DNA from: Nitrososphaerota archaeon
Lineage (GTDB): Archaea; Thermoproteota; Nitrososphaeria; Conexivisphaerales; UBA164
Length of the DNA: 64,000 nucleotides
Assembly: GCA_009903795.1 (NCBI GenBank)
Contig: WYER01000012.1
Location: forward strand, 40,549 to 104,548
Reading direction: 5' to 3'
In this document: positions 1 to 64,000 of the stretch, in pieces
Position numbering within the stretch: position 1 is the stretch's first letter
How the letters are laid out: every line of letters begins with the position of its first letter
Notes under the pieces: generated by a model
Databases searched by the model: none
What the model saw: only the letters and a program-made list of their open reading frames with translations
Told to the model about the DNA's origin: nothing
Position numbers and translations under genes: made by a program

Positions 1-1171
1 TAAGGATGTTCTTTAACCTTAAGTCAATCGGGTCTAATTTTAGTTCGTCTGCCAGCTCATTCATCATGCTTTCAATTGCAAAATTGCTTTCAGGGGCTCC
101 AAATCCTCTAAATGCTGAAGCTATACCGTTGTTAGTATAGACCAAGTTTGCGTCAATTACATAATTAGGGATTCTGTATGGACCGTTTATGGTTTCTATG
201 CTTACATCCAGTATGGTAGGCCCAAAGCTCTGATATGCCCCAGAATCAAGGTATATTGTTGCTTCATTTGAAAGCAAATACCCATTTCTGTCAACAGAAG
301 TTCTTAACTTTATCTTTGAAGCTGTCCTATGGAACCCTGCTATTCCGCTTTCTTCTCTAGACCAAACTAGCTTTACCGGCCTTTTGGTTTTGTAAGCAAG
401 CAGAGCTAGATGAATTTGAACTGTAATGTCATCTTTACCCCCAAAAGCACCTCCTGTTGGAGTGTTTTTTACTCTTATTTTTTCAGGAGGTATTCCTAAA
501 ACTCTAGATATTTGGATCCTATCCCTATAAGGAGTTTGCCCGCCAGCAAGTACGTTTATGACCCCTTCTTCATCTACAAAAGCTACTCCTCCTTCTGGCT
601 CTAAGAACATGTGCTTTTGCATTGGTGTTTCGTAAATCCTTTCAAGCACAATGTAAGCAGAAGATCTAGCTTTCTCTACGTCTCCTTTTCTTACAACCGT
701 GTGCCTTGCAATGTTTCCCTTCTCGTGTATTTTTGGCGCGTTTTCATCGAGCGCTTCGTCTATTGAACGTACGACAGGCAATGGTGTAATGTCTACCTTT
801 ATCCTGTTAAGAGCTTCTAATGCTGCTTCCTGTGTTTCAGCCGCAACAAGAGCTAACGGTTCTCCATAATACCTTACTTTATCGTAAGCTAAAACCGGTA
901 TTTCAGGTACGATCGCCCCATACCCATTCATCGCCGGTATGTCTTTATAGGTAAGAACTGCCTTAACGCCGTTAACTTTTTCAGCATCTTCAGTATATAT
1001 TGCATTTATCTTTCCATGCGCTACTTTACTCCTGAAAGTATAAGCGTACAGAGCGTTCTCCAGCTTTAAATCGGTTAAATATAACAGTGAACCTGCTACT
1101 TTATCAATAGAATCAATCCTTGGTATGGATTTATTAATATAACTATATTTTGATATTGTTTCAGTTATCAT
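1..1171 (-). CDS. Molybdenum hydroxylase large (molybdopterin-binding) subunit, XDH/aldehyde oxidoreductase type; 3' part outside window
   Basis: Own translation of minus strand: starts MITETISKYSYINKSIPRIDSIDKVAGSLLYLTDL; contains TPTGGAFGGKDD and AFRGFGAPE motifs; runs off window start. Confidence 0.88.
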   Translation of the reverse strand, partial: MITETISKYSYINKSIPRIDSIDKVAGSLLYLTDLKLENALYAYTFRSKVAHGKINAIYTEDAEKVNGVKAVLTYKDIPAMNGYGAIVPEIPVLAYDKVRYYGEPLALVAAETQEAALEALNRIKVDITPLPVVRSIDEALDENAPKIHEKGNIARHTVVRKGDVEKARSSAYIVLERIYETPMQKHMFLEPEGGVAFVDEEGVINVLAGGQTPYRDRIQISRVLGIPPEKIRVKNTPTGGAFGGKDDITVQIHLALLAYKTKRPVKLVWSREESGIAGFHRTASKIKLRTSVDRNGYLLSNEATIYLDSGAYQSFGPTILDVSIETINGPYRIPNYVIDANLVYTNNGIASAFRGFGAPESNFAIESMMNELADELKLDPIDLRLKNIL

Positions 1172-1290
1172 TTTTAATTTATCCCTCCTATAAACTTAAC
1201 CAGCATCTGCTTTAAAGTCTTTTTTAAGACGTCTAATGAAATGGTTGCATTAACAATATATTCGCCTAAAACGCATCCATTCATTTTTGA

Positions 1291-2190
1291 TCAGCTTATT
1301 TTTTCAAAACCGTATTCTATCTTTTTGCCATATCCTTTTAATATTTTGTACAAAGCTTCATAAACTATACCATATGTTGCTTTTTTTCTATACTCTGCAG
1401 TGCCTCTAATATCGCTGATTGGCCTCGTAGCTTCAGACGCGAGCTTAGCTATTCTCTCTATAAGATCTTCAGTAAGCTCTTTCCCTTTAGCTTCTTCTTC
1501 AGCCTCAGTTGCCCTTATAACAGTTGGCGCAACAGCGCCGAGCGACAATCTTAAATACTTAATGGTTTTGTTTTCAAGACTTAGGATGCCTGCAGCATTT
1601 ACTATCGATATAGCGTTGGCGCTTCTTAACCCTAATTTTTCAAAAAAATAATATGAGCCTGGCTCCATTTTATCAACAGATATTTCAGTTATAAGTTCAT
1701 CAGCCTCTCTTACTGTTTTCCTTGGGCCCAAGAAAAATTTATCTATATGAACTTCCCTCGCACTTCCAACCTTCTGTAGCTTTACTTTGGCATTAAGAAC
1801 ATAAAGAGGTGGTATACTATCTCCTGCTGGACTTGCGGTTCCAAGGTTTCCACCTATTGTCCCTAAGTTTTGTATTTGAGGCGATCCAATCTGCCTTACG
1901 GCTTCAATAAGGATTGGAGCGTAAGCGTTTATAATGGGCGATCTCCTGATTTCTCTGTATTTTGTGGTAGCTCCAATTAATATATGGTTTTCTTTTTCCT
2001 TTATATAGCTTAACTCGGGAATATAAGAAAGATTTAGAAGTTCTTTTTCTTTAAGTGCTCCATCCTTTAACATTACCATCACATCTGTACCGCCAGCGAC
2101 GGGTTTTATCTGTTCTTTCTTCTGTGAAAGTATTTCAAGCGCTTCTGCTAAGCTTCTCGGAGAATAAACTTCTACTTTTTCATACGCCAT
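1291..2190 (-). CDS. FAD-binding medium subunit of molybdenum hydroxylase (CoxM/XdhB-like)
   Basis: AGGTDVMVMLK and TIGGNLGTASPAGDSIPPL FAD-binding motifs; between small and large subunits. Confidence 0.9.
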   Translation of the reverse strand: MAYEKVEVYSPRSLAEALEILSQKKEQIKPVAGGTDVMVMLKDGALKEKELLNLSYIPELSYIKEKENHILIGATTKYREIRRSPIINAYAPILIEAVRQIGSPQIQNLGTIGGNLGTASPAGDSIPPLYVLNAKVKLQKVGSAREVHIDKFFLGPRKTVREADELITEISVDKMEPGSYYFFEKLGLRSANAISIVNAAGILSLENKTIKYLRLSLGAVAPTVIRATEAEEEAKGKELTEDLIERIAKLASEATRPISDIRGTAEYRKKATYGIVYEALYKILKGYGKKIEYGFEKIS

Positions 2191-2650
2191 TCTTTTTCAC
2201 CACTTTCTTAATTGCGTTAAATATCCTAGGGTAAGCGCCGCATCTGCAAATATTTCCGCTTACACCTTCAAGAATTTCTTCATCAGTTGGGTTTGGATTT
2301 TCGTTTAAAAGTCCTTTTGCAGCAATTATAAACCCAGGCGTACAATACCCGCACTGTGTTGCACCCTCTTCTATGAATGCTTTCTGCAATGGATCCAATT
2401 CGCCATCTTTTTGTAATCCTTCTACTGTTAAAACGTTTTTTCCTTCAACCTGTGAAATCATAACAAGACAAGATGTTACAACCTGGCCATCTAAAAGGAC
2501 GCTACAGGCTCCGCATTCACCTGCTTCACATCCTGGCTTAACGCTCGTAATACCAAGGTCTTCTCTTAAAACCCTTAGAAGGCTTTTTGCAGGAGGAGCT
2601 GTGACACTAACTTTTTTGCCGTTTAAATTGAACGAGACAGTTACTTCCAT
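2180..2650 (-). CDS. [2Fe-2S] small subunit of molybdenum hydroxylase (CoxS/XdhC-like)
   Basis: CEAGECGACSVLLDG and CGYCTPGF...GNICRCGAYPRI cysteine motifs. Confidence 0.93.
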   Translation of the reverse strand: MEVTVSFNLNGKKVSVTAPPAKSLLRVLREDLGITSVKPGCEAGECGACSVLLDGQVVTSCLVMISQVEGKNVLTVEGLQKDGELDPLQKAFIEEGATQCGYCTPGFIIAAKGLLNENPNPTDEEILEGVSGNICRCGAYPRIFNAIKKVVKKNGV

Positions 2651-2728
2651 TACGATAACTTTCTAAAGTGAGCATATAAAATTTTTCTATAACATTTTTT
2701 TTAAGTAAAAGATGCCGACTTATAATGT

Positions 2729-3361
2729 TTAAGATTTTTCACTATTTAGCATTTTGTCAATAGGCTTCCTTGTTTTAATATCATCTTTATAGTCTATGTC
2801 TATAAGTATTCTGGAGGTTCCTATTTCAAATTTTAAGATCTCATCTGTATGTTTATTTAATATGCCTTTAAGCCCTTTTGTCTCTTCGTTTATTGCTAAA
2901 AGCTCTTCTTTTAAAGACGAATCAAAAAGTATAGGATGCCCGCCCTTTCCCTCAAAACTGGGTATGACGATTTTTGCTTTTGATTTTTCATACGTATTTA
3001 TTATTTTTTCGCAAATCCATCTTTGCAAATAAGGCATATCTCCTGGAGTTATCAAATAAGCCCTGCTAGGATTTATTCTTGACACGCCTATCTTTATTGA
3101 AGAACTCATGCCTCCTGTTTTATAATCAGGGTTTATTGCGAAAATTACGTTTTCTCCTATAAGCTCCTTTTCTATCATTTCTCTTTCATGTCCAACAACT
3201 ACAACCGTTACAAATTCTTCCAAAGAGCACTCATCTACAACTCTTTTTATTATTGATTTTCCGTCGATTTTATAAAGAAGTTTATTTTCCCCAAATCTAG
3301 TAGACTCGCCGGCTGCTAAAATTATAAGTGCATATTCGGGGTTCGTAAATCTCGAAGGCAT
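2729..3361 (-). CDS. MobA/MocA-like molybdopterin nucleotidyltransferase
   Basis: LAAGESTRFGENKLLYKIDGKSIIKRV and PGDMPYLQ motifs; adjacent to molybdenum hydroxylase operon. Confidence 0.82.
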   Translation of the reverse strand: MPSRFTNPEYALIILAAGESTRFGENKLLYKIDGKSIIKRVVDECSLEEFVTVVVVGHEREMIEKELIGENVIFAINPDYKTGGMSSSIKIGVSRINPSRAYLITPGDMPYLQRWICEKIINTYEKSKAKIVIPSFEGKGGHPILFDSSLKEELLAINEETKGLKGILNKHTDEILKFEIGTSRILIDIDYKDDIKTRKPIDKMLNSEKS

Positions 3362-3392
3362 GATTTAATCATATAACAGTATGATTTAAAAG

Positions 3393-4178
3393 TTGCTTTT
3401 TGGAGGTAAAAATGATCAGATGAATATAGGTATAATAGGAATAGGTAATATGGGTTATGCCCTTAGCGTGGCGCTCTCAAAAAGTAAAGAAGATACTATA
3501 TTAGTTTACGACAGGGGTAAATATAAGGTTCCAAAAATAAAAAATATTAAACGTGCAAATAGCCTTATTGATCTAGTTAAAAGCTCAGATACGATATTTG
3601 TTTCAGTAAAGCCTAACGACGCAGAAAAACTTTTTGATGAAATTTCTTTAAACGTAGAAGGAAAAACGGTGGTTTCGGTTGTAGCTCTCTATCCATACAG
3701 CAAAATGGTAGAAAAAATGCCAAAAGCAAAAATATGTAAAATCATGACAAGCATAGCTGCAGAAACCGGAAAGGCACCTGTTCTTGCTTATTGTCAAAAA
3801 GAACTTTTTGAAAGCCTTAAAAGGTTATTAGAAAAGATAGGGGAACCTTATCTTTTTGATGAGAAAATTATTGATGCTTTAGTTCCAATAACAGGAAGTG
3901 GACCTGCAATAGTGGCCTATTTTCTCGATTCTTTATCTCAATATATGCTTCTTGCAGGAGTTGAAAAAGATTTAGCAGAAAGAATAACTAATCTGGTTAC
4001 CTACTCAACTTCCATCTATGCACTTAAAAAAGACGTTGATTATCGAACTCTTATAAAAAAAGTAGCTACTCCTTCAGGAATAACTATTAAGATCTTGCAG
4101 GAATTTGATAAAAGAACGTTAAAAGGCAATGTTGTAGATTCAATTTATTCAAAAATTAAAGAATATGTGAAATTATAG
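3393..4178 (+). CDS. proC: Pyrroline-5-carboxylate reductase
   Basis: Rossmann GIGNMGYAL; ITGSGPAIVAYFLDS; VATPSGITIKILQEF; true start may be the internal Met at 3420. Confidence 0.85.
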   Translation: MLFGGKNDQMNIGIIGIGNMGYALSVALSKSKEDTILVYDRGKYKVPKIKNIKRANSLIDLVKSSDTIFVSVKPNDAEKLFDEISLNVEGKTVVSVVALYPYSKMVEKMPKAKICKIMTSIAAETGKAPVLAYCQKELFESLKRLLEKIGEPYLFDEKIIDALVPITGSGPAIVAYFLDSLSQYMLLAGVEKDLAERITNLVTYSTSIYALKKDVDYRTLIKKVATPSGITIKILQEFDKRTLKGNVVDSIYSKIKEYVKL

Positions 4179-4180
4179 AG

Positions 4181-4293
4181 CGCCGGCACCGCTGCTTCGC
4201 GAGGGCTTGCGCACCTCACTAACACAGCGGCGGTGGTAGGTTTTACTTCCGGGTTCGGATGAGACCGGGTAGAACCCTACCCCTATGGCCGGC
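4181..4293 (-). rRNA. rrf: 5S ribosomal RNA
   Basis: Minus strand GCCGGCCATAGGGGTAGGGTTCTACCCGGTCTCATCCGAACCCGGAAGTAAAACCTACC...GCCGGCG, 5S core with pairing ends; GC-rich island, TATA-like tttataaaaaa upstream. Confidence 0.93.
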
Positions 4294-4363
4294 TTTGTAT
4301 GTTATGCTTCCTTTTTTTATAAACCTTTCTGACCATTTGTAATTTGCTTATGTTTTTTAGTTA

Positions 4364-5107
4364 TTGATAAATATGTATGAAAAAATAACAATGCGTATGA
4401 TCAAGCTTATTGGTATTGATATTGACGGAACTTTAACTGAAAATGACGGCAGAATTAATTTTGAGGCTGCTGTTTTATTGAGAAAGCTACAAGACAGTGG
4501 TTTACAAGTAGTTTTAGCAACTGGGCGGAGCGTATTTGAGACTTATACGTTATCAAAATTTTTAGGTTTTGCAAATTTTGGCATTAGCGAAAATGGCGGA
4601 GTTATATATTATAAAGAACCTACAAGAGTTAAATTGTTTGGAAACTATTTTGATTCCTTAAAAGCATATGATTTTTTATCTAAAAATATAGATAACATAA
4701 GGATAAATCAGCGAATGCCAAGGTTAACCGAAATTTTACTCGAAAGAAATTTTGATATAGATTTTGCCAATAAGTTACTTAAGGACAATGGTTATAATTC
4801 AAAAATCCTTGATAGCGGTGTAGCTTACCATCTATCAAGTATTAACGCAAATAAGGGTGTTGCATTAAAATATATTATAGAAAAGATGAATTTAAAAAAA
4901 GAAGAAGTAGCAAGCATTGGAGATAGTGAGGTTGATGAACTAATGTTCGCTGTATCTGGTTATTCATTCCTTGTAAATAAAAATTATATTATAAAAAATA
5001 GAACGATTAATGAAAATACAAAATTAATAGTAACGGAAAGACAAGGCCCTATGGGATTAATAGAGGCAATCGAATGGTTGATGAATAATGATCTCCTATT
5101 TTACTGA
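4364..5107 (+). CDS. HAD-family phosphatase (phosphoglycolate phosphatase / sucrose-phosphatase-like)
   Basis: GIDIDGTLTENDGRI, LATGRS, ASIGDSEVDELMF HAD motifs. Confidence 0.82.
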   Translation: MINMYEKITMRMIKLIGIDIDGTLTENDGRINFEAAVLLRKLQDSGLQVVLATGRSVFETYTLSKFLGFANFGISENGGVIYYKEPTRVKLFGNYFDSLKAYDFLSKNIDNIRINQRMPRLTEILLERNFDIDFANKLLKDNGYNSKILDSGVAYHLSSINANKGVALKYIIEKMNLKKEEVASIGDSEVDELMFAVSGYSFLVNKNYIIKNRTINENTKLIVTERQGPMGLIEAIEWLMNNDLLFY

Positions 5108-6932
5108 ACTGAATAAACTTACAGCATCAGTAAATGATGCTTTAAGCAAGCTTGGCATAACAACTACAAGCGTTTACGTTGGAGAACCTACAGAGCCTGC
5201 CTTTGGTGAAATTACAACTAATGCGGCATTTGTATTAGCAAAGACATTTAAAAAACCTCCCTACGAGATCGCTAAAGATTTTTTAAACAAGATTGAATAC
5301 GATAAAGAAAACTTAAGCGCAGAAATTCATCCAAGCGGTTTTATTAATTTTAGATTTACAGAACGATTTTATCTTAGTTTCTTGAACGAAATACTTAAAA
5401 ACGACGGTTTTGGAGAAATCCAGGTTAAAGAAAAGAAAAAAATAATAATTGAACATACAAGTGTTAACCCGAATAAAGCCTTACATGTAGGACATGCGAG
5501 GAACGTGGTGCTCGGAGATACTTTTTATAGGCTTTTTAAAAGGTTAGGACACGATGTAAAAGTTTTAAACTATATAGACGATACTGGCGTGCAGGTTGCT
5601 GACCTTATTGTAGGATTCAAATATTTAGGGTATTCTCTTGAAAGTGATGACAAATTTGACCATTACTGCGGAGATGTTGTTTATGTTAATGCTAATAAAG
5701 CAATCGAAGAAAACGAAGAATTAAAGAAAAAAAGAAGTGAAATATTAAAAGACCTAGAAGAAGGGGGCGAGATATATAATTTTGCAAAGCCAATTATAGA
5801 AAAAATTGTAAGAGAACAACTAAAAAGCGCATGGAATATTGGGGCAAGATATGACATACTTAACTGGGAAAGCCATTTTATACACGGCGGTTATTGGAAA
5901 AAAATGTTTGAAATCTTAAAAGAAAAAGGACTTGTAAAGTTTATAAAAGAAGGCAAGTATAAAAATTGTTGGGTTCTTTTAGATAAAAAAATACTTATAA
6001 GAAGCGACGGGACGACAGTTTATACCGCTAAAGATCTTACTTATGCAGCGTGGAAACTTGGTTTAATACATGATGAGTTTTATTACCATGTTTTTTCTAA
6101 ACAACCGGATAATACAGACGTCTATACGACTACATTATCGGACGGAATTAAGGGGCTCTATACTCCTGCGGATGAAGCATATATACTTATAGATCAAAGA
6201 CAGTTGCCTTTGCAAAACCTTATAAAAGAAACTTTAAGGGCTTTATCAGTATCTAAAGAGTATAAAGTTATAGCTTATGGATTAGTTGCGCTTTCAAAGA
6301 ATACAGCAGAAAAAATCGTTAAAGGAAAAGTTGAAAAAGAGTTTGTTCATATGTCAGGTAGAAGCGGAATTTATTATAATCTAGATGATTTAATGGATGC
6401 TATAAAAATTGCTGCAATTAATCTAATAAATAATAGAAATCCGCTCCTTCCTGACAAAGAAGATACGGCTTCTAAAGTTGCAATTGCTGCAATACGATAT
6501 TCGCTCCTAAGGCCCGATCTCGAAAAACAGATAGTTTTTGATATAGACGATGCCCTTAAGCTAGAAGGTGATACTGGACCATATATTCAATATACTTATG
6601 CAAGGGCTTCTAAAATACTCGAAAAAGCTAATCAAGAATTCAGTAAATTGGAGGAGATTAACCTTAGCCAAGAGGAAAAGAACTTATTACTTTATATGAG
6701 CAAATATGATTATTACTTATTAAAGGCTTATTCATCGATGTCAGTTTCTATTCTTGCTAATTATGCTCACGAGCTGGCTTTTAGGTTTAATGTCTTTTAT
6801 GAAAAGAAAAGAGTGCTAGATGAAAAAGACACAAAATTAAGAACTTTACGGCTAGCGCTTGTTTATGCATACAAATTGATCATCTCTGATCTTATGAACG
6901 TTCTTGGTCTGCCGACACTAAAAGAACTTTAA
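5088..6932 (+). CDS. argS: Arginyl-tRNA synthetase
   Basis: HTSVNPNKALHVGHARN class I signature; length and C-terminal anticodon domain. Confidence 0.95.
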   Translation: MISYFTELNKLTASVNDALSKLGITTTSVYVGEPTEPAFGEITTNAAFVLAKTFKKPPYEIAKDFLNKIEYDKENLSAEIHPSGFINFRFTERFYLSFLNEILKNDGFGEIQVKEKKKIIIEHTSVNPNKALHVGHARNVVLGDTFYRLFKRLGHDVKVLNYIDDTGVQVADLIVGFKYLGYSLESDDKFDHYCGDVVYVNANKAIEENEELKKKRSEILKDLEEGGEIYNFAKPIIEKIVREQLKSAWNIGARYDILNWESHFIHGGYWKKMFEILKEKGLVKFIKEGKYKNCWVLLDKKILIRSDGTTVYTAKDLTYAAWKLGLIHDEFYYHVFSKQPDNTDVYTTTLSDGIKGLYTPADEAYILIDQRQLPLQNLIKETLRALSVSKEYKVIAYGLVALSKNTAEKIVKGKVEKEFVHMSGRSGIYYNLDDLMDAIKIAAINLINNRNPLLPDKEDTASKVAIAAIRYSLLRPDLEKQIVFDIDDALKLEGDTGPYIQYTYARASKILEKANQEFSKLEEINLSQEEKNLLLYMSKYDYYLLKAYSSMSVSILANYAHELAFRFNVFYEKKRVLDEKDTKLRTLRLALVYAYKLIISDLMNVLGLPTLKEL

Positions 6933-6974
6933 TAGATAGTGTTTTTATACCAAAATTTTCTTATTTAGGTACAA

Positions 6975-7724
6975 ATGGAAAAATTGTCTGTTTATCAAAT
7001 GCTTCTTAATAGAAGAAAAAATAATAGGCTTTGCTTTCCACTATTAGATCCAGTTAACTTTTTTGATGTTGCTAAAACGGAAAAAAAGCTTTCTGAAGTG
7101 GATAAAAGTTTGGTAGATGCTTTTCTTGTTGGAGGTTCTACGATGATAGCGCAAGAAGATCTTGACAGAACTATCGATTGTATAAAAAAGAAGACTGGGT
7201 TGCCAGTTATAATCTTCCCGAATAATGTTAATGCTGTTTCAAAAAAGGCCGATGCAATACTTTACATGATGCTGATGAATTCAGACATAACATATTATAT
7301 CATAGATGCTCAAGTTTTGGCTTCTTCATTGATTGAAAGATATAAATTAGAAACTATACCAACAGCGTATATAGTTACAAACTCAGACAGTGCAGTATCA
7401 CATATAGGTCATGTACGACCCATACCTTCTATTCCTGAGCTTATTTCCCTTTATGTGTTAGCAGCAAAACATTTTGGATTTAAAGCTGTGTATTTAGAAG
7501 GAGGTTCGGGCACATCTACACCAATATCTGAAGAAACTATAAGCTTAAGCAGAAAACTTTTTAATGGTTTGCTTTTAGTAGGCGGAGGAATAACTAATGC
7601 AGAAAGAGCGGTTAAAATTGCGCGTGCTGGAGCAGATGGTATTGTTATAGGTAATTTGTTAGAAAAAGAAAAAGGAGAAAACGAGTTTAATAAAATATGT
7701 AAAGAAGTCAAAAAAGTTCCTTAA
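6975..7724 (+). CDS. Geranylgeranylglyceryl phosphate synthase
   Basis: DPVNF, DAFLVGGSTM, YLEGGSGTSTPIS, VGGGITNAERA typical of GGGPS. Confidence 0.92.
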   Translation: MEKLSVYQMLLNRRKNNRLCFPLLDPVNFFDVAKTEKKLSEVDKSLVDAFLVGGSTMIAQEDLDRTIDCIKKKTGLPVIIFPNNVNAVSKKADAILYMMLMNSDITYYIIDAQVLASSLIERYKLETIPTAYIVTNSDSAVSHIGHVRPIPSIPELISLYVLAAKHFGFKAVYLEGGSGTSTPISEETISLSRKLFNGLLLVGGGITNAERAVKIARAGADGIVIGNLLEKEKGENEFNKICKEVKKVP

Positions 7725-8097
7725 TAATTGTATCTAATAGGATATTCAGTTTATGGTAAATTTCCTCATTTTTTATATCTAATACTTCTTTAAGCATATC
7801 GCTTATTTCTTTTAACTGTATCAAATTTTTTTCATTAATTATTCCAAAAGTTAAAAAAAGAATAAAGGTCAAAAAACAAGATTTTATGTTTTTTCTCGCG
7901 CGTCTCCTTATTGTGGATTTTTCTCCTGATGTTTTTTTATAAAATTTACGATAATTTTCATATTTATTAAACAATTCATAGGAGAAATTTGTAGTTTTTT
8001 TATTAATTAATGCCAAAAATTCTAATTCTGTAATGCATGAGTTATCTACTATTTTTTCTAAAATTTTTTTTGTTTCATTGTTATGATTATTACTCAT
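7708..8097 (-). CDS. Hypothetical protein with one central hydrophobic segment
   Basis: 129-aa ORF, no recognised family; palindrome just upstream of start. Confidence 0.45.
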   Translation of the reverse strand: MSNNHNNETKKILEKIVDNSCITELEFLALINKKTTNFSYELFNKYENYRKFYKKTSGEKSTIRRRARKNIKSCFLTFILFLTFGIINEKNLIQLKEISDMLKEVLDIKNEEIYHKLNILLDTIIKELF

Positions 8098-8102
8098 ACA
8101 AT

Positions 8103-8122
8103 ACTATACATTTTTGTATAGT
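8103..8122. promoter_or_regulatory. 20-bp palindrome ACTATACA-TTTT-TGTATAGT upstream of the 129-aa ORF
   Basis: Perfect 8-bp arms, 5 nt upstream of the minus-strand ATG (8097). Confidence 0.55.
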
Positions 8123-8229
8123 TTAAACGTTTAGAATGCTGCCAACCTTTTTAAATTAAATCATTAATTACATTTTATAAAAAATTCAAAGATTAATGTT
8201 TATATGATAATGTGATATTATCTTGTATA

Positions 8230-8679
8230 ATGATAAACATCACAACAATAAGCTTTTTAATGTCATTTTTTTCACTAGTGATATCAATATTAACTTTTTT
8301 ACTGATTTTTCGTCTCATCAATAAAGTGAAAGAAGAATATAACGTGTTTAGCGATATCACAAAAGAATACATAATTAAAAAGAAAATCCAGAACGACATC
8401 GACTCTCTCAATTTTAATAATCAAGTAAAAACACATGTTGATAGACCTAAAACACAAAATGAATTAAATAAAACTCAAGTTGAAATATTAAAAATTGCTA
8501 CCTCTATGCCTATAACAGCGCGTGATGTGATGCAAAAATTTAACATCACAAGAGAACATGCATCTAGAATGTTGTCACTTCTCAATAAAGAAGGATATTT
8601 AAAAAAAGTAAATGAAAGCAAACCTTATAAGTACATAATAGATGATAAAGGTCGACAATACATGAGTGATGTATATTGA
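8230..8679 (+). CDS. Membrane-anchored winged-helix transcriptional regulator upstream of Kdp (ORF track start 8212; ATG at 8230 also plausible)
   Basis: N-terminal TM segment, linker, C-terminal wHTH (LKIATSMPITARDVMQKFNITREHASRMLSLLNKEGYLKKV). Confidence 0.7.
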   Translation: MINITTISFLMSFFSLVISILTFLLIFRLINKVKEEYNVFSDITKEYIIKKKIQNDIDSLNFNNQVKTHVDRPKTQNELNKTQVEILKIATSMPITARDVMQKFNITREHASRMLSLLNKEGYLKKVNESKPYKYIIDDKGRQYMSDVY

Positions 8680-10208
8680 GTACAGTTATATACAGCTATA
8701 TTATTTGGTTCATATTTCCATACGTTATTAGCATTATATTTTCATACATCTATGCTCTAGCTATTTATCGTATTTTCTTTAGTTTTAAACAAAATTCTAT
8801 TTTTTCACGAGCCTTTAAATACAATATGCAAGCCAATGAATACTTTTTTAGTTTAATGTTAGTTAATTTATTTTCAGCTGTAATCGCATTAGTGATTATA
8901 TGGTTTGGTTACATCACATCACATAATAACTACTTATGGTTTAATATTATCACATCATATATCACAAATACAAATTTACAGCATTTTATAAATCAGCAAT
9001 TACCCTATTTTGTCCAAACAACTAGCCTTATGTATTTACAGTTTTTAGCTCCTGCCACTGGTCTTTCGGTTGCCGTAGCCATATTTAGGTCGCTTTTTTA
9101 TAAAACGTTTGGTAACTTTTATGTTGATTTTTTAAAAAGCATTTTATTGCTTGCAACAACGGTTTTTATAATTATTATCTTGTATGATTATTTTGGAGTT
9201 ACATTTGGTTTTCCTTTTTCATTTTTACATGGAATTAATAATGCTCCTTTAAGCATCTATAACGCTATTACTTTGCTAGGTAACAACGGTGGTTCTTATA
9301 TCACAGAAGGTATTGCTGCAGGAGCTCTTATGCCTAACTCAATAACAGCTTTTTTGGACATAATTTTTCTAAACTTATTACCGTTTTCACTTATTTTTCT
9401 AATAGGTATAATTACTAAGAATATTAAACTAAGCCTTTCCATTTTTCTAGTTGTTTTAATTTTTTACTTCGCCTTTAACCTGATACTTCTCAAAAATTCA
9501 TACCCTTTTTTAAACAAATCAATGCCTGCAGCTTTAGGTGAGTATTCTTCTTTAAGTCTTTTTTATTCATCCATAGCTACAAATACAGGTGCTGCTGTTT
9601 TTCCGTTAAAGCTATTATCACCTATTCAACTTGCTGTTTTTATCATACTTATGTTGGGTAATGCTTTGCCTGGCAGCGTTGGTACTGGGTTTATCTCATT
9701 AATATTTATAATCATCATAACAATATTTTTTACGGCTTTAATGAGCGGTAGGATGCCAAAATTTTTTGGCTACAAACTAGAACACAAAGAAATAGAATAT
9801 GCTGTTTTGGGTTATATTTTTCATTTTGCTATAGTTTTAACAGCCATACCTATAGCTATTTTTGCTTTAAGGGCTTTTAATTTCTCAACGGGTTATGGAT
9901 TTACCAAGCTTTTATGGGAAATAGTTTCCGCTAGTGTAAACAACGGTTCGGATTTTTATGGAGCTACAGGAAATATTAGCTCATTAAATATTTTAACAGG
10001 AATTCTTATGCTGGCAGGAAGGTATGTCCCTATCTACTTTATGATAAAAATAAGTGAATCATTAATAAGTAAAAAAATTAGTTTTACAGAAACAGATGTG
10101 AGGATAGATTCTTTTTATTTTTCGCTTTCTTTGGTATTTTTTACATTTTTACTTGTCATAATTTCAATTCTGCCGTTATTGGCTTTAGGTCCGCTTTCAA
10201 TAGGGTGA
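8676..10208 (+). CDS. kdpA: K+-transporting ATPase subunit A
   Basis: Four selectivity-filter-like loops (TNTNLQH, NNGGSY, TNTGAA, NNGSDF); precedes kdpB. Confidence 0.88.
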   Translation: MSTVIYSYIIWFIFPYVISIIFSYIYALAIYRIFFSFKQNSIFSRAFKYNMQANEYFFSLMLVNLFSAVIALVIIWFGYITSHNNYLWFNIITSYITNTNLQHFINQQLPYFVQTTSLMYLQFLAPATGLSVAVAIFRSLFYKTFGNFYVDFLKSILLLATTVFIIIILYDYFGVTFGFPFSFLHGINNAPLSIYNAITLLGNNGGSYITEGIAAGALMPNSITAFLDIIFLNLLPFSLIFLIGIITKNIKLSLSIFLVVLIFYFAFNLILLKNSYPFLNKSMPAALGEYSSLSLFYSSIATNTGAAVFPLKLLSPIQLAVFIILMLGNALPGSVGTGFISLIFIIIITIFFTALMSGRMPKFFGYKLEHKEIEYAVLGYIFHFAIVLTAIPIAIFALRAFNFSTGYGFTKLLWEIVSASVNNGSDFYGATGNISSLNILTGILMLAGRYVPIYFMIKISESLISKKISFTETDVRIDSFYFSLSLVFFTFLLVIISILPLLALGPLSIG

Positions 10209-10214
10209 CGATAT

Positions 10215-12260
10215 TTGAAGCTTGGGGATTATCTTCAAATATTAAAAAATTCAATAACTAGGCTTTCTCCCTTATATCTTAAAAAAAATCCGGTTATGCT
10301 TCTTACAGAAATTTCTTTTGTAATAACTATAATCTATACGTTTTGTATGAAAGAAATTACGTCGTTCAATTTATCTATAGCTTTGTTAATATTTGCAACA
10401 GTCTGGTTCGGAACGTTTGCCGATTCATACGCAGAACATCAAGCAAAACTTACAGCCTCGTCGCTTTTAAGCGTGACATCAAATTTATCTGTACGAAAAA
10501 TAACACCTGAAGGTTCTGAAGTATACGTTCCTCCTGATGCCATTTCAGTAGGCGATATAATTTTAGTTAAAGAGAATGAAATAATACCGCTTGATGGAAT
10601 AATTGTAGAAGGAGCGGCTGCAATAGATGAATCTTTAGTTACTGGGGAATCTTTACCTGTAATAAAAGATGTAAACGATGAAGTAATTTCTGGCAGCAAA
10701 GTTGTAAGCGACTGGATTAAAGTTAAGGTTACTAAAACCCTCAAAGAATCGTACGTATACAGAATTGCTGAAATGATTGAAAAAACGAAAAGGCCCAAGG
10801 GCGAGAGCGAAAAGCAGCTTGACGCTTTAATCTATGGAATAACCTTTTTGTTAAGCTTAGTAGTATTTTCATTGGGTGTTACAATCAGGCTTTTGGGCTA
10901 TTCTTTGAGCTTACCTATATTGCTTGGTTTTTATGTTTGTTTGCTCCCTACTACTATTAGTGCTTTAGAAGAAGCTATTAGCATATCAGGATTAACAAGA
11001 CTGTGGAAAATAAAGGTTATATCGAAATCTGGAAAGGCAATCGAAGCGGCTGGTGATGTTGATGTGGTATTGCTTGATAAAACCGGTACTATAACTTTGG
11101 GTAGAAGAGAGCCGGTAAAAATAATACCGCTCAATTCTTATACAGAAGAAGATGTAGCTAAAGCTCTATTTCTATCTTCAATTCAAGATGATACACAAGA
11201 GGGAAAAGCTATTCTTAGATATCTGCAAAGTAAAAACTATATTCCAAGCGAAATAGATAAAGCTATAATGTCATCATATGAGGAGTTTTCTGCAAAAACT
11301 AGGAGAAGTGGCATTTATTATAAGGGGTTAAGGTTGCCCGGAAAAGAAATTTATAAAGAAATGAGGATTATTAGAAAATCTGATTTTTATGGTGCTTATT
11401 TAAATGAAAAAATGCCTATATTTAAAGGAGCTCCCGATGTCATGAGGACCATCTTTCATGCTCCTCCTGATTTTGATGAAAAGCTTGAAGAAATTGCTAA
11501 AGAGGGGGGTACGCCTTTAGCTGTAGCAGTAGGAGATGAAATAATAGGACTTCTTGAACTGAAAGATATTTTAAAAGAAGGGGTCAAAGAACAGATTAGA
11601 GCCCTTAAATCTATGGGAATAGAACCTTATATGGTAACTGGAGATCATCCTATAACAGCACAAATAATTGCTTCTGAAGTAGGTATTGAAAAAGTAATTT
11701 CGCAAGCTAAGCCTGAAGATAAATACAAAAAAGTGATTGAAGAACAGGAAAAAGGAAAAACTATAGCCATGGTTGGCGATGGTACTAACGATGCGCCTGC
11801 TCTTGCAAGGGCAAATGTTGGTCTTGCAATGTATACTGGTACTGAAGTTGCTAAGGAAGCTGCTAACATGATAGATTTAGAATCAGATCCTTCAAAAATA
11901 ATTGATGTTATTAAATTAGGAAAACAGCTACTTATAACGAGGGGATCGTTAGCAACATTTTCTATCGCTAACGATGTGTCAAAGTACTTTGTTGTGCTGC
12001 CTGCTTTACTTAGCTTCTTAAGTGTAGCTAGAATTCTTAATATTTTACATTTGCCTCTGCGAGTTGCAGTTATTTCCGCGCTGATCTATAATGCCATAAT
12101 AATTCCCATACTTATACCTTTAGCTATTATAGGCATATCGTTTAAACCAAAATCTCCAAGAAGGATATACCTAGAAAACGTTCTTATTTATGGACTTGGA
12201 GGTGTTGTTCTCCCGTTTATTATAATAAAATTAATAGGAGTTTTGCTCGTTATCCTTTAA
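10215..12260 (+). CDS. kdpB: K+-transporting P-type ATPase subunit B
   Basis: VTGES, DKTGTITLGRRE, MVGDGTNDAPALARANVGLAM P-type motifs of KdpB subfamily. Confidence 0.95.
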   Translation: MKLGDYLQILKNSITRLSPLYLKKNPVMLLTEISFVITIIYTFCMKEITSFNLSIALLIFATVWFGTFADSYAEHQAKLTASSLLSVTSNLSVRKITPEGSEVYVPPDAISVGDIILVKENEIIPLDGIIVEGAAAIDESLVTGESLPVIKDVNDEVISGSKVVSDWIKVKVTKTLKESYVYRIAEMIEKTKRPKGESEKQLDALIYGITFLLSLVVFSLGVTIRLLGYSLSLPILLGFYVCLLPTTISALEEAISISGLTRLWKIKVISKSGKAIEAAGDVDVVLLDKTGTITLGRREPVKIIPLNSYTEEDVAKALFLSSIQDDTQEGKAILRYLQSKNYIPSEIDKAIMSSYEEFSAKTRRSGIYYKGLRLPGKEIYKEMRIIRKSDFYGAYLNEKMPIFKGAPDVMRTIFHAPPDFDEKLEEIAKEGGTPLAVAVGDEIIGLLELKDILKEGVKEQIRALKSMGIEPYMVTGDHPITAQIIASEVGIEKVISQAKPEDKYKKVIEEQEKGKTIAMVGDGTNDAPALARANVGLAMYTGTEVAKEAANMIDLESDPSKIIDVIKLGKQLLITRGSLATFSIANDVSKYFVVLPALLSFLSVARILNILHLPLRVAVISALIYNAIIIPILIPLAIIGISFKPKSPRRIYLENVLIYGLGGVVLPFIIIKLIGVLLVIL

Positions 12261-12522
12261 CCTTAAATTTTATCGATATAATTTAGCTTTATTTAAATTA
12301 AACAACCATAGATTTTAAGTATTTTTGAGTTTAAAAAATAGGAATAATAAAAAGACTGTTTTTGTCTTGTTGAATTAAATTTTAACCAGCTGTGAAAAAC
12401 TTGATTACCTATTATAACCTTTTTAATCAAAATTAAACTATTGTTAAATTCACTTATCATTGAAAGAAAAATAGTATGTTCAGGTAAATTTTTATATAGA
12501 TATTCTTATTATCTTTTCGCAT

Positions 12523-12849
12523 ATGCCGCATTATAAAGGTTATAGGAGAAAAACTCGTAAGTTGTTAACAATAGAAAGCAAAAGAGGACTTTCTTATCTT
12601 TTAAACGAGTTTAAAAATGGAGATAAAGTTGTTATCAAAATCGACCCTTCACAACCAAAAGGTATGCCGCATAGAAGATTTCAAGGGCGTGTAGGTAAGA
12701 TTATTGAAGTTAGAAAAAGATCCCTAGTTGTGGAGGTTCAAGTGGGCAATAAAAAGAAAATACTTTACACAAGGCTTGAACATGTTGTCCCGTTCAAAGG
12801 TGAGAGCTTAAATGAGAATAATAAAGAGCAAAAAAATAACCATACATGA
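12523..12849 (+). CDS. Ribosomal protein eL21
   Basis: N-terminal HYKGYRRKTRKLL, FKNGDKVVIKIDPSQPKGMPHRRFQGRVG. Confidence 0.92.
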   Translation: MPHYKGYRRKTRKLLTIESKRGLSYLLNEFKNGDKVVIKIDPSQPKGMPHRRFQGRVGKIIEVRKRSLVVEVQVGNKKKILYTRLEHVVPFKGESLNENNKEQKNNHT

Positions 12850-13135
12850 AGCTAAGGATATATTAAAACAGTCAGCGAATGACATTGACGAATTACAAAG
12901 AAGAACATTTGAATATGTTAATGCTTTTTCAAAGATAAATGGTGAACAGGCAAAAAAACTTGTTGAATCGCTAGAAAAAGAAGTCGGTTTAGAAGAAGAT
13001 TATGCAATACAACTTGTTAACATTATGCCTAAAACTCCTGAAGAAATAAGAACCTATCTTCTTGGATGGAAAAAAATAGTGCCTACAGAAACAATAATGA
13101 AAATAAATGAAATTTTAAACAGCGTTAAACAATAA
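12812..13135 (+). CDS. rpoF: RNA polymerase subunit F (Rpb4 homologue)
   Basis: Helical HRDC-like Rpb4 protein following eL21. Confidence 0.82.
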   Translation: MRIIKSKKITIHEAKDILKQSANDIDELQRRTFEYVNAFSKINGEQAKKLVESLEKEVGLEEDYAIQLVNIMPKTPEEIRTYLLGWKKIVPTETIMKINEILNSVKQ

Positions 13136-14332
13136 TTTAAAAATTTCATCGTTTTTTAAAGCCTCAATTATTTGGTTTTTATCTACTGCCAGTTCAACTT
13201 TTTTAGATCTACCATGCCTACCTCTGTTTATAATTGGAGCCGAAACCAAACCTAACATATCTAGCTCGTTTATTATAGAACTTACTCTTCTTTGTGTTAA
13301 TGGTTGTAACCCCAATTGATTGCATACTTCTTGATATTTAAGATAAACGTGACCAGTTGTTTCTCCGTTCGAAAAGCTTGCGATTGAATACAGAACGGCT
13401 TTTTCTTGTACTGGTAAAGAAGATATAGCTTCTTGTACTTTATCTCTTTCTATGTTTTTAAGGGCCTCATGAACATGCTTCTCTTCGATCTTTATAGATC
13501 CCTCTCTTTCAGCAAGTTCGCCAGATACTCTGAGAAGATCAACTGCTCTCCTAGCATCGCCGTGTTCACTACCTGAATATGCAGCGATAAGATTTATTAT
13601 TTCATTGCTTACTGAATTTTCAATAAATGCTTCTCTAACTCTGTCTTTTAATATTTCTTTTATTTCTTCTACTGTATATGGTGGAAAAAGTATTTCTTCT
13701 GATCTTAGGCTGCTTTGAACTCTTCCTTCAAGATATTCCATGAATTTTAAATCGTTTGAGATTCCAACTATCGCAACAAAGCTTTTGTTGCCCATTGTAG
13801 TATATATGCTATCATATCTAGTGAATTGATAAAGTATGTCATTTCCTATATCCCTTTTAGAAGCATTGTTAACCAAAAAATCTATTTCATCTAAAATAAG
13901 AACCAATTTTATACCATTATTGATTAAATGTTCAAATATTCTTTTTTCTACTTCACTTAAAGATAATCCAGTAAAGGGAATTTTTACTCCAATATTTTCT
14001 CCAATTTCACTTAAAACTCTATAAGGAGTGCCGCTTATTCTACAGTTGAGATAAGCAAAAACCGTGTAGTTATCTTTTATATATTTGTTAAGTTTATTCA
14101 TAACATATCTGGCCACCATAGTTTTTCCCGTTCCTGTTTTTCCATAAAGTAAAAGGTTAGAAGGTTTAGCACCTTTTATAATAGGAGATAGTGTTTCTCC
14201 AATCTTTTTTATTTGTTCGTCTCTAAATAGTATTCTTTCTGGTATATAATCTATATTAAGAACTTCTCTTTTTTTAAAAATTGATTTACCAGAGGCAACT
14301 TTATTAAATATATTATCAAGAAATTCAGACAA
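13115..14332 (-). CDS. cdc6: Orc1/Cdc6 replication initiator
   Basis: AAA+ Walker A LLYGKTGTGKTMVARY, Walker B LVLILDEIDFL, C-terminal winged helix. Confidence 0.95.
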   Translation of the reverse strand: MSEFLDNIFNKVASGKSIFKKREVLNIDYIPERILFRDEQIKKIGETLSPIIKGAKPSNLLLYGKTGTGKTMVARYVMNKLNKYIKDNYTVFAYLNCRISGTPYRVLSEIGENIGVKIPFTGLSLSEVEKRIFEHLINNGIKLVLILDEIDFLVNNASKRDIGNDILYQFTRYDSIYTTMGNKSFVAIVGISNDLKFMEYLEGRVQSSLRSEEILFPPYTVEEIKEILKDRVREAFIENSVSNEIINLIAAYSGSEHGDARRAVDLLRVSGELAEREGSIKIEEKHVHEALKNIERDKVQEAISSLPVQEKAVLYSIASFSNGETTGHVYLKYQEVCNQLGLQPLTQRRVSSIINELDMLGLVSAPIINRGRHGRSKKVELAVDKNQIIEALKNDEIFKLLFNAV

Positions 14333-14566
14333 TCAGCCCTACACCCCATGATTTCTTTTGCATCTCTTTTAACAAAAGAATATTTTTATAAAAGAAATTA
14401 TAAAGATAAAAATAAAGATAAATTTACTAACAGTAAATTTTTTTTAATAAAAACAAAAATTATTACAAAAAGAAAAATAGAAAAGAAACAGAAGAAAATG
14501 TGGGGTGTAGGGCTGACTTAAAGTTAATTTATTGTTAAATTATATATTTTTAACATGTAGCTTGAT

Positions 14567-14586
14567 ACCCCTATATTTCCACTGGA
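14567..14586 (-). promoter_or_regulatory. Origin recognition box copy 1 (TCCAGTGGAAATATAGGGGT)
   Basis: Matches archaeal ORB core TCCA-GGAAA-GGGG; same 20-mer at 14626-14645. Confidence 0.82.
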
Positions 14587-14625
14587 GCTATTGCAGGTTT
14601 ATTATCAATTATTAACTGTTAAACA

Positions 14626-14645
14626 ACCCCTATATTTCCACTGGA
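14626..14645 (-). promoter_or_regulatory. Origin recognition box copy 2 (TCCAGTGGAAATATAGGGGT)
   Basis: Identical 20-mer, same orientation, 59 bp from copy 1. Confidence 0.82.
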
Positions 14646-14794
14646 ACATCTGCAAACAATTTAATAAGTTAAAATTAAATCGGTAAAGTTAATATAAAGT
14701 TAAGGTAATAATTTGCTAATAGCAATTTTGATAAGTTGTTAACAAAAATTATCAAATATACTTATTTTTAAAAATTGTTAACAAAAAAAGGGAT

Positions 14795-15211
14795 TTGGCA
14801 AAGAAGGCCATAAAGCTTGAGTTTGAGGATGAGAATGGTGCTAGATATTCCTTTAAAGTAGAGGGAAATATAGAAAAAGATAAAGTTTTAAGGCTTTTAG
14901 AGCTTTATGACCTTCTTTCTTCGTCTTCTGAAAACAATAGTAAAAAAGACGTGGATGAAGAATACGAAAAAGACCTTTATAGTAAAATAAAAAGGTTAAT
15001 TAACATGCTTCCTCTTACTGGTTTTACATCAAAAGATGTACTTAGTATGCTTGAAGATCGGTTTAACATAAGTGTTAAATTACCAATAATTTCTACGTAT
15101 CTCAGAAGAATGTATGATAAAGGAGAACTTTCAAGGAAAAAGGTTGGAAGAGAATGGGTATATTTTAGAAAGGAAGTCGAAAAAATAATCATAAAAGATA
15201 AAAGGGATTAA
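14795..15211 (+). CDS. Origin-adjacent winged-helix protein, uncharacterised
   Basis: C-terminal wHTH-like region (GFTSKDVLSMLEDRFNISVKLPIISTYLRRMYDKGELSRKKVGREWVYFRK). Confidence 0.65.
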   Translation: MAKKAIKLEFEDENGARYSFKVEGNIEKDKVLRLLELYDLLSSSSENNSKKDVDEEYEKDLYSKIKRLINMLPLTGFTSKDVLSMLEDRFNISVKLPIISTYLRRMYDKGELSRKKVGREWVYFRKEVEKIIIKDKRD

Positions 15212-16143
15212 AAAGTGAAAACCCATCCTTTCTTCTCTACTTTATCACCATTACTTAAATAAACACCTTTGCCTTTTACAACCGTTCCAATGTTATAAAT
15301 TTTAACGTTATGTTTTTTTGCAAGCCTTTGTAAAAAAGATTCTTTTTTAGGATTAACAGTAAAAACCATTTGATATTCTTCTCCACCATATAGGGCATCC
15401 TTTAAAGGATCTCTTCCTTCTAATGAAATTAATTTTTTAATTTCTTCACTCATCGGATAATTGTTAACAATAATCTTAACTTTGCTTTGTTCAGCAATTT
15501 CATTAAGAGTATATGCTAAACCATCACTAGAATCCATAGATGCTGTAATGTAACCTGAATTTATAGCATCTATATTAAAGTTAACTTGAGGATCAGGTTC
15601 ATAAACGGCTTTTAAGGCAAAAAACTTTAATTTTTCGTTATTAATCTCTTTTTTATTAATAAGGTAATCTAAACCTATAGTCGTTAATCCAAAATCTCCA
15701 ACAACATATACTTTATCACCAACACGAGCCCCACTTCTTAGAACCTTTCTTTTGTATTTGCCAATTATTATACAATCTATTATTAAATCATTAGCCTTGT
15801 TAACATCGCCGCCTATAAGTGTTATTTTGTATTTATTCGTCATTTCTTTTATTCCTTTTAAAATTTCAATTATGTATTCGTTGTTTATTCCTTCTGGAAA
15901 AGCAAAACTTAGCATCATAAACTTTGCAGTAACACCCTTAGTTGAAAGGTCAGAAAGTACCGCAACAACAGACTTACGTCCAAGCTGATAGCCGCTCATG
16001 CCTTCAGGAACATCAGTACTTTTAACAAGCATATCTACTTTATACGCCCACTTATTAGACAAGTAAGCCACATCATCTGTCAACGGATAATCTTTAACTT
16101 CAAACGTACTTCGTATCTTTTCTATTATTTCAAGTTCGTTCAA
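15208..16143 (-). CDS. thiL: Thiamine-monophosphate kinase
   Basis: LIGGDVNKA, YVVGDFGLTTIGL, SMDSSDGLAYTLNEIA, GGEEYQMVF. Confidence 0.9.
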   Translation of the reverse strand: MNELEIIEKIRSTFEVKDYPLTDDVAYLSNKWAYKVDMLVKSTDVPEGMSGYQLGRKSVVAVLSDLSTKGVTAKFMMLSFAFPEGINNEYIIEILKGIKEMTNKYKITLIGGDVNKANDLIIDCIIIGKYKRKVLRSGARVGDKVYVVGDFGLTTIGLDYLINKKEINNEKLKFFALKAVYEPDPQVNFNIDAINSGYITASMDSSDGLAYTLNEIAEQSKVKIIVNNYPMSEEIKKLISLEGRDPLKDALYGGEEYQMVFTVNPKKESFLQRLAKKHNVKIYNIGTVVKGKGVYLSNGDKVEKKGWVFTF

Positions 16144-16195
16144 TCAAATCACCATTAAAAGGACTAAATCGTTAATATTAAATGTTTATTTATAT

Positions 16196-16762
16196 TCACT
16201 CTTTAAATTGTTTAACAAAAAGATATATTTGCTGATTACCTTTAAGTTCTTCTAAAATTCTTTCTGTAATTTTTTTAGCGGGGTCTTTAAGACCAACACG
16301 TTCTTCTATATCTTTAAAACTTGTAAAAGGCTTCTTTTCCTTCTCTTTTAATATGACGTTCATTAAAGTTTTTCCAATGCCCGGTATCAGTTCTAAAGAA
16401 TTTAATCTCGGTGTAACTGGCATAGCATTGTTAAAAAAATTGACAAACTTCTGTTCGTTTTCTATAACAATTGTTTCAACAGCTTGAGGTAAAGTGTTTT
16501 TTGCTATTGATGTAAGGCTTTCATATTTTAGCTTTCCAAGCACGCTAAGAACTTTTTCTCTTCTTTCTTTACTTATATTTAACTTTTCTAATATAACATA
16601 ATTTACGCCAGGAATGCCCAATAATTCAAGCAACATAAAGTAATCTCCCCCTATTGCCTGTATAATCGTACCTCTTTTTCCTTTTATAGTTAATGACTCA
16701 GAATTTAGTTTAAAATCTAAAATGTAGGCTACGCTTTCATATTTTTTCTGTTGTGTTTGCAA
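16196..16762 (-). CDS. DUF655 family protein
   Basis: AYILDF..., LELIPGIGKTLMNVILKEKEKKPFTSFKDIEERV HhH region. Confidence 0.82.
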   Translation of the reverse strand: MQTQQKKYESVAYILDFKLNSESLTIKGKRGTIIQAIGGDYFMLLELLGIPGVNYVILEKLNISKERREKVLSVLGKLKYESLTSIAKNTLPQAVETIVIENEQKFVNFFNNAMPVTPRLNSLELIPGIGKTLMNVILKEKEKKPFTSFKDIEERVGLKDPAKKITERILEELKGNQQIYLFVKQFKE

Positions 16763-16879
16763 TTTTCTAATATAATATTAAAAAGGCATATTATAAAAGC
16801 TTACCTAAAAAGAATACTGACCTTCTCCCCTCTTTGAGAGATAAGTATTTCCTTAGGTCTCAGCTGTTACACCCTTTAT

Positions 16880-17290
16880 GGATGTTACTTTACTGTTAAA
16901 ACCATTAAGTTTATTGCTTTCTTCAAAATGTTCAATGTTCTGTTTAGATCGCTATGTAGTATATGGCCTTTAGGATAACTAAATGCCTCCAGCTCTTCTT
17001 TTGATTTTCGCATCATAATAGACGTAGCATCTGGACTTTTTATACTCAAAGACCTTAAACACTTTTATTGTATACCCTTAGCCCTCACTTCTATCATACC
17101 TATTAATTTGCAAAAATATAATATGTTTACCTTGAACTTGTTGGCCCTCGTTTATCTACTTAACATCGTAGATACCTCCCTAGGGTATTGCAGGAGATTT
17201 CAACTATAGCTCCTCATCTCAATTAAGTTGACCAGAGAAAAGCATCTCAAAGAGAAATAGTATTTTTGATTTAAGAAAATTTACCACGAA
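16880..17290 (-). pseudogene. Degenerate TnpB (IS605/IS1341-type) remnant
   Basis: Translation: TRANKFKVNILYFCKLIGMIEVRAKGIQ*...KSPDATSIMMRKSKEELEAFSYPKGHILHSDLNRTLNILKKAINLMV, TnpB C-terminus with stops and lost zinc-ribbon Cys. Confidence 0.7.
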
Positions 17291-17332
17291 CATAGAATAA
17301 GCAAGTTTATAGGTCGTCGCTTACATTTCGCA

Positions 17333-17659
17333 CTATACTGGACTAAATGCTTTCAAAAATTTCTTTGCAGATTTGATACTTCCAAAAGTTTTTAACGGTA
17401 CTAAATTAACCCCGTAGTTTTTTACATATTGTATTGCGAGATAAAATGCTCTGGGATCAATATCATAATATCTGAACTTTAAGAGAAGAAAATTATCTTT
17501 GTTTAAAAAGACTGTCTTTATTTCTATCCTAAAAAGAGCATAGTTGCCCATCAGTTCTTTTAATGCTCTTATTACGTTCTCACTTACTTTTAAAGGCGGT
17601 GATTTTTCTATCATAATAAGAATGTATCTTGTCCTAAATTTTTTCAAAATACCTTTCAT
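17333..17659 (-). CDS. rnp2: RNase P protein subunit Rpp14/Pop5
   Basis: Pop5-like N-terminus [39 protein letters not shown]; next to p30. Confidence 0.75.
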
Positions 17660-18164
17660 CTCCTAATAAGCTAGCTAATTTTTTAAAAAAAGATCTGTAT
17701 AGTTTTTTATTTTCAAAATTTTTTATTCCATAAAAAAATTCTACAGCATAGTTTAGAACTATTGGAGAAACAAATTCGTGCACATTAGTGGCCCCACTTC
17801 CATATAATAAAGGAATTGGATAGATCTTTCTTAGAGATTTTATAAAATCCAAGTGAGATTCGTTATTAGTTATAAAATTGTTAAAATCAGCTATAACCGC
17901 AAATACCCTATTAGGGTGTTTTCTTATGTACTCAAAAACCGCTTTATAATTTTTTACATTTGCAGTAACCAAGGGGCCTTTAAAATCCTTTGAAGGATCG
18001 TATTTATAATGATAAACATTTATCCCTTTTATTTCTAAATTTTTTTCTATTTCTTCAGCTAAGATTATTTTTATGCCGGTTATTTTGCTCAACGTTAAAA
18101 ACGCTTTATCAACTTTTTTTACGTAAAAATCTGCTTTCTTACTAACGTAGTTTTCAATAAACAT
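17634..18164 (-). CDS. rnp3: RNase P protein subunit p30
   Basis: [19 protein letters not shown] typical of Rpp30; pairs with Pop5. Confidence 0.8.
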
Positions 18165-18295
18165 GCATATTTACGTGTTTTTTGTATAATAAAAATTTAT
18201 CTGAATACGATTCTTGCGGGAAAGCTTTACTTTTTTGTCAGAACCGCGTTTTGTTAATGGTAAAATTTATAACGAATGTTTTACAATTATTTTCT

Positions 18296-18526
18296 ATGGC
18301 AACAGCGTATGTATTAATAAATACGGATATGGGGTATGAAGGGGAAGTCTTAAAACAGTTAAAAGAAATGCAGGGTGTAAAAGAAGTATATCTAGTTTAT
18401 GGCGTTTATGATATAATAGCAAAAATTGAAGCAGAAAGTATGGAACAAGTAAAAGAAATAATAACTTGGAAAATAAGAAGGTTAGAAAAAGTAAGATCAA
18501 CACTATCAATGATTGTAATGGAATAA
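18296..18526 (+). CDS. Stand-alone Lrp/AsnC ligand-binding (RAM) domain protein
   Basis: MATAYVLINTDMGYEGEVLKQLKEMQGVKEVYLVYGVYDIIAKIEAESMEQ; ATG 18296 preferred to track start 18182. Confidence 0.87.
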   Translation: MATAYVLINTDMGYEGEVLKQLKEMQGVKEVYLVYGVYDIIAKIEAESMEQVKEIITWKIRRLEKVRSTLSMIVME

Positions 18527-19156
18527 CATCACAAACCTTGTTTATTTATAGAATTTTATCTTCTATATACTTTATTTTTATCGTTTGAAACGTCATCCAT
18601 TACAATAGATCAAAACTTGATTTTATAGTGAATTCATCGCATTAACAACTTTATGAGCGTTTTCCCTTAAATAGCTTTGGTAAAGCAGGTTAATCAAAAT
18701 ACGTTGACCTCCCGGATTCACTCAATTTTTGTGATCAATTGTAAAGGACGCAGTTACAAAATGATACGTTAATTACTTTTTAGCTTTATTCTGTTAACTC
18801 TAGACTTTATGGTCACAAGACATTTTGTACTACAACTCAATCGTAACGATAACAGTTTTGGATATGTCTACATCATTCATTTTCATGCCCTCTTTGTTGT
18901 AATCATAATACATTGTTATGAAGTACTGCTTCAGGTTTTTCTTATAACCCATCGCATAGTTTAAAAAGAGTTATCATAAATTTTTCATCTCTTATTAACT
19001 CATAATACGCTTTGCCGTTATTAGATCGTAGGATTGTGTATTATTTCTCATAAATGCTGAAACGACATTTTGCATCAAAAAGTTTTGAACTACTAGCTAA
19101 GGGCGAGTAGTTCATTAGGTTAAATTATAAAAACCTCATTCTTATTATTAACTAAC

Positions 19157-20164
19157 ATGTTATTTATAATAGGTTTAGGTGTGGATCCAAAAAACACAGC
19201 TCCTATTTTTATAAACTATGCCTCTTCAATTTGCGAAAAAAGCTATTTTGATAATTATACTACATTTGTAAAAAACAGTGATTTAGTTTGGATAGAAAAA
19301 AAACTAAACGCAGTTCCCGTTAGCAGGGAAAAACTAGAAGATGTAGAACATTTTATTGAAGAAGCAAAAAACAAAAACGTCTGTTTGTATGTTTATGGTG
19401 ATCCATACATAGCTACGACTCATCAGGCTTTAAAAGTTTATGCAATAGAAAATAACATCGACGTAAAAACAGTTTATTCTTCAAGTTTTATAAATGTGAT
19501 TTTTGGAGAAACCGGACTGCATATTTATAAAATAGGATTTGTCGGGTCTATAATAAAAGATGACATAAATTCTAGAAATTATGTATATAAACAAGTAGGC
19601 GCGTCTTTGGAATTAAAAAAACACTCAATAATCATTCCTTCAGGGTATGAAGGTAACGTTAGATACCTTTTACATGAACTAAAACAAGCCGAAATTAACT
19701 TTAAGGAAGAAGTTTTTACTGACTACCGTTTTATTCTCCTTGTTAGCAGAGCCGGCACAGAAGAAGAGAAAATTTTAGGTGGTAAACTTTCTGAATTGCT
19801 AGAAAGTGAAATAGAACTCAAAGAACCATTTACGCTAATAGTACCTGGAACGTTACATTTTACCGAAGAAGAGGTTCTTAAAAAGGTTTATAAAATTTTA
19901 CCTTCTCAAAACATTAAGCCTTCTACTTTAGAAATAAGGACTCAAAAAATTATTGAGAAATGCAAAATTGCGATAAAAAACGCAGAACAAGACTCGATAA
20001 TAAAAAATTATAAGGATGTTTTTGAAAATGCCTTTTTATACATAAAAGATGCAGAAGAAGCGCAACATAAAGGAGATCTAGTAACAGCACTAATGCAAGC
20101 TGCATACGCTGAGGGCCTTATTGATGCTCTAAGGTTTTTAGGCGAAAAGATAAGATGGGAATAA
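19157..20164 (+). CDS. dphB: Diphthine synthase fused to C-terminal DUF357-like domain
   Basis: MLFIIGLGVDPKN, YGDPYIATTHQ, GETGLHIYKIG; C-terminal AEEAQHKGDLVTALMQAAYAEGLIDALRFLG. Confidence 0.88.
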   Translation: MLFIIGLGVDPKNTAPIFINYASSICEKSYFDNYTTFVKNSDLVWIEKKLNAVPVSREKLEDVEHFIEEAKNKNVCLYVYGDPYIATTHQALKVYAIENNIDVKTVYSSSFINVIFGETGLHIYKIGFVGSIIKDDINSRNYVYKQVGASLELKKHSIIIPSGYEGNVRYLLHELKQAEINFKEEVFTDYRFILLVSRAGTEEEKILGGKLSELLESEIELKEPFTLIVPGTLHFTEEEVLKKVYKILPSQNIKPSTLEIRTQKIIEKCKIAIKNAEQDSIIKNYKDVFENAFLYIKDAEEAQHKGDLVTALMQAAYAEGLIDALRFLGEKIRWE

Positions 20165-20244
20165 AACGGTTTTGCTCTACGTACATGCAAGTACGCATAA
20201 ACATACCTATAATATGATGCGTTCCTCCATCTTCAGTACTCCCA

Positions 20245-20274
20245 CGAGTATAAAATTTCCGAGTATAAAATTTC
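20245..20274. repeat. Perfect tandem duplication of CGAGTATAAAATTTC
   Basis: Two adjacent identical 15-mers. Confidence 0.9.
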
Positions 20275-20404
20275 ATTCTTTGGTTAAAGAACACGTAAGA
20301 CGTAGTTCAACATATTTAGAAATTTCTAAGCTTTACTACACCACGAATGAACAAAGCTATGCTATATACGAAAACCTCAAAATTAGGATTGTAGTAAATC
20401 AGCA

Positions 20405-20818
20405 TTAATCAATAAATATTTTAAGTTCCCCATGCGCACCAGTTCTTAGGATCGCAACAATCTCGCGCGGCAGATCTATGGCAGCAGCTGAACTTCTTAT
20501 TGCCAACGTTCTATTAGACAAAAATTCGCTTTTTCTTATTACTATATCTGTTGGATGAGACAACGAAAGACCCTCGTGTCCATAACCAAAAAAGGAAAAA
20601 CTAAAACCCCCAACGGTAATCAAGAAATCGATTCTACTATTATTTTTTCTAATTTTATTCTTCATTTCATCCGGAAGGTCATAAACGCTAGCTGAACTAT
20701 TAACTCCGATTATACAGTCGCCCCTTAAAGTTAGATGCGGTTCCTTAGTTATTTCTAAGGTTGTTTTATGTCTTGCTGTAATATTTGGATGACCTTGAAA
20801 TTTAACTATGTATTCCAT
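20405..20818 (-). CDS. DUF371 family protein
   Basis: FQGHPNITARHKTTLEITKEPHLTLRGDCIIGV; C-terminal SSAAAIDLPREIVAILR. Confidence 0.82.
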   Translation of the reverse strand: MEYIVKFQGHPNITARHKTTLEITKEPHLTLRGDCIIGVNSSASVYDLPDEMKNKIRKNNSRIDFLITVGGFSFSFFGYGHEGLSLSHPTDIVIRKSEFLSNRTLAIRSSAAAIDLPREIVAILRTGAHGELKIFID

Positions 20819-20820
20819 TT

Positions 20821-21684
20821 TTAAGCATTAAAAAGTAGATCTGTAAGATCTAAAAGCATTTTATGGTATTCATTTTGTGGAAACTCTTTTAAATATTTAA
20901 TTGCGTCATTATAACTTTTTTCTACAATTTCATTTAAAGATTTTTGTTCCTCGGGTTTTAGTTTGTTTATAAGCTCATTAAAGAGATGTTTTTTGTCCTT
21001 AATATCGTCTTTTATTTGGTATATGATTCCTAAATTTTCTCCGAAATAGTAGGCTTTTTCTGTAAATTGTGGTGACTTAGAAAGAAGCGCTCCAAGCTTA
21101 GCCGCAGCTCCAAACAACGAAGCCGTCTTATAGTTTATAACGCGAAGATACTCTTTTAAGCTAATGTTTTCTTTATTGTTAAAAAGGCTTAACTCTTCTA
21201 ATTCGCCCTCGCTCATTTTTATGCTTGTCTTAGCCAGTGTATCAATAACCTCAGGTATCTTATACTGATTTATTAAATCTATAACAATTCCAAATATATA
21301 GTCAGTAACTAAAAGTGCATTTTCGTATCCATAAATTTTATAAAAAGGAACACGACTCCTTCTAATTTCTTCTTTATCTATAAAATCGTCGTGAATTAAG
21401 GAAAGATTGTGCATAAGCTCAATCGAAAAACTTGCATAAGAAACATCAAAACGCTCTCCAAGATTTTTATTAATTAAAACTAATATAAGAGGTCTAAGCC
21501 GTTTTCCGCCACCAACTGCATAATTAATCATTTTAATTAAAATTTCGTTATCATAAGAGTCTAAAACCCTCTTAAATTCTTCATCAAAATTAGGCATAAC
21601 GTTAGAAATCATTTCGTTAAAAACGGCCTCAATCTGCATGCTTTTGCACCTGATCAAAGAAAGCAAAAACGTATTTTTAAGCAT
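20821..21684 (-). CDS. Polyprenyl (geranylgeranyl) diphosphate synthase
   Basis: GGGKRLRPLI, SLIHDDFIDKEEIRR, YQIKDDIKD. Confidence 0.92.
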   Translation of the reverse strand: MLKNTFLLSLIRCKSMQIEAVFNEMISNVMPNFDEEFKRVLDSYDNEILIKMINYAVGGGKRLRPLILVLINKNLGERFDVSYASFSIELMHNLSLIHDDFIDKEEIRRSRVPFYKIYGYENALLVTDYIFGIVIDLINQYKIPEVIDTLAKTSIKMSEGELEELSLFNNKENISLKEYLRVINYKTASLFGAAAKLGALLSKSPQFTEKAYYFGENLGIIYQIKDDIKDKKHLFNELINKLKPEEQKSLNEIVEKSYNDAIKYLKEFPQNEYHKMLLDLTDLLFNA

Positions 21685-22284
21685 TATAATTATTTTTAAA
21701 TTGCTTTTTTATTAAAAAAATCATTTCACACTTTAGCTTAAGTAAAGATTGACCGATCAACACTTTCCATATTTTTATTTCATACACCCAATGCCCCACA
21801 GTGGATTGGTTATCCCTTTCGTATTTATTCCTAAAGGCCAATGTTTTCTGTGGATAACAATTGTGTTTTATTACTAAGTATATTAAGTATATTTATATGT
21901 AGTTTACCTTTTACCTATTTTGCAATAAATGTTCCAGATAGCATGCGCATGAGTTTGGTTGTTAACTTTAATAATAACCTTTCATTGTTTTTAATCTCAA
22001 ATTTTTACCTTAATTCTTTAATTGCGCTGTCTTCAAAATTTCATTTACGCTCAACAAATCTGCTGAATTATGCTGCAAAATCTTTTGTGCTTCAACAGTA
22101 TTTTTGTTATTCATCCTTCCTTTCTGATTTATTTACTTGCTCGTCATTAAGCGCACTATATCTTTTCATTATATTTATCCATAATACACTCATCCGTGTT
22201 TTTGGGATGAAATAATTTTTAAAATGAGATATAACGAAGCAAAATATAGTTAAAGCTAAATTAACCTGTAAATAAATAATACTT

Positions 22285-22620
22285 ATGCTTTCAAAAGAAA
22301 AAAGGGCTTTGGTTGCTGAAATCATGCGGAGAGGGGGTACTCTATTAGCTGAACCATGTCCTAAATGTGGGGGTATAATGCTTAGGTATAAAGGGAAGAC
22401 ATTTTGTCCAAACTGTGACAATATAGAAAATATAGAAGAACTTGAGGGTAGAAGCGAAACAAAACTAACAGACCTTCAAGAAATAGACGATCTGCTTTTA
22501 CGCAGACTTTTAAACGTTCTTAAGCAACAGCCAGATGATGAAAAAACTTCAATCATAATTCTAAATTATATAAATGCCTTGAAAACTTTGAGGGAAATGA
22601 AAAATAAAAATGAAAGTTGA
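22285..22620 (+). CDS. Zn-ribbon protein, Sjogren's/scleroderma autoantigen 1 family
   Basis: RGGTLLAEPCPKCGGIMLRYKGKTFCPNC. Confidence 0.82.
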   Translation: MLSKEKRALVAEIMRRGGTLLAEPCPKCGGIMLRYKGKTFCPNCDNIENIEELEGRSETKLTDLQEIDDLLLRRLLNVLKQQPDDEKTSIIILNYINALKTLREMKNKNES

Positions 22621-23155
22621 AATATTAAGGCTTTTTCACAGATCGAAAAGGGATAAAAGGGTAACCACTCATTGCGGGCTTGTAGGAAGAGCCTTTGGCG
22701 CCTCGGGCATGTATGTTTACGGTGATAGAGATGAAAAAGTTTTATTATCAATAAAAAAAGTAAATGAAAAATGGGGGGGCGATTTTTTTGTAGAATTCGT
22801 TGATAGCTGGAAAGACCTTATTAAAAAATCAAAGGAAGATGGCAAAAGCATAATAAATCTTACAATGTACGGTATTCCATTACCAGAGGTTTTAGAAGAA
22901 ATACAAAGCGCAAATAAGGACATTTTAGTTATAATAGGCTCTGAAAAAGTACCTCTAGAGGTATACCTTCTTTCTGACTATAACATATCCATAGGGAATC
23001 AGCCTCATTCAGAAATAGCAGCATTAGCAATTTTTTTGGATCGTATTTTTAATGGTTCTGAATTTTACAGAGAATTTAAAGATGCAAAGTTAAAGATCGT
23101 GCCGCAGGAAAAGGGCAAAAAGATAATTCAGCTAAAAAACAGCGATTTTAAATAG
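22610..23155 (+). CDS. trm56: tRNA (cytidine(56)-2'-O)-methyltransferase
   Basis: RDKRVTTHCGLVGRAFGA, LTMYGIPLPE, IIGSEKVPLEVYLLSDYNISIGNQPHSEIAALAIFLDR. Confidence 0.9.
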   Translation: MKVEILRLFHRSKRDKRVTTHCGLVGRAFGASGMYVYGDRDEKVLLSIKKVNEKWGGDFFVEFVDSWKDLIKKSKEDGKSIINLTMYGIPLPEVLEEIQSANKDILVIIGSEKVPLEVYLLSDYNISIGNQPHSEIAALAIFLDRIFNGSEFYREFKDAKLKIVPQEKGKKIIQLKNSDFK

Positions 23156-24279
23156 CTAAGAACGACGGACGGTATAGCTTCCGCAACCTTCAATGCTAAC
23201 AATGGGTCCCCCAATATTTTTTTTATAAATTTTGAATGAAAATCAAATTCATCGCCACTGAAACTAACATCATTCTTATGTAAAACCTCTACAATTTTAT
23301 ATATCGCTGAGTCGTTTAACGCATCGTAGACATCTTTTATTTTAACCTGATTTATGAGATCTTTCCCGGGCCCTCGCTCGTAGTATTCTTCATTATACTT
23401 ACCAAGAGCATCTTCCGCAACCAGTTTTCCAGCGATTTTTCCTCCAATTCCTCCAAAAATTATACCCCCTCCAGTAGTAGGTTTGGTTTGTCCTCCTGCG
23501 TCCCCTATAAGAGCGTAATCGTTTGTGTTATTTTTAAACACGGGCCCTCCGTTTATTAAATACGAACTCATGATTTTTATTGGTTCACCGTTTAAATTAA
23601 GATTATTAAGGATCTTTTTAGCAACTAACAGTGCAACGTCCGCGCTTCCTGGGGCTCCAACTTTAGCAAGTCCCTCGTCATATGGTATGTACCAGCCAAA
23701 CATTTGCGGCATTAGCTCTTTATTTATGTATATTGCAACACCATCATAATTTCCGTTCTTTAAAGCAAACAAAAACTGGGTGGCTAGAATTTTTCCTTCT
23801 TTTTTAGGATAATGAGCATTTCCCCCCGCGTTAATAACATATTTAGCTGATAGCTTTTTACCTTTTACGTAAACTAAATTTACGTTATTTTCTTTCTTAT
23901 AAAACGCATAAGATCCTAAAACTATATCAGAACCTTCTTTTATAGCAAGGCTTGCAAGTTTTTTATCTAAAAGCTGTCTATCTATTTCAACCAAATTGCT
24001 CTTTTTAAAAGAAAAATCAAAAGATCGACCTTTTACTATTAAAACTCCTTTATCTATTTTCTTCTTAATGACACTGTAGTCATCGATCAAATTTTTTAAT
24101 CCGCTTGTGCTTACGAGTCCGCCGCAGTGTTCAGGAATTCCAACTTCTGTATCCTTTTCTACGATCAAGACGCTTTTTCCGGCGCGAGCGGCTTCTGCGG
24201 CAGCAAGTGAACCTGCTGGGCCCGCGCCGATCACTATAACTTCATAGTTATAAGATGGAGCCACATTACATAAGTTCAT
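23128..24279 (-). CDS. Geranylgeranyl reductase family flavoprotein
   Basis: VIGAGPAGSLAAAEAARAGKSVLIVEK, EHCGGLVS, LIGDAGGQTKPTTGGGI. Confidence 0.9.
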   Translation of the reverse strand: MNLCNVAPSYNYEVIVIGAGPAGSLAAAEAARAGKSVLIVEKDTEVGIPEHCGGLVSTSGLKNLIDDYSVIKKKIDKGVLIVKGRSFDFSFKKSNLVEIDRQLLDKKLASLAIKEGSDIVLGSYAFYKKENNVNLVYVKGKKLSAKYVINAGGNAHYPKKEGKILATQFLFALKNGNYDGVAIYINKELMPQMFGWYIPYDEGLAKVGAPGSADVALLVAKKILNNLNLNGEPIKIMSSYLINGGPVFKNNTNDYALIGDAGGQTKPTTGGGIIFGGIGGKIAGKLVAEDALGKYNEEYYERGPGKDLINQVKIKDVYDALNDSAIYKIVEVLHKNDVSFSGDEFDFHSKFIKKILGDPLLALKVAEAIPSVVLSYLKSLFFS

Positions 24280-24318
24280 AGTCAGATTTATAAATATCGT
24301 GCATATTAACGAAAGCGG

Positions 24319-24822
24319 ATGTCTTCACAAACCCAGGTTAGGGCAATAATTAGGATGGCTGGGAGGGACCTTAACGGTAATAAACCATTACTTGCTGCTT
24401 TAAGGGATATTAAAGGTCTAAATTTTACTTTAGCTTTAGCTATAATAAGGGCACTTCGGCTTGATCCATTTATAAGATTAGGAAGGCTTAGTGATTCTCA
24501 ACTTCAAACTCTTGAAAAAGCAATAATGAACCCTAAATCTCTCAACCTTCCAGGATGGTTGTTAAACAGGAGGAAGGATATAGAAACCGGACAGGACTTA
24601 CATTTGCTTGAAAGTGATCTGATGCTAAAGATAAAAGAAGATATCGAAAGAGAAAAACTCATAAACAGTTGGCGTGGATTTAGGCATTCGCTTGGCTTGA
24701 AAGTCAGAGGACAAAGGACACGTACAACTGGTAGGAAAGGCCTTACTGTTGGCGTTAGAAAGAAAGCCGCTCAACAGCCAGCTCAGCAGGCAGCGCGTGA
24801 AAAAGAAAAGGAGGGAAAGTAA
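24319..24822 (+). CDS. rps13: Ribosomal protein uS13
   Basis: Archaeal S13 with SWRGFRHSLGLKVRGQRTRTTGRKG. Confidence 0.95.
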   Translation: MSSQTQVRAIIRMAGRDLNGNKPLLAALRDIKGLNFTLALAIIRALRLDPFIRLGRLSDSQLQTLEKAIMNPKSLNLPGWLLNRRKDIETGQDLHLLESDLMLKIKEDIEREKLINSWRGFRHSLGLKVRGQRTRTTGRKGLTVGVRKKAAQQPAQQAAREKEKEGK

Positions 24823-25299
24823 ATGGGAGATCCTAAAAAACCTAAGAAAACTTTTACTACCCCGCGGAATCCATGGGATAAGGCAACTTTACAGCAAGAA
24901 CTGATGCTAATAGGAGAATATGGGTTAAAAAACAAGAAAGAATTATGGAAAGCTGCAACCATAATCTCAAATATACGTAGACAGGCCAGAATGCTTTTAG
25001 GCACTCCTGAAGAGATAAGGAAGACTAGAGAAAAAATGCTAATAAACAGGCTTTATGAAATGGGTCTGTTAGAAGAAAATGAGCTTAACTTAGATAGTAT
25101 ACTTAATCTAACGGTAAAGGATTTATTAGAAAGAAGACTGCAGACAATGGTTTTTAAGAAAGGTCTAGCCAAAACAATACATCATGCTAGACAGATTGTA
25201 ACACATAAAAAGATAATGGTAGGAGATAGAATAATAAACAAGCCAAGTTATCTGGTTAGTAGGAAAGAGGAAGGTCTTATTAAGGTGAAAGAGGTATGA
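24823..25299 (+). CDS. rps4: Ribosomal protein uS4
   Basis: [35 protein letters not shown]4-domain region. Confidence 0.95.
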
Positions 25300-25763
25300 G
25301 TGAAGAAAAAACATCTAAAGAAAAAACGGTTAAAAAAGAAGAGATGCAAGCCCAAACTGCATCACAGGGTGTACAGCAAGAAGATAGATGGGGCATAGCA
25401 CACATTTATAGTAGCTTTAATAACACTATAGTACACATTACAGATCTTTCAGGAGCTGAAACCATTGCGTTTAGCAGCGGTGGGCAGCACGTAAAAGCTG
25501 ATAGGCTAGAAGGTTCACCTTATGCGGCTATGAAGGCAGCGTCAGCTGCTGCAGCAGTTGCTAAGGAAAAGGGTATAACTGCGCTTCATATTTATGTTCG
25601 CGGCGAAGGAGGGACAGGTTCAAAAACGCCCGGTCCAGGAGCGCAGGCTGCAATCAGGGCTTTAGTTAGAGCTGGATTTAAAATTGGAAGGATCGAAGAC
25701 GTAACACCTATTCCACATGATAGTACAAGACCTCCAGGTGGCAGAAGAGGAAGGAGAACGTAA
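25296..25763 (+). CDS. rps11: Ribosomal protein uS11
   Basis: [22 protein letters not shown]...[17 protein letters not shown]. Confidence 0.97.
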
Positions 25764-26531
25764 ATGACGGTCGAAGTTCTAGAAAAAGACAAATTAAATC
25801 TAACGATTAAAATTGAAGGTTATCCCTTAGATCTTATTAACGGTTTAAGAAGATATGCTATGTCAGAGGTTCCAACTCTTGCGGTTGAAGACGTAGTAAT
25901 TATCGAAAACAGTTCGCTTGTTTATGATGAAATTATAGCCCATCGCTTGGGCTTAGTGCCTCTCAAAACACCTAAAAAATATTTAGAAATGAAAGATGCT
26001 CAGCTGATGTTAGTTCTCGATGCCAGTGCAAATGATTCGGTAAGAACCGTTTACTCAGGAGATTTAGTACCAGTAGAAGACAAAGAAGTAAAACCAGTAT
26101 CTAACGAAATACCCATACTAAAATTGGCGCCAAAACAGAACATAAAGCTTGAAGCTTATGCAAAGCTTGGAAAAGGTAAAAAGCACAGCAAATATAGCCC
26201 AACTTCAAAATCCATAGTTAAACCAACTCCAGTAATAAACATAATTAACCCAAAAACCGATAGTGCAAAACAAATAGTAGATTCTTGTCCGAGAAATGTT
26301 TTTGAGATAATAAACGGAAACCTTGTGGCTAAAAACCCATACGCTTGTACTTTTTGCGAAGAATGTCTCAAGGTTGACAGAAAAAATCTAGAAATTTCAG
26401 AAAAGCCAGGAAGTTACATTTTAAGTATTGAGAGTATAGGGCAGCTTGAAGCAAAAGACATAATCCTCGAAAGCGTAAATTTAATAATTAAAGATTTAGA
26501 TGAGTTTAATAAGAGGTTAGAGGCTTTATGA
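25764..26531 (+). CDS. rpoD: RNA polymerase subunit D with ferredoxin-like cysteines
   Basis: INGLRRYAMSEVPTLAVEDV; DSCPRNVF...YACTFCEECLKVDR. Confidence 0.95.
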   Translation: MTVEVLEKDKLNLTIKIEGYPLDLINGLRRYAMSEVPTLAVEDVVIIENSSLVYDEIIAHRLGLVPLKTPKKYLEMKDAQLMLVLDASANDSVRTVYSGDLVPVEDKEVKPVSNEIPILKLAPKQNIKLEAYAKLGKGKKHSKYSPTSKSIVKPTPVINIINPKTDSAKQIVDSCPRNVFEIINGNLVAKNPYACTFCEECLKVDRKNLEISEKPGSYILSIESIGQLEAKDIILESVNLIIKDLDEFNKRLEAL

Positions 26532-26866
26532 TGGAAAGAATGAAAACTTTAAAAATAATTAAAAAAGCTTATAGAGAAACAGGAAGAGCTTTATGGAGGG
26601 CGGTGTATAAAGCGGGAGTAAAAAACGCTTCAAAACATGTTGTTAACGTTTCTAAGTTAAACAGACTTGTCCCAGAAAACGCTTACGTTGTAGTATTAGG
26701 TAAAGTTCTCGGTGGGGGATCTTTAACTAAAAAAATTCATGTGGGGGCCTTCTCATATTCAAAGGCAGGCAGAGAAAAAATAAATAAAGCGGGCGGTGAA
26801 GCATTGCTAATTGATCAATTTATTGAAAAGTATAAAGATCAGGGTGGTATAATAATTGTCAAATAA
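26528..26866 (+). CDS. rpl18e: Ribosomal protein eL18
   Basis: VVVLGKVLGGGSLTKKIHVGAFSYSKAGREKI; operon position. Confidence 0.93.
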   Translation: MMERMKTLKIIKKAYRETGRALWRAVYKAGVKNASKHVVNVSKLNRLVPENAYVVVLGKVLGGGSLTKKIHVGAFSYSKAGREKINKAGGEALLIDQFIEKYKDQGGIIIVK

Positions 26867-27305
26867 TGAGACAATTTATATAGATGGATCTGGGCTAATA
26901 ATAGGCAGACTTGCTAGTAAAATAGCTAAACTGTTGCTCGAAGGAAAAAAGGTTTATGTCGTTAATGCAGAAAAGATTTTGATTTCAGGCAATAGGCGTT
27001 CAATTATTGAAGAATGGAAAAGAAAGCTTGAAATAAAAAGCATTATAAATCCCAGGCACAATCCGATACACTATAGAAGACCTGATAGGATTTTTAGAAG
27101 AGTTGTAAGAGGAATGCTTCCTTATAGAAAACCCAAAGGCAGAACAGCATACAAAAACTTAACAGTAGTTCACGGAATTCCTGAGCAGTTTAAATCTGTT
27201 AAGTTTTATAAACCAGAGGAGGCAATAGCAAAAGGCTTACCAACAGATTATATAATGCTAGGAGAACTAGCTAAAGAGTTAGGGTGGAATGGAAATGTCA
27301 ACTAA
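26856..27305 (+). CDS. rpl13: Ribosomal protein uL13
   Basis: IDGSGLIIGRLASKIAKLLLEGKKVYVVNAEKILISGNR; FRRVVRGMLPYRKPKG. Confidence 0.95.
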   Translation: MSNNETIYIDGSGLIIGRLASKIAKLLLEGKKVYVVNAEKILISGNRRSIIEEWKRKLEIKSIINPRHNPIHYRRPDRIFRRVVRGMLPYRKPKGRTAYKNLTVVHGIPEQFKSVKFYKPEEAIAKGLPTDYIMLGELAKELGWNGNVN

Positions 27306-27708
27306 AGCAAAATTAGTAAAGATATACTCAGGATCAAGGAAAAAAGCAAAAGCTTTTGTAATGATTGAGCCCGGAACAGGCATAATAAGGTATAACGGAA
27401 TGCTTTTGGAGACGCTTCCTGAGCATATTCAGTCTATAGTAAGCATACCGATAAAGTTAATTGGCGATAAAAGGTTTTCAGTTAACATAAGGATCAAAAC
27501 AAAAGGCGGGGGGGTTATAGGACAAGCATATGCTGCAGCTATCGCTATTTCAAGAGCTGTAGTAGACTATTTTAAAGATGAAAAAGATTTAAAAGAAAAA
27601 ATACTTAGCTACGATCGTCATTTGCTTATTGGAGATAGTAGACAGAAAGAACCTAAAAAGTTTGGCGGACCTGGCGCTAGAAGAAGAGAACAGAAATCAT
27701 ACAGATAA
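27289..27708 (+). CDS. rps9: Ribosomal protein uS9
   Basis: SGSRKKAKAFVMIEPGTGIIRYNG; C-terminal RQKEPKKFGGPGARRREQKSYR. Confidence 0.95.
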   Translation: MEMSTKAKLVKIYSGSRKKAKAFVMIEPGTGIIRYNGMLLETLPEHIQSIVSIPIKLIGDKRFSVNIRIKTKGGGVIGQAYAAAIAISRAVVDYFKDEKDLKEKILSYDRHLLIGDSRQKEPKKFGGPGARRREQKSYR

Positions 27709-27792
27709 AAATTTCTATATTATAACAAATTATTTTATTTTAAATATAGCTTTATAAGAAACTTTAATAGGTCCTTCTTTAAAAAGGAAATC

Positions 27793-28023
27793 ATGACAAG
27801 GAAAAAAAGAAGAGTGATTAAACCATTTAAAAAAGTACTCCCTAAAATTCTTCGATGTCCAAGGTGTGGAGCTATATCTGTGATCGTAAAAAAGCAGGAT
27901 GACAAATGGGTTGCTGTCTGTGGCAACTGTGGCTTAAGATATGAAAAGCCCGTTACATCACAGGAATACATAGACATTTACAACGAATTCGTTGATGCTT
28001 TTAATGCCGGGAAGATAGGCTGA
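27793..28023 (+). CDS. Elf1-like transcription elongation factor (zinc ribbon)
   Basis: LRCPRCGAISVIVKK...VAVCGNCGLRYEKPV...DIYNEFVDAF. Confidence 0.78.
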   Translation: MTRKKRRVIKPFKKVLPKILRCPRCGAISVIVKKQDDKWVAVCGNCGLRYEKPVTSQEYIDIYNEFVDAFNAGKIG

Positions 28024-28075
28024 ACTTCAAGATACGCGTAAAATAAATATAATAGGTATCAGGTGGTATATTAGA

Positions 28076-28402
28076 ATGGAACAGATAGCAAGAATAAAAC
28101 TAGTGTCAAATAACTTAAAGGATTTAGAAAGTGTAAGTGGCGCTATAAAAGATATGGCAGAGAAGATAGGGATTAAGGTAAGTGGGCCCATACCTTTACC
28201 TACAAAAAAACTACTAGTCGTGACTAGAAAAGCGCCATCTGGAGAAGGAACGCACACTTATGATAAGTGGGAATTAAGGTTACACAGGAGGCTAATCGAA
28301 GTCCCTTATAATGACAGGGTAATGGCTCAGATAACAAAACTTAACATTCCTCAATCAGTAAGTATAGAAATTGATTTTAAGACAGCAAAAACCAAAAAGT
28401 AA
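28076..28402 (+). CDS. rps10: Ribosomal protein uS10
   Basis: GIKVSGPIPLPTKKLLVVTRKAPSGEGTHTYDKWELRLHRR. Confidence 0.95.
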   Translation: MEQIARIKLVSNNLKDLESVSGAIKDMAEKIGIKVSGPIPLPTKKLLVVTRKAPSGEGTHTYDKWELRLHRRLIEVPYNDRVMAQITKLNIPQSVSIEIDFKTAKTKK

Positions 28403-28410
28403 TTCAAAAC

Positions 28411-28782
28411 TTAAGGGTTATTACTTTTCCTTTCCTGTATTTTTAATATAGCGAGGGCGATATCGCCGTTTGTTTCCCGCAAAACTTTTTCTGCTTCATC
28501 TTTGCTCACACCAGTTTCTTTTGCAACTAAAAGAACATCATCTTCTTTTATTTCTATAGGAACTTCTTCCCTTTCAAGCGGGTTTTTTGTGAATTCCCCT
28601 CCTATAATTTCAAAACTTAATGTTCCCTGCATTTTTACGAGGTTAACTGCAGGTTTTTTTATGATGTATTCTTCTTTATCAGTCCTTATTATAACCTCTT
28701 TTACATTTTGAAGTTCTTCTATTTTTACTCCCATCTTTTCGAGCATTCTTCTCATATCCCTGTTCATTCTAAACATTTTCAA
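28411..28782 (-). CDS. nac: Nascent polypeptide-associated complex protein (NAC alpha)
   Basis: MKMFRMNRDMRRMLEKMGVKIEELQNVKEVIIRT...C-terminal UBA. Confidence 0.92.
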   Translation of the reverse strand: MKMFRMNRDMRRMLEKMGVKIEELQNVKEVIIRTDKEEYIIKKPAVNLVKMQGTLSFEIIGGEFTKNPLEREEVPIEIKEDDVLLVAKETGVSKDEAEKVLRETNGDIALAILKIQERKSNNP

Positions 28783-28820
28783 TTAATTATCAAAAACAGA
28801 TTTACTTATAAACATAGTGC

Positions 28821-29300
28821 TTTTAACCCATTGGGGTTAAGGGGGCGGAACTCCCATTCAGTGAGGGCGGGCTAGTTAACCACTACTGCCGCAAGTATAA
28901 TGCCTCACTCTTCTAAGGAAATTTATTAAGTGCCTTTTTTGTTTTAACGATTAGGGAATAACAAATAAGGCTCGATAAAAAATTTGCGAGCTATATAAGC
29001 TATACCTTAAAGATAAATCCTAGATAAGTTTCGTAAAAAACTTAAGGGATATGATAAAGCCTTCGTTTTATATTTCAATGAATAATGCATCTACTTGAAA
29101 TAAACTAAAGGATCTCCTTCGTTAAATAGGCTGTTATGCAAGCTTAAAAGCCTTAATTTTAGGCTAAGACTAGAAGCAAGAACTTAAGAGTTATTTACTT
29201 TATGCTATCAATAATTCTCTATAATTTGTTGTACTAATAGGTCGAAACCCAAAGCATGACCTTATATTTGTAAACACTTTGTTGAAATGAAAATAATGAG
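28821..29300 (+). mobile_element. Decayed TnpB-type element; hairpin end at 28821 (right limit approximate)
   Basis: TTTTAACCCATTGGGGTTAAGGGGGCGGAACTCCC matches ends at 42825, 45871-45900(-) and 53707; no intact ORF. Confidence 0.45.
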
Positions 29301-29505
29301 CGGGCGGGCTTCCTGAATAAGAAATTAAACAAGCTAAAATGAGGCCCTTAGTTTGAACTATAAAAACTAAGGTCTAAATTTGGTATTATAGGAAGCAACA
29401 TAAGATTTACGTATAGATATAATTGCTTACGTGAATGCTACCATTATAGAAGGTTTAAGTTTTTACTAAATAAATATATTCTACTTATTAATTTAATTTA
29501 ATAGA

Positions 29506-30024
29506 ATGTCTGAAGATTTAAAGGAGACACTTTTTATGATTAAGAGGCTTGGAATGCTTAACTCAATTAAAGCGGAATTTAGCTTAAATAGACCCGACTT
29601 TAAATTTGATTATATAAAAATAAACGGTCCAAAAGAAGGCGAAATACTTGATATAGGTTTGTGGCTTGCGCCAGTACTAGCCGAAAGAGGGCTGATAAAG
29701 GTAGGATTAGAAGATTTTGAAGCGGAAGTTTTTAATGCCATAAATAAAGAAAAGATATTAGGACAGCATCAGATAGGGCCTCTTCCACAGGACTTTTATC
29801 AAAAGTTCAATCTTTATATTAAGTTAAAAAAAGATGACAACCGGATAAAAATGCATGTTTATGATTTAATTAAAATAAGGATGAACAAGATAATTCAGAT
29901 GGCCTTTCAAGATGTAGAGCTAGATAAACTTGCAAGCTTATTAACTCCTGAAGAGACCATACTCTTTGAAAGATTAAAAAACGACCTCAAAGAATGGTAT
30001 TCAAACGTTTTTAGTGATGGGTGA
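29506..30024 (+). CDS. GINS complex subunit (Gins23-type)
   Basis: GINS A-domain-like protein immediately upstream of MCM. Confidence 0.8.
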   Translation: MSEDLKETLFMIKRLGMLNSIKAEFSLNRPDFKFDYIKINGPKEGEILDIGLWLAPVLAERGLIKVGLEDFEAEVFNAINKEKILGQHQIGPLPQDFYQKFNLYIKLKKDDNRIKMHVYDLIKIRMNKIIQMAFQDVELDKLASLLTPEETILFERLKNDLKEWYSNVFSDG

Positions 30025-32063
30025 TGGTGTATACACAGTCAAAACTTTACGACCAATTTGAGCTCTTTTTAAAGAGCGTAACTACTCCTGATGGAAAATA
30101 TAAGTATAGAGAGCAGATAGCAAAGCTTGCATCTATAGGTAAAAAATCGATAGTAATAGATTATCAAGACTTGTTAAAGTTCGATCCGGATCTTGCTATA
30201 TTACTAGTTGATAACCCTGATGTGGCAATACAAGAGCTTAACAAAGCAGCTTTTGATACATTAAAAGTAGAAAACCCAACATATGCAGAAGAAATTAAAA
30301 ATGAGTTCAAAGTTAGAATAAGGGGGCTTTCAGACAGGCTTAACCTACGAAACGTCAGTTCTAAGTATATCGACAAGCTGGTTTCTATAGGGGGAATGGT
30401 TGTGAGGACATCAGAAGTTATGCCTCTTATTAAGGTTGCGGCCTTCGTGTGCCCATTGGGGCATGTAAACTATATGTTGCAATCAGATACAGTTTTAAAA
30501 AAACCAGCAAAGTGCGCTGAGTGTGGCGAAAAAAGCCTTGAGCTTGATAAAACTAGAAGCATATTTACGGATTATCAAGTCATAAGGATTCAGGAATTAC
30601 CCGAGGAACTTCCGCCCGGTCAATTACCACAGTACATAGATATTGAAATAGATGGAGATTTAGTTAATGTATCAAGACCCGGGGACAGAATAGTTGTAAC
30701 GGGCATAATAAGGGCTGATCAGGAAAAGGTAAAAAGAACGGCACCGCCTAGTTTGTTCAAGATTAAGCTTGAAGGGCTTTGGATTGAAGAGTTAGCAAGA
30801 GGGAACGAAAAAATTGAAATAACTCCAGAAGACGAAATAAAAATAATAGAAATAGCCAGAAACCCAAATGCTTATGAAATTTTAAAAAATTCTGTTGCGC
30901 CAGGGATATTTGGTCATGAAGATATAAAGGAAGCTTTATTGCTTCTTACTGTTGGATCGCCTCAAGTAACGCTCCCTGACGGGCAAACGCTAAGGGGAGA
31001 CATAAACATATTGCTTGTGGGAGATCCAGGTACGGCAAAATCAGAATTTTTAAAATACATTTCGAGGTTAGCGCCAAGGGCTCTTTACACTAGCGGAAGG
31101 GGATCAACGGCAGCAGGTCTTACTGCGGCCGTAGTTAAGGAAACTAACGGGATGATGATGCTTGAAGCAGGAGCTGTTGTCCTTGCCGATCAGGGAATTG
31201 CTTGTATAGATGAGTTTGACAAAATGAAGCCTGAAGACAGGAGCGTTCTCCACGAAGTTATGGAGCAACAAACAGTGAGCGTTGCAAAAGGAGGTATAGT
31301 CGCAACGCTTAATGCAAGAACCTCAATACTCGCAGCGGCCAACCCCGTGTACGGAAGATATGATCCTTACAAAAACCTATATGAAAACATAAACTTACCA
31401 ATACCTCTCCTTACAAGATTTGATCTTATTTATGTAATTAGAGACATTCCTGATAAAGAAGGTGATGAAAAGCTTGCGGAACATATATTGGAAATAAGAA
31501 GAAAAAGCTCGTACAAAATCGCGCCCCCGATCGATTTTATGCTTTTGAGAAAATATATTGCTTATACGAAAAGGATAAACCCAGTGCTCAGTGAGGAGGC
31601 ATCAAAGAAAATTAAAGAATTCTATCTACAGATGAGATCTCTGAGTCAAGAAGGGACAATAACCATCACGGCAAGACAATTAGAAACTCTTATAAGACTT
31701 ACTTTAGCTAGGGCAAGGTTGTTACTAAAAAACATAGCCGATGAGGATGATGCTGAACGGGCCATAGCTCTTGTTAAAAACATGCTGGAAACTGTAGGTT
31801 TGGATGTAAGAAGCAAAAAAATAGATATTGGAGGTATCTTACAAGGGAAACCTGCAAGCGAAAGGAACAAGCTACAAATAGCGCTAGAAACGATAAAGAA
31901 GCTATGCGGACCTAACAATGAACCGATAGATGAAAAAAAGCTGATCGAAGAATTAGTTAGGACAGGCAAGTTTACTGACGAAGACGCAGTAAGAATTATA
32001 ATGATAATGCTCAAAAACGGGCAAATATACGAAAAAGCTTGGCGTAAATACTGCATCGTTTAA
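30021..32063 (+). CDS. mcm: MCM replicative helicase
   Basis: GDPGTAKSEFLKYISRLAPRALYTSGRGSTAAGLTAAV; CIDEFDKM; LTRFDLIYVIRD. Confidence 0.98.
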   Translation: MMVYTQSKLYDQFELFLKSVTTPDGKYKYREQIAKLASIGKKSIVIDYQDLLKFDPDLAILLVDNPDVAIQELNKAAFDTLKVENPTYAEEIKNEFKVRIRGLSDRLNLRNVSSKYIDKLVSIGGMVVRTSEVMPLIKVAAFVCPLGHVNYMLQSDTVLKKPAKCAECGEKSLELDKTRSIFTDYQVIRIQELPEELPPGQLPQYIDIEIDGDLVNVSRPGDRIVVTGIIRADQEKVKRTAPPSLFKIKLEGLWIEELARGNEKIEITPEDEIKIIEIARNPNAYEILKNSVAPGIFGHEDIKEALLLLTVGSPQVTLPDGQTLRGDINILLVGDPGTAKSEFLKYISRLAPRALYTSGRGSTAAGLTAAVVKETNGMMMLEAGAVVLADQGIACIDEFDKMKPEDRSVLHEVMEQQTVSVAKGGIVATLNARTSILAAANPVYGRYDPYKNLYENINLPIPLLTRFDLIYVIRDIPDKEGDEKLAEHILEIRRKSSYKIAPPIDFMLLRKYIAYTKRINPVLSEEASKKIKEFYLQMRSLSQEGTITITARQLETLIRLTLARARLLLKNIADEDDAERAIALVKNMLETVGLDVRSKKIDIGGILQGKPASERNKLQIALETIKKLCGPNNEPIDEKKLIEELVRTGKFTDEDAVRIIMIMLKNGQIYEKAWRKYCIV

Positions 32064-32148
32064 AATAAATTAAATTAACAAAAAATCTAACTTTATTATG
32101 CTAATGTTTTTAAATAGAAGGTTAGATATTTATATACAAGGACCAAAA

Positions 32149-32292
32149 ATGGTAGAAGCATATTGTGTTAAATGCAGAGCAAAAAGAGAAATCCAAAACC
32201 CGCAAGAGATAACCTTAAAGAACGGAAGAAAAGCAATAAAAGGCGTTTGTCCGGTCTGTGGTACGACCCTTTATAGGATTTTGGGAAAGTAA
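32149..32292 (+). CDS. DUF5679-like small zinc-ribbon protein
   Basis: MVEAYCVKCRAKREIQNPQEITLKNGRKAIKGVCPVCGTTLYRILGK; ATG 32149 preferred to track start 32098. Confidence 0.82.
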   Translation: MVEAYCVKCRAKREIQNPQEITLKNGRKAIKGVCPVCGTTLYRILGK

Positions 32293-32363
32293 TCTACACG
32301 ATATTTTTATGATTTTTTTGAAATTTAAATAATAGGCAATATTAAGAGGAAGTATAAGTTAAA

Positions 32364-34034
32364 ATGATAACAAAGATTCGCTGGCTGGAAATCAACATAT
32401 GGATAGCCCCTATAATAATGGGGGTACTAATAGGGCTTGCAGTTTCAATTGCTTTTTATATATTTTACGGGCTTTGGAAAATATTTGAAAAAGCTCTGCT
32501 AATAGTTCCTAAGCTGTCATTTTCTTTTATCTTTTTGAGCATAATACTTTCTAGTCTTCCTATTAGGATGTTTCTCAAAAGAAGACCTAAAGATTCTTTT
32601 GACATAATTCTCGAATACTATCATACGTCTCCAGAATCTTTCTCGTTTAAAGAATCTTTAATTTATTCTTTATCGTCCTTTCTTTCGTTTGCATTTGGGG
32701 CCCCTGTAGGCCCAGAAGGAGGGGCAGCCATGATAGGAGCCGGCATAGCAAAGAAGATGAAAGAAACGTTCAAGGTAAACATAGAGAGCAACACTGTTCT
32801 TCTTACAGGTTTAGCGGCAAGTTTTACGGCGCTCTTTAAAGCTCCGATAAGCGGTTTTTTGTTAGCTTTAGAATTACCTTATAAAGGCGACCTAGAAAAA
32901 GATCCATTTCTTCCTTCGGCTTTAGCATCTGCAACCGCCTATTTGACATCTTTTGTGTTAAAGACACCTTCATTAATCTTGGTTCAAAACATCCAGATGC
33001 CAGGAATTTCTACGAGCATGATAGCTATATCCCTTGGATTTGGCGTTCTTTCAGGAGTTTTTTCAGTGGTTTTCATAAGTGTTTACAAAGCTTTTACTTA
33101 TGTAGCGCAGAACCTTATGAAGTTAGCAAGCTTTCCTATGCTCATACTAATAGGGGGGCTTCTTGTTGGATTTTTGGGATATCGCATTCAACCATCGATA
33201 GGTCCAGGTTTTTTGTTGTTGAACAACACGATCTATATGAAGCTTAGCATTTTTTCTGCTATAATTATTTTAGTTTCAAGGTTAATAAGCGTGTCATCTG
33301 TTATAAACTTTGGAGCAAGCGGCGGATTGCTTCTTCCAAGTATAGAGATAGGAGCTTTATTTGGATACATAACTGGTTATCTTCTCTATCCAAAATATTT
33401 GATTGTTTTTGTCCTTTTAGGAATGGCAACAATGGCGGCCGGAGTTAATAAACTAGTACTGGTACCTGTTACGTTTTTGTTAGAGCTTGTTGGGGGTAGC
33501 ATAGCGATACCTATTCTTATAGCTTCTATTACAAGTTATTTTATAAGCTATAAGTTTACAATTTATGAATATCAGCCCGCTAACAAGCTAGATAAGGGCA
33601 CATTTGCGCTTGAAAGATTCTACATTAAAGCTCTTAAAACGGCGCCCCAAACATTAGAAATAAATATAAGCGAAATCATGAACAAACAAGCAGTTTATAT
33701 TGATTATACTAAAACTGTTTCAGAAGCATTTGACCTTCTTAAACAAAAAATGATAAAAATATTACCTGTTGTCAACGAAGAAAAGATCTTCTTGGGTTAC
33801 ATTTCTATAGAATACCTTGCATCTCTTCCAGATCGTTATAAATCACTTCCTTTAGCTGAATTGGAAATAAAGAAAGGTTTAACAGTAAGTGAAAATTCAA
33901 CGCTAAAAGACTCCATAGAGCTTATGCTCAACTCTGGCGAGGACCACATATTTGTAGTAAACAAAAAGTGGGAACTTGTTGGCGTTATTACAGAAGTTGA
34001 CATAATTAGGTATCTGTTAAAGGTGATCTCGTAA
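32364..34034 (+). CDS. ClC-family chloride channel with C-terminal CBS pair
   Basis: FGAPVGPEGGAAMIGAGIAKK, FGASGGLLLPSIEIGALFG, two CBS domains. Confidence 0.9.
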   Translation: MITKIRWLEINIWIAPIIMGVLIGLAVSIAFYIFYGLWKIFEKALLIVPKLSFSFIFLSIILSSLPIRMFLKRRPKDSFDIILEYYHTSPESFSFKESLIYSLSSFLSFAFGAPVGPEGGAAMIGAGIAKKMKETFKVNIESNTVLLTGLAASFTALFKAPISGFLLALELPYKGDLEKDPFLPSALASATAYLTSFVLKTPSLILVQNIQMPGISTSMIAISLGFGVLSGVFSVVFISVYKAFTYVAQNLMKLASFPMLILIGGLLVGFLGYRIQPSIGPGFLLLNNTIYMKLSIFSAIIILVSRLISVSSVINFGASGGLLLPSIEIGALFGYITGYLLYPKYLIVFVLLGMATMAAGVNKLVLVPVTFLLELVGGSIAIPILIASITSYFISYKFTIYEYQPANKLDKGTFALERFYIKALKTAPQTLEINISEIMNKQAVYIDYTKTVSEAFDLLKQKMIKILPVVNEEKIFLGYISIEYLASLPDRYKSLPLAELEIKKGLTVSENSTLKDSIELMLNSGEDHIFVVNKKWELVGVITEVDIIRYLLKVIS

Positions 34035-34069
34035 AATGAAGGCTAAGAACCTTTTAGAGGTAGATTCTA

Positions 34070-35335
34070 ATGCAGAAGGCTTCGAAGAGACCATCTTGGT
34101 TTAATTTTCTTATACCTTATTATGCTAGCCAAGAAATTGTAGTTAACATAGTTCCGCTTTATATACTTTACCTGGGGGGCAACGTTATTGAGGTTGGGTA
34201 TGCTTTAGCTCTTTACAACATAATTCCTATTTTTACTTCTATAGTTAGCGGCAGGTTGGCTGACGTTACAGGCATGAGAAGAAATATGATAACAGCCAGC
34301 CTTATCATAGCTCTTGTAGCATTTTTTATAATGTACTTTGTCAAAAACATATTGGGTGTAATAGTTGCCACAACGCTTTTTTCTTTTGGCTTTTCATTTG
34401 CAATACCAATTATAGGATTGTTGCTAACTGAAACTTTGCCAAAAAATATGTGGGGACAAGGTAACTCATGGTCTTTTATGTTCATGTTAATAGGATATAT
34501 AGTAGGGATGATCCCCACAATTCTTGTTTCTATAAAACTTCCTATCTTTTATGGACTTTACGTAATATTTGCATATCTGATGCTTGCATTTTTATTCAAC
34601 TATTTTTATGTAAAGGATCCTCCAGTAGCTTTTGAAAGAAGGAGTGAGGTCAGGAATTTTAACCTTTTCCTTCACAGGATACTAAAATGGCCTGCTATGA
34701 CGCTCAGAGCGCCCAGACTTAGTGACTTTAAGATACTAAAGGGCATAAAAAGTTCTGTTTCTTTTCAGCTTCCAATAATAATTGCAGCAAGCTCTATGTT
34801 CTTTTTGGCAACAAATCTCTTCTTCACTTCATATTCGCCTTATCTTGTTTATAATAAAGTTCCTTATTGGATGGTTTTAACAGCAAGCACTTACATACTT
34901 ATAGTAAACTCAATTGGCATGCTGCCTAAAATAAGACAAAAAGCCCAACAGGCAGACGTTGCATTTATAGTAGACATGTTGCTAATTAGAGTTATAGGTG
35001 CGATAAGCGCTTCCATCGTAGCTTCATATGTATACGGTATAGATAGCTTTTATATCACATTTTTGATATTTACAATGCTTGGATTAGCTTATACACCAAT
35101 TTACGTAGGTTTAAGTTCGCTTCTTTATTACAATTTACCCTCTATAAATCAGGGAGCAACGCTTGGGGTTTACAGCTCTTTTGTTAATCTTAGCTTATTT
35201 TTGGGATCTTTGTTCTCAGGTTATATTTCTTATTATGAAGGATACAGCTTTACATTTTTTGTTGCGGCTTTATTTTTTATGTTCTCAGCAATTATACTAG
35301 AATGGTTCTATAAAGTTCATGAACGCGAGTTCTGA
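34070..35335 (+). CDS. MFS transporter
   Basis: Multiple TM helices; SGRLADVTGMRRNM signature. Confidence 0.82.
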   Translation: MQKASKRPSWFNFLIPYYASQEIVVNIVPLYILYLGGNVIEVGYALALYNIIPIFTSIVSGRLADVTGMRRNMITASLIIALVAFFIMYFVKNILGVIVATTLFSFGFSFAIPIIGLLLTETLPKNMWGQGNSWSFMFMLIGYIVGMIPTILVSIKLPIFYGLYVIFAYLMLAFLFNYFYVKDPPVAFERRSEVRNFNLFLHRILKWPAMTLRAPRLSDFKILKGIKSSVSFQLPIIIAASSMFFLATNLFFTSYSPYLVYNKVPYWMVLTASTYILIVNSIGMLPKIRQKAQQADVAFIVDMLLIRVIGAISASIVASYVYGIDSFYITFLIFTMLGLAYTPIYVGLSSLLYYNLPSINQGATLGVYSSFVNLSLFLGSLFSGYISYYEGYSFTFFVAALFFMFSAIILEWFYKVHEREF

Positions 35336-35559
35336 TAATCTTTGAAGCTCAATTAATTAAATTAAAAAGAGCTTTATCGTGCTTGGTAATATTTAATAAT
35401 TTAATAAAACTAATAACAAACCTAGTCTATTTTTGTACTTTGATGTTAACTTCAGCTTAAAGTTTTTTATTATGCCCTATTTCAAGCAAATGATTACAAA
35501 ACGAACGAAAGCCTCACCTCTTCTAGAGGCGGGTGCTGTGTTGAATAATTATTTATAGC

Positions 35560-36600
35560 GTGGCTGTCAATTCCTTGCTTATGAACCCAAAAGACAGTCG
35601 CAATAATAAAATGATGGGCAATTAGTTTATCGACAAAAGGAACTGGAAGAGTTACAATGAAGAGCTTGTAATAAGAGGTGAGTTTTTGCTGCCGATAGAT
35701 ATGTTTGACAACTGGTATGAAGTATTGGATAAGATGAATGAAAATAAGAAAGGTAGGCCTTATGAATTTCCTGAATCGTTCATTAAAATCCAGGCTGTAT
35801 GGCATCAGTTTTGGTTAAAGGGGACTTGAGGGTATAGCAAGGTCACTGGAAAAGTTACGCTTGATACCTTACCATGATGATTACACAACAATATGGCAAA
35901 GAGTACATAACATGAGACCTGAAATAAAGCTACCAACTTACGAAGTTGAGGCTGGCTCAGACGGAACTGGGTTTAAGACTGGCAACGCTTGGGATAGGAC
36001 TTATGTTTACGGAAATTTAAGGAGAAAGTACGTTAAGGTAATAATAACTGCTGAGATAAAGTCAAAAAAGCTGATTGCTTTGATGTAAAGATAGGCGAAA
36101 TATCTGAGCCAAAGTTAGATGCTAAGCACATAAAGCTGTTAAAAGAGAAAGGGATAAAGATGAAGAAGTTCTACGGAGATTGTGCATACGACACTAATGA
36201 AATATTCAATTGGCGATGCAGAATCAGCTATAAAGATAAGGAAGAGCGCTACAACTTATCGTTATAAAGGAAGGAGGAGAAGACAAGAGGTTAGGGAGTA
36301 CATGAAGCTAGGTTATAAAAAATGGGCAAAGAAAGTTAAGTATGGCCTTAGGTGGGCTATCGAGGGAATATTCTCATCTATAAAGAGAAAATTTGGAGAA
36401 GACCTTAGGGCAAGAAGCGTAATTGGTTTGCTAGCGGAAGCTATGCAAAAAGGTAGCATACGAACCTCAACTAAAAGCGTTCTTATCGTTTTACATAAGC
36501 TGGCACAGAACTCCCTCGATGCATATTATTTCATAAGGAAGCTTGTAAAGAATTATGGTAAGAAGACTATCTACACAGAGCTCTTTGGTACGTGAATGCA
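35560..36600 (+). pseudogene. Degenerate IS5-like DDE transposase
   Basis: Interrupted frames: MNPKDSRNNK...MFDNWYEVLDKMNENKKGRPYEFPESFIKIQAVWHQFWLKG*; EVEAGSDGTGFKTGNAWDRTYVYGNLRRKYVKV; YKGRRRRQEVREYMKLGYKKWAKKVKYGLRWAIEGIFSSIKRKFGEDLRA. Confidence 0.8.
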
Positions 36601-36876
36601 TGTAAGTGGGCAGGGGTAAATCACGTTGTATATGAACAGAGACTGAAGAACCTCATGGAAAGGATGAATGAATATATAAAGGACAGGACAGAAGCTTTTG
36701 ACGACCTTTTCCCGTGCAAAAAGCCAAAATTTGAGCACGTAAAGAACTGGTTCAAAGCCTTCAGGTTCTTTTATAACTATGTATTCACGAACGAGGACAT
36801 TGGTAAAGCTCCACTCTCCAATGAACAGCTTTCTGAATGGATTAAGCCAATTTTGTTGATTGCAAGCATGAGGTGA
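36592..36876 (+). pseudogene. C-terminal fragment of a second DDE transposase (IS6/ISA0963-like)
   Basis: ERMNEYIKDRTEAFDDLFPCKKPKFEHVKNWFKAFRFFYNYVFTNEDIGKAPL; no N-terminal catalytic part. Confidence 0.55.
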
Positions 36877-37001
36877 TCAGAACGAGCTTAAGTTAACGAC
36901 ACCGAAAATTGTAATATAAAGTATTTATAAAGGATAAAATTATTTTATCCTTTCAACCGATATGCTTTTAAATTAACTGGAGAAAGATAAAGCGACCGAA
37001 A

Positions 37002-38054
37002 ATGAGCTTACCGAGTTATGTAGGGATTTGGAAAGGCAGAGATTTCTTAAACACCCAAGACTTTACTCAAGAAGAAATAAACATGATCCTAGATGCGGCA
37101 GATGACTTAAGGAATAAGTTTAGATCCGGCGTTCCAACACCTTATTTGCCTGGAAGAACAGTATTCCTGATGTTCTACAATGAAAGTCTAAGGACAAGGA
37201 ACAGTATGGAAGCTGGAATTTTCCAGCTAGGAGGACATGCTCACTTTATCAGAGCTTCAGACGTCTATACTCCAACATTGCCAGAAGACAGGGTTCCCTA
37301 TAAAACAGAAGACATTTCTGATGTTGCGAGAGTTTTGAGTAGATTTGGACAAGCCATCGCAATAAGAATGTATGCAGATGCTGCAAAATGGATAATCGGA
37401 AGAGCTAATAAAATAATAAAGCTGTTTGCCCAGTATGCAACCATACCAGTCATAAACATGGAAGACGACATGTACCATCCGCTACAAGCTCTTGCTGATA
37501 TGCAAGCAGCAAGAACCGTAAAGCCAAAACTTAAAGGAAAGAAGTTTGTAATGTCATACGCTTATTCTGGCGGTCTAAAACCTTTAGCTGTGCCACAAAG
37601 CGTTGTCTTAGCAGCGACTCAGATGGGCATGGATGTGGTTTTAGCGCATCCTAAAGGTTTCGAGTTAGATGACAAAGTTATCCAGCAAGCAAAGGAGAAC
37701 GCAGACAGATACGGAGGCAGCTTTAGGATAGAATATGATATGAAGACGGCTTTTGAAGGCGCTACATTTGTATATCCAAAGGCGTGGTCTCCTAAAGGTT
37801 TCATGGAGCCGTATGGTCCAAAGACAGATCCAGAGGCGGCAAAACAGTATCAGGCTAAGTTTAAAGACTGGATAGTTACATTAGATCTGCTCGAAAAATC
37901 TGGAAACCCATATTACATGCACTGCGGTCCAGCAGACAGAGGGCAAGAAGTAGAGGATGCAGTGCTTGACTCGTACGAGAACTCACTTTACTTTGAGCAA
38001 GCAGAGAACAGACTTCATACTGCAAAAGCTATAATGTCAATGATTGTACCATAA
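37002..38054 (+). CDS. Carbamoyltransferase family protein (ornithine/acetylornithine-type, substrate uncertain)
   Basis: SLRTRNSMEAGIFQLGGHAHFI, HPLQALADMQ, MHCGPADRGQEVEDAVLDS. Confidence 0.82.
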   Translation: MSLPSYVGIWKGRDFLNTQDFTQEEINMILDAADDLRNKFRSGVPTPYLPGRTVFLMFYNESLRTRNSMEAGIFQLGGHAHFIRASDVYTPTLPEDRVPYKTEDISDVARVLSRFGQAIAIRMYADAAKWIIGRANKIIKLFAQYATIPVINMEDDMYHPLQALADMQAARTVKPKLKGKKFVMSYAYSGGLKPLAVPQSVVLAATQMGMDVVLAHPKGFELDDKVIQQAKENADRYGGSFRIEYDMKTAFEGATFVYPKAWSPKGFMEPYGPKTDPEAAKQYQAKFKDWIVTLDLLEKSGNPYYMHCGPADRGQEVEDAVLDSYENSLYFEQAENRLHTAKAIMSMIVP

Positions 38055-38151
38055 AACTATACACATTTAATTTATTTTTTATTATAACTTTATTATAACA
38101 CTGTTATAAAATTATATCAAAGTTTATTAATTGTAGAAGATAATAATTTTT

Positions 38152-39540
38152 ATGAGTTTTGAAATAGACTACAGTAAATACAACTTTACGGTTCAAGTTG
38201 ACTATAAATACATTGCGCAAAAGGGTTTAAATGAAAACCTTATCAAAGAGATTTCATCTATAAAGAACGAACCTGGATGGGTTGAGGAAATGCGATTAAA
38301 GGCTCTTGAAGAATTTTACCGTCTTCCCATGCCAAAATGGGGCCCTGATCTTTCTGGACTAGATCTTGGCAACGTTATATATTACGCAAAACCTACTAAT
38401 TTGAAAGCAAGCAGCTGGGATGATCTACCTCCATCTATAAAGGAGGCGTTTGAAAGGCTTGGAATTCCAGAGGCTGAAAAGAAATTTCTTGCTGGAGTTG
38501 GTGCTCAGTTTGAATCTGAAGTAGTATATCATAACATGCAAAAAGAACTCGAAAAACAGGGCGTAATATTTACAGACATGGATACTGCCGTAAAAGAATA
38601 CCCAGATCTTGTTAAAGAATACTTTGGTAAAGTTATACCTATAGGGGATAATAAATTTGCTGCTCTCACATATGCAGTTTGGAGCGGCGGTAGCTTTGTA
38701 TACGTACCTAAAGGCGTTAAACTAGAAAAACCAATATACGCGTACTTTAGGCTAAATGCACCTGAGGTAGGTAACTTTGAAAGAACGCTAATAATAGCCG
38801 ACGAAGGTTCTGAGGTTCATTATATAGAAGGATGCACAGCTCCGGTTTATTCCCAGAGCACGCTCCATGGCGGAGTAGTAGAAATAGTTGTAAAAAAAGA
38901 CGCGCATGTAAGATATACGACTATACAAAACTGGTCTAAGAACGTATATAACCTTGTAACCCAGAGATCGCATGTTTACGATAACGGAAGAATGGAATGG
39001 ATTGATGGAAACATAGGAAGCAAGGTTACGATGAAATATCCTTCAATCTATCTGTTTGGAAGAGGTTCAAAAGGCTTTATAAACTCTTTAAGTCTTGCTA
39101 CAAACAATCAGGTTATAGATTCTGGGGGCAAGGTTTATCACCTTAACAAAGAAACTAGTTCGCTTATATCATCAAAAGGTGTTTCGCTAAAAGGAGGCAA
39201 AACAATCTATAGAGGAATGGTATGGGTAGGAAAGGGTGCAGAAAAGGCCAAGGCAGCAGTTAGGTGTGATTCATTAATGGTTGACGAAAAATCTACCTCT
39301 ACAACTTACCCCTACGAGTACGTTTATGAAGAGGATTCTTCTATAGTTCACGAGGCTACAGCAGGTAAAATAGGCAAACAACAGTTATTTTACTTGCAGA
39401 GCAGAGGTATAAAAGAGCAACAAGCTCAGTCACTCATTGTGACTGGATACCTTGGTGATTTTGCTAAAGAAATACCACCAGATTTTGCTATAGAGCTATA
39501 TAAGCTGATAGAGCTAGAGTTAACAGGGGCAGTCGGATGA
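38152..39540 (+). CDS. sufB: Fe-S cluster scaffold SufB
   Basis: GGSFVYVPKGVKLEKPIYAYFRLN; HYIEGCTAPVYSQSTLHGGVVEI; YTTIQNWSKNVYNLVTQR. Confidence 0.97.
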   Translation: MSFEIDYSKYNFTVQVDYKYIAQKGLNENLIKEISSIKNEPGWVEEMRLKALEEFYRLPMPKWGPDLSGLDLGNVIYYAKPTNLKASSWDDLPPSIKEAFERLGIPEAEKKFLAGVGAQFESEVVYHNMQKELEKQGVIFTDMDTAVKEYPDLVKEYFGKVIPIGDNKFAALTYAVWSGGSFVYVPKGVKLEKPIYAYFRLNAPEVGNFERTLIIADEGSEVHYIEGCTAPVYSQSTLHGGVVEIVVKKDAHVRYTTIQNWSKNVYNLVTQRSHVYDNGRMEWIDGNIGSKVTMKYPSIYLFGRGSKGFINSLSLATNNQVIDSGGKVYHLNKETSSLISSKGVSLKGGKTIYRGMVWVGKGAEKAKAAVRCDSLMVDEKSTSTTYPYEYVYEEDSSIVHEATAGKIGKQQLFYLQSRGIKEQQAQSLIVTGYLGDFAKEIPPDFAIELYKLIELELTGAVG

Positions 39541-40529
39541 GCACGACATTAAAGGATAAATTAAAAGAAGCTTTTGAAAAATTTCCGTATGAGACGCATC
39601 AGCTTTTCCTAAGAAATTACATTCCTTTGACTATAGACCCCTTTTCGCTTAGTTATTCGAACGTGTTAGAAAGCTATAACGTAAGCTTTGTAGAAAGCGA
39701 AATTAAACTCAGTGAAGACATGTTCGACAAAAATGCTTTTCTGAACCTTTATTTTTCGCAGAGGGCTAAAAGGTTTGTCTTGTTAAGCGATTCAAGGTTT
39801 GAGAGAGTTTTTGGATCAGGTGCTGGTTTTTTAAGCAAAATTGTTGAAGTAGAAAAAGACTCGACCCTTTATGACTCTTTATCTTTAAATTCAACAGATC
39901 TAGCTTCTGAAGTAGTTGTTTTTTTTATAAAGAAAGGGGTTAAATTTAACCATCTAAAGAAAGTAGAAGGAATAGGGAATTTTCTTTATAATGCTTATTA
40001 CTTTTTAGAAGATGAAGCCTCTGTAAGCGTTAATTCATTTATTTCAGGAAAAATGTACGCACGAGAGAGGATTTATTCGTTTAATCAGGGGTTCTTGAGC
40101 TCATTTAACGCAAAGTTAGGCTATGATCTCGATGAAGCTTCATCAACAGATTCCACAGTGATAATGAAGCTCATGGCATCGAAATCTTCTGCTAATTCGT
40201 ACCAAAAAAGCGTTGTAAGGAAATACTCAAAAACAATACATAAAGGGTTAGTAATAAATACAGCTAAAGGCGTAGAAGGAAACTCATATATCGAGCAAAA
40301 AGCGCTGCTACTTAGTAAAGATTCAAGCGTACAGAATATACCGGGTATGGAACTTGAGATAAATGATATTTATGCAAAACACTCGGCAGCAGTATTTCCA
40401 ATAGACGAAGACCAGCTTTTTTACCTTATGTCAAGAGGTCTTTCTAGAGAAAATTCTATAAAGCTTTTAGCTAAAAACATGTTGAGCGACATTAGAGAGG
40501 CACTAGGGATTACAAATGAACAGTATTGA
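39537..40529 (+). CDS. sufD: SufD
   Basis: SufB/D fold C-terminus: SYIEQKALLLSKDSSVQNIPGMELEINDIYAKHSAAVFPIDEDQLFYLMSRGL; downstream of sufB. Confidence 0.92.
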   Translation: MSTTLKDKLKEAFEKFPYETHQLFLRNYIPLTIDPFSLSYSNVLESYNVSFVESEIKLSEDMFDKNAFLNLYFSQRAKRFVLLSDSRFERVFGSGAGFLSKIVEVEKDSTLYDSLSLNSTDLASEVVVFFIKKGVKFNHLKKVEGIGNFLYNAYYFLEDEASVSVNSFISGKMYARERIYSFNQGFLSSFNAKLGYDLDEASSTDSTVIMKLMASKSSANSYQKSVVRKYSKTIHKGLVINTAKGVEGNSYIEQKALLLSKDSSVQNIPGMELEINDIYAKHSAAVFPIDEDQLFYLMSRGLSRENSIKLLAKNMLSDIREALGITNEQY

Positions 40530-41724
40530 AAAACACATAGATGAAATAAGAAACGATTTCCCTATTTTATCCCTTAAAGATTTTGCATACCTTGACAACG
40601 CAGCCACTTCACAGAAACCTATACAAGTAATTGAAAAAATTAACTTGATTTACAAAACTCTTAACGCAAACGTTCACAGGGGCATATACAAAATAGCTGA
40701 AAATATTACTGAAGAGTACGAACAGTCAAGAAAAGAAATATCAAGCTTTATAAATGCTTCTGAAAACGAAATAATCTTTACGAAGAACACAACAGATTCG
40801 ATTAATTTAGTAGCTTATTCACTCCTCCAAAAGCTTAAAAAAGGGGACAAAGTTGTTACAACTTTTCTGGAACACCATAGTAATCTTCTGCCATGGAGAA
40901 AGATTTCAGAGATAGCAGGATTAAAACTTGAACTTGTTAAAGTTACGCCTGAAGGTTTGATCGATGAAGAAGATTATGAAAAAAAGGTTCAGGATGCCAA
41001 GGTAGTTGCCTTTACTCACGTTTCTAATGTAGCTGGTACTATCGTAGAAGCTAAACAACTCGTTAAAAAGGCCAAAGAAAGCGGAGCCTTAGTTTTGATA
41101 GATGGTGCTCAAGCGGCGCCGCACTTAAAAGTAGATGTACGGGAGCTTGGAACTGATTTTTACGCTTTTTCAGGGCATAAAATGCTTGGACCTACAGGCA
41201 TTGGAATATTATATGGGCGAAAGGAGCTTTTAGAAGATCTCGAACCTCCATTTACAGGCGGTGAAATGGTGAAGGAGGTTCACAAAGAAGGTCAGTCTTG
41301 GAATGACATTCCGTGGAAATTTGAACCGGGTACACCAAACTATGTTGGTGCGATAGGTTTAGCTGAAGCTGTAAAGTACATTAAAAAAATAGGAATAGAT
41401 GAAATAGCTCATTATGAAAAAAAACTTGCAGAATATCTTTTAGAAGCGGTTGAGAAGATAAAAGGCCTTAGGTATGTCGGTCCACAAAAGAATAGAGCTG
41501 CGCTTGTAGCATTTGAAACAAAAGGAATTCATCCTCATGATGTTGCAGCTTTTCTTGATATGAAAGGCATTGCAGTAAGGTCGGGCTGGCACTGCGCACA
41601 GCCGTTGCAAGAAGAACTAGGTTTTTTGAACGGAACAACAAGGGCCAGCCTATATTTTTACAATACTTTTTCAGAAATAGATAAGTTAAAGGTCGCATTA
41701 GAAGAACTTGTGAAAATGGTATGA
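40516..41724 (+). CDS. sufS: Cysteine desulfurase SufS
   Basis: YLDNAATSQKP, LEHHSNLLPW, DFYAFSGHKMLGPTGIGILYG, VRSGWHCAQPLQ. Confidence 0.96.
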   Translation: MNSIEKHIDEIRNDFPILSLKDFAYLDNAATSQKPIQVIEKINLIYKTLNANVHRGIYKIAENITEEYEQSRKEISSFINASENEIIFTKNTTDSINLVAYSLLQKLKKGDKVVTTFLEHHSNLLPWRKISEIAGLKLELVKVTPEGLIDEEDYEKKVQDAKVVAFTHVSNVAGTIVEAKQLVKKAKESGALVLIDGAQAAPHLKVDVRELGTDFYAFSGHKMLGPTGIGILYGRKELLEDLEPPFTGGEMVKEVHKEGQSWNDIPWKFEPGTPNYVGAIGLAEAVKYIKKIGIDEIAHYEKKLAEYLLEAVEKIKGLRYVGPQKNRAALVAFETKGIHPHDVAAFLDMKGIAVRSGWHCAQPLQEELGFLNGTTRASLYFYNTFSEIDKLKVALEELVKMV

Positions 41725-42104
41725 GCTATTTCTTTTATGAAAATATAATGGATCATTATAAGAACCCACGTAACAAAGGGAAGCTTGATTTTTATGATTC
41801 AGAATATGGAGATAGTAACCCTACGTGCGGGGACAGCGTAAAAATTTACCTAAAAGTAAATGGAAACAAGATAGAAAAAATAAGCTTTGAGGGAAGTGGT
41901 TGCGCTCTTTCGATAGCATCATCGTCTATTCTTACCGAAATGGTAAAAGGAACAAATTTAGACGACGCCTTAAATTTAAGCGAGAAAGACATAATGAACG
42001 AGTTAGGGATTAAAGAGCTAGGGCCAAACAGAATAAAATGTGTAGCGCTTCCCGTTAAGGTTTTAAAAATGGCGATATTAAGTTATAAAGCAAAACAGTT
42101 ATAG
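41721..42104 (+). CDS. sufU: SufU/IscU-type scaffold or sulfur-transfer protein
   Basis: HYKNPRNKGKL, NPTCGDSVKIYLK, GSGCALSIASSSI, NRIKCVALPVKVL. Confidence 0.92.
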   Translation: MSYFFYENIMDHYKNPRNKGKLDFYDSEYGDSNPTCGDSVKIYLKVNGNKIEKISFEGSGCALSIASSSILTEMVKGTNLDDALNLSEKDIMNELGIKELGPNRIKCVALPVKVLKMAILSYKAKQL

Positions 42105-42151
42105 CAAAAAGTTATAGTAAAAATCATTAAACCTGTTTTATAAGAAACTTA

Positions 42152-42823
42152 TTGTTGACATCTATAATAGCTGATAACAGGGAAGCAGCTTCAACACTAC
42201 CTTCTCTTTTAAAAGAGTTGGGACTTGATGTTAAATTCGAACAGCTAGCTGTTGGTGATTACGTGCTTTCTGATGAGGTGGCTATAGAGAGGAAAACTAT
42301 AAACGATTTTATATCATCTCTTTTTGACGGTAGACTTTTCAGACAAATTAACGACCTTTCGAATGTTTATAAACAACCAATACTTTTGGTAGAAGGCGAC
42401 ATAACAATCATTCCTAGCTTGGTAAATAACGTTAAAGTTTATTACGGGGCGATTGCTTCGCTTACTATTAATTTTCCTGTTAAGCTAATTTTTGTACCTT
42501 CATTAAATGAGAGCGCCATTTTTATAGAAAGGCTTGTTTACAACCTCCATAAAGAAGGGAGACCTCATAATATAGTTAAAGAAAAAGGACAGAGCCTTAA
42601 AGAACAACAGATAAACATAATCGCTTCCCTTCCTGGGATTGGAGAAAAGCTTGCTGAAAGACTTTTAGCACGTTTTGGAACACCAATAAAAGTGTTAAAC
42701 GCGCCACAAACTTCTTTAGCTGAAGTTATTGGGTCAGCAAAGGCTCGAAAAGTTAAATACGTTCTTGAAAGTGAATTTGAGAAACATTCAGAAACTGAAA
42801 AAGGGCAATCAACATTAATTTAA
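42152..42823 (+). CDS. XPF/ERCC4-type structure-specific nuclease (short form)
   Basis: IIADNRE..., AIERKTINDFISSLFDGRLFRQ nuclease motif, C-terminal HhH2. Confidence 0.92.
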   Translation: MLTSIIADNREAASTLPSLLKELGLDVKFEQLAVGDYVLSDEVAIERKTINDFISSLFDGRLFRQINDLSNVYKQPILLVEGDITIIPSLVNNVKVYYGAIASLTINFPVKLIFVPSLNESAIFIERLVYNLHKEGRPHNIVKEKGQSLKEQQINIIASLPGIGEKLAERLLARFGTPIKVLNAPQTSLAEVIGSAKARKVKYVLESEFEKHSETEKGQSTLI

Positions 42824-42824
42824 T

Positions 42825-43035
42825 TTTTAATTTTGTGGGGGTTAAGAGGCAAAATTACCTAACTTTATGGAAAGTGATGGATAGTAAGTTTCCTAGTAGA
42901 AGTAGGAAATCCGCGTTGCGAGGTAATGAAGCCGCCCTAATGCTCGGAGTACCCATGTGAGCTGCTTATTAATTTATCGGCAATGCTTTTCTGTATCTCT
43001 TATCAAACAATTATTTCACCCCCATAAGCTAGCAG
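42825..43035 (+). mobile_element. Decayed TnpB-type element end
   Basis: TTTTAATTTTGTGGGGGTTAAGAGGCAAAATTACC shares the common end. Confidence 0.45.
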
Positions 43036-43099
43036 TACGTTTGAGCAAATTTTGGATAAATATGTTAAAGAAGTATAAGCATAGCATGCTTACAGATGA

Positions 43100-43700
43100 C
43101 TAAATAAAGTGGATAGTTAAGCAAAAGATTGAAGTCAAGTTAAAGAATGAAGAAATAACTGCTGTTTAAGGAATTTCTGTAAGGAGAGTACAGCAGATAT
43201 ATTCTTTATACAAGAAGAATGGAAGTTTGCCAGTTTTGAAGAAAGTTGGAAGGCATAAAGCAAGCGTTACCGAAGAAGTTATTATCGAAGCCTATGGACA
43301 ATTTAAATCATGCGCCAGCTATTTGGAGAACATAATAAAACAAAAGTATGGATTAAAGATAAACCATATGAAAATAAATTATGTGTTAAAGCAGGAGGGA
43401 CTTGCAATGAATGAGCCTAAAAAGTGGCACAGAAAGAAGTGGATAAGGTATGAGAGAGAATGCTCAAATTCATTGTAACACGTTGATTGGCACGAAATAA
43501 AGGATCCTAGTGGAAGGGTTTATTGTTAATAGTGTATGAATACCCTTCTATATTTATAGTTGGCTATGGAGTTTATCCAACTCCTACATCTGAGTACTTC
43601 GATTTTTGTTGATGAATTTATACACTTGTACAACTTCATAAGGCCACACGGAGCATGTGATGTTGAAAGGCTTGTAACTCCAGCAGTTATAATACTATAA
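43100..43700 (+). pseudogene. IS481-like (rve-type) transposase remnant with internal deletion
   Basis: IKWIVKQKIEVKLKNEEITAV*GISVRRVQQIYSLYKKNGSLPVLKKVGRHKA...KKWIRYERECSNSL*HVDWHEIKDP... then LYNFIRPHGACDVERLVTPA. Confidence 0.77.
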
Positions 43701-43836
43701 GAGGCTTCCTAAAAAGGAGATAATTAAACAGTCATTCTTTGATATGTTGGAAATGGGGTGTAATAATTTGGAAATAAAACAAACAGAAGAGTATATCCGA
43801 AAGAGTTAAAAAGCCGTTATTTAACAAAAATATGTC

Positions 43837-44118
43837 TTGCCTAAGAAAAGAAAAAGCAGAGGAAGGGACAAAGGCTCTAAGGGTAGAAATGAGTACGTTA
43901 CATGTAGCCAATGCGGAGCAAGGGTACCAAGAGATAAAGCTAAAAAAGTAACTGTTAGAGTACCTTTAGTTGATGCCGCATTAGCTAAAGAATTGCAGGC
44001 TAAAGGCGCTTATGTTCCATATACGGTGGTAACTAAATATTACTGCATATCTTGTGCTGTTCATTTTGGGATAGTAAAGGTAAGGCCAAGAGAAGAAAGA
44101 AAGGCAGAAATATCATAA
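43837..44118 (+). CDS. rps26e: Ribosomal protein eS26
   Basis: RGRDKGSKGRNEYVTCSQCGARVPRDKAKK...KYYCISCAVHFGIVKVRPREERK. Confidence 0.95.
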   Translation: MPKKRKSRGRDKGSKGRNEYVTCSQCGARVPRDKAKKVTVRVPLVDAALAKELQAKGAYVPYTVVTKYYCISCAVHFGIVKVRPREERKAEIS

Positions 44119-44129
44119 ATAATTAAAAA

Positions 44130-44978
44130 TTGTTCAAGATTGGGAGAAAGCTCAGAATAAATCTTAACGAGGTTGTTATAATGTTAGTGCTAAATACAAG
44201 CCCTGAATCTTTTTTCCCAGGTTCTGTAAAAAGTTCAGTTAAAGAGATAGAGGATTTTGTGTTGGACGCAACAAAACATGGTGCAAAGATAATAGATGTA
44301 GGAGGTATGAGTACAGCGCCTTACAAAAAAACATTTGTGCCAGAAGAAGTTGAGCTTGAAAGAGTTAAAAAAGCTATGAATGTTCTAAAAGATCTTGCAC
44401 TAGATTTAGAAATATCGATTGATACTCAAAGGAGCAAGGTAATGAGCGTTGCTCTCAACATGGGAGCAACTATAGTAAATGATATCTCGGGTTTCTCTGA
44501 TCCTAACTCATTAAAAATCGCAAAAGACTATTCAGCTTCAGTAATAGCTGTTGCTCATGGTGTTCCAAGTGAAAAGGTTGACCCTGCAGAATACGTTAAA
44601 AAAAATTTAGAAGAAACAATAAAAAAGGCTTTGAATGAAGGAATAGATGAAGAACGCATAATAATAGATCCTGCCATAGGGTTTATTAGGCCTACTTGGA
44701 TAGAAAGCGCCGAATGGGATATCACGGTTCTTGATAACCTTACAAACATTAAATCTTATTTTAATAAACCGTTACTTATAGGGATCTCTAGAAAATCCTT
44801 TATAGGGAAGGTGGCAGGAGAAACAGACCCTGCGAAAAGATTGCCCGGAAGCTTAGCGGCGGAAATTATAAGTGTAGAACGTGGAGCTAATATAGTTAGA
44901 GTGCATGACGTTTATGAAACGGTTCAAGCCTTAAAAATCGCGGAAAAATTGCTAAAATCATTCAAACTTAAGCTCTAG
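44130..44978 (+). CDS. Dihydropteroate synthase-like (FolP family)
   Basis: MLVLNTSPESFFPGS, AKIIDVGGMSTAP, IVNDISG, IIDPAIGF, GISRKSFIG. Confidence 0.85.
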   Translation: MFKIGRKLRINLNEVVIMLVLNTSPESFFPGSVKSSVKEIEDFVLDATKHGAKIIDVGGMSTAPYKKTFVPEEVELERVKKAMNVLKDLALDLEISIDTQRSKVMSVALNMGATIVNDISGFSDPNSLKIAKDYSASVIAVAHGVPSEKVDPAEYVKKNLEETIKKALNEGIDEERIIIDPAIGFIRPTWIESAEWDITVLDNLTNIKSYFNKPLLIGISRKSFIGKVAGETDPAKRLPGSLAAEIISVERGANIVRVHDVYETVQALKIAEKLLKSFKLKL

Positions 44979-44989
44979 AGGAAAACATG

Positions 44990-45900
44990 ATATGCTGCAC
45001 TAAATGCGAATTACTCAGCCCTTACTGAAGCGCATCAAGGTTCCTCAAGCTGCTATGTGAGAAAAGTATTCCATAATCTTGGCAAAATTATAGTCGGAAA
45101 TCTAGTATACTTTCCATAAGAAAAAGCTCATCCTTCAATATTACGATTATGTAAGTCACATCCTTGTCGAATATTAAGTTACAAGAGAGGCAAGCTAACT
45201 CAGACACGTTAAGCTCATGTTATACAAATTGGACAAACTCCTGTCGTCTTAACAAACCTTAACATTAGTGCTAGCCTTTCTCTTCAAGGCGTTATGAATA
45301 CTCCTGTGGAGGTCTCGTAAATATTTTCACTGAATAGCTTTTCTCAAGAGCATATATATTATCGTGAAATACGACTTTTGAGTACCTTGTCGTTACGAAG
45401 TAGGTCACCTTGTTTATTATGACTTTTTATTATTATAAGTTTCTAATTTCTAACGCGTATATAGATACTTTTTATTATCCTTTTTGATCCAATAAGTTAA
45501 GCCGTACTGTATCAAAGGAATTGAATGCACACCCTTGACGAATTTTATCCTGCTTACTTTTGAGGCCTTTTCCTTTAACTTTGAGAGAGCTATCACGTTG
45601 TTATGAAGCATCTTTATTAGAGGTTGTTTCATTTGAGAGGAAAGCATTTCAATTTCTCTTTCATAAAACACGTCACCTACTTAACATTAACAATTTAGCT
45701 TCAATAAGGAGGCAGTTAAGGACGACAAGCCTGGTTTTAGAGATCTTACTTTTCACTTAAACATTCTATCCTGAGACTTTCTCCTAAGCAGTGTTTGTTT
45801 ACTATTTTTCCCATAGGTTTGGAGGCAAAAAATCTCCTTTACTTACTCAAAAAATCTTTCTATAAAGGGAATTTCATCCTCTTAACCCCATAAAGTTAAA
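44990..45900 (-). mobile_element. Decayed TnpB-type element on minus strand, hairpin end at 45871-45900 (left limit approximate)
   Basis: Minus-strand TTTAACTTTATGGGGTTAAGAGGATGAAAT; TnpB N-terminal-like fragment 45450-45671 (IKFVKGVHSIPLIQYGLTYWIKKDNKKYLY). Confidence 0.5.
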
Positions 45901-45957
45901 TAAAAAATTCAGTCAAGTTAAATAAATATATATGTTAGTTATGTTGAGACGACTCAA

Positions 45958-48108
45958 ATGCCTGCTATTGAGTTAAGGGTTTCTGAACCCTATGAAAGAG
46001 ATATTGGGAAATGTAGAGTTAGAATACCTAAAAAATATCTTCAAACTCTTGGAATAAAAAGCGGTGATGCTGTTACTATAACAGGGAAAAGAAAAGCCGC
46101 GGCTTTTGCTTATCCTATTCTCGAAGAATCCAAAGAAGACATAATAATGATGGATTCTACCTTAAGAAGCAATGCAGGTGCGGCTCTTAATGAACGAGTA
46201 AAAATCGAAAAAGCAGAATATGCAGAAGCAAAAAAAGTGTTTTTTGAAGTTTCTAACAAAGAGTTTAAGTTACAAAACAAAGCCCTTAAAACGATATTTA
46301 AGAAAAAGCTTAACAATTTTTTAGTGGTAGAAGGTAATTCTTTTAATGTAAACGTTTTAGGATCCAACATTACTTTTACTATAAGTAGGACAGATCCTAA
46401 TGGTGTTGTCCTTATAACTCAGAAAACTGTTGTCTCTATAGAAAAAAGTAAGAAAACTGTTGAAACAAAGGTAACTTACGAAGATATAGGAGGTTTAAAA
46501 ATGCAACTGCAGACGCTCAGAGAAATGGTAGAGCTTCCACTTAAATATCCATCGCTTTTCAAGAAAGTTGGAATAGAGCCGCCCAGAGGCGTTTTGCTTT
46601 ATGGTCCCCCTGGATGCGGTAAGACTTTAATGGCAAAAGCATTAGCTAATGAAACAAACGCTAAGTTCTTCTCTATAAACGGACCAGAAATAATGAGCAA
46701 ATATTATGGAGAGACAGAAGCAAAACTTAGAGAAATATTTAAGGTAGCAAAAAAGAATGCGCCGGCAATAATATTCATAGATGAGCTAGATTCTATTGCT
46801 CCAAAAAGGAGCGAGGCTTTTGGAGAAGCAGAAGTTAGAGTTGTAGCTCAGCTTCTTACTTTAATGGATGGATTAAAAGACAGGGGTGATGTCATAGTTA
46901 TAGGCGCAACAAACAGAATAGAAGATGTAGACCCTGCTTTAAGAAGACCTGGCAGGTTTGACAGGGAGATTGAAATAGGAGTTCCAAATGAGGATGGTAG
47001 ACTTGAAATACTAAAGATCCATGTTAGAGGAATGCCTTTAGCTGAAGATGTAGATCTTAAGAAATATGCAAGGATGACAGCAGGCTATACCGGCGCAGAT
47101 TTGGCAGCACTTTGCAGAGAAGCAGCTTTCAATGCGATAAGAAGGGTCGCGCCACGTGTTCTGGAAGGTGAAGCTTTAACGGAAGAGAAGCTCAACGAAA
47201 TAAAAGTAAATGATGCAGATTTTATGCAAGCGTATAGACAGATAGTTCCTACTGCATTAAGAGAACTTTATTTTGAGGTGCCAAAAGTTACATGGAACGA
47301 TATAGGGGGTTATCAGGACGTTTTAAAAAAGCTCAGACTTAACTTTGTTGAAGCCATAAAAAATATAGAGAAATTTAAAAGCGTTGGAATAGAGCCGCCC
47401 AGAGGCGTTTTGCTTTATGGTCCCCCTGGATGCGGTAAGACTTTAATGGCAAAAGCATTAGCTAATGAAAGTAAAGCAAACCTGATAACAATAAAAGGAC
47501 CTGAAATACTTAGCAAATGGGTAGGTGAATCGGAAAAGGCCATAAGAGAGATTTTTAGAAAAGCGAAATCATCGGCCCCATCTATAATTTTGTTTGATGA
47601 AATCGACTCGATAACTAAAATTAGAGGAGGAGAATACGAAGCAATTGAATCTTTGGTCAGTCAGCTCATAACCTCCATAGATTCGCTTCAACCTGAGGAC
47701 ATGGTATTTTTAATTGGTACAACAAACAGGCCAGACCTTATAGACCCTTCGCTTTTAAGACCTGGCAGGTTTGACCTTCTTATATACGTTAGGCCACCTA
47801 ATATGCAAGAAAGGGAGGAGATTTTAAAAATTTTGTTAAAAAACACCAAGCTTGATCCCAGCGTAGATATAAGCAAAATAGCCGCATTAACAGAAGGTTA
47901 TTCTGGAGCCGACATAAAATCTGTAGTTAGAGAGGCTGGCATAAGCGCAATAAGCAGAGGATCTACTATAATAAATAGCGAAGATTTTGAAAAAGCTTTA
48001 GCGAACGTAAAACCATCTTTAACACCCCAACTCATCAAGTTTTATGAAGAAATGGAAAAAAGGCTTGAGTCAAGGTTCAATCTACGAATAGGCTCCCCAT
48101 ATACTTAA
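45958..48108 (+). CDS. cdc48: Cdc48/VCP-type AAA ATPase with two AAA modules
   Basis: N-domain; two [22 protein letters not shown] Walker [14 protein letters not shown] and ILFDEIDSI. Confidence 0.97.
46567..46654 (+). repeat. 88-bp exact direct repeat, copy 1 (D1 Walker A)
   Basis: Identical to 47383-47470 by direct comparison. Confidence 0.95.
47383..47470 (+). repeat. 88-bp exact direct repeat, copy 2 (D2 Walker A)
   Basis: Identical to 46567-46654, offset 816 bp. Confidence 0.95.
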
Positions 48109-48140
48109 AAACCACTAAAATAAATATTACGTGAAGGATT

Positions 48141-48617
48141 TTGAAAATACTCTGGGCACCTTGGAGATTAAAGGGTGTAACTGAGAGATCGCAAAGATGC
48201 ATTTTTTGCGATATGATAAGCGAAGACAAGTCGCAGGATGAGAAAAACCTTATAGTTTACAGGGGAAATAAAATATTTATTGTAATGAACAAATATCCTT
48301 ATAATAACGGTCACATAATGCTTGTTCCTTATAGGCACATAACTAAATTTTCAGAACTTAACAATGATGAAATAATTGAAGTATTAGATCTTTTAAAAAA
48401 GCTAGAAAACTGTTACCAAAGGACTATGTCGCCAAATGGTTTTAATTTAGGAGTAAACTTGGGTATAGATGCTGGTGCTGGTTATGAACACCTGCACTTT
48501 CACCTAGTACCTCGTTGGAGGGGTGATACGAATTTCATGCCTGTTATTGCAGATACAAAGGTAATACCAGAAAGCTTGATTAACAGCTATAGAAAACTAA
48601 AAGGCTGTTTTGAATAA
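48141..48617 (+). CDS. HIT-family nucleotide hydrolase/phosphorylase
   Basis: CIFCDMI, NNGHIMLVPYRH, GYEHLHFHLVPRW. Confidence 0.92.
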   Translation: MKILWAPWRLKGVTERSQRCIFCDMISEDKSQDEKNLIVYRGNKIFIVMNKYPYNNGHIMLVPYRHITKFSELNNDEIIEVLDLLKKLENCYQRTMSPNGFNLGVNLGIDAGAGYEHLHFHLVPRWRGDTNFMPVIADTKVIPESLINSYRKLKGCFE

Positions 48618-48712
48618 GCTTCTCAATAAATTTGTACAAGTTTTCTAGCTTCTGTTTTTGACAAAGCAAATGACAAACCTCGCCCTTTCTAGGGCCTGAA
48701 CAGACGTTTGCA

Positions 48713-49543
48713 TCAAATTTTATCTAAAATTTCTTTAGGAATTTCTATATCCACAGCTTTTACGTTTTCAATTACATGTTCAGGCCTTGAAGCGCGTGGT
48801 ATTGGAAAAACAGAGTTCCATCTTAAAAGCCATAAAATTGACAATTGTGCAGGTGTTATTTTTAACTTTTTTGAAATATCAATTATATTTTTATCTTCTA
48901 TAAGCTTTCCATGAGCTAAAGGATAATACGCCATAAAAGCTATTTTTTCTTTCTCACAATAAGGCAGTAAATCTTTTTCAGGTTCCCTGTGCTTAAGATT
49001 ATACTGGTTTTGTATTGCTGTAATATCGTTTTTCCTAAGCGTTTTTCTGGCTTCTATTATATCTTTAAGGTTAAAATTGCTCAATCCTATAAATTTAATC
49101 AAGCCACTTTCTACAGCATCTTCCATAGCAAGCAACGCCTCTCTATTAGAATCTTTGCTGCCGGGAAAGTGGATCAGATAAAGATCTATATACCTTGTTC
49201 CTAGTCTTTGTAAGGATTTCTCAAGACTTTTAAATAACCTTTCCCTTTTTAAATGCGTAGGCCACACCTTTGTTGATAAAAATATTTTATTCCGTGCATA
49301 ACCTTCTATGGCTTTTTTAACTAAAGGTTCTGAGCCATATAACTCGGCTGTATCTATTATGTTTATTCCAGCATCAAGACCAGCCCTTAACGATTGAATT
49401 TTTTTCTCTGCATCTCTTAACCATCCTAACTTGGCTGTAACAATCCATAAAGGATCATAATAAGTTCCCATGCCTATTACAGAGTTTTTTGTACCGCTAT
49501 TTCCAAACTCTTTATATTTCATTTTAAAAATAAAGTTAGGCAA
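48713..49543 (-). CDS. Aldo/keto reductase
   Basis: GINIIDTAELYGSEPLVKKAI, YIDLYLIHFPG, IGLSNFN, PIPRASRPEH. Confidence 0.92.
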   Translation of the reverse strand: MPNFIFKMKYKEFGNSGTKNSVIGMGTYYDPLWIVTAKLGWLRDAEKKIQSLRAGLDAGINIIDTAELYGSEPLVKKAIEGYARNKIFLSTKVWPTHLKRERLFKSLEKSLQRLGTRYIDLYLIHFPGSKDSNREALLAMEDAVESGLIKFIGLSNFNLKDIIEARKTLRKNDITAIQNQYNLKHREPEKDLLPYCEKEKIAFMAYYPLAHGKLIEDKNIIDISKKLKITPAQLSILWLLRWNSVFPIPRASRPEHVIENVKAVDIEIPKEILDKI

Positions 49544-49576
49544 ATGTATATAAATTTAGGGCAAAAAACAATTCAT

Positions 49577-49672
49577 GCGGGGGTCCCCTAGCCAGGTCGA
49601 TGGGGGCAGAAGATGCCTAAGCTCAAGACCTGCTGGCGTAGGCCTTCGTGGGTTCAAATCCCACCCCCCGCA
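49577..49672 (+). tRNA. tRNA-Leu(CAA) with 11-nt intron (49610-49620)
   Basis: Acceptor GCGGGGG/CCCCCGC, T arm GTGGG-TTCAAAT-CCCAC, long variable arm; anticodon stem GCAGG/CCTGC restored after removing AAGATGCCTAA; no CCA encoded. Confidence 0.93.
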
Positions 49673-49842
49673 TTTTAATAAGCTTTATAAGAAAAAACTT
49701 TGGTGAACAACTAAAAACGACTTTGGATTTAACTCAGTTTATGTAACTGATAATCTAACTGCGTTTCGAATATTCTTGAAAATATTAAAACTAACAATGC
49801 TTAAAAGCAACGTTTTATAAGCACAAAATTAAAGATCATTGC

Positions 49843-51165
49843 ATGCCGTATTTCAGGATTATTTATTTTAACCAAATAAAAGAAGAAGAATTAAGAAAAA
49901 TAATGGAACGGTCTAAAAATGAAATTTTCAATTTAAAAAAAGATGTAGCGAACATTATAGAAGACGTCAAGAACCGAGGCGACAAAGCTATAACAGATTA
50001 TTTATCATCCGTTTATGGGAAAAAAGTTAACGCTTCAGAGCTTATCGTTAGCGAAGAAGAATTAAAGAAAGACTACTTATCTTTATCCCAGGATCTTAAA
50101 AACAGTTTAAAATATATGATAAAAAACGTAACTAAATTTCATAAAAGACAGATGCCAAAAGAGTTTCAAATACAGACAGATAAGGGTGTCTTTGCAGGAA
50201 TGTACTTTGTACCTGTTAATTCTGCTGGCTTATATGTTCCATCAGGAAAGGGTAGTTTTCCATCTGTTGCCGTGATGCTTATTGCTCCTGCTAAAGTCGC
50301 TGGTGTTAAAAGGATAGCTTTAGCTACACCACCTGTTGATAAAGAGATGCACATAGATAAAGCTACAGCTGCTGTAGCATACATGATGGGAGTGAAAGAA
50401 GTTTATGCTGTTGGTGGTGCGCATGCCATAGCAGCTTTTGCTTATGGCACAGAAACTATAAAGAAAACAGATATAGTGGCAGGACCTGGAGGACCTTATA
50501 CATTTTTAGCGAAAATGATCGCTTGTGATTCTGTAAAGTTTGATTTACCTGCAGGGCCTTCTGAAGGCATGATACTCAGTGACGGAAACGCAGATCCTGA
50601 AGTTGTAGCGTGGAATTTAGTAAACGAGGCTGAACATGGTCCAGATTCAGCGGGGGTTCTTGTGACAACCTCAGAAGAATTTGCAGCTAAGGTCTCACAG
50701 TATGCAGACCTAATAATAGAACAGCTACCAGAGCCAAGGCGTTCTTATATGATTGAAAACACAAAAAAATACAGCGCAATAATAATTTTTGATAATTTAA
50801 AAGACGCAGTTAATTTTGTAGCAGAATATGCACCAGAACATCTTTCTATAGAAAGCATGAGGGCAGAAGAAATTTTTAAAGAATACAAGAAAGATATTAA
50901 GGCAGGAACGATTACTATAAATACGCCGTTTTCTGCGGGTAACTACGGCATAGGTCCTAACTCAACACTTCCTACTATGGGATTTGCAAGATCTTATTCT
51001 GGACTAAACGTTTACAATTTTCTAACATCAATAACTATTGAAAAAATAAACCAGGAGGGTTGGAAAAGAATGAAAGATCACGTAATTCGACTTGCAAACT
51101 ATGAAGGGTTTCCAGCTCATCTTGGCGCTATGAAAATTTCTGAAAAGAGGTGGAAAAATTCTTGA
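49843..51165 (+). CDS. hisD: Histidinol dehydrogenase
   Basis: GLYVPSGKGSFPSVAVMLIAPAKVAGV, AVGGAHAIAAFAYGTETI, DLPAGPSEGMILSD, AEHGPDSAGVLVT. Confidence 0.96.
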   Translation: MPYFRIIYFNQIKEEELRKIMERSKNEIFNLKKDVANIIEDVKNRGDKAITDYLSSVYGKKVNASELIVSEEELKKDYLSLSQDLKNSLKYMIKNVTKFHKRQMPKEFQIQTDKGVFAGMYFVPVNSAGLYVPSGKGSFPSVAVMLIAPAKVAGVKRIALATPPVDKEMHIDKATAAVAYMMGVKEVYAVGGAHAIAAFAYGTETIKKTDIVAGPGGPYTFLAKMIACDSVKFDLPAGPSEGMILSDGNADPEVVAWNLVNEAEHGPDSAGVLVTTSEEFAAKVSQYADLIIEQLPEPRRSYMIENTKKYSAIIIFDNLKDAVNFVAEYAPEHLSIESMRAEEIFKEYKKDIKAGTITINTPFSAGNYGIGPNSTLPTMGFARSYSGLNVYNFLTSITIEKINQEGWKRMKDHVIRLANYEGFPAHLGAMKISEKRWKNS

Positions 51166-52244
51166 GCTGGAAAGCCAATTTAAAAAAATGGCATATAACG
51201 CCTGTTTATAAATCTGGTATTTCAGCAGAAGAAGCGAAGAAGCTAGTTGGGGATAAACATTTTTTAAACCTGCAATCAAACGAGAATCTTTTTGTTCCTT
51301 TAGAGTTCATAAAAAAGCTTGCAGTAAAGGCGCTTGAAAACATTGACTTAAGGTTGTATCCAAAAGAAGTAACAAACAAACTCACAGAAAATTTAGCTAA
51401 ATTAAACGGCGTAGATGAAGAAAGCGTTATATTATCTCATGGAGCTGATCAGATGATAGAGTTAATCTTCAAAATGTTTGAAGGAAACGCAAAAATTTTT
51501 CTCCACAACCCTACTTATTCATATTATAAAATAGCTGCCATAAATTATGGTCTAACCGTAATAACAGATGAATATGTTAACGAAACGTTATTAAACATAA
51601 AATCTATACAAGAAAACTCGCCAGATCTAGTATTTGTCTGCAACCCTAACAACCCAACCGGTCATATAATTCCCAAAGAACAGATAAAGGAACTTTTAGA
51701 TAACAGAAATTTAGTCTTAGTCCTCGATGAAACATATGCGGAAATTTCTGGCGTAACCAACAACGATCTTTTTCATAATTATGATAATCTAATAATTTTA
51801 AGAACCTTTTCAAAAGCTTATGGATTAGCTGGGCTTAGAATTGGTTATGCTTTAACCCAAGGAGAGCTCGCTAAAGTTCTTAGAAAGCTTCAGTCTCCAT
51901 TTCCTGTTTCTTCGTTTTCTGCATCAGTCGCACTCGAGGCCTTAAAGAACACAGAAGAATTCAAAAGATACTGGGCCGAATCATTAAAGACAAGAGAGTG
52001 GTTTGAGAAACAGCTTGATGAAGAAATATTGAAAAGCAAAAGCGCATCTTACTTTATTACGCTTTCTTTTAAAGTAAGCGCAGAAGCTGCTTTTATCGAA
52101 CTGCTTAAGCACGGTTATATAACAAGGGTTATAGAGCCGTTTGGAAGGTTTTTAAACCCATTAAGGATGAATATGGCTCCTAAGAATCTTATAGAAGATC
52201 TTCCTCATTTAATAAACAACATCAACAAAAAATATAGTGAATAA
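51150..52244 (+). CDS. hisC: Histidinol-phosphate aminotransferase
   Basis: LYPKEVTNKL, SHGADQMIELIF, NPNNPTGHI, LVLDETYAE, RTFSKAYGLAGLRIGYAL. Confidence 0.93.
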   Translation: MEKFLSWKANLKKWHITPVYKSGISAEEAKKLVGDKHFLNLQSNENLFVPLEFIKKLAVKALENIDLRLYPKEVTNKLTENLAKLNGVDEESVILSHGADQMIELIFKMFEGNAKIFLHNPTYSYYKIAAINYGLTVITDEYVNETLLNIKSIQENSPDLVFVCNPNNPTGHIIPKEQIKELLDNRNLVLVLDETYAEISGVTNNDLFHNYDNLIILRTFSKAYGLAGLRIGYALTQGELAKVLRKLQSPFPVSSFSASVALEALKNTEEFKRYWAESLKTREWFEKQLDEEILKSKSASYFITLSFKVSAEAAFIELLKHGYITRVIEPFGRFLNPLRMNMAPKNLIEDLPHLINNINKKYSE

Positions 52245-52325
52245 TGTTTTGTTTGTAGAACCTCAGATTAATTGATTAGTAACGTTTATATTTTTGGTTT
52301 AAGCCTATCCTAAACGCGAGGAAAA

Positions 52326-52433
52326 ATGTCAGACGAAGAGTGGGAAGAAGACGAAGAATGGGAAGAAGACTGGGAAGAAGATGAAGACTGGGAAGAGGAA
52401 GAGTGGGAAGAAGATTTAGAAGAAGAACTATAA
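52326..52433 (+). CDS. 35-aa ultra-acidic D/E/W protein (not in the supplied ORF track)
   Basis: MSDEEWEEDEEWEEDWEEDEDWEEEEWEEDLEEEL*; GAGG upstream, TATA-like gtttatatttt about 40 nt upstream. Confidence 0.6.
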   Translation: MSDEEWEEDEEWEEDWEEDEDWEEEEWEEDLEEEL

Positions 52434-52489
52434 ACTCAAATCGTTTAAAAAATATTTTTTGTAAAAACGCGTAACAGCAGATTTTTTAA

Positions 52490-53017
52490 TCAAATTCTAA
52501 AATATTCAACGTATTTTTCAGATACTTCTTTTTCTGCTGAGACTATGTCATTACTTTTCCTATAAACTTCAAGAGCTCTTTGGTTAAGCTTTATGAAATT
52601 AGGCCCCCATTTAAATTTACTTAACAAGGTTTCTGCCAGTTGTATATTGTTCATTATGTATACAACAGCAGCAAGAGCTTCTGCTGTCGAAAGCATATGT
52701 GGCCTAGCATAATTTATTGGATTAGCAGCGATAAGTAATGGTAGCCTTCTTGCATAACGGTTTAAAAACTTCATCCCCCATTCTTCTCTTTTTTTCCAGC
52801 TTGCATCTATGGCTGTAATTCCTTTAAGGGAATAAATAGCTTCATCTTCAGGCATTTGTTTTATTAGTATCTCGCTAAATGGATTTAAGACAATACCAAC
52901 AGGCTTGCTAGTAAAGACAACCAATCCAAACTTCTTTAATTTTTCAGCAGTACATTTTTTAGGATCATCTTGTTCAAAAGGTATAACGAAAAGCCTAGGT
53001 TTTTTATGCGACTCCAT
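52490..53017 (-). CDS. tsr3: Tsr3-like rRNA aminocarboxypropyltransferase (DUF367)
   Basis: KCTAEKL, GIVLNPFSE, ITAIDASWKK, RRLPLLIAANPINYARPHMLSTAEALAA. Confidence 0.9.
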   Translation of the reverse strand: MESHKKPRLFVIPFEQDDPKKCTAEKLKKFGLVVFTSKPVGIVLNPFSEILIKQMPEDEAIYSLKGITAIDASWKKREEWGMKFLNRYARRLPLLIAANPINYARPHMLSTAEALAAVVYIMNNIQLAETLLSKFKWGPNFIKLNQRALEVYRKSNDIVSAEKEVSEKYVEYFRI

Positions 53018-53057
53018 ATTTTAGCCTAATTTTGATAAAGTTTGCATCTCTTAAACA

Positions 53058-53684
53058 TCACTCTAAAAAAGCTATTTTATATCCATTTATCGCAATTTTT
53101 TGCTTGCATCTAACTTTTATTTGAACACCAAGCTCGTAGATATTATAAACAAACGTATGGTATTCGCCAGCTTCTCCTATAGGGTTTAATTTCATCTTCT
53201 CTAGCGTTCTTAAAAAATCGTTAACGTTTTCCCTACTTACCTTTTTACATAACAAGCTTTCAAGACCATTTTTAACTCCTATTATTAAAAATGAAAACCT
53301 TGAAGCCTCTTCTTTAAGTAATTTAACAGGATCTTTAGCCCAAAGGGGTTCTTCTAACTCAGCACCAGCTTCTTCTGCTATTTTACTGAAATAATCTAAG
53401 TGGTCTTTAACTCCCTGATCGCCGGCAATTATCTTAGAAGCGTTTATCTTTCTGAAAAAATCAATCTGTTCTTTCATAGCGGATCCTTTATGAATCTTAA
53501 GAACAGTAACAGGCACTGAGAGAGCTTCCGCTAGTTCTATGGACTTTCTAAGATTGATCAAATGTGGCGAAGCTAATCCAATAAAATCGTAATCAAAAAC
53601 AACAAAAAGATCAACAGGCCAGAAAAGTATGGCTGAGTAAACCGAATCTTTACCTCCAGAAAACAGAGCTATCTTTAATCCCAT
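53058..53684 (-). CDS. Diphthine-ammonia ligase-like / DUF71 ATP-pyrophosphatase
   Basis: ALFSGGKDSVYSAILF PP-loop; IAGDQGVKDHLDYF; EAGEYHTFV. Confidence 0.8.
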   Translation of the reverse strand: MGLKIALFSGGKDSVYSAILFWPVDLFVVFDYDFIGLASPHLINLRKSIELAEALSVPVTVLKIHKGSAMKEQIDFFRKINASKIIAGDQGVKDHLDYFSKIAEEAGAELEEPLWAKDPVKLLKEEASRFSFLIIGVKNGLESLLCKKVSRENVNDFLRTLEKMKLNPIGEAGEYHTFVYNIYELGVQIKVRCKQKIAINGYKIAFLE

Positions 53685-53706
53685 GCTAAAAAATTGAAAG
53701 ATCGGT

Positions 53707-54230
53707 TTTTAACTTTATGGGATTAATAGGGCAGAAGTCCCTTTTTGAGGGTATGAATAACCCACTTTGTAGAAAAATGTTTAATTCAAAAAAGGTATTA
53801 CATTGTACTGCCCAACGTAGAGAAAAATTCCAAAGCTAAGAAGAAGAGGAAGCAAACCTTAATCAAAAGTCTCAGAAGATCCTAACACTTCTTTTAATAC
53901 TCTAAACAGGGAGGAACAGGAATAAACTCATCCTGAAAATAAAGAAAGAGTTCCGTAAACAACGTAGCATGCTATGGCAAAAGCTATTTGACGATCCGTC
54001 AGGCTTCGATATTAGAATCCACTAAGCCTTGAAGATTAAGGCTAGCGCTCTAATCTAGTAAAATAACGATAAACGAGGCTTTGTCTGTGGGGCGCATGCT
54101 AGACGTCAGGCTAATGTTGCTAATATGATAAAAATCCTTTGCAACTATTTTCCGAATAAACGCATCTAAAAACTGTACGTAAGATTATGGCAGTTCGTGC
54201 AACTTTAAAAAATAAAACTTAAAAGGTTAA
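53707..54230 (+). mobile_element. Decayed TnpB-type element; hairpin end at 53707 (right limit approximate)
   Basis: TTTTAACTTTATGGGATTAATAGGGCAGAAGTCCC shared end; late GFVCGAHARRQANVANM resembles TnpB C-terminus weakly. Confidence 0.45.
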
Positions 54231-54265
54231 GTTTTTATTTTTATTTTTTAAAATACAAAATTAAT

Positions 54266-55114
54266 ATGAAAATTATAATAGGTGCTCATATGCCTATAAC
54301 AGGTGGACTCTCAAAATCAGCAGAGCGTGCAAAAGAACTGGGTTTTGAGGCATTCCAGATATTTACGAGAAACCCTAGAGGATGGAATTATCCCGCACTG
54401 AGAGAAGATGAAGTAAAAAATTTTTTGGATGCAAGCGCTGGGTTTTACTCTATTAATTCCCATATGCCATATTTACCAAATCTGGCTTCTCCAAAAGATG
54501 ATATATATGAAAAGTCTATTCAATCGTTAGTTGAAGAATTAAAAAGAGCAAAAAAGTTGCAGCTAAAATATGTAGTTGTTCACGTTGGGAGTCATTTGGG
54601 AGTAGGTTTAGAAAAAGGAAAAACAAGGGTTATAAATGCTGTAAAAAAAGCAATAAATTCTATCTCATGCGACTGCTATGTTCTTTTAGAGAATATGGCA
54701 GGACAAAAAAATAGCGTAGGATCAAGGTTTGAAGATATTGGTGAAATAATTAGCAATATAGGAAGTGATAGAGTGGGCGTTTGTTTTGATACATGTCATG
54801 CATTTGCTGCAGGATATGACATAGCAACTCAGAAGGGACTTGAAAAAACAATTAGTGAGCTGGATAAACACATAGGTCTAAAAAAAGTATTGTTAATACA
54901 CCTTAATGACTCAAAAGGCGGTCTAGGGTCTGGTTCTGATAGACACGAAAGAATAGGGAAAGGCTTTATAGGAATAAAAGGGTTTAAAAATTTATTTAAA
55001 GAGAAAAGGCTCATAGAAGACAGACCGATGATCTTTGAGACGCCAGTTAACGATTACCATGAATATCTAGAAGACTACAAAGTTGTCCAATCAATTTTAA
55101 ATGCTCGTGATTGA
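54266..55114 (+). CDS. nfo: Endonuclease IV
   Basis: IGAHMPITGGL, AFQIFTRNPRGWN, VVHVGSH, LLENMAGQ, GVCFDTCHAFAAGYD, HLNDSKGGLGSGSDRHERIGKGFIG. Confidence 0.96.
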   Translation: MKIIIGAHMPITGGLSKSAERAKELGFEAFQIFTRNPRGWNYPALREDEVKNFLDASAGFYSINSHMPYLPNLASPKDDIYEKSIQSLVEELKRAKKLQLKYVVVHVGSHLGVGLEKGKTRVINAVKKAINSISCDCYVLLENMAGQKNSVGSRFEDIGEIISNIGSDRVGVCFDTCHAFAAGYDIATQKGLEKTISELDKHIGLKKVLLIHLNDSKGGLGSGSDRHERIGKGFIGIKGFKNLFKEKRLIEDRPMIFETPVNDYHEYLEDYKVVQSILNARD

Positions 55115-55254
55115 TTTTTTAAAACAGCTGGCCGTCTTTTTAATAAATATTTTTGTAGCGTTAAAATTTTATAAAAATCAAAGGTAAAAAATCCAATTTA
55201 TTAAAATTATTTGCAGAAAAGATTAATAAACATCAAAATTAAATAATTAACACA

Positions 55255-55629
55255 ATGACAACTGGCTGGGCCGGCGTATACTTGGACATTGCGGTCACCA
55301 TTATAATCGGCATCGCCATATCATATTTAGCTGTTGCGATAGGTCTTGCTCTTTCAAAAGGGGAGAGTAAAGCCAAAACCAAAAGATTTGAAAGCGGAAA
55401 CGAGGAGTTAGGAAGAGCTAGAGGATTATATATGATGCAGTATTACCCTTACCTGCTTGTATTTATGCTAACAGAACCTGTATTCGTTGTTTTGTTTACG
55501 ATTCTTTTATACCTTCACGTTTTATCTTATGTTGTTTTTGTTTTATCTGTCATAATATTTGTCCCCAGCCTTTTATTCGCCTTAAAAGAGGCGAAGGTGC
55601 TTAAAAAATGGCTGATGCCGAAGGATTAA
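55255..55629 (+). CDS. nuoA: Complex I subunit A
   Basis: KTKRFESGNEELGRARGLYMMQYYPYLLVFMLTEP. Confidence 0.85.
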   Translation: MTTGWAGVYLDIAVTIIIGIAISYLAVAIGLALSKGESKAKTKRFESGNEELGRARGLYMMQYYPYLLVFMLTEPVFVVLFTILLYLHVLSYVVFVLSVIIFVPSLLFALKEAKVLKKWLMPKD

Positions 55630-56147
55630 TATTTTTAGGAAATCTTGATGAGGTTGCAAGAAAAGCTTTAGAATTTTTAAACAAAAGCGAGTTAATGAAA
55701 AAAACTTTAAGCTGGGGAATAGATTTTTCCCTTTGGCCCGTACACTTGATGACATCATGTTGTGGGGCCGAATTTGCTGCTGCCGCTTCTCCACGTTTTG
55801 ACCTTGAAAGGTTAGGGTTTCTACCTTTTGGAGGCCCTAGACAAACAAACTTGCTTGTTGTAGAAGGTACAACAACCATAAAAATGGCTAAGGTTGTAAA
55901 AAGAGTATATGAACAGATGCCGAGTCCCAAATGGGTAATAGCGATGGGCGCTTGTGCAATGGATGGCGGCATATTCTTTAACAGTTATAATACGATAGTT
56001 GCCAGCGAATATTTACCTGTTGATGCTTACGTGCCAGGCTGCCCCCCTAGGCCTGAGGCGCTGGCTAGAGCAGTATTGCTCATCCAAGAAAAGATAAAAC
56101 GCGAAAAAGATTCTTTGTTAGGTGTAAAAAATGAACATAAAAGATGA
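55608..56147 (+). CDS. nuoB: Complex I subunit B
   Basis: [35 protein letters not shown]. Confidence 0.95.
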
Positions 56148-56661
56148 ACTTTTAAAAATTTCAGCAAATGTAGTTATAGACGAGAAAAAGGCGAACTATA
56201 AAATTATAATAGAAGATCCTGTTAAGATTTTCGATGCGGCTAGTTCACTAAAAAACCTGGGTTTTGACCACGTGGTTTCTGTTACTGGTGTCGATTATCC
56301 TGATAAAGTAGAAGTTATCTGGCACGTTTCTAGCTATTCGGTAGAAGATTTAAAGGGCATAAATCTTGCATTAACGCTCCCAGTAAAAAAGCCAGAGCGA
56401 GTAAACCAGAATGAAGCGCAGGGAAATTTTGCCAGTAAAAAACCGCCAGTTACTGTTCCTTCCCTTGTTAAAATATGGCCAAGCGCGATTTTTAATGAAA
56501 GAGAGGCTTTTGAAATGTTTGGTATTATATTTGAAGGTCATCCTGATCTTAGGTATCTATTGTTACCTGAAGAATTTTATGAAACGTGGCCAATGAGAAA
56601 GGATTTTACATACAACAGAGTGAATTTGTTGAAATATTTAAGGTGTTTATTGAATGAGTGA
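56131..56661 (+). CDS. nuoC: Complex I subunit C
   Basis: [28 protein letters not shown]. Confidence 0.93.
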
Positions 56662-57865
56662 AAAAATATTTAACATAGATGATCTTCAAAACATAAACGT
56701 TGAAGGTGAGAAATACATAATACTGCAAATAGGTCCATCCCATCCAGGCTCTGGGCATATGAGGATAAAAGTTTGGTTGGATGGGGACATAATCGTTAAG
56801 GTCGACCCAGATATAGGTTTTGTTCATAGAACAAGCGAATGGTTAAGCGAAAGGAGAGAGTGGATAAAAGCTATTCCTATAGTAGAAAGAATAATGCTTC
56901 CGGATACAGTTCACGCAAACCTAGCCTATGTTTTAGCAGTTGAAAAGCTTCTGGGCATTGAACCTCCACCTAGAGCACAATACCTAAGAAGCCTTGTAGC
57001 AGAGATAAATAGAATCACAAGCCACCTTTATGGCATAGGAATATTTGGTATATTTTTAGGTTCATCTACGGTTTATATGTGGGCTTTTGGAGATAGGGAG
57101 CCTTTTATAGATCTTATGGAGATGCTTACTGGAGCAAGGATAACGACATCTTATATTATACCTGGGGGCGTTAGGTGGGATATACCTAATGGTTTTAAAG
57201 AGAGGGCAGAAACAGTTTTACAATACATGGAAAGAAGGTTAAAAGATTATGAAGATATATGGGTTAAAAATCCAGTGGTTCAAGCCAGAACCATAAATGT
57301 TGGGGTTCTAAAGAAAGAAGATGCAATATCGTTGGGTGTAGTAGGGCCAAACCTAAGGGCTTCAGGAGTGTACTATGATACAAGAAAGCATCAACCTTAC
57401 GCAGCTTATCCTAACCTAGATTTTGAAGTTCCTACGATGAAAAACGGAGATGCGTATGACAGATTATTAATAAGGGTAGAAGAAATTAAGCAGAGCATAA
57501 GAATGATAAGACAGATACTTAAAGATTTACCTGAAGGAAAAATAATTGCTGATCAGATTTATAATCAGTTAAACCCCGTGATGAAAAAGAATTATGAAGA
57601 AAAGAAAAGAGTTATGTTTCCAGCTTTTATGATTCACATGAGGCCGCCACCTGGTGAAGCAACCGCAAAGGTTGAGGCTGGCAGAGGGGAGATTTTCTTT
57701 TATATAAAGAGTACAGGTGATAAATATCCTTACAGGTTTAGGTGGGTTACACCTTCTTTCAGAAATCTTCCATTTTTTACACATGTTGCTGTAGGGCACA
57801 GACTTGCCGATCTACCTACAATTTACGGCAGTATAGACTACTTCCCTCCGGAGGCTGATAGGTAA
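56654..57865 (+). CDS. nuoD: Complex I subunit D
   Basis: [28 protein letters not shown]; 49-kDa subunit family. Confidence 0.95.
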
Positions 57866-58891
57866 ATGAACTTCATACCAATCCCTTTGATAATATGGCT
57901 AATAGAAGATCTTCTTTACCTTATAATATTCCCAGGATTAGTAACTATACTTGTTTTAGTTATTATTATAATATGGCTTGAACGTAAGATAGCGGCTAAG
58001 GTTCAGATGAGGTTTGGGCCTCTCTGGGTTTCAAAGAAAATAGGCGGTGCACTTCAATCGCTTGCGGATCTGTTAAGGTATAGCTTCCAAGAAGCTATAA
58101 TACCTGAGAAAGCAGACAAATTAGCTTTTATACTTGCGCCAGGCCTTATGTTTGCGTTTGCAACCATAGCGCTTATATTTATACCAGTAGGACCATATTA
58201 TTCTGCTCTTTTCCCAAGTTACTATACAATACTTTTTTCTGTAGCGCTGATAATAATTACCCCTATATTTGCAATAATTGTAGGATGGGCTAGCGATAAC
58301 AAATTCTCGTTTATAGGGGCTTTGAGAGAAGGGTTCCTTCTTATATCTTATGAAGTTCCTTTCCTTCTTTCTGTTGTTTCTATGATTGTCATCTTTAGAA
58401 CATACAATTATATAAGCGCAGTACAAAGCCAACTGAATTTCTTACCTGGCATAATTCTGAATCCTTTGGCAGCGTTAACGATGCTTATAGTTATGATAAG
58501 AACTACAGGCAGGTTTCCATTTGATATAACGGAAGCAGACAGCGAGTTAGTGCTTGGTCTTTTCACAGAATATTCAGCTCTTTTCTTTGGCGTTGGGATG
58601 GCAACGCCGTATGTAGAGCTTTATAACTTTAGCCTTATTTTCAGCCTTCTGTTCTTGGGAGGCTGGTGGCCATTAAATGTAAACGTAATGAACCCATTAT
58701 ATGGTCTATTTTTACCTGGGTTAGTAGTTGTTATAAAAGCTTTCATCGTTATGGCTATTCTTGTTTTCCTCAGAGCCGTTTATCCGAGGTACAGGTTAGA
58801 CCAGGCTGTCAGGTCTGGTTGGAGCTATGTTCTGCTCTTGTCAGTACTTTCCGTGATTCTTTCTATAGTTGAGGTGAAGTTTTTAAGATGA
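57866..58891 (+). CDS. nuoH: Complex I subunit H
   Basis: WLERKIAAKVQMRFGP, FDITEADSELVLGLFTEYS. Confidence 0.95.
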   Translation: MNFIPIPLIIWLIEDLLYLIIFPGLVTILVLVIIIIWLERKIAAKVQMRFGPLWVSKKIGGALQSLADLLRYSFQEAIIPEKADKLAFILAPGLMFAFATIALIFIPVGPYYSALFPSYYTILFSVALIIITPIFAIIVGWASDNKFSFIGALREGFLLISYEVPFLLSVVSMIVIFRTYNYISAVQSQLNFLPGIILNPLAALTMLIVMIRTTGRFPFDITEADSELVLGLFTEYSALFFGVGMATPYVELYNFSLIFSLLFLGGWWPLNVNVMNPLYGLFLPGLVVVIKAFIVMAILVFLRAVYPRYRLDQAVRSGWSYVLLLSVLSVILSIVEVKFLR

Positions 58892-59427
58892 ATGAAGTTA
58901 GAAAACCTAGGGATCCAGTTACAGGCCATATAAAAGCTCTCGCAAAAGGTTTCAAGTATCTTTTAGAGCCCAACAGGATGACTTTAGATTATCCAGCTGA
59001 GACAATGAAGTTGCCACCTAATTATAGAGGTTTCTTTACTGTCGATGACAAAAAATGCATAGGTTGCAGCATGTGTGAAATGGTTTGCCCTCCAGAAGCG
59101 ATAACCATGGTGCCTAGGATAATAGGTGAAGGAGGTAAAACTCTACCTGCTCCTGAAGGTGAAAAAGAAACAAAAGGACCTAAAAGGACTAAAAGGCCAG
59201 TGGTAAATTGGGGAAAATGCATATTCTGTTACTTTTGTGTAGACGTTTGCCCAGTAGACGCATTCATACCTACACAGGTTCACGATGTGGCTTTTGAAAA
59301 AGATAAAGATTACAGACCTTCATACGAAGAGTACTTAAAGCCTCCAGAAGAACCTTATAAAAACGCAAAAAAGGTTGTCTCTAAAGCCGATCTTAAAAGA
59401 GGTGTAAGTTATGAGCCCGCTCCTTGA
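58888..59427 (+). CDS. nuoI: Complex I subunit I (two [4Fe-4S])
   Basis: CIGCSMCEMVCP and CIFCYFCVDVCP. Confidence 0.95.
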   Translation: MNEVRKPRDPVTGHIKALAKGFKYLLEPNRMTLDYPAETMKLPPNYRGFFTVDDKKCIGCSMCEMVCPPEAITMVPRIIGEGGKTLPAPEGEKETKGPKRTKRPVVNWGKCIFCYFCVDVCPVDAFIPTQVHDVAFEKDKDYRPSYEEYLKPPEEPYKNAKKVVSKADLKRGVSYEPAP

Positions 59428-59932
59428 AATATTTGCCAGTTCCGTAGTAACTTTGGGAAGTCCTTTCCTAGACATTGCTTTGCTTGTACTGAGTGTAGCT
59501 TCAATAATCTTTGCTTATCTTACTGTAACGTACAAATCTCTGGTTTATTCCTCAATATTTTTGGCATTTGTTGGTCTAGTTAACGCGGCATTTTTTATGA
59601 TACTGGGTTATCCCCTTATTGCATTTGTACAACTTATAATTTACGTCGGTTCAGGAGTTCTTTTTATTATAATTTCAATAAGCATGCTCAAGGAGCCAAA
59701 GCTTACTTTCAGGCCAAACATTTACTCGTGGGTTATAATGCTCTTTATATTTGTGCTTATAGTAGTTATAGGCATTAGTGTTGGGATAGCACCTTCAGAA
59801 CTTACTTATCTGGGCATCTTCCCTGCCGTAGATTATTTAGTTAAGTACTGGTTTTCAATATTACTGCTCGTGCTAGCGCTTTCTATGGCTTTAATTGTTT
59901 CAATAGCAGTTTCGAGAGGTGAGAGAGAATGA
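59411..59932 (+). CDS. nuoJ: Complex I subunit J
   Basis: AFVQLIIYVGSGVLFIIISISML; position. Confidence 0.88.
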   Translation: MSPLLEIFASSVVTLGSPFLDIALLVLSVASIIFAYLTVTYKSLVYSSIFLAFVGLVNAAFFMILGYPLIAFVQLIIYVGSGVLFIIISISMLKEPKLTFRPNIYSWVIMLFIFVLIVVIGISVGIAPSELTYLGIFPAVDYLVKYWFSILLLVLALSMALIVSIAVSRGERE

Positions 59933-60252
59933 TAATAATAGGTTTATTTTTGATAATTATAACGGCAGCAGTACTTATCGGCGTTGGTGTATGGGGAATT
60001 GTTTATAACAAAAACCTGGTAAAAATGCTACTATCGCTTGAGGTCTCTTTTAATGGAATAACTTTGCTTGTCCTTTACATAGCTTCAACTACAGGCGTTC
60101 TTGGTATTATAAAACTTGGTGCATACATAGTTTTTCTCGGAATAGCTTTGGCTATAGGAGAAATCTCAATCATAGTTAGCGTGATACTTTATATGTTTAA
60201 GGAAAAAATGTTAAATGAAATCTCTCAGGATGAGGTGGGGAGTGAAGAATGA
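59929..60252 (+). CDS. nuoK: Complex I subunit K
   Basis: Three TM helices, NLVKMLLSLEVSFNGITLL; position. Confidence 0.9.
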   Translation: MIIIGLFLIIITAAVLIGVGVWGIVYNKNLVKMLLSLEVSFNGITLLVLYIASTTGVLGIIKLGAYIVFLGIALAIGEISIIVSVILYMFKEKMLNEISQDEVGSEE

Positions 60253-61754
60253 TGGAAGGACAGATTTTAACCTATACGCTTGCTGTTCCATACCTTGTAG
60301 GCTTTGTACAACTGTTACTTAACAAAAAGGCTCCTGGCAAAATTCATGCAATTATGAGCACGATTTCTCTTTTAGTCCCTGCATTAGCTACAGTAATCTT
60401 ATTTGGACTTTATGGCACATACTTATCTTACCCGCTTCCTGTAGTGGGACTTGGGTATTTTATGCTGTTCATAGATGGTCTTAACTGGCCCGTGGTTGCT
60501 GGAATAGCGCTTGTTACGGTTCTGATAGCAATATACTCTTACCCATACATGGAAACGCGTTTCCGTGAACTTGGTTCAGAAGATTGGGGAATATATTACT
60601 TTTTATATGTTTATTTTTCTGTATCGCTTCTTGGAATAGTCCTTTCAAATAACTTTATACTTTTCTATTTATTCCTCGAAGTTTCTTTGATAACTTCTTT
60701 CCTATTGATAGCTCTTTATGGATATGGAAATAGACAGAGGATATCTATAATATACCTTATATGGACGCATTTAGGAGGTTTTCTGTTTTTAGTAGGCTCG
60801 TTTATTTATGGATTTGTATTACACACATTTAACTTCTACCCGCCTCCTATTTCCGTAGGTCTGATGTTGCAGGTCTTAGGACCACTTGCTACAGTAATTG
60901 TGACGCTTATAGTTCTGGGCATGTTCATAAAGATGGCAGTATTCGGCGTGCACATGTGGCTTCCTTACGCTCATGCAGAAGCTCCCACGCCTATTTCTGC
61001 TTTACTTTCACCAGTAATGATTGGCATAGGAGGATATGCAATAATAAGAATAACGTACATATTATTCGCGCCTCTCTTGTTAAAAGCGCAGATAATCCTG
61101 CTTATTATGAGCGTAGTGACTATAATTTATGGAGGTTTGATGGCTTTAAAAGAAAATGACTTTAAACGTCTGCTTGCATACTCGAGCATAGCTCAGATGG
61201 GTTATATGCTTATGGGCATAGCAACTCTGTCTCCAATAGGTATTCTTGGTGCGCTTTTGCAATTTTTTGCTCATGCTGTAGGAAAATCCATATTATTCTC
61301 TTCAGCTGGCGTTTTGATATCAAAGAACGACAATCTAAGGGATATAAACAAAATGGGCGGTCTGGCTAGAAGTATGCCTTACACTTCATCTTTGGCATTG
61401 CTCGGGTTTATGGATATATCAGGGTTACCACCAACTGTTGGGTTCTTTAGCAAACTTCTTATACTCATAGCTGTAGGAATAGAGCTTGTAAAATTGGGCC
61501 TTCCAGGCATGTTACTGCTCGCATTTGTTCTCCTTGGGTTTGGTCTAACTCCAGCTTATGCGTTCCTTGCCATGAAAAGGATATTCTTTGGTCCTCCAAA
61601 GATAAAAGGTGTAGAAGGCGGTAAAGCAATGCTTGTACCCATGATAATTATAGCAGCTATTGGAGTCATAACATTCGCTTTTCCTTCTTTAATCTTAAAC
61701 CCAGTTTCGAGTTTTCTACACGCTATGCTTGTTTTAGGTGGGGTGATTGGTTAA
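60249..61754 (+). CDS. nuoM: Complex I antiporter-like subunit (NuoM-like)
   Basis: FLEVSLITSFLLIALYG, HMWLPYAHAEAPTPISALLS, LLAYSSIAQMGYM. Confidence 0.85.
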   Translation: MMEGQILTYTLAVPYLVGFVQLLLNKKAPGKIHAIMSTISLLVPALATVILFGLYGTYLSYPLPVVGLGYFMLFIDGLNWPVVAGIALVTVLIAIYSYPYMETRFRELGSEDWGIYYFLYVYFSVSLLGIVLSNNFILFYLFLEVSLITSFLLIALYGYGNRQRISIIYLIWTHLGGFLFLVGSFIYGFVLHTFNFYPPPISVGLMLQVLGPLATVIVTLIVLGMFIKMAVFGVHMWLPYAHAEAPTPISALLSPVMIGIGGYAIIRITYILFAPLLLKAQIILLIMSVVTIIYGGLMALKENDFKRLLAYSSIAQMGYMLMGIATLSPIGILGALLQFFAHAVGKSILFSSAGVLISKNDNLRDINKMGGLARSMPYTSSLALLGFMDISGLPPTVGFFSKLLILIAVGIELVKLGLPGMLLLAFVLLGFGLTPAYAFLAMKRIFFGPPKIKGVEGGKAMLVPMIIIAAIGVITFAFPSLILNPVSSFLHAMLVLGGVIG

Positions 61755-63756
61755 GATGATTGGATATATTTTGTTCCTTATATGGGCGCTTCCGATGATA
61801 GCAGCAGGACTTGGGCTTGTTTTAAAAAAGCAAGCGCCTTTCATTTCAATAGTAACGATAGCTCTTTCTTTTGTTATATCAGCTATGTCGCCTTTATTAG
61901 TTAAAGTACCCTCTGTAATATCTTATCCATGGTTTGCTTTGCTTGGCAATCAGATAAGATTTGGAATTCTTGTCGATGGATTATCGGTTATAATGGGATC
62001 AGTTGTAGCTTTTGTTTCTCTTCTTATAGCAATATATAGCTACAAATACATGTATGGAGATTGGGGGCACACAAGGTACTGGTATTTCTTTTCTTTCTTT
62101 GTTGGATCTATGCTTTTGCTTGTATATGCTAGCAATCTTATAGTTCTGCTAATAGGATGGGAAGGCACAACTCTTGCTTCCTATGCTCTTATAGGACACT
62201 GGTATACAGACGAAGATGAAGAAAGATGGGTTGGTGACAAAGGCAGGTATGCTTTAGGTGTTCCTATGTGGTTTACTCCAAGTCAATCAGGGGTAAGGGC
62301 AATGGTTGTCACAAGCTTTGGAGATATAGGATTCATAACTGGCATAGGCATGCTCTACAAGGTATCAGGAACAATAAGCATACTTGGCATAGAGAGCAAA
62401 ATAGTTGAAATAATTAGTGCCCTTGACAAAAGCGGATTGCTGCTTCCTTTCCTTATAGCGTTCACTATGGGGGCATTTGCCAAATCGGCCCAATTCCCGT
62501 TCTACGAATGGCTTGTAACCGCCATGACGGGTCCATCCAGCATAAGCGCTCTTATACATGCAGCAACTATGGTAAACGCAGGTGTTTATCTGCTGTTACG
62601 TTTTGTTCCTATGCTAATACAGGGCGCTGCTGTCGCTGGGCTTTATTCCAGCCTTAATTTATTCTTTACGTATGTGCTTATAATAGGTGCATTTACAGCT
62701 TTTATGATGGCAAGCATGGCCGTTGTGTCAAACGAACTAAAGCTCATTCTTGCATATTCCACCGCATCTCAAATAGGGTATATGTTCATGGGTATAGGCG
62801 CAGCTTACTTTATTTCAACGCCTTCAATTGCTCTTTTCGCGTCGCTTTCGCACTTTATAAGTCAAGCTCTTTTCAAAGCGGCAATGTTCATGGCCGCTGG
62901 AGTTTTGATCGAAGAATTTTCTTCAAGATACATAAAAGATATGGCTGGAGCCTATTCAAAGATGAAGCTTACCGCAATAGCTTTTATGCTCGCCTCACTA
63001 TCTCTTGCTGGAATTCCACCATTCTCGGGGTTCTGGGATAAAGACCTTATACTTGAAAGCACAATGCTGTCTGGTAACATTATAGCTTACATTTTGGGAG
63101 TCACAGGAGCTTTTATGACCGCGTTTTATATTTTCAGGGCTTTTACAATTATTTTCGTCAATAAAGGCGATGAAAGATTTAAAGAAAAAGAAATTAAGGA
63201 AGCACATGCGGTAATGCTTTGGCCTTATTTTGTGCTAGGTCTTCTTTCACTTATTTTTGGAATTTTCTGGTATTTTCCGAATGGGGGTCTTGCTTCAATG
63301 ATGTATTCTTTTGTTTACAGACAGTCGATTCCTAAATTACCAACAGCACAAATCTTCTTCAGTCCATTAGACGTTGGTATTTCTGTAACTGTTGCTTTAA
63401 TAGGCCTTTTGACGGCTTTCTACATATACGCTAACAGAAGAGAGGTTGTTCTGAACAGCAGTATTTTAAAGAAACTAAGGGACTTCCTATATGATAGATG
63501 GTACATAAACTCAGTTTATTACAGGGCTTTTGTTTATGCGCTGAACAACTTGGCTTCTTTTATGAGGAAGAACGTTGAGTTTGGGCTGTTTGACAGATTC
63601 TACCACAATCTAGTACCAAGGTTTATAATGGGAACAGGAGAAAAGTTAAGGAAATTCCAGCGCGGTGACATAGGAAAATACCTTCTTGTTTTGTTGGCTG
63701 GGGCTTTGTTTTTGTTAATTATAGGTTTTATAATGGTGGTGTTGATGTATGGTTGA
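61747..63756 (+). CDS. nuoL: Complex I subunit L
   Basis: GWEGTTLASYALIGHWY, AQFPFYEWLVTAMTGPSSISALIHAATMVNAGVYLL, long C-terminus. Confidence 0.93.
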   Translation: MVKMIGYILFLIWALPMIAAGLGLVLKKQAPFISIVTIALSFVISAMSPLLVKVPSVISYPWFALLGNQIRFGILVDGLSVIMGSVVAFVSLLIAIYSYKYMYGDWGHTRYWYFFSFFVGSMLLLVYASNLIVLLIGWEGTTLASYALIGHWYTDEDEERWVGDKGRYALGVPMWFTPSQSGVRAMVVTSFGDIGFITGIGMLYKVSGTISILGIESKIVEIISALDKSGLLLPFLIAFTMGAFAKSAQFPFYEWLVTAMTGPSSISALIHAATMVNAGVYLLLRFVPMLIQGAAVAGLYSSLNLFFTYVLIIGAFTAFMMASMAVVSNELKLILAYSTASQIGYMFMGIGAAYFISTPSIALFASLSHFISQALFKAAMFMAAGVLIEEFSSRYIKDMAGAYSKMKLTAIAFMLASLSLAGIPPFSGFWDKDLILESTMLSGNIIAYILGVTGAFMTAFYIFRAFTIIFVNKGDERFKEKEIKEAHAVMLWPYFVLGLLSLIFGIFWYFPNGGLASMMYSFVYRQSIPKLPTAQIFFSPLDVGISVTVALIGLLTAFYIYANRREVVLNSSILKKLRDFLYDRWYINSVYYRAFVYALNNLASFMRKNVEFGLFDRFYHNLVPRFIMGTGEKLRKFQRGDIGKYLLVLLAGALFLLIIGFIMVVLMYG

Positions 63757-64000
63757 GCCATTTTTTATTATTATGAGCGTTCTCATAGTGCTTTCATTAA
63801 TTTCGCCATTTTTATCAGGCAAAAAATTACTCAATTACTCTGCTTCAGCTATCTACACGTTGCTTTTGATTTATTTGGCATATGTTCTGTTTAAAGGAAT
63901 AGGCTTAGGAAAATTTAAAGAGTTAACGCCAGGACTGCTTTCCTATGCGGTTTTAGGCGTAAGTCTTATAGCAGGAGCTCTTACGTCGTTTAGCATAAAC
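63749..64000 (+). CDS. Next complex I antiporter-like subunit (probable NuoN), truncated by window end
   Basis: Own translation MVEPFFIIMSVLIVLSLISPFLSGKKLLNYSASAIYTLLLIYLAYVLF...; overlaps nuoL stop, open to window end. Confidence 0.72.
   Translation, partial: MVEPFFIIMSVLIVLSLISPFLSGKKLLNYSASAIYTLLLIYLAYVLFKGIGLGKFKELTPGLLSYAVLGVSLIAGALTSFSIN

Follow-up and report, generated by a model that had tools for sequence, protein, structure and literature searches.

A short intron at position 30/31 of an archaeal tRNA-Leu(CAA) gene and its occurrence across families of Nitrososphaeria

An interrupted tRNA-Leu(CAA) gene

The window, a 64,000-nucleotide stretch of a genome of the class Nitrososphaeria (G000:C30:40549-104548; genome of 1.36 Mb in 33 contigs, 92.5% complete), holds a class II tRNA-Leu(CAA) gene whose 5′ anticodon stem is split by 11 nucleotides between positions 30 and 31 (Table 1). 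From its 5′ end, the gene reads GCGGGGG TC CCC TAGCCAGGTCGAT GGG G, then GCAG (49606-49609), the insert AAGATGCCTAA, a single G (49621), the loop CTCAAGA, and CCTGC. The 3′ part comprises a long variable arm followed by GTGGG TTCAAAT CCCAC CCCCCGC A. Upstream of the gene lies a TATA-like box, the ATATAA core of which is kept in four of four same-genus genomes. Elsewhere in the window, a 5S rRNA gene at 4178-4296 on the minus strand (83.6 bits) is the sole Rfam match at gathering level.

Table 1 Features of the tRNA-Leu(CAA) locus, in window coordinates
Feature	Position	Strand	Basis
tRNA-Leu(CAA) gene, class II, intron-bearing	49577..49672	+	Sequence read, ARAGORN
Exon 1, positions 1-30	49577..49609	+	Comparison with the Leu(UAA) paralogue (L036)
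11-nt intron AAGATGCCTAA, position 30/31	49610..49620	+	Sequence, orthologues, in silico splicing
Exon 2, from position 31 through discriminator A73	49621..49672	+	Anticodon CAA at 49624-49626
Predicted splicing helix, 5′ strand GGGC, in exon 1	49604..49607	+	
Predicted splicing helix, 3′ strand GCCT, in intron	49615..49618	+	Complementarity in 24/25 distinct introns
TATA-like box TATATAAATTTA	49547..49558	+	Centre ≈25 nt upstream of the tRNA 5′ end

Default ARAGORN sees no tRNA in the window, nor does Rfam at the gathering threshold, and in a whole-genome search the RF00005 model scores the gene at 18.8 bits, below threshold. Removal of the 11 nucleotides in silico restores the cloverleaf, and ARAGORN then calls tRNA-Leu(caa), where the unspliced gene yields no call. 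The missed call is not counted against the gene, because default ARAGORN likewise misses the intron-bearing orthologues until they are spliced. A sequence-only reading of this DNA had proposed an 11-nt intron at 30/31; its placement proved exact to the base, with the ARAGORN call on the spliced form behind it, and the perfect stem that it expected after removal (GCAGG-CTCAAGA-CCTGC) is borne out in the sequence.

The position, which is other than 37/38, was assigned by numbering and by comparison with the paralogue and with intron-less orthologues. Intron-less genes for tRNA-Leu(UAA), (CAG), (GAG), and (UAG) are all present in the genome. The Leu(UAA) paralogue (C1:50003-50087) is nearly identical to Leu(CAA) outside the anticodon arm, sharing the acceptor through position 26 and the variable arm and differing in the T arm at one loop base, so the insert in Leu(CAA) stands out directly. 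The T-arm pattern GGTTCRAATCC has 32 exact matches genome-wide, among which the Leu(CAA) gene alone falls outside the Rfam tRNA calls, and the pattern for the 3′ half of its anticodon arm occurs only once in the genome.

Distribution of the intron among Nitrososphaeria

When 401 class genomes were searched with a pattern that detects solely genes with a G-C-rich anticodon stem, 28 proved to have an intron at the same site of tRNA-Leu(CAA); they represent eight families and 14 genera, and the intron ranges from 11 to 29 nt. Within the genus, it occurs in the genome studied here and in three of four relatives, at 11 nt in each, the shortest length in the series; in two genomes of a sister genus it measures 28 and 29 nt, respectively, and in two other families of the order it is present in eight genomes at 11-19 nt. 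The six genomes of the order without the intron are 73-86% complete, so that absence there is not readable. In family f5, the Leu(CAA) orthologues L052-L055 and L064 lack an intron, and their anticodon stem is contiguous. A MAG of a Conexivisphaerales archaeon (L075), with 82% identity in HisD, has the same tRNA gene at the corresponding place, directly before hisD; the source genome thus most likely falls within the Conexivisphaerales (Nitrososphaeria, formerly Thaumarchaeota), consistent with the mention of TACK lineages in the sequence-only reading. Two further matches (G005, L108; G007, L111) are not tRNAs and were rejected. A phylum-wide search of 400 genomes, with a pattern specific for one stem sequence and therefore giving a lower bound, matched the source genome and one site outside any tRNA; the latter (G519, L163) was rejected as apparently protein-coding DNA with no tRNA arms around the match.

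These data bear on an alternative in which the tRNA is dead or an assembly error, the 11 nt are a random insertion, and UUG is decoded by another tRNA. Standard models do miss the gene, and an incomplete genome could be missing another copy. An insert at the same site in 28 genomes of the class, however, lies far beyond chance; these genes have almost unchanged acceptor, anticodon, and T-arm sequences and, as described below, a conserved helix register. A second intact Leu(CAA) gene, named beforehand in the sequence-only reading as the finding that would count against this one, was looked for genome-wide and not found at 92.5% completeness. We consider a dead gene very improbable. The intron is probably old: eight families of Nitrososphaeria have it, at lengths that decrease from 29 nt to a minimum of 11 nt.

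Splice motif and intron boundaries

In the archaeal bulge-helix-bulge, the endonuclease cuts two bases past a 4-bp helix on both sides. Among the 25 distinct introns at this site, 24 contain four bases that fully pair with the exon GGGC and end two bases before the 3′ splice site. The count of introns with such pairing at offsets 0, 1, 3, 4, and 5 is zero; the 4-bp helix between exon and intron at the center of the motif, with predicted cuts two bases past it on either side, is thus found at offset 2 only. Shuffled introns gave a mean of 0.51 with the pairing and a maximum of 5 in 20,000 trials, a descriptive contrast rather than a strict probability, as the introns are related. Column entropy is 0-0.9 bits in the four helix columns, versus ≈1.3-2.0 bits in the freely varying positions upstream of the helix. 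This pairing evidence is drawn from related sequences, and GGGC is invariant because the mature tRNA constrains it. The 31:39 pair, which spans the intron, varies in step on its two strands: family f1 has G-C there and the remaining families A-U, a difference that looks like one change rather than many.

The four-base-pair geometry corresponds to the core of the archaeal bulge-helix-bulge motif (PMC4090602). The strict hBHBh′ form is not found, as a 7-nt loop replaces the inner helix and the outer helix has at most 2 bp in register. At the 3′ bulge, this outer helix is weak (G49603-C49622, G49602-U49623) and in competition with the D stem. Judged by its sequence, the motif is of the relaxed bulge-helix-loop form, not the strict one, and the relaxed form is an accepted substrate type (PMC4090602, PMC12397907). 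Every element that the sequence-only reading had described here, from the GGGC:GCCT helix and 7-nt loop to AA^G, is present, and its relaxed classification holds at the sequence level. Minimum-energy folds are not cloverleaves for the precursor or for the mature form, and folding energy thus gives no independent support. An additional inner pair suggested by folding, A49608-U49614, is not part of the motif; it is missing in the 11-nt introns of G011, G151, and G192.

The register also bears on where the intron ends. With introns allowed, ARAGORN reports Leu(caa) with an 11-nt intron whose boundaries lie one base 3′ (49611-49621; agatgcctaag), which would favor a real intron with shifted ends. 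That placement, however, sets A31 opposite C39 as a mismatch and loses the two-base register common to 24/25 introns, whereas boundaries at 49610-49620 give both a perfect stem and the bulge-helix register. Because the first intron base is A and exon 2 opens with G, no shift of the boundaries keeps the mature stem perfect. Shifted ends are accordingly a highly unlikely alternative, and we retain the boundaries in Table 1.

Splicing endonuclease and ligase genes

Two genes exceed the cut-off for PF01974, at C8:14272-14505 (102 bits) and C14:3122-3355 (31 bits). The first encodes a 179-residue EndA alpha subunit that aligns over its length with EndA alpha of Aeropyrum pernix (3p1z_B; 137 bits, E = 5e-39), with the catalytic Tyr (DFAVY), His, and Lys (SVKKK) aligned. 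Its Lys39-Pro40-Lys41 lies opposite A. pernix Lys44-Pro45-Arg46 in the Crenarchaea-specific loop, and the conserved loop lysine (A. pernix Lys44) is therefore retained. We read 3ajv, which has Ala at the His position, as a catalytic-His mutant. The second gene encodes a 182-residue beta-type subunit that matches 1a79 and 3p1z_A and lacks an aligned Tyr and His. In NCBIfam, endA is above cut-off for the C8 gene and "subunit beta" below cut-off for the C14 gene. An RtcB ligase is also encoded.

The genome thus has the separate catalytic and structural subunit genes characteristic of an (alpha-beta)2 EndA. The Crenarchaea-specific loop confers broad specificity, for which the loop lysine is required (PMC6379350, PMC12397907). 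A heteromeric, broad-specificity endonuclease appears to be encoded, as the sequence-only reading had predicted, by an alpha gene with the lysine loop and a beta gene; from these sequences, we infer its assembly and activity.

Other interrupted or missing tRNA genes

Two further tRNAs, both outside the window, are hidden by introns. The gene that ARAGORN reports as tRNA-Val(AAC) at C1:55493-55578 (L025) is tRNA-Lys(UUU) with a 13-nt D-arm intron, TAG^ACGTGAGGCCTAA^AGC; spliced in silico, it is called Lys(ttt). By eye, this intron is present at 13-19 nt elsewhere in family f1 and in a single f2 genome and is absent in f3. At C6:2986-3075 (L076) lies tRNA-His(GUG) with a 17-nt T-loop intron, AGCATCCAAGCCGAAAC, which scores 21.4 bits in Rfam, is missed at threshold, and is called His(gtg) by ARAGORN once spliced. 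The genome also has anticodon-loop introns in tRNA Tyr, Trp, and Ser(CGA). No gene was found in it for tRNA-Phe(GAA), Gln(CUG), Ser(GCU), Pro(UGG), or Val(UAC), a gap that reflects either missing contigs or further hidden introns.

In two f13 genomes and one f17 genome, tRNA-Leu(CAA) itself carries three introns, located 5′ of the D stem, within the D arm, and at 30/31 and totaling 53 nt in L158 (G192), 52 nt in L159 (G151), and 50 nt in L148 (G279). When spliced, these genes are called Leu(caa) by ARAGORN.

Discussion

With high confidence, we interpret this gene as the working tRNA-Leu(CAA) of the genome, carrying at 30/31 a short, non-canonical intron of the archaeal type that EndA and RtcB would splice. 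In the proposed mechanism, the precursor would form a 4-bp helix between the exon GGGC and the intron GCCT, so that AG^A falls in the 7-nt terminal loop and AA^G occupies a bulge adjoining the weak outer helix. The (alpha-beta)2 endonuclease, with its lysine-loop alpha subunit, would cleave both strands at a distance of two bases 3′ from the helix; RtcB would ligate the exons into the perfect anticodon arm, giving the junction GCAG-GCTCAAGA in the spliced tRNA. Subunit assembly, expression, and the cleavage and ligation of this precursor are presumed. That the mature tRNA instead retains the insert and so has an enlarged anticodon arm is scarcely credible, given its length range of 11-29 nt, the free sequence of its 5′ part, the complementarity of the flanking stem across it, the endonuclease and ligase encoded, and two other tRNA genes in the genome with inserts that also need removal.

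A separate proposition is that the 30/31 intron is maintained because it serves a function and is not simply tolerated, on the basis of its occurrence in at least eight families and the 11-nt floor. We regard this as doubtful. If it were true, the floor could correspond to the minimum loop size acceptable to the endonuclease; alternatively, the intron could have a role in modification or protection of tRNA-Leu(CAA).

The intron is a case of ordinary archaeal tRNA splicing, of a well-known kind and with a mechanism that is not new. Position 30/31 is among the listed non-canonical intron positions (PMC4090602), and tRNAscan-SE 2.0 includes a covariance model dedicated to the introns of Thaumarchaeota, with 107 reported (PMC8450103); the novelty is below what the sequence-only reading had implied. 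In Caldiarchaeum, tRNA introns occur in the D, variable, and T arms (PMC3293823). No published description of a 30/31 intron in tRNA-Leu(CAA) of Conexivisphaerales was found in the literature searched. The modest added interest lies in a clade-wide series at one site, its 11-nt floor, and the two further hidden tRNAs. A tRNA apparently absent from a genome bin is present here, interrupted by a tiny intron, and tRNA counts used in archaeal completeness estimates will be underestimates where introns at unusual positions go unmodelled. The 25 distinct introns of 11-29 nt at one site also provide a natural series for testing the minimal substrate of the endonuclease.

Compared with the non-canonical introns of Crenarchaeota and Thaumarchaeota (PMC4090602, PMC8450103), the intron described here occupies the same listed position, has relaxed bulge-helix-bulge splice sites, likewise belongs to a lineage with heteromeric EndA, and is detected solely when introns are modelled. 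It differs only in its length of 11 nt, the shortest in the present series, and in its retention in a single tRNA species across eight families. The alpha subunit resembles that of the A. pernix (alpha-beta)2 endonuclease (PDB 3p1z, 3ajv) over its full length, including the loop and the catalytic His, and the beta subunit is matched as well; the subunits here, however, come from Nitrososphaeria, and the beta similarity is weak (22 bits to 3p1z_A). The split tRNA-Lys(CUU) genes of Nanoarchaeum equitans and Staphylothermus are broken at 30/31 (PMC4090602), the same point of the anticodon stem, whereas here one gene holds both halves, which would be joined by splicing in cis.
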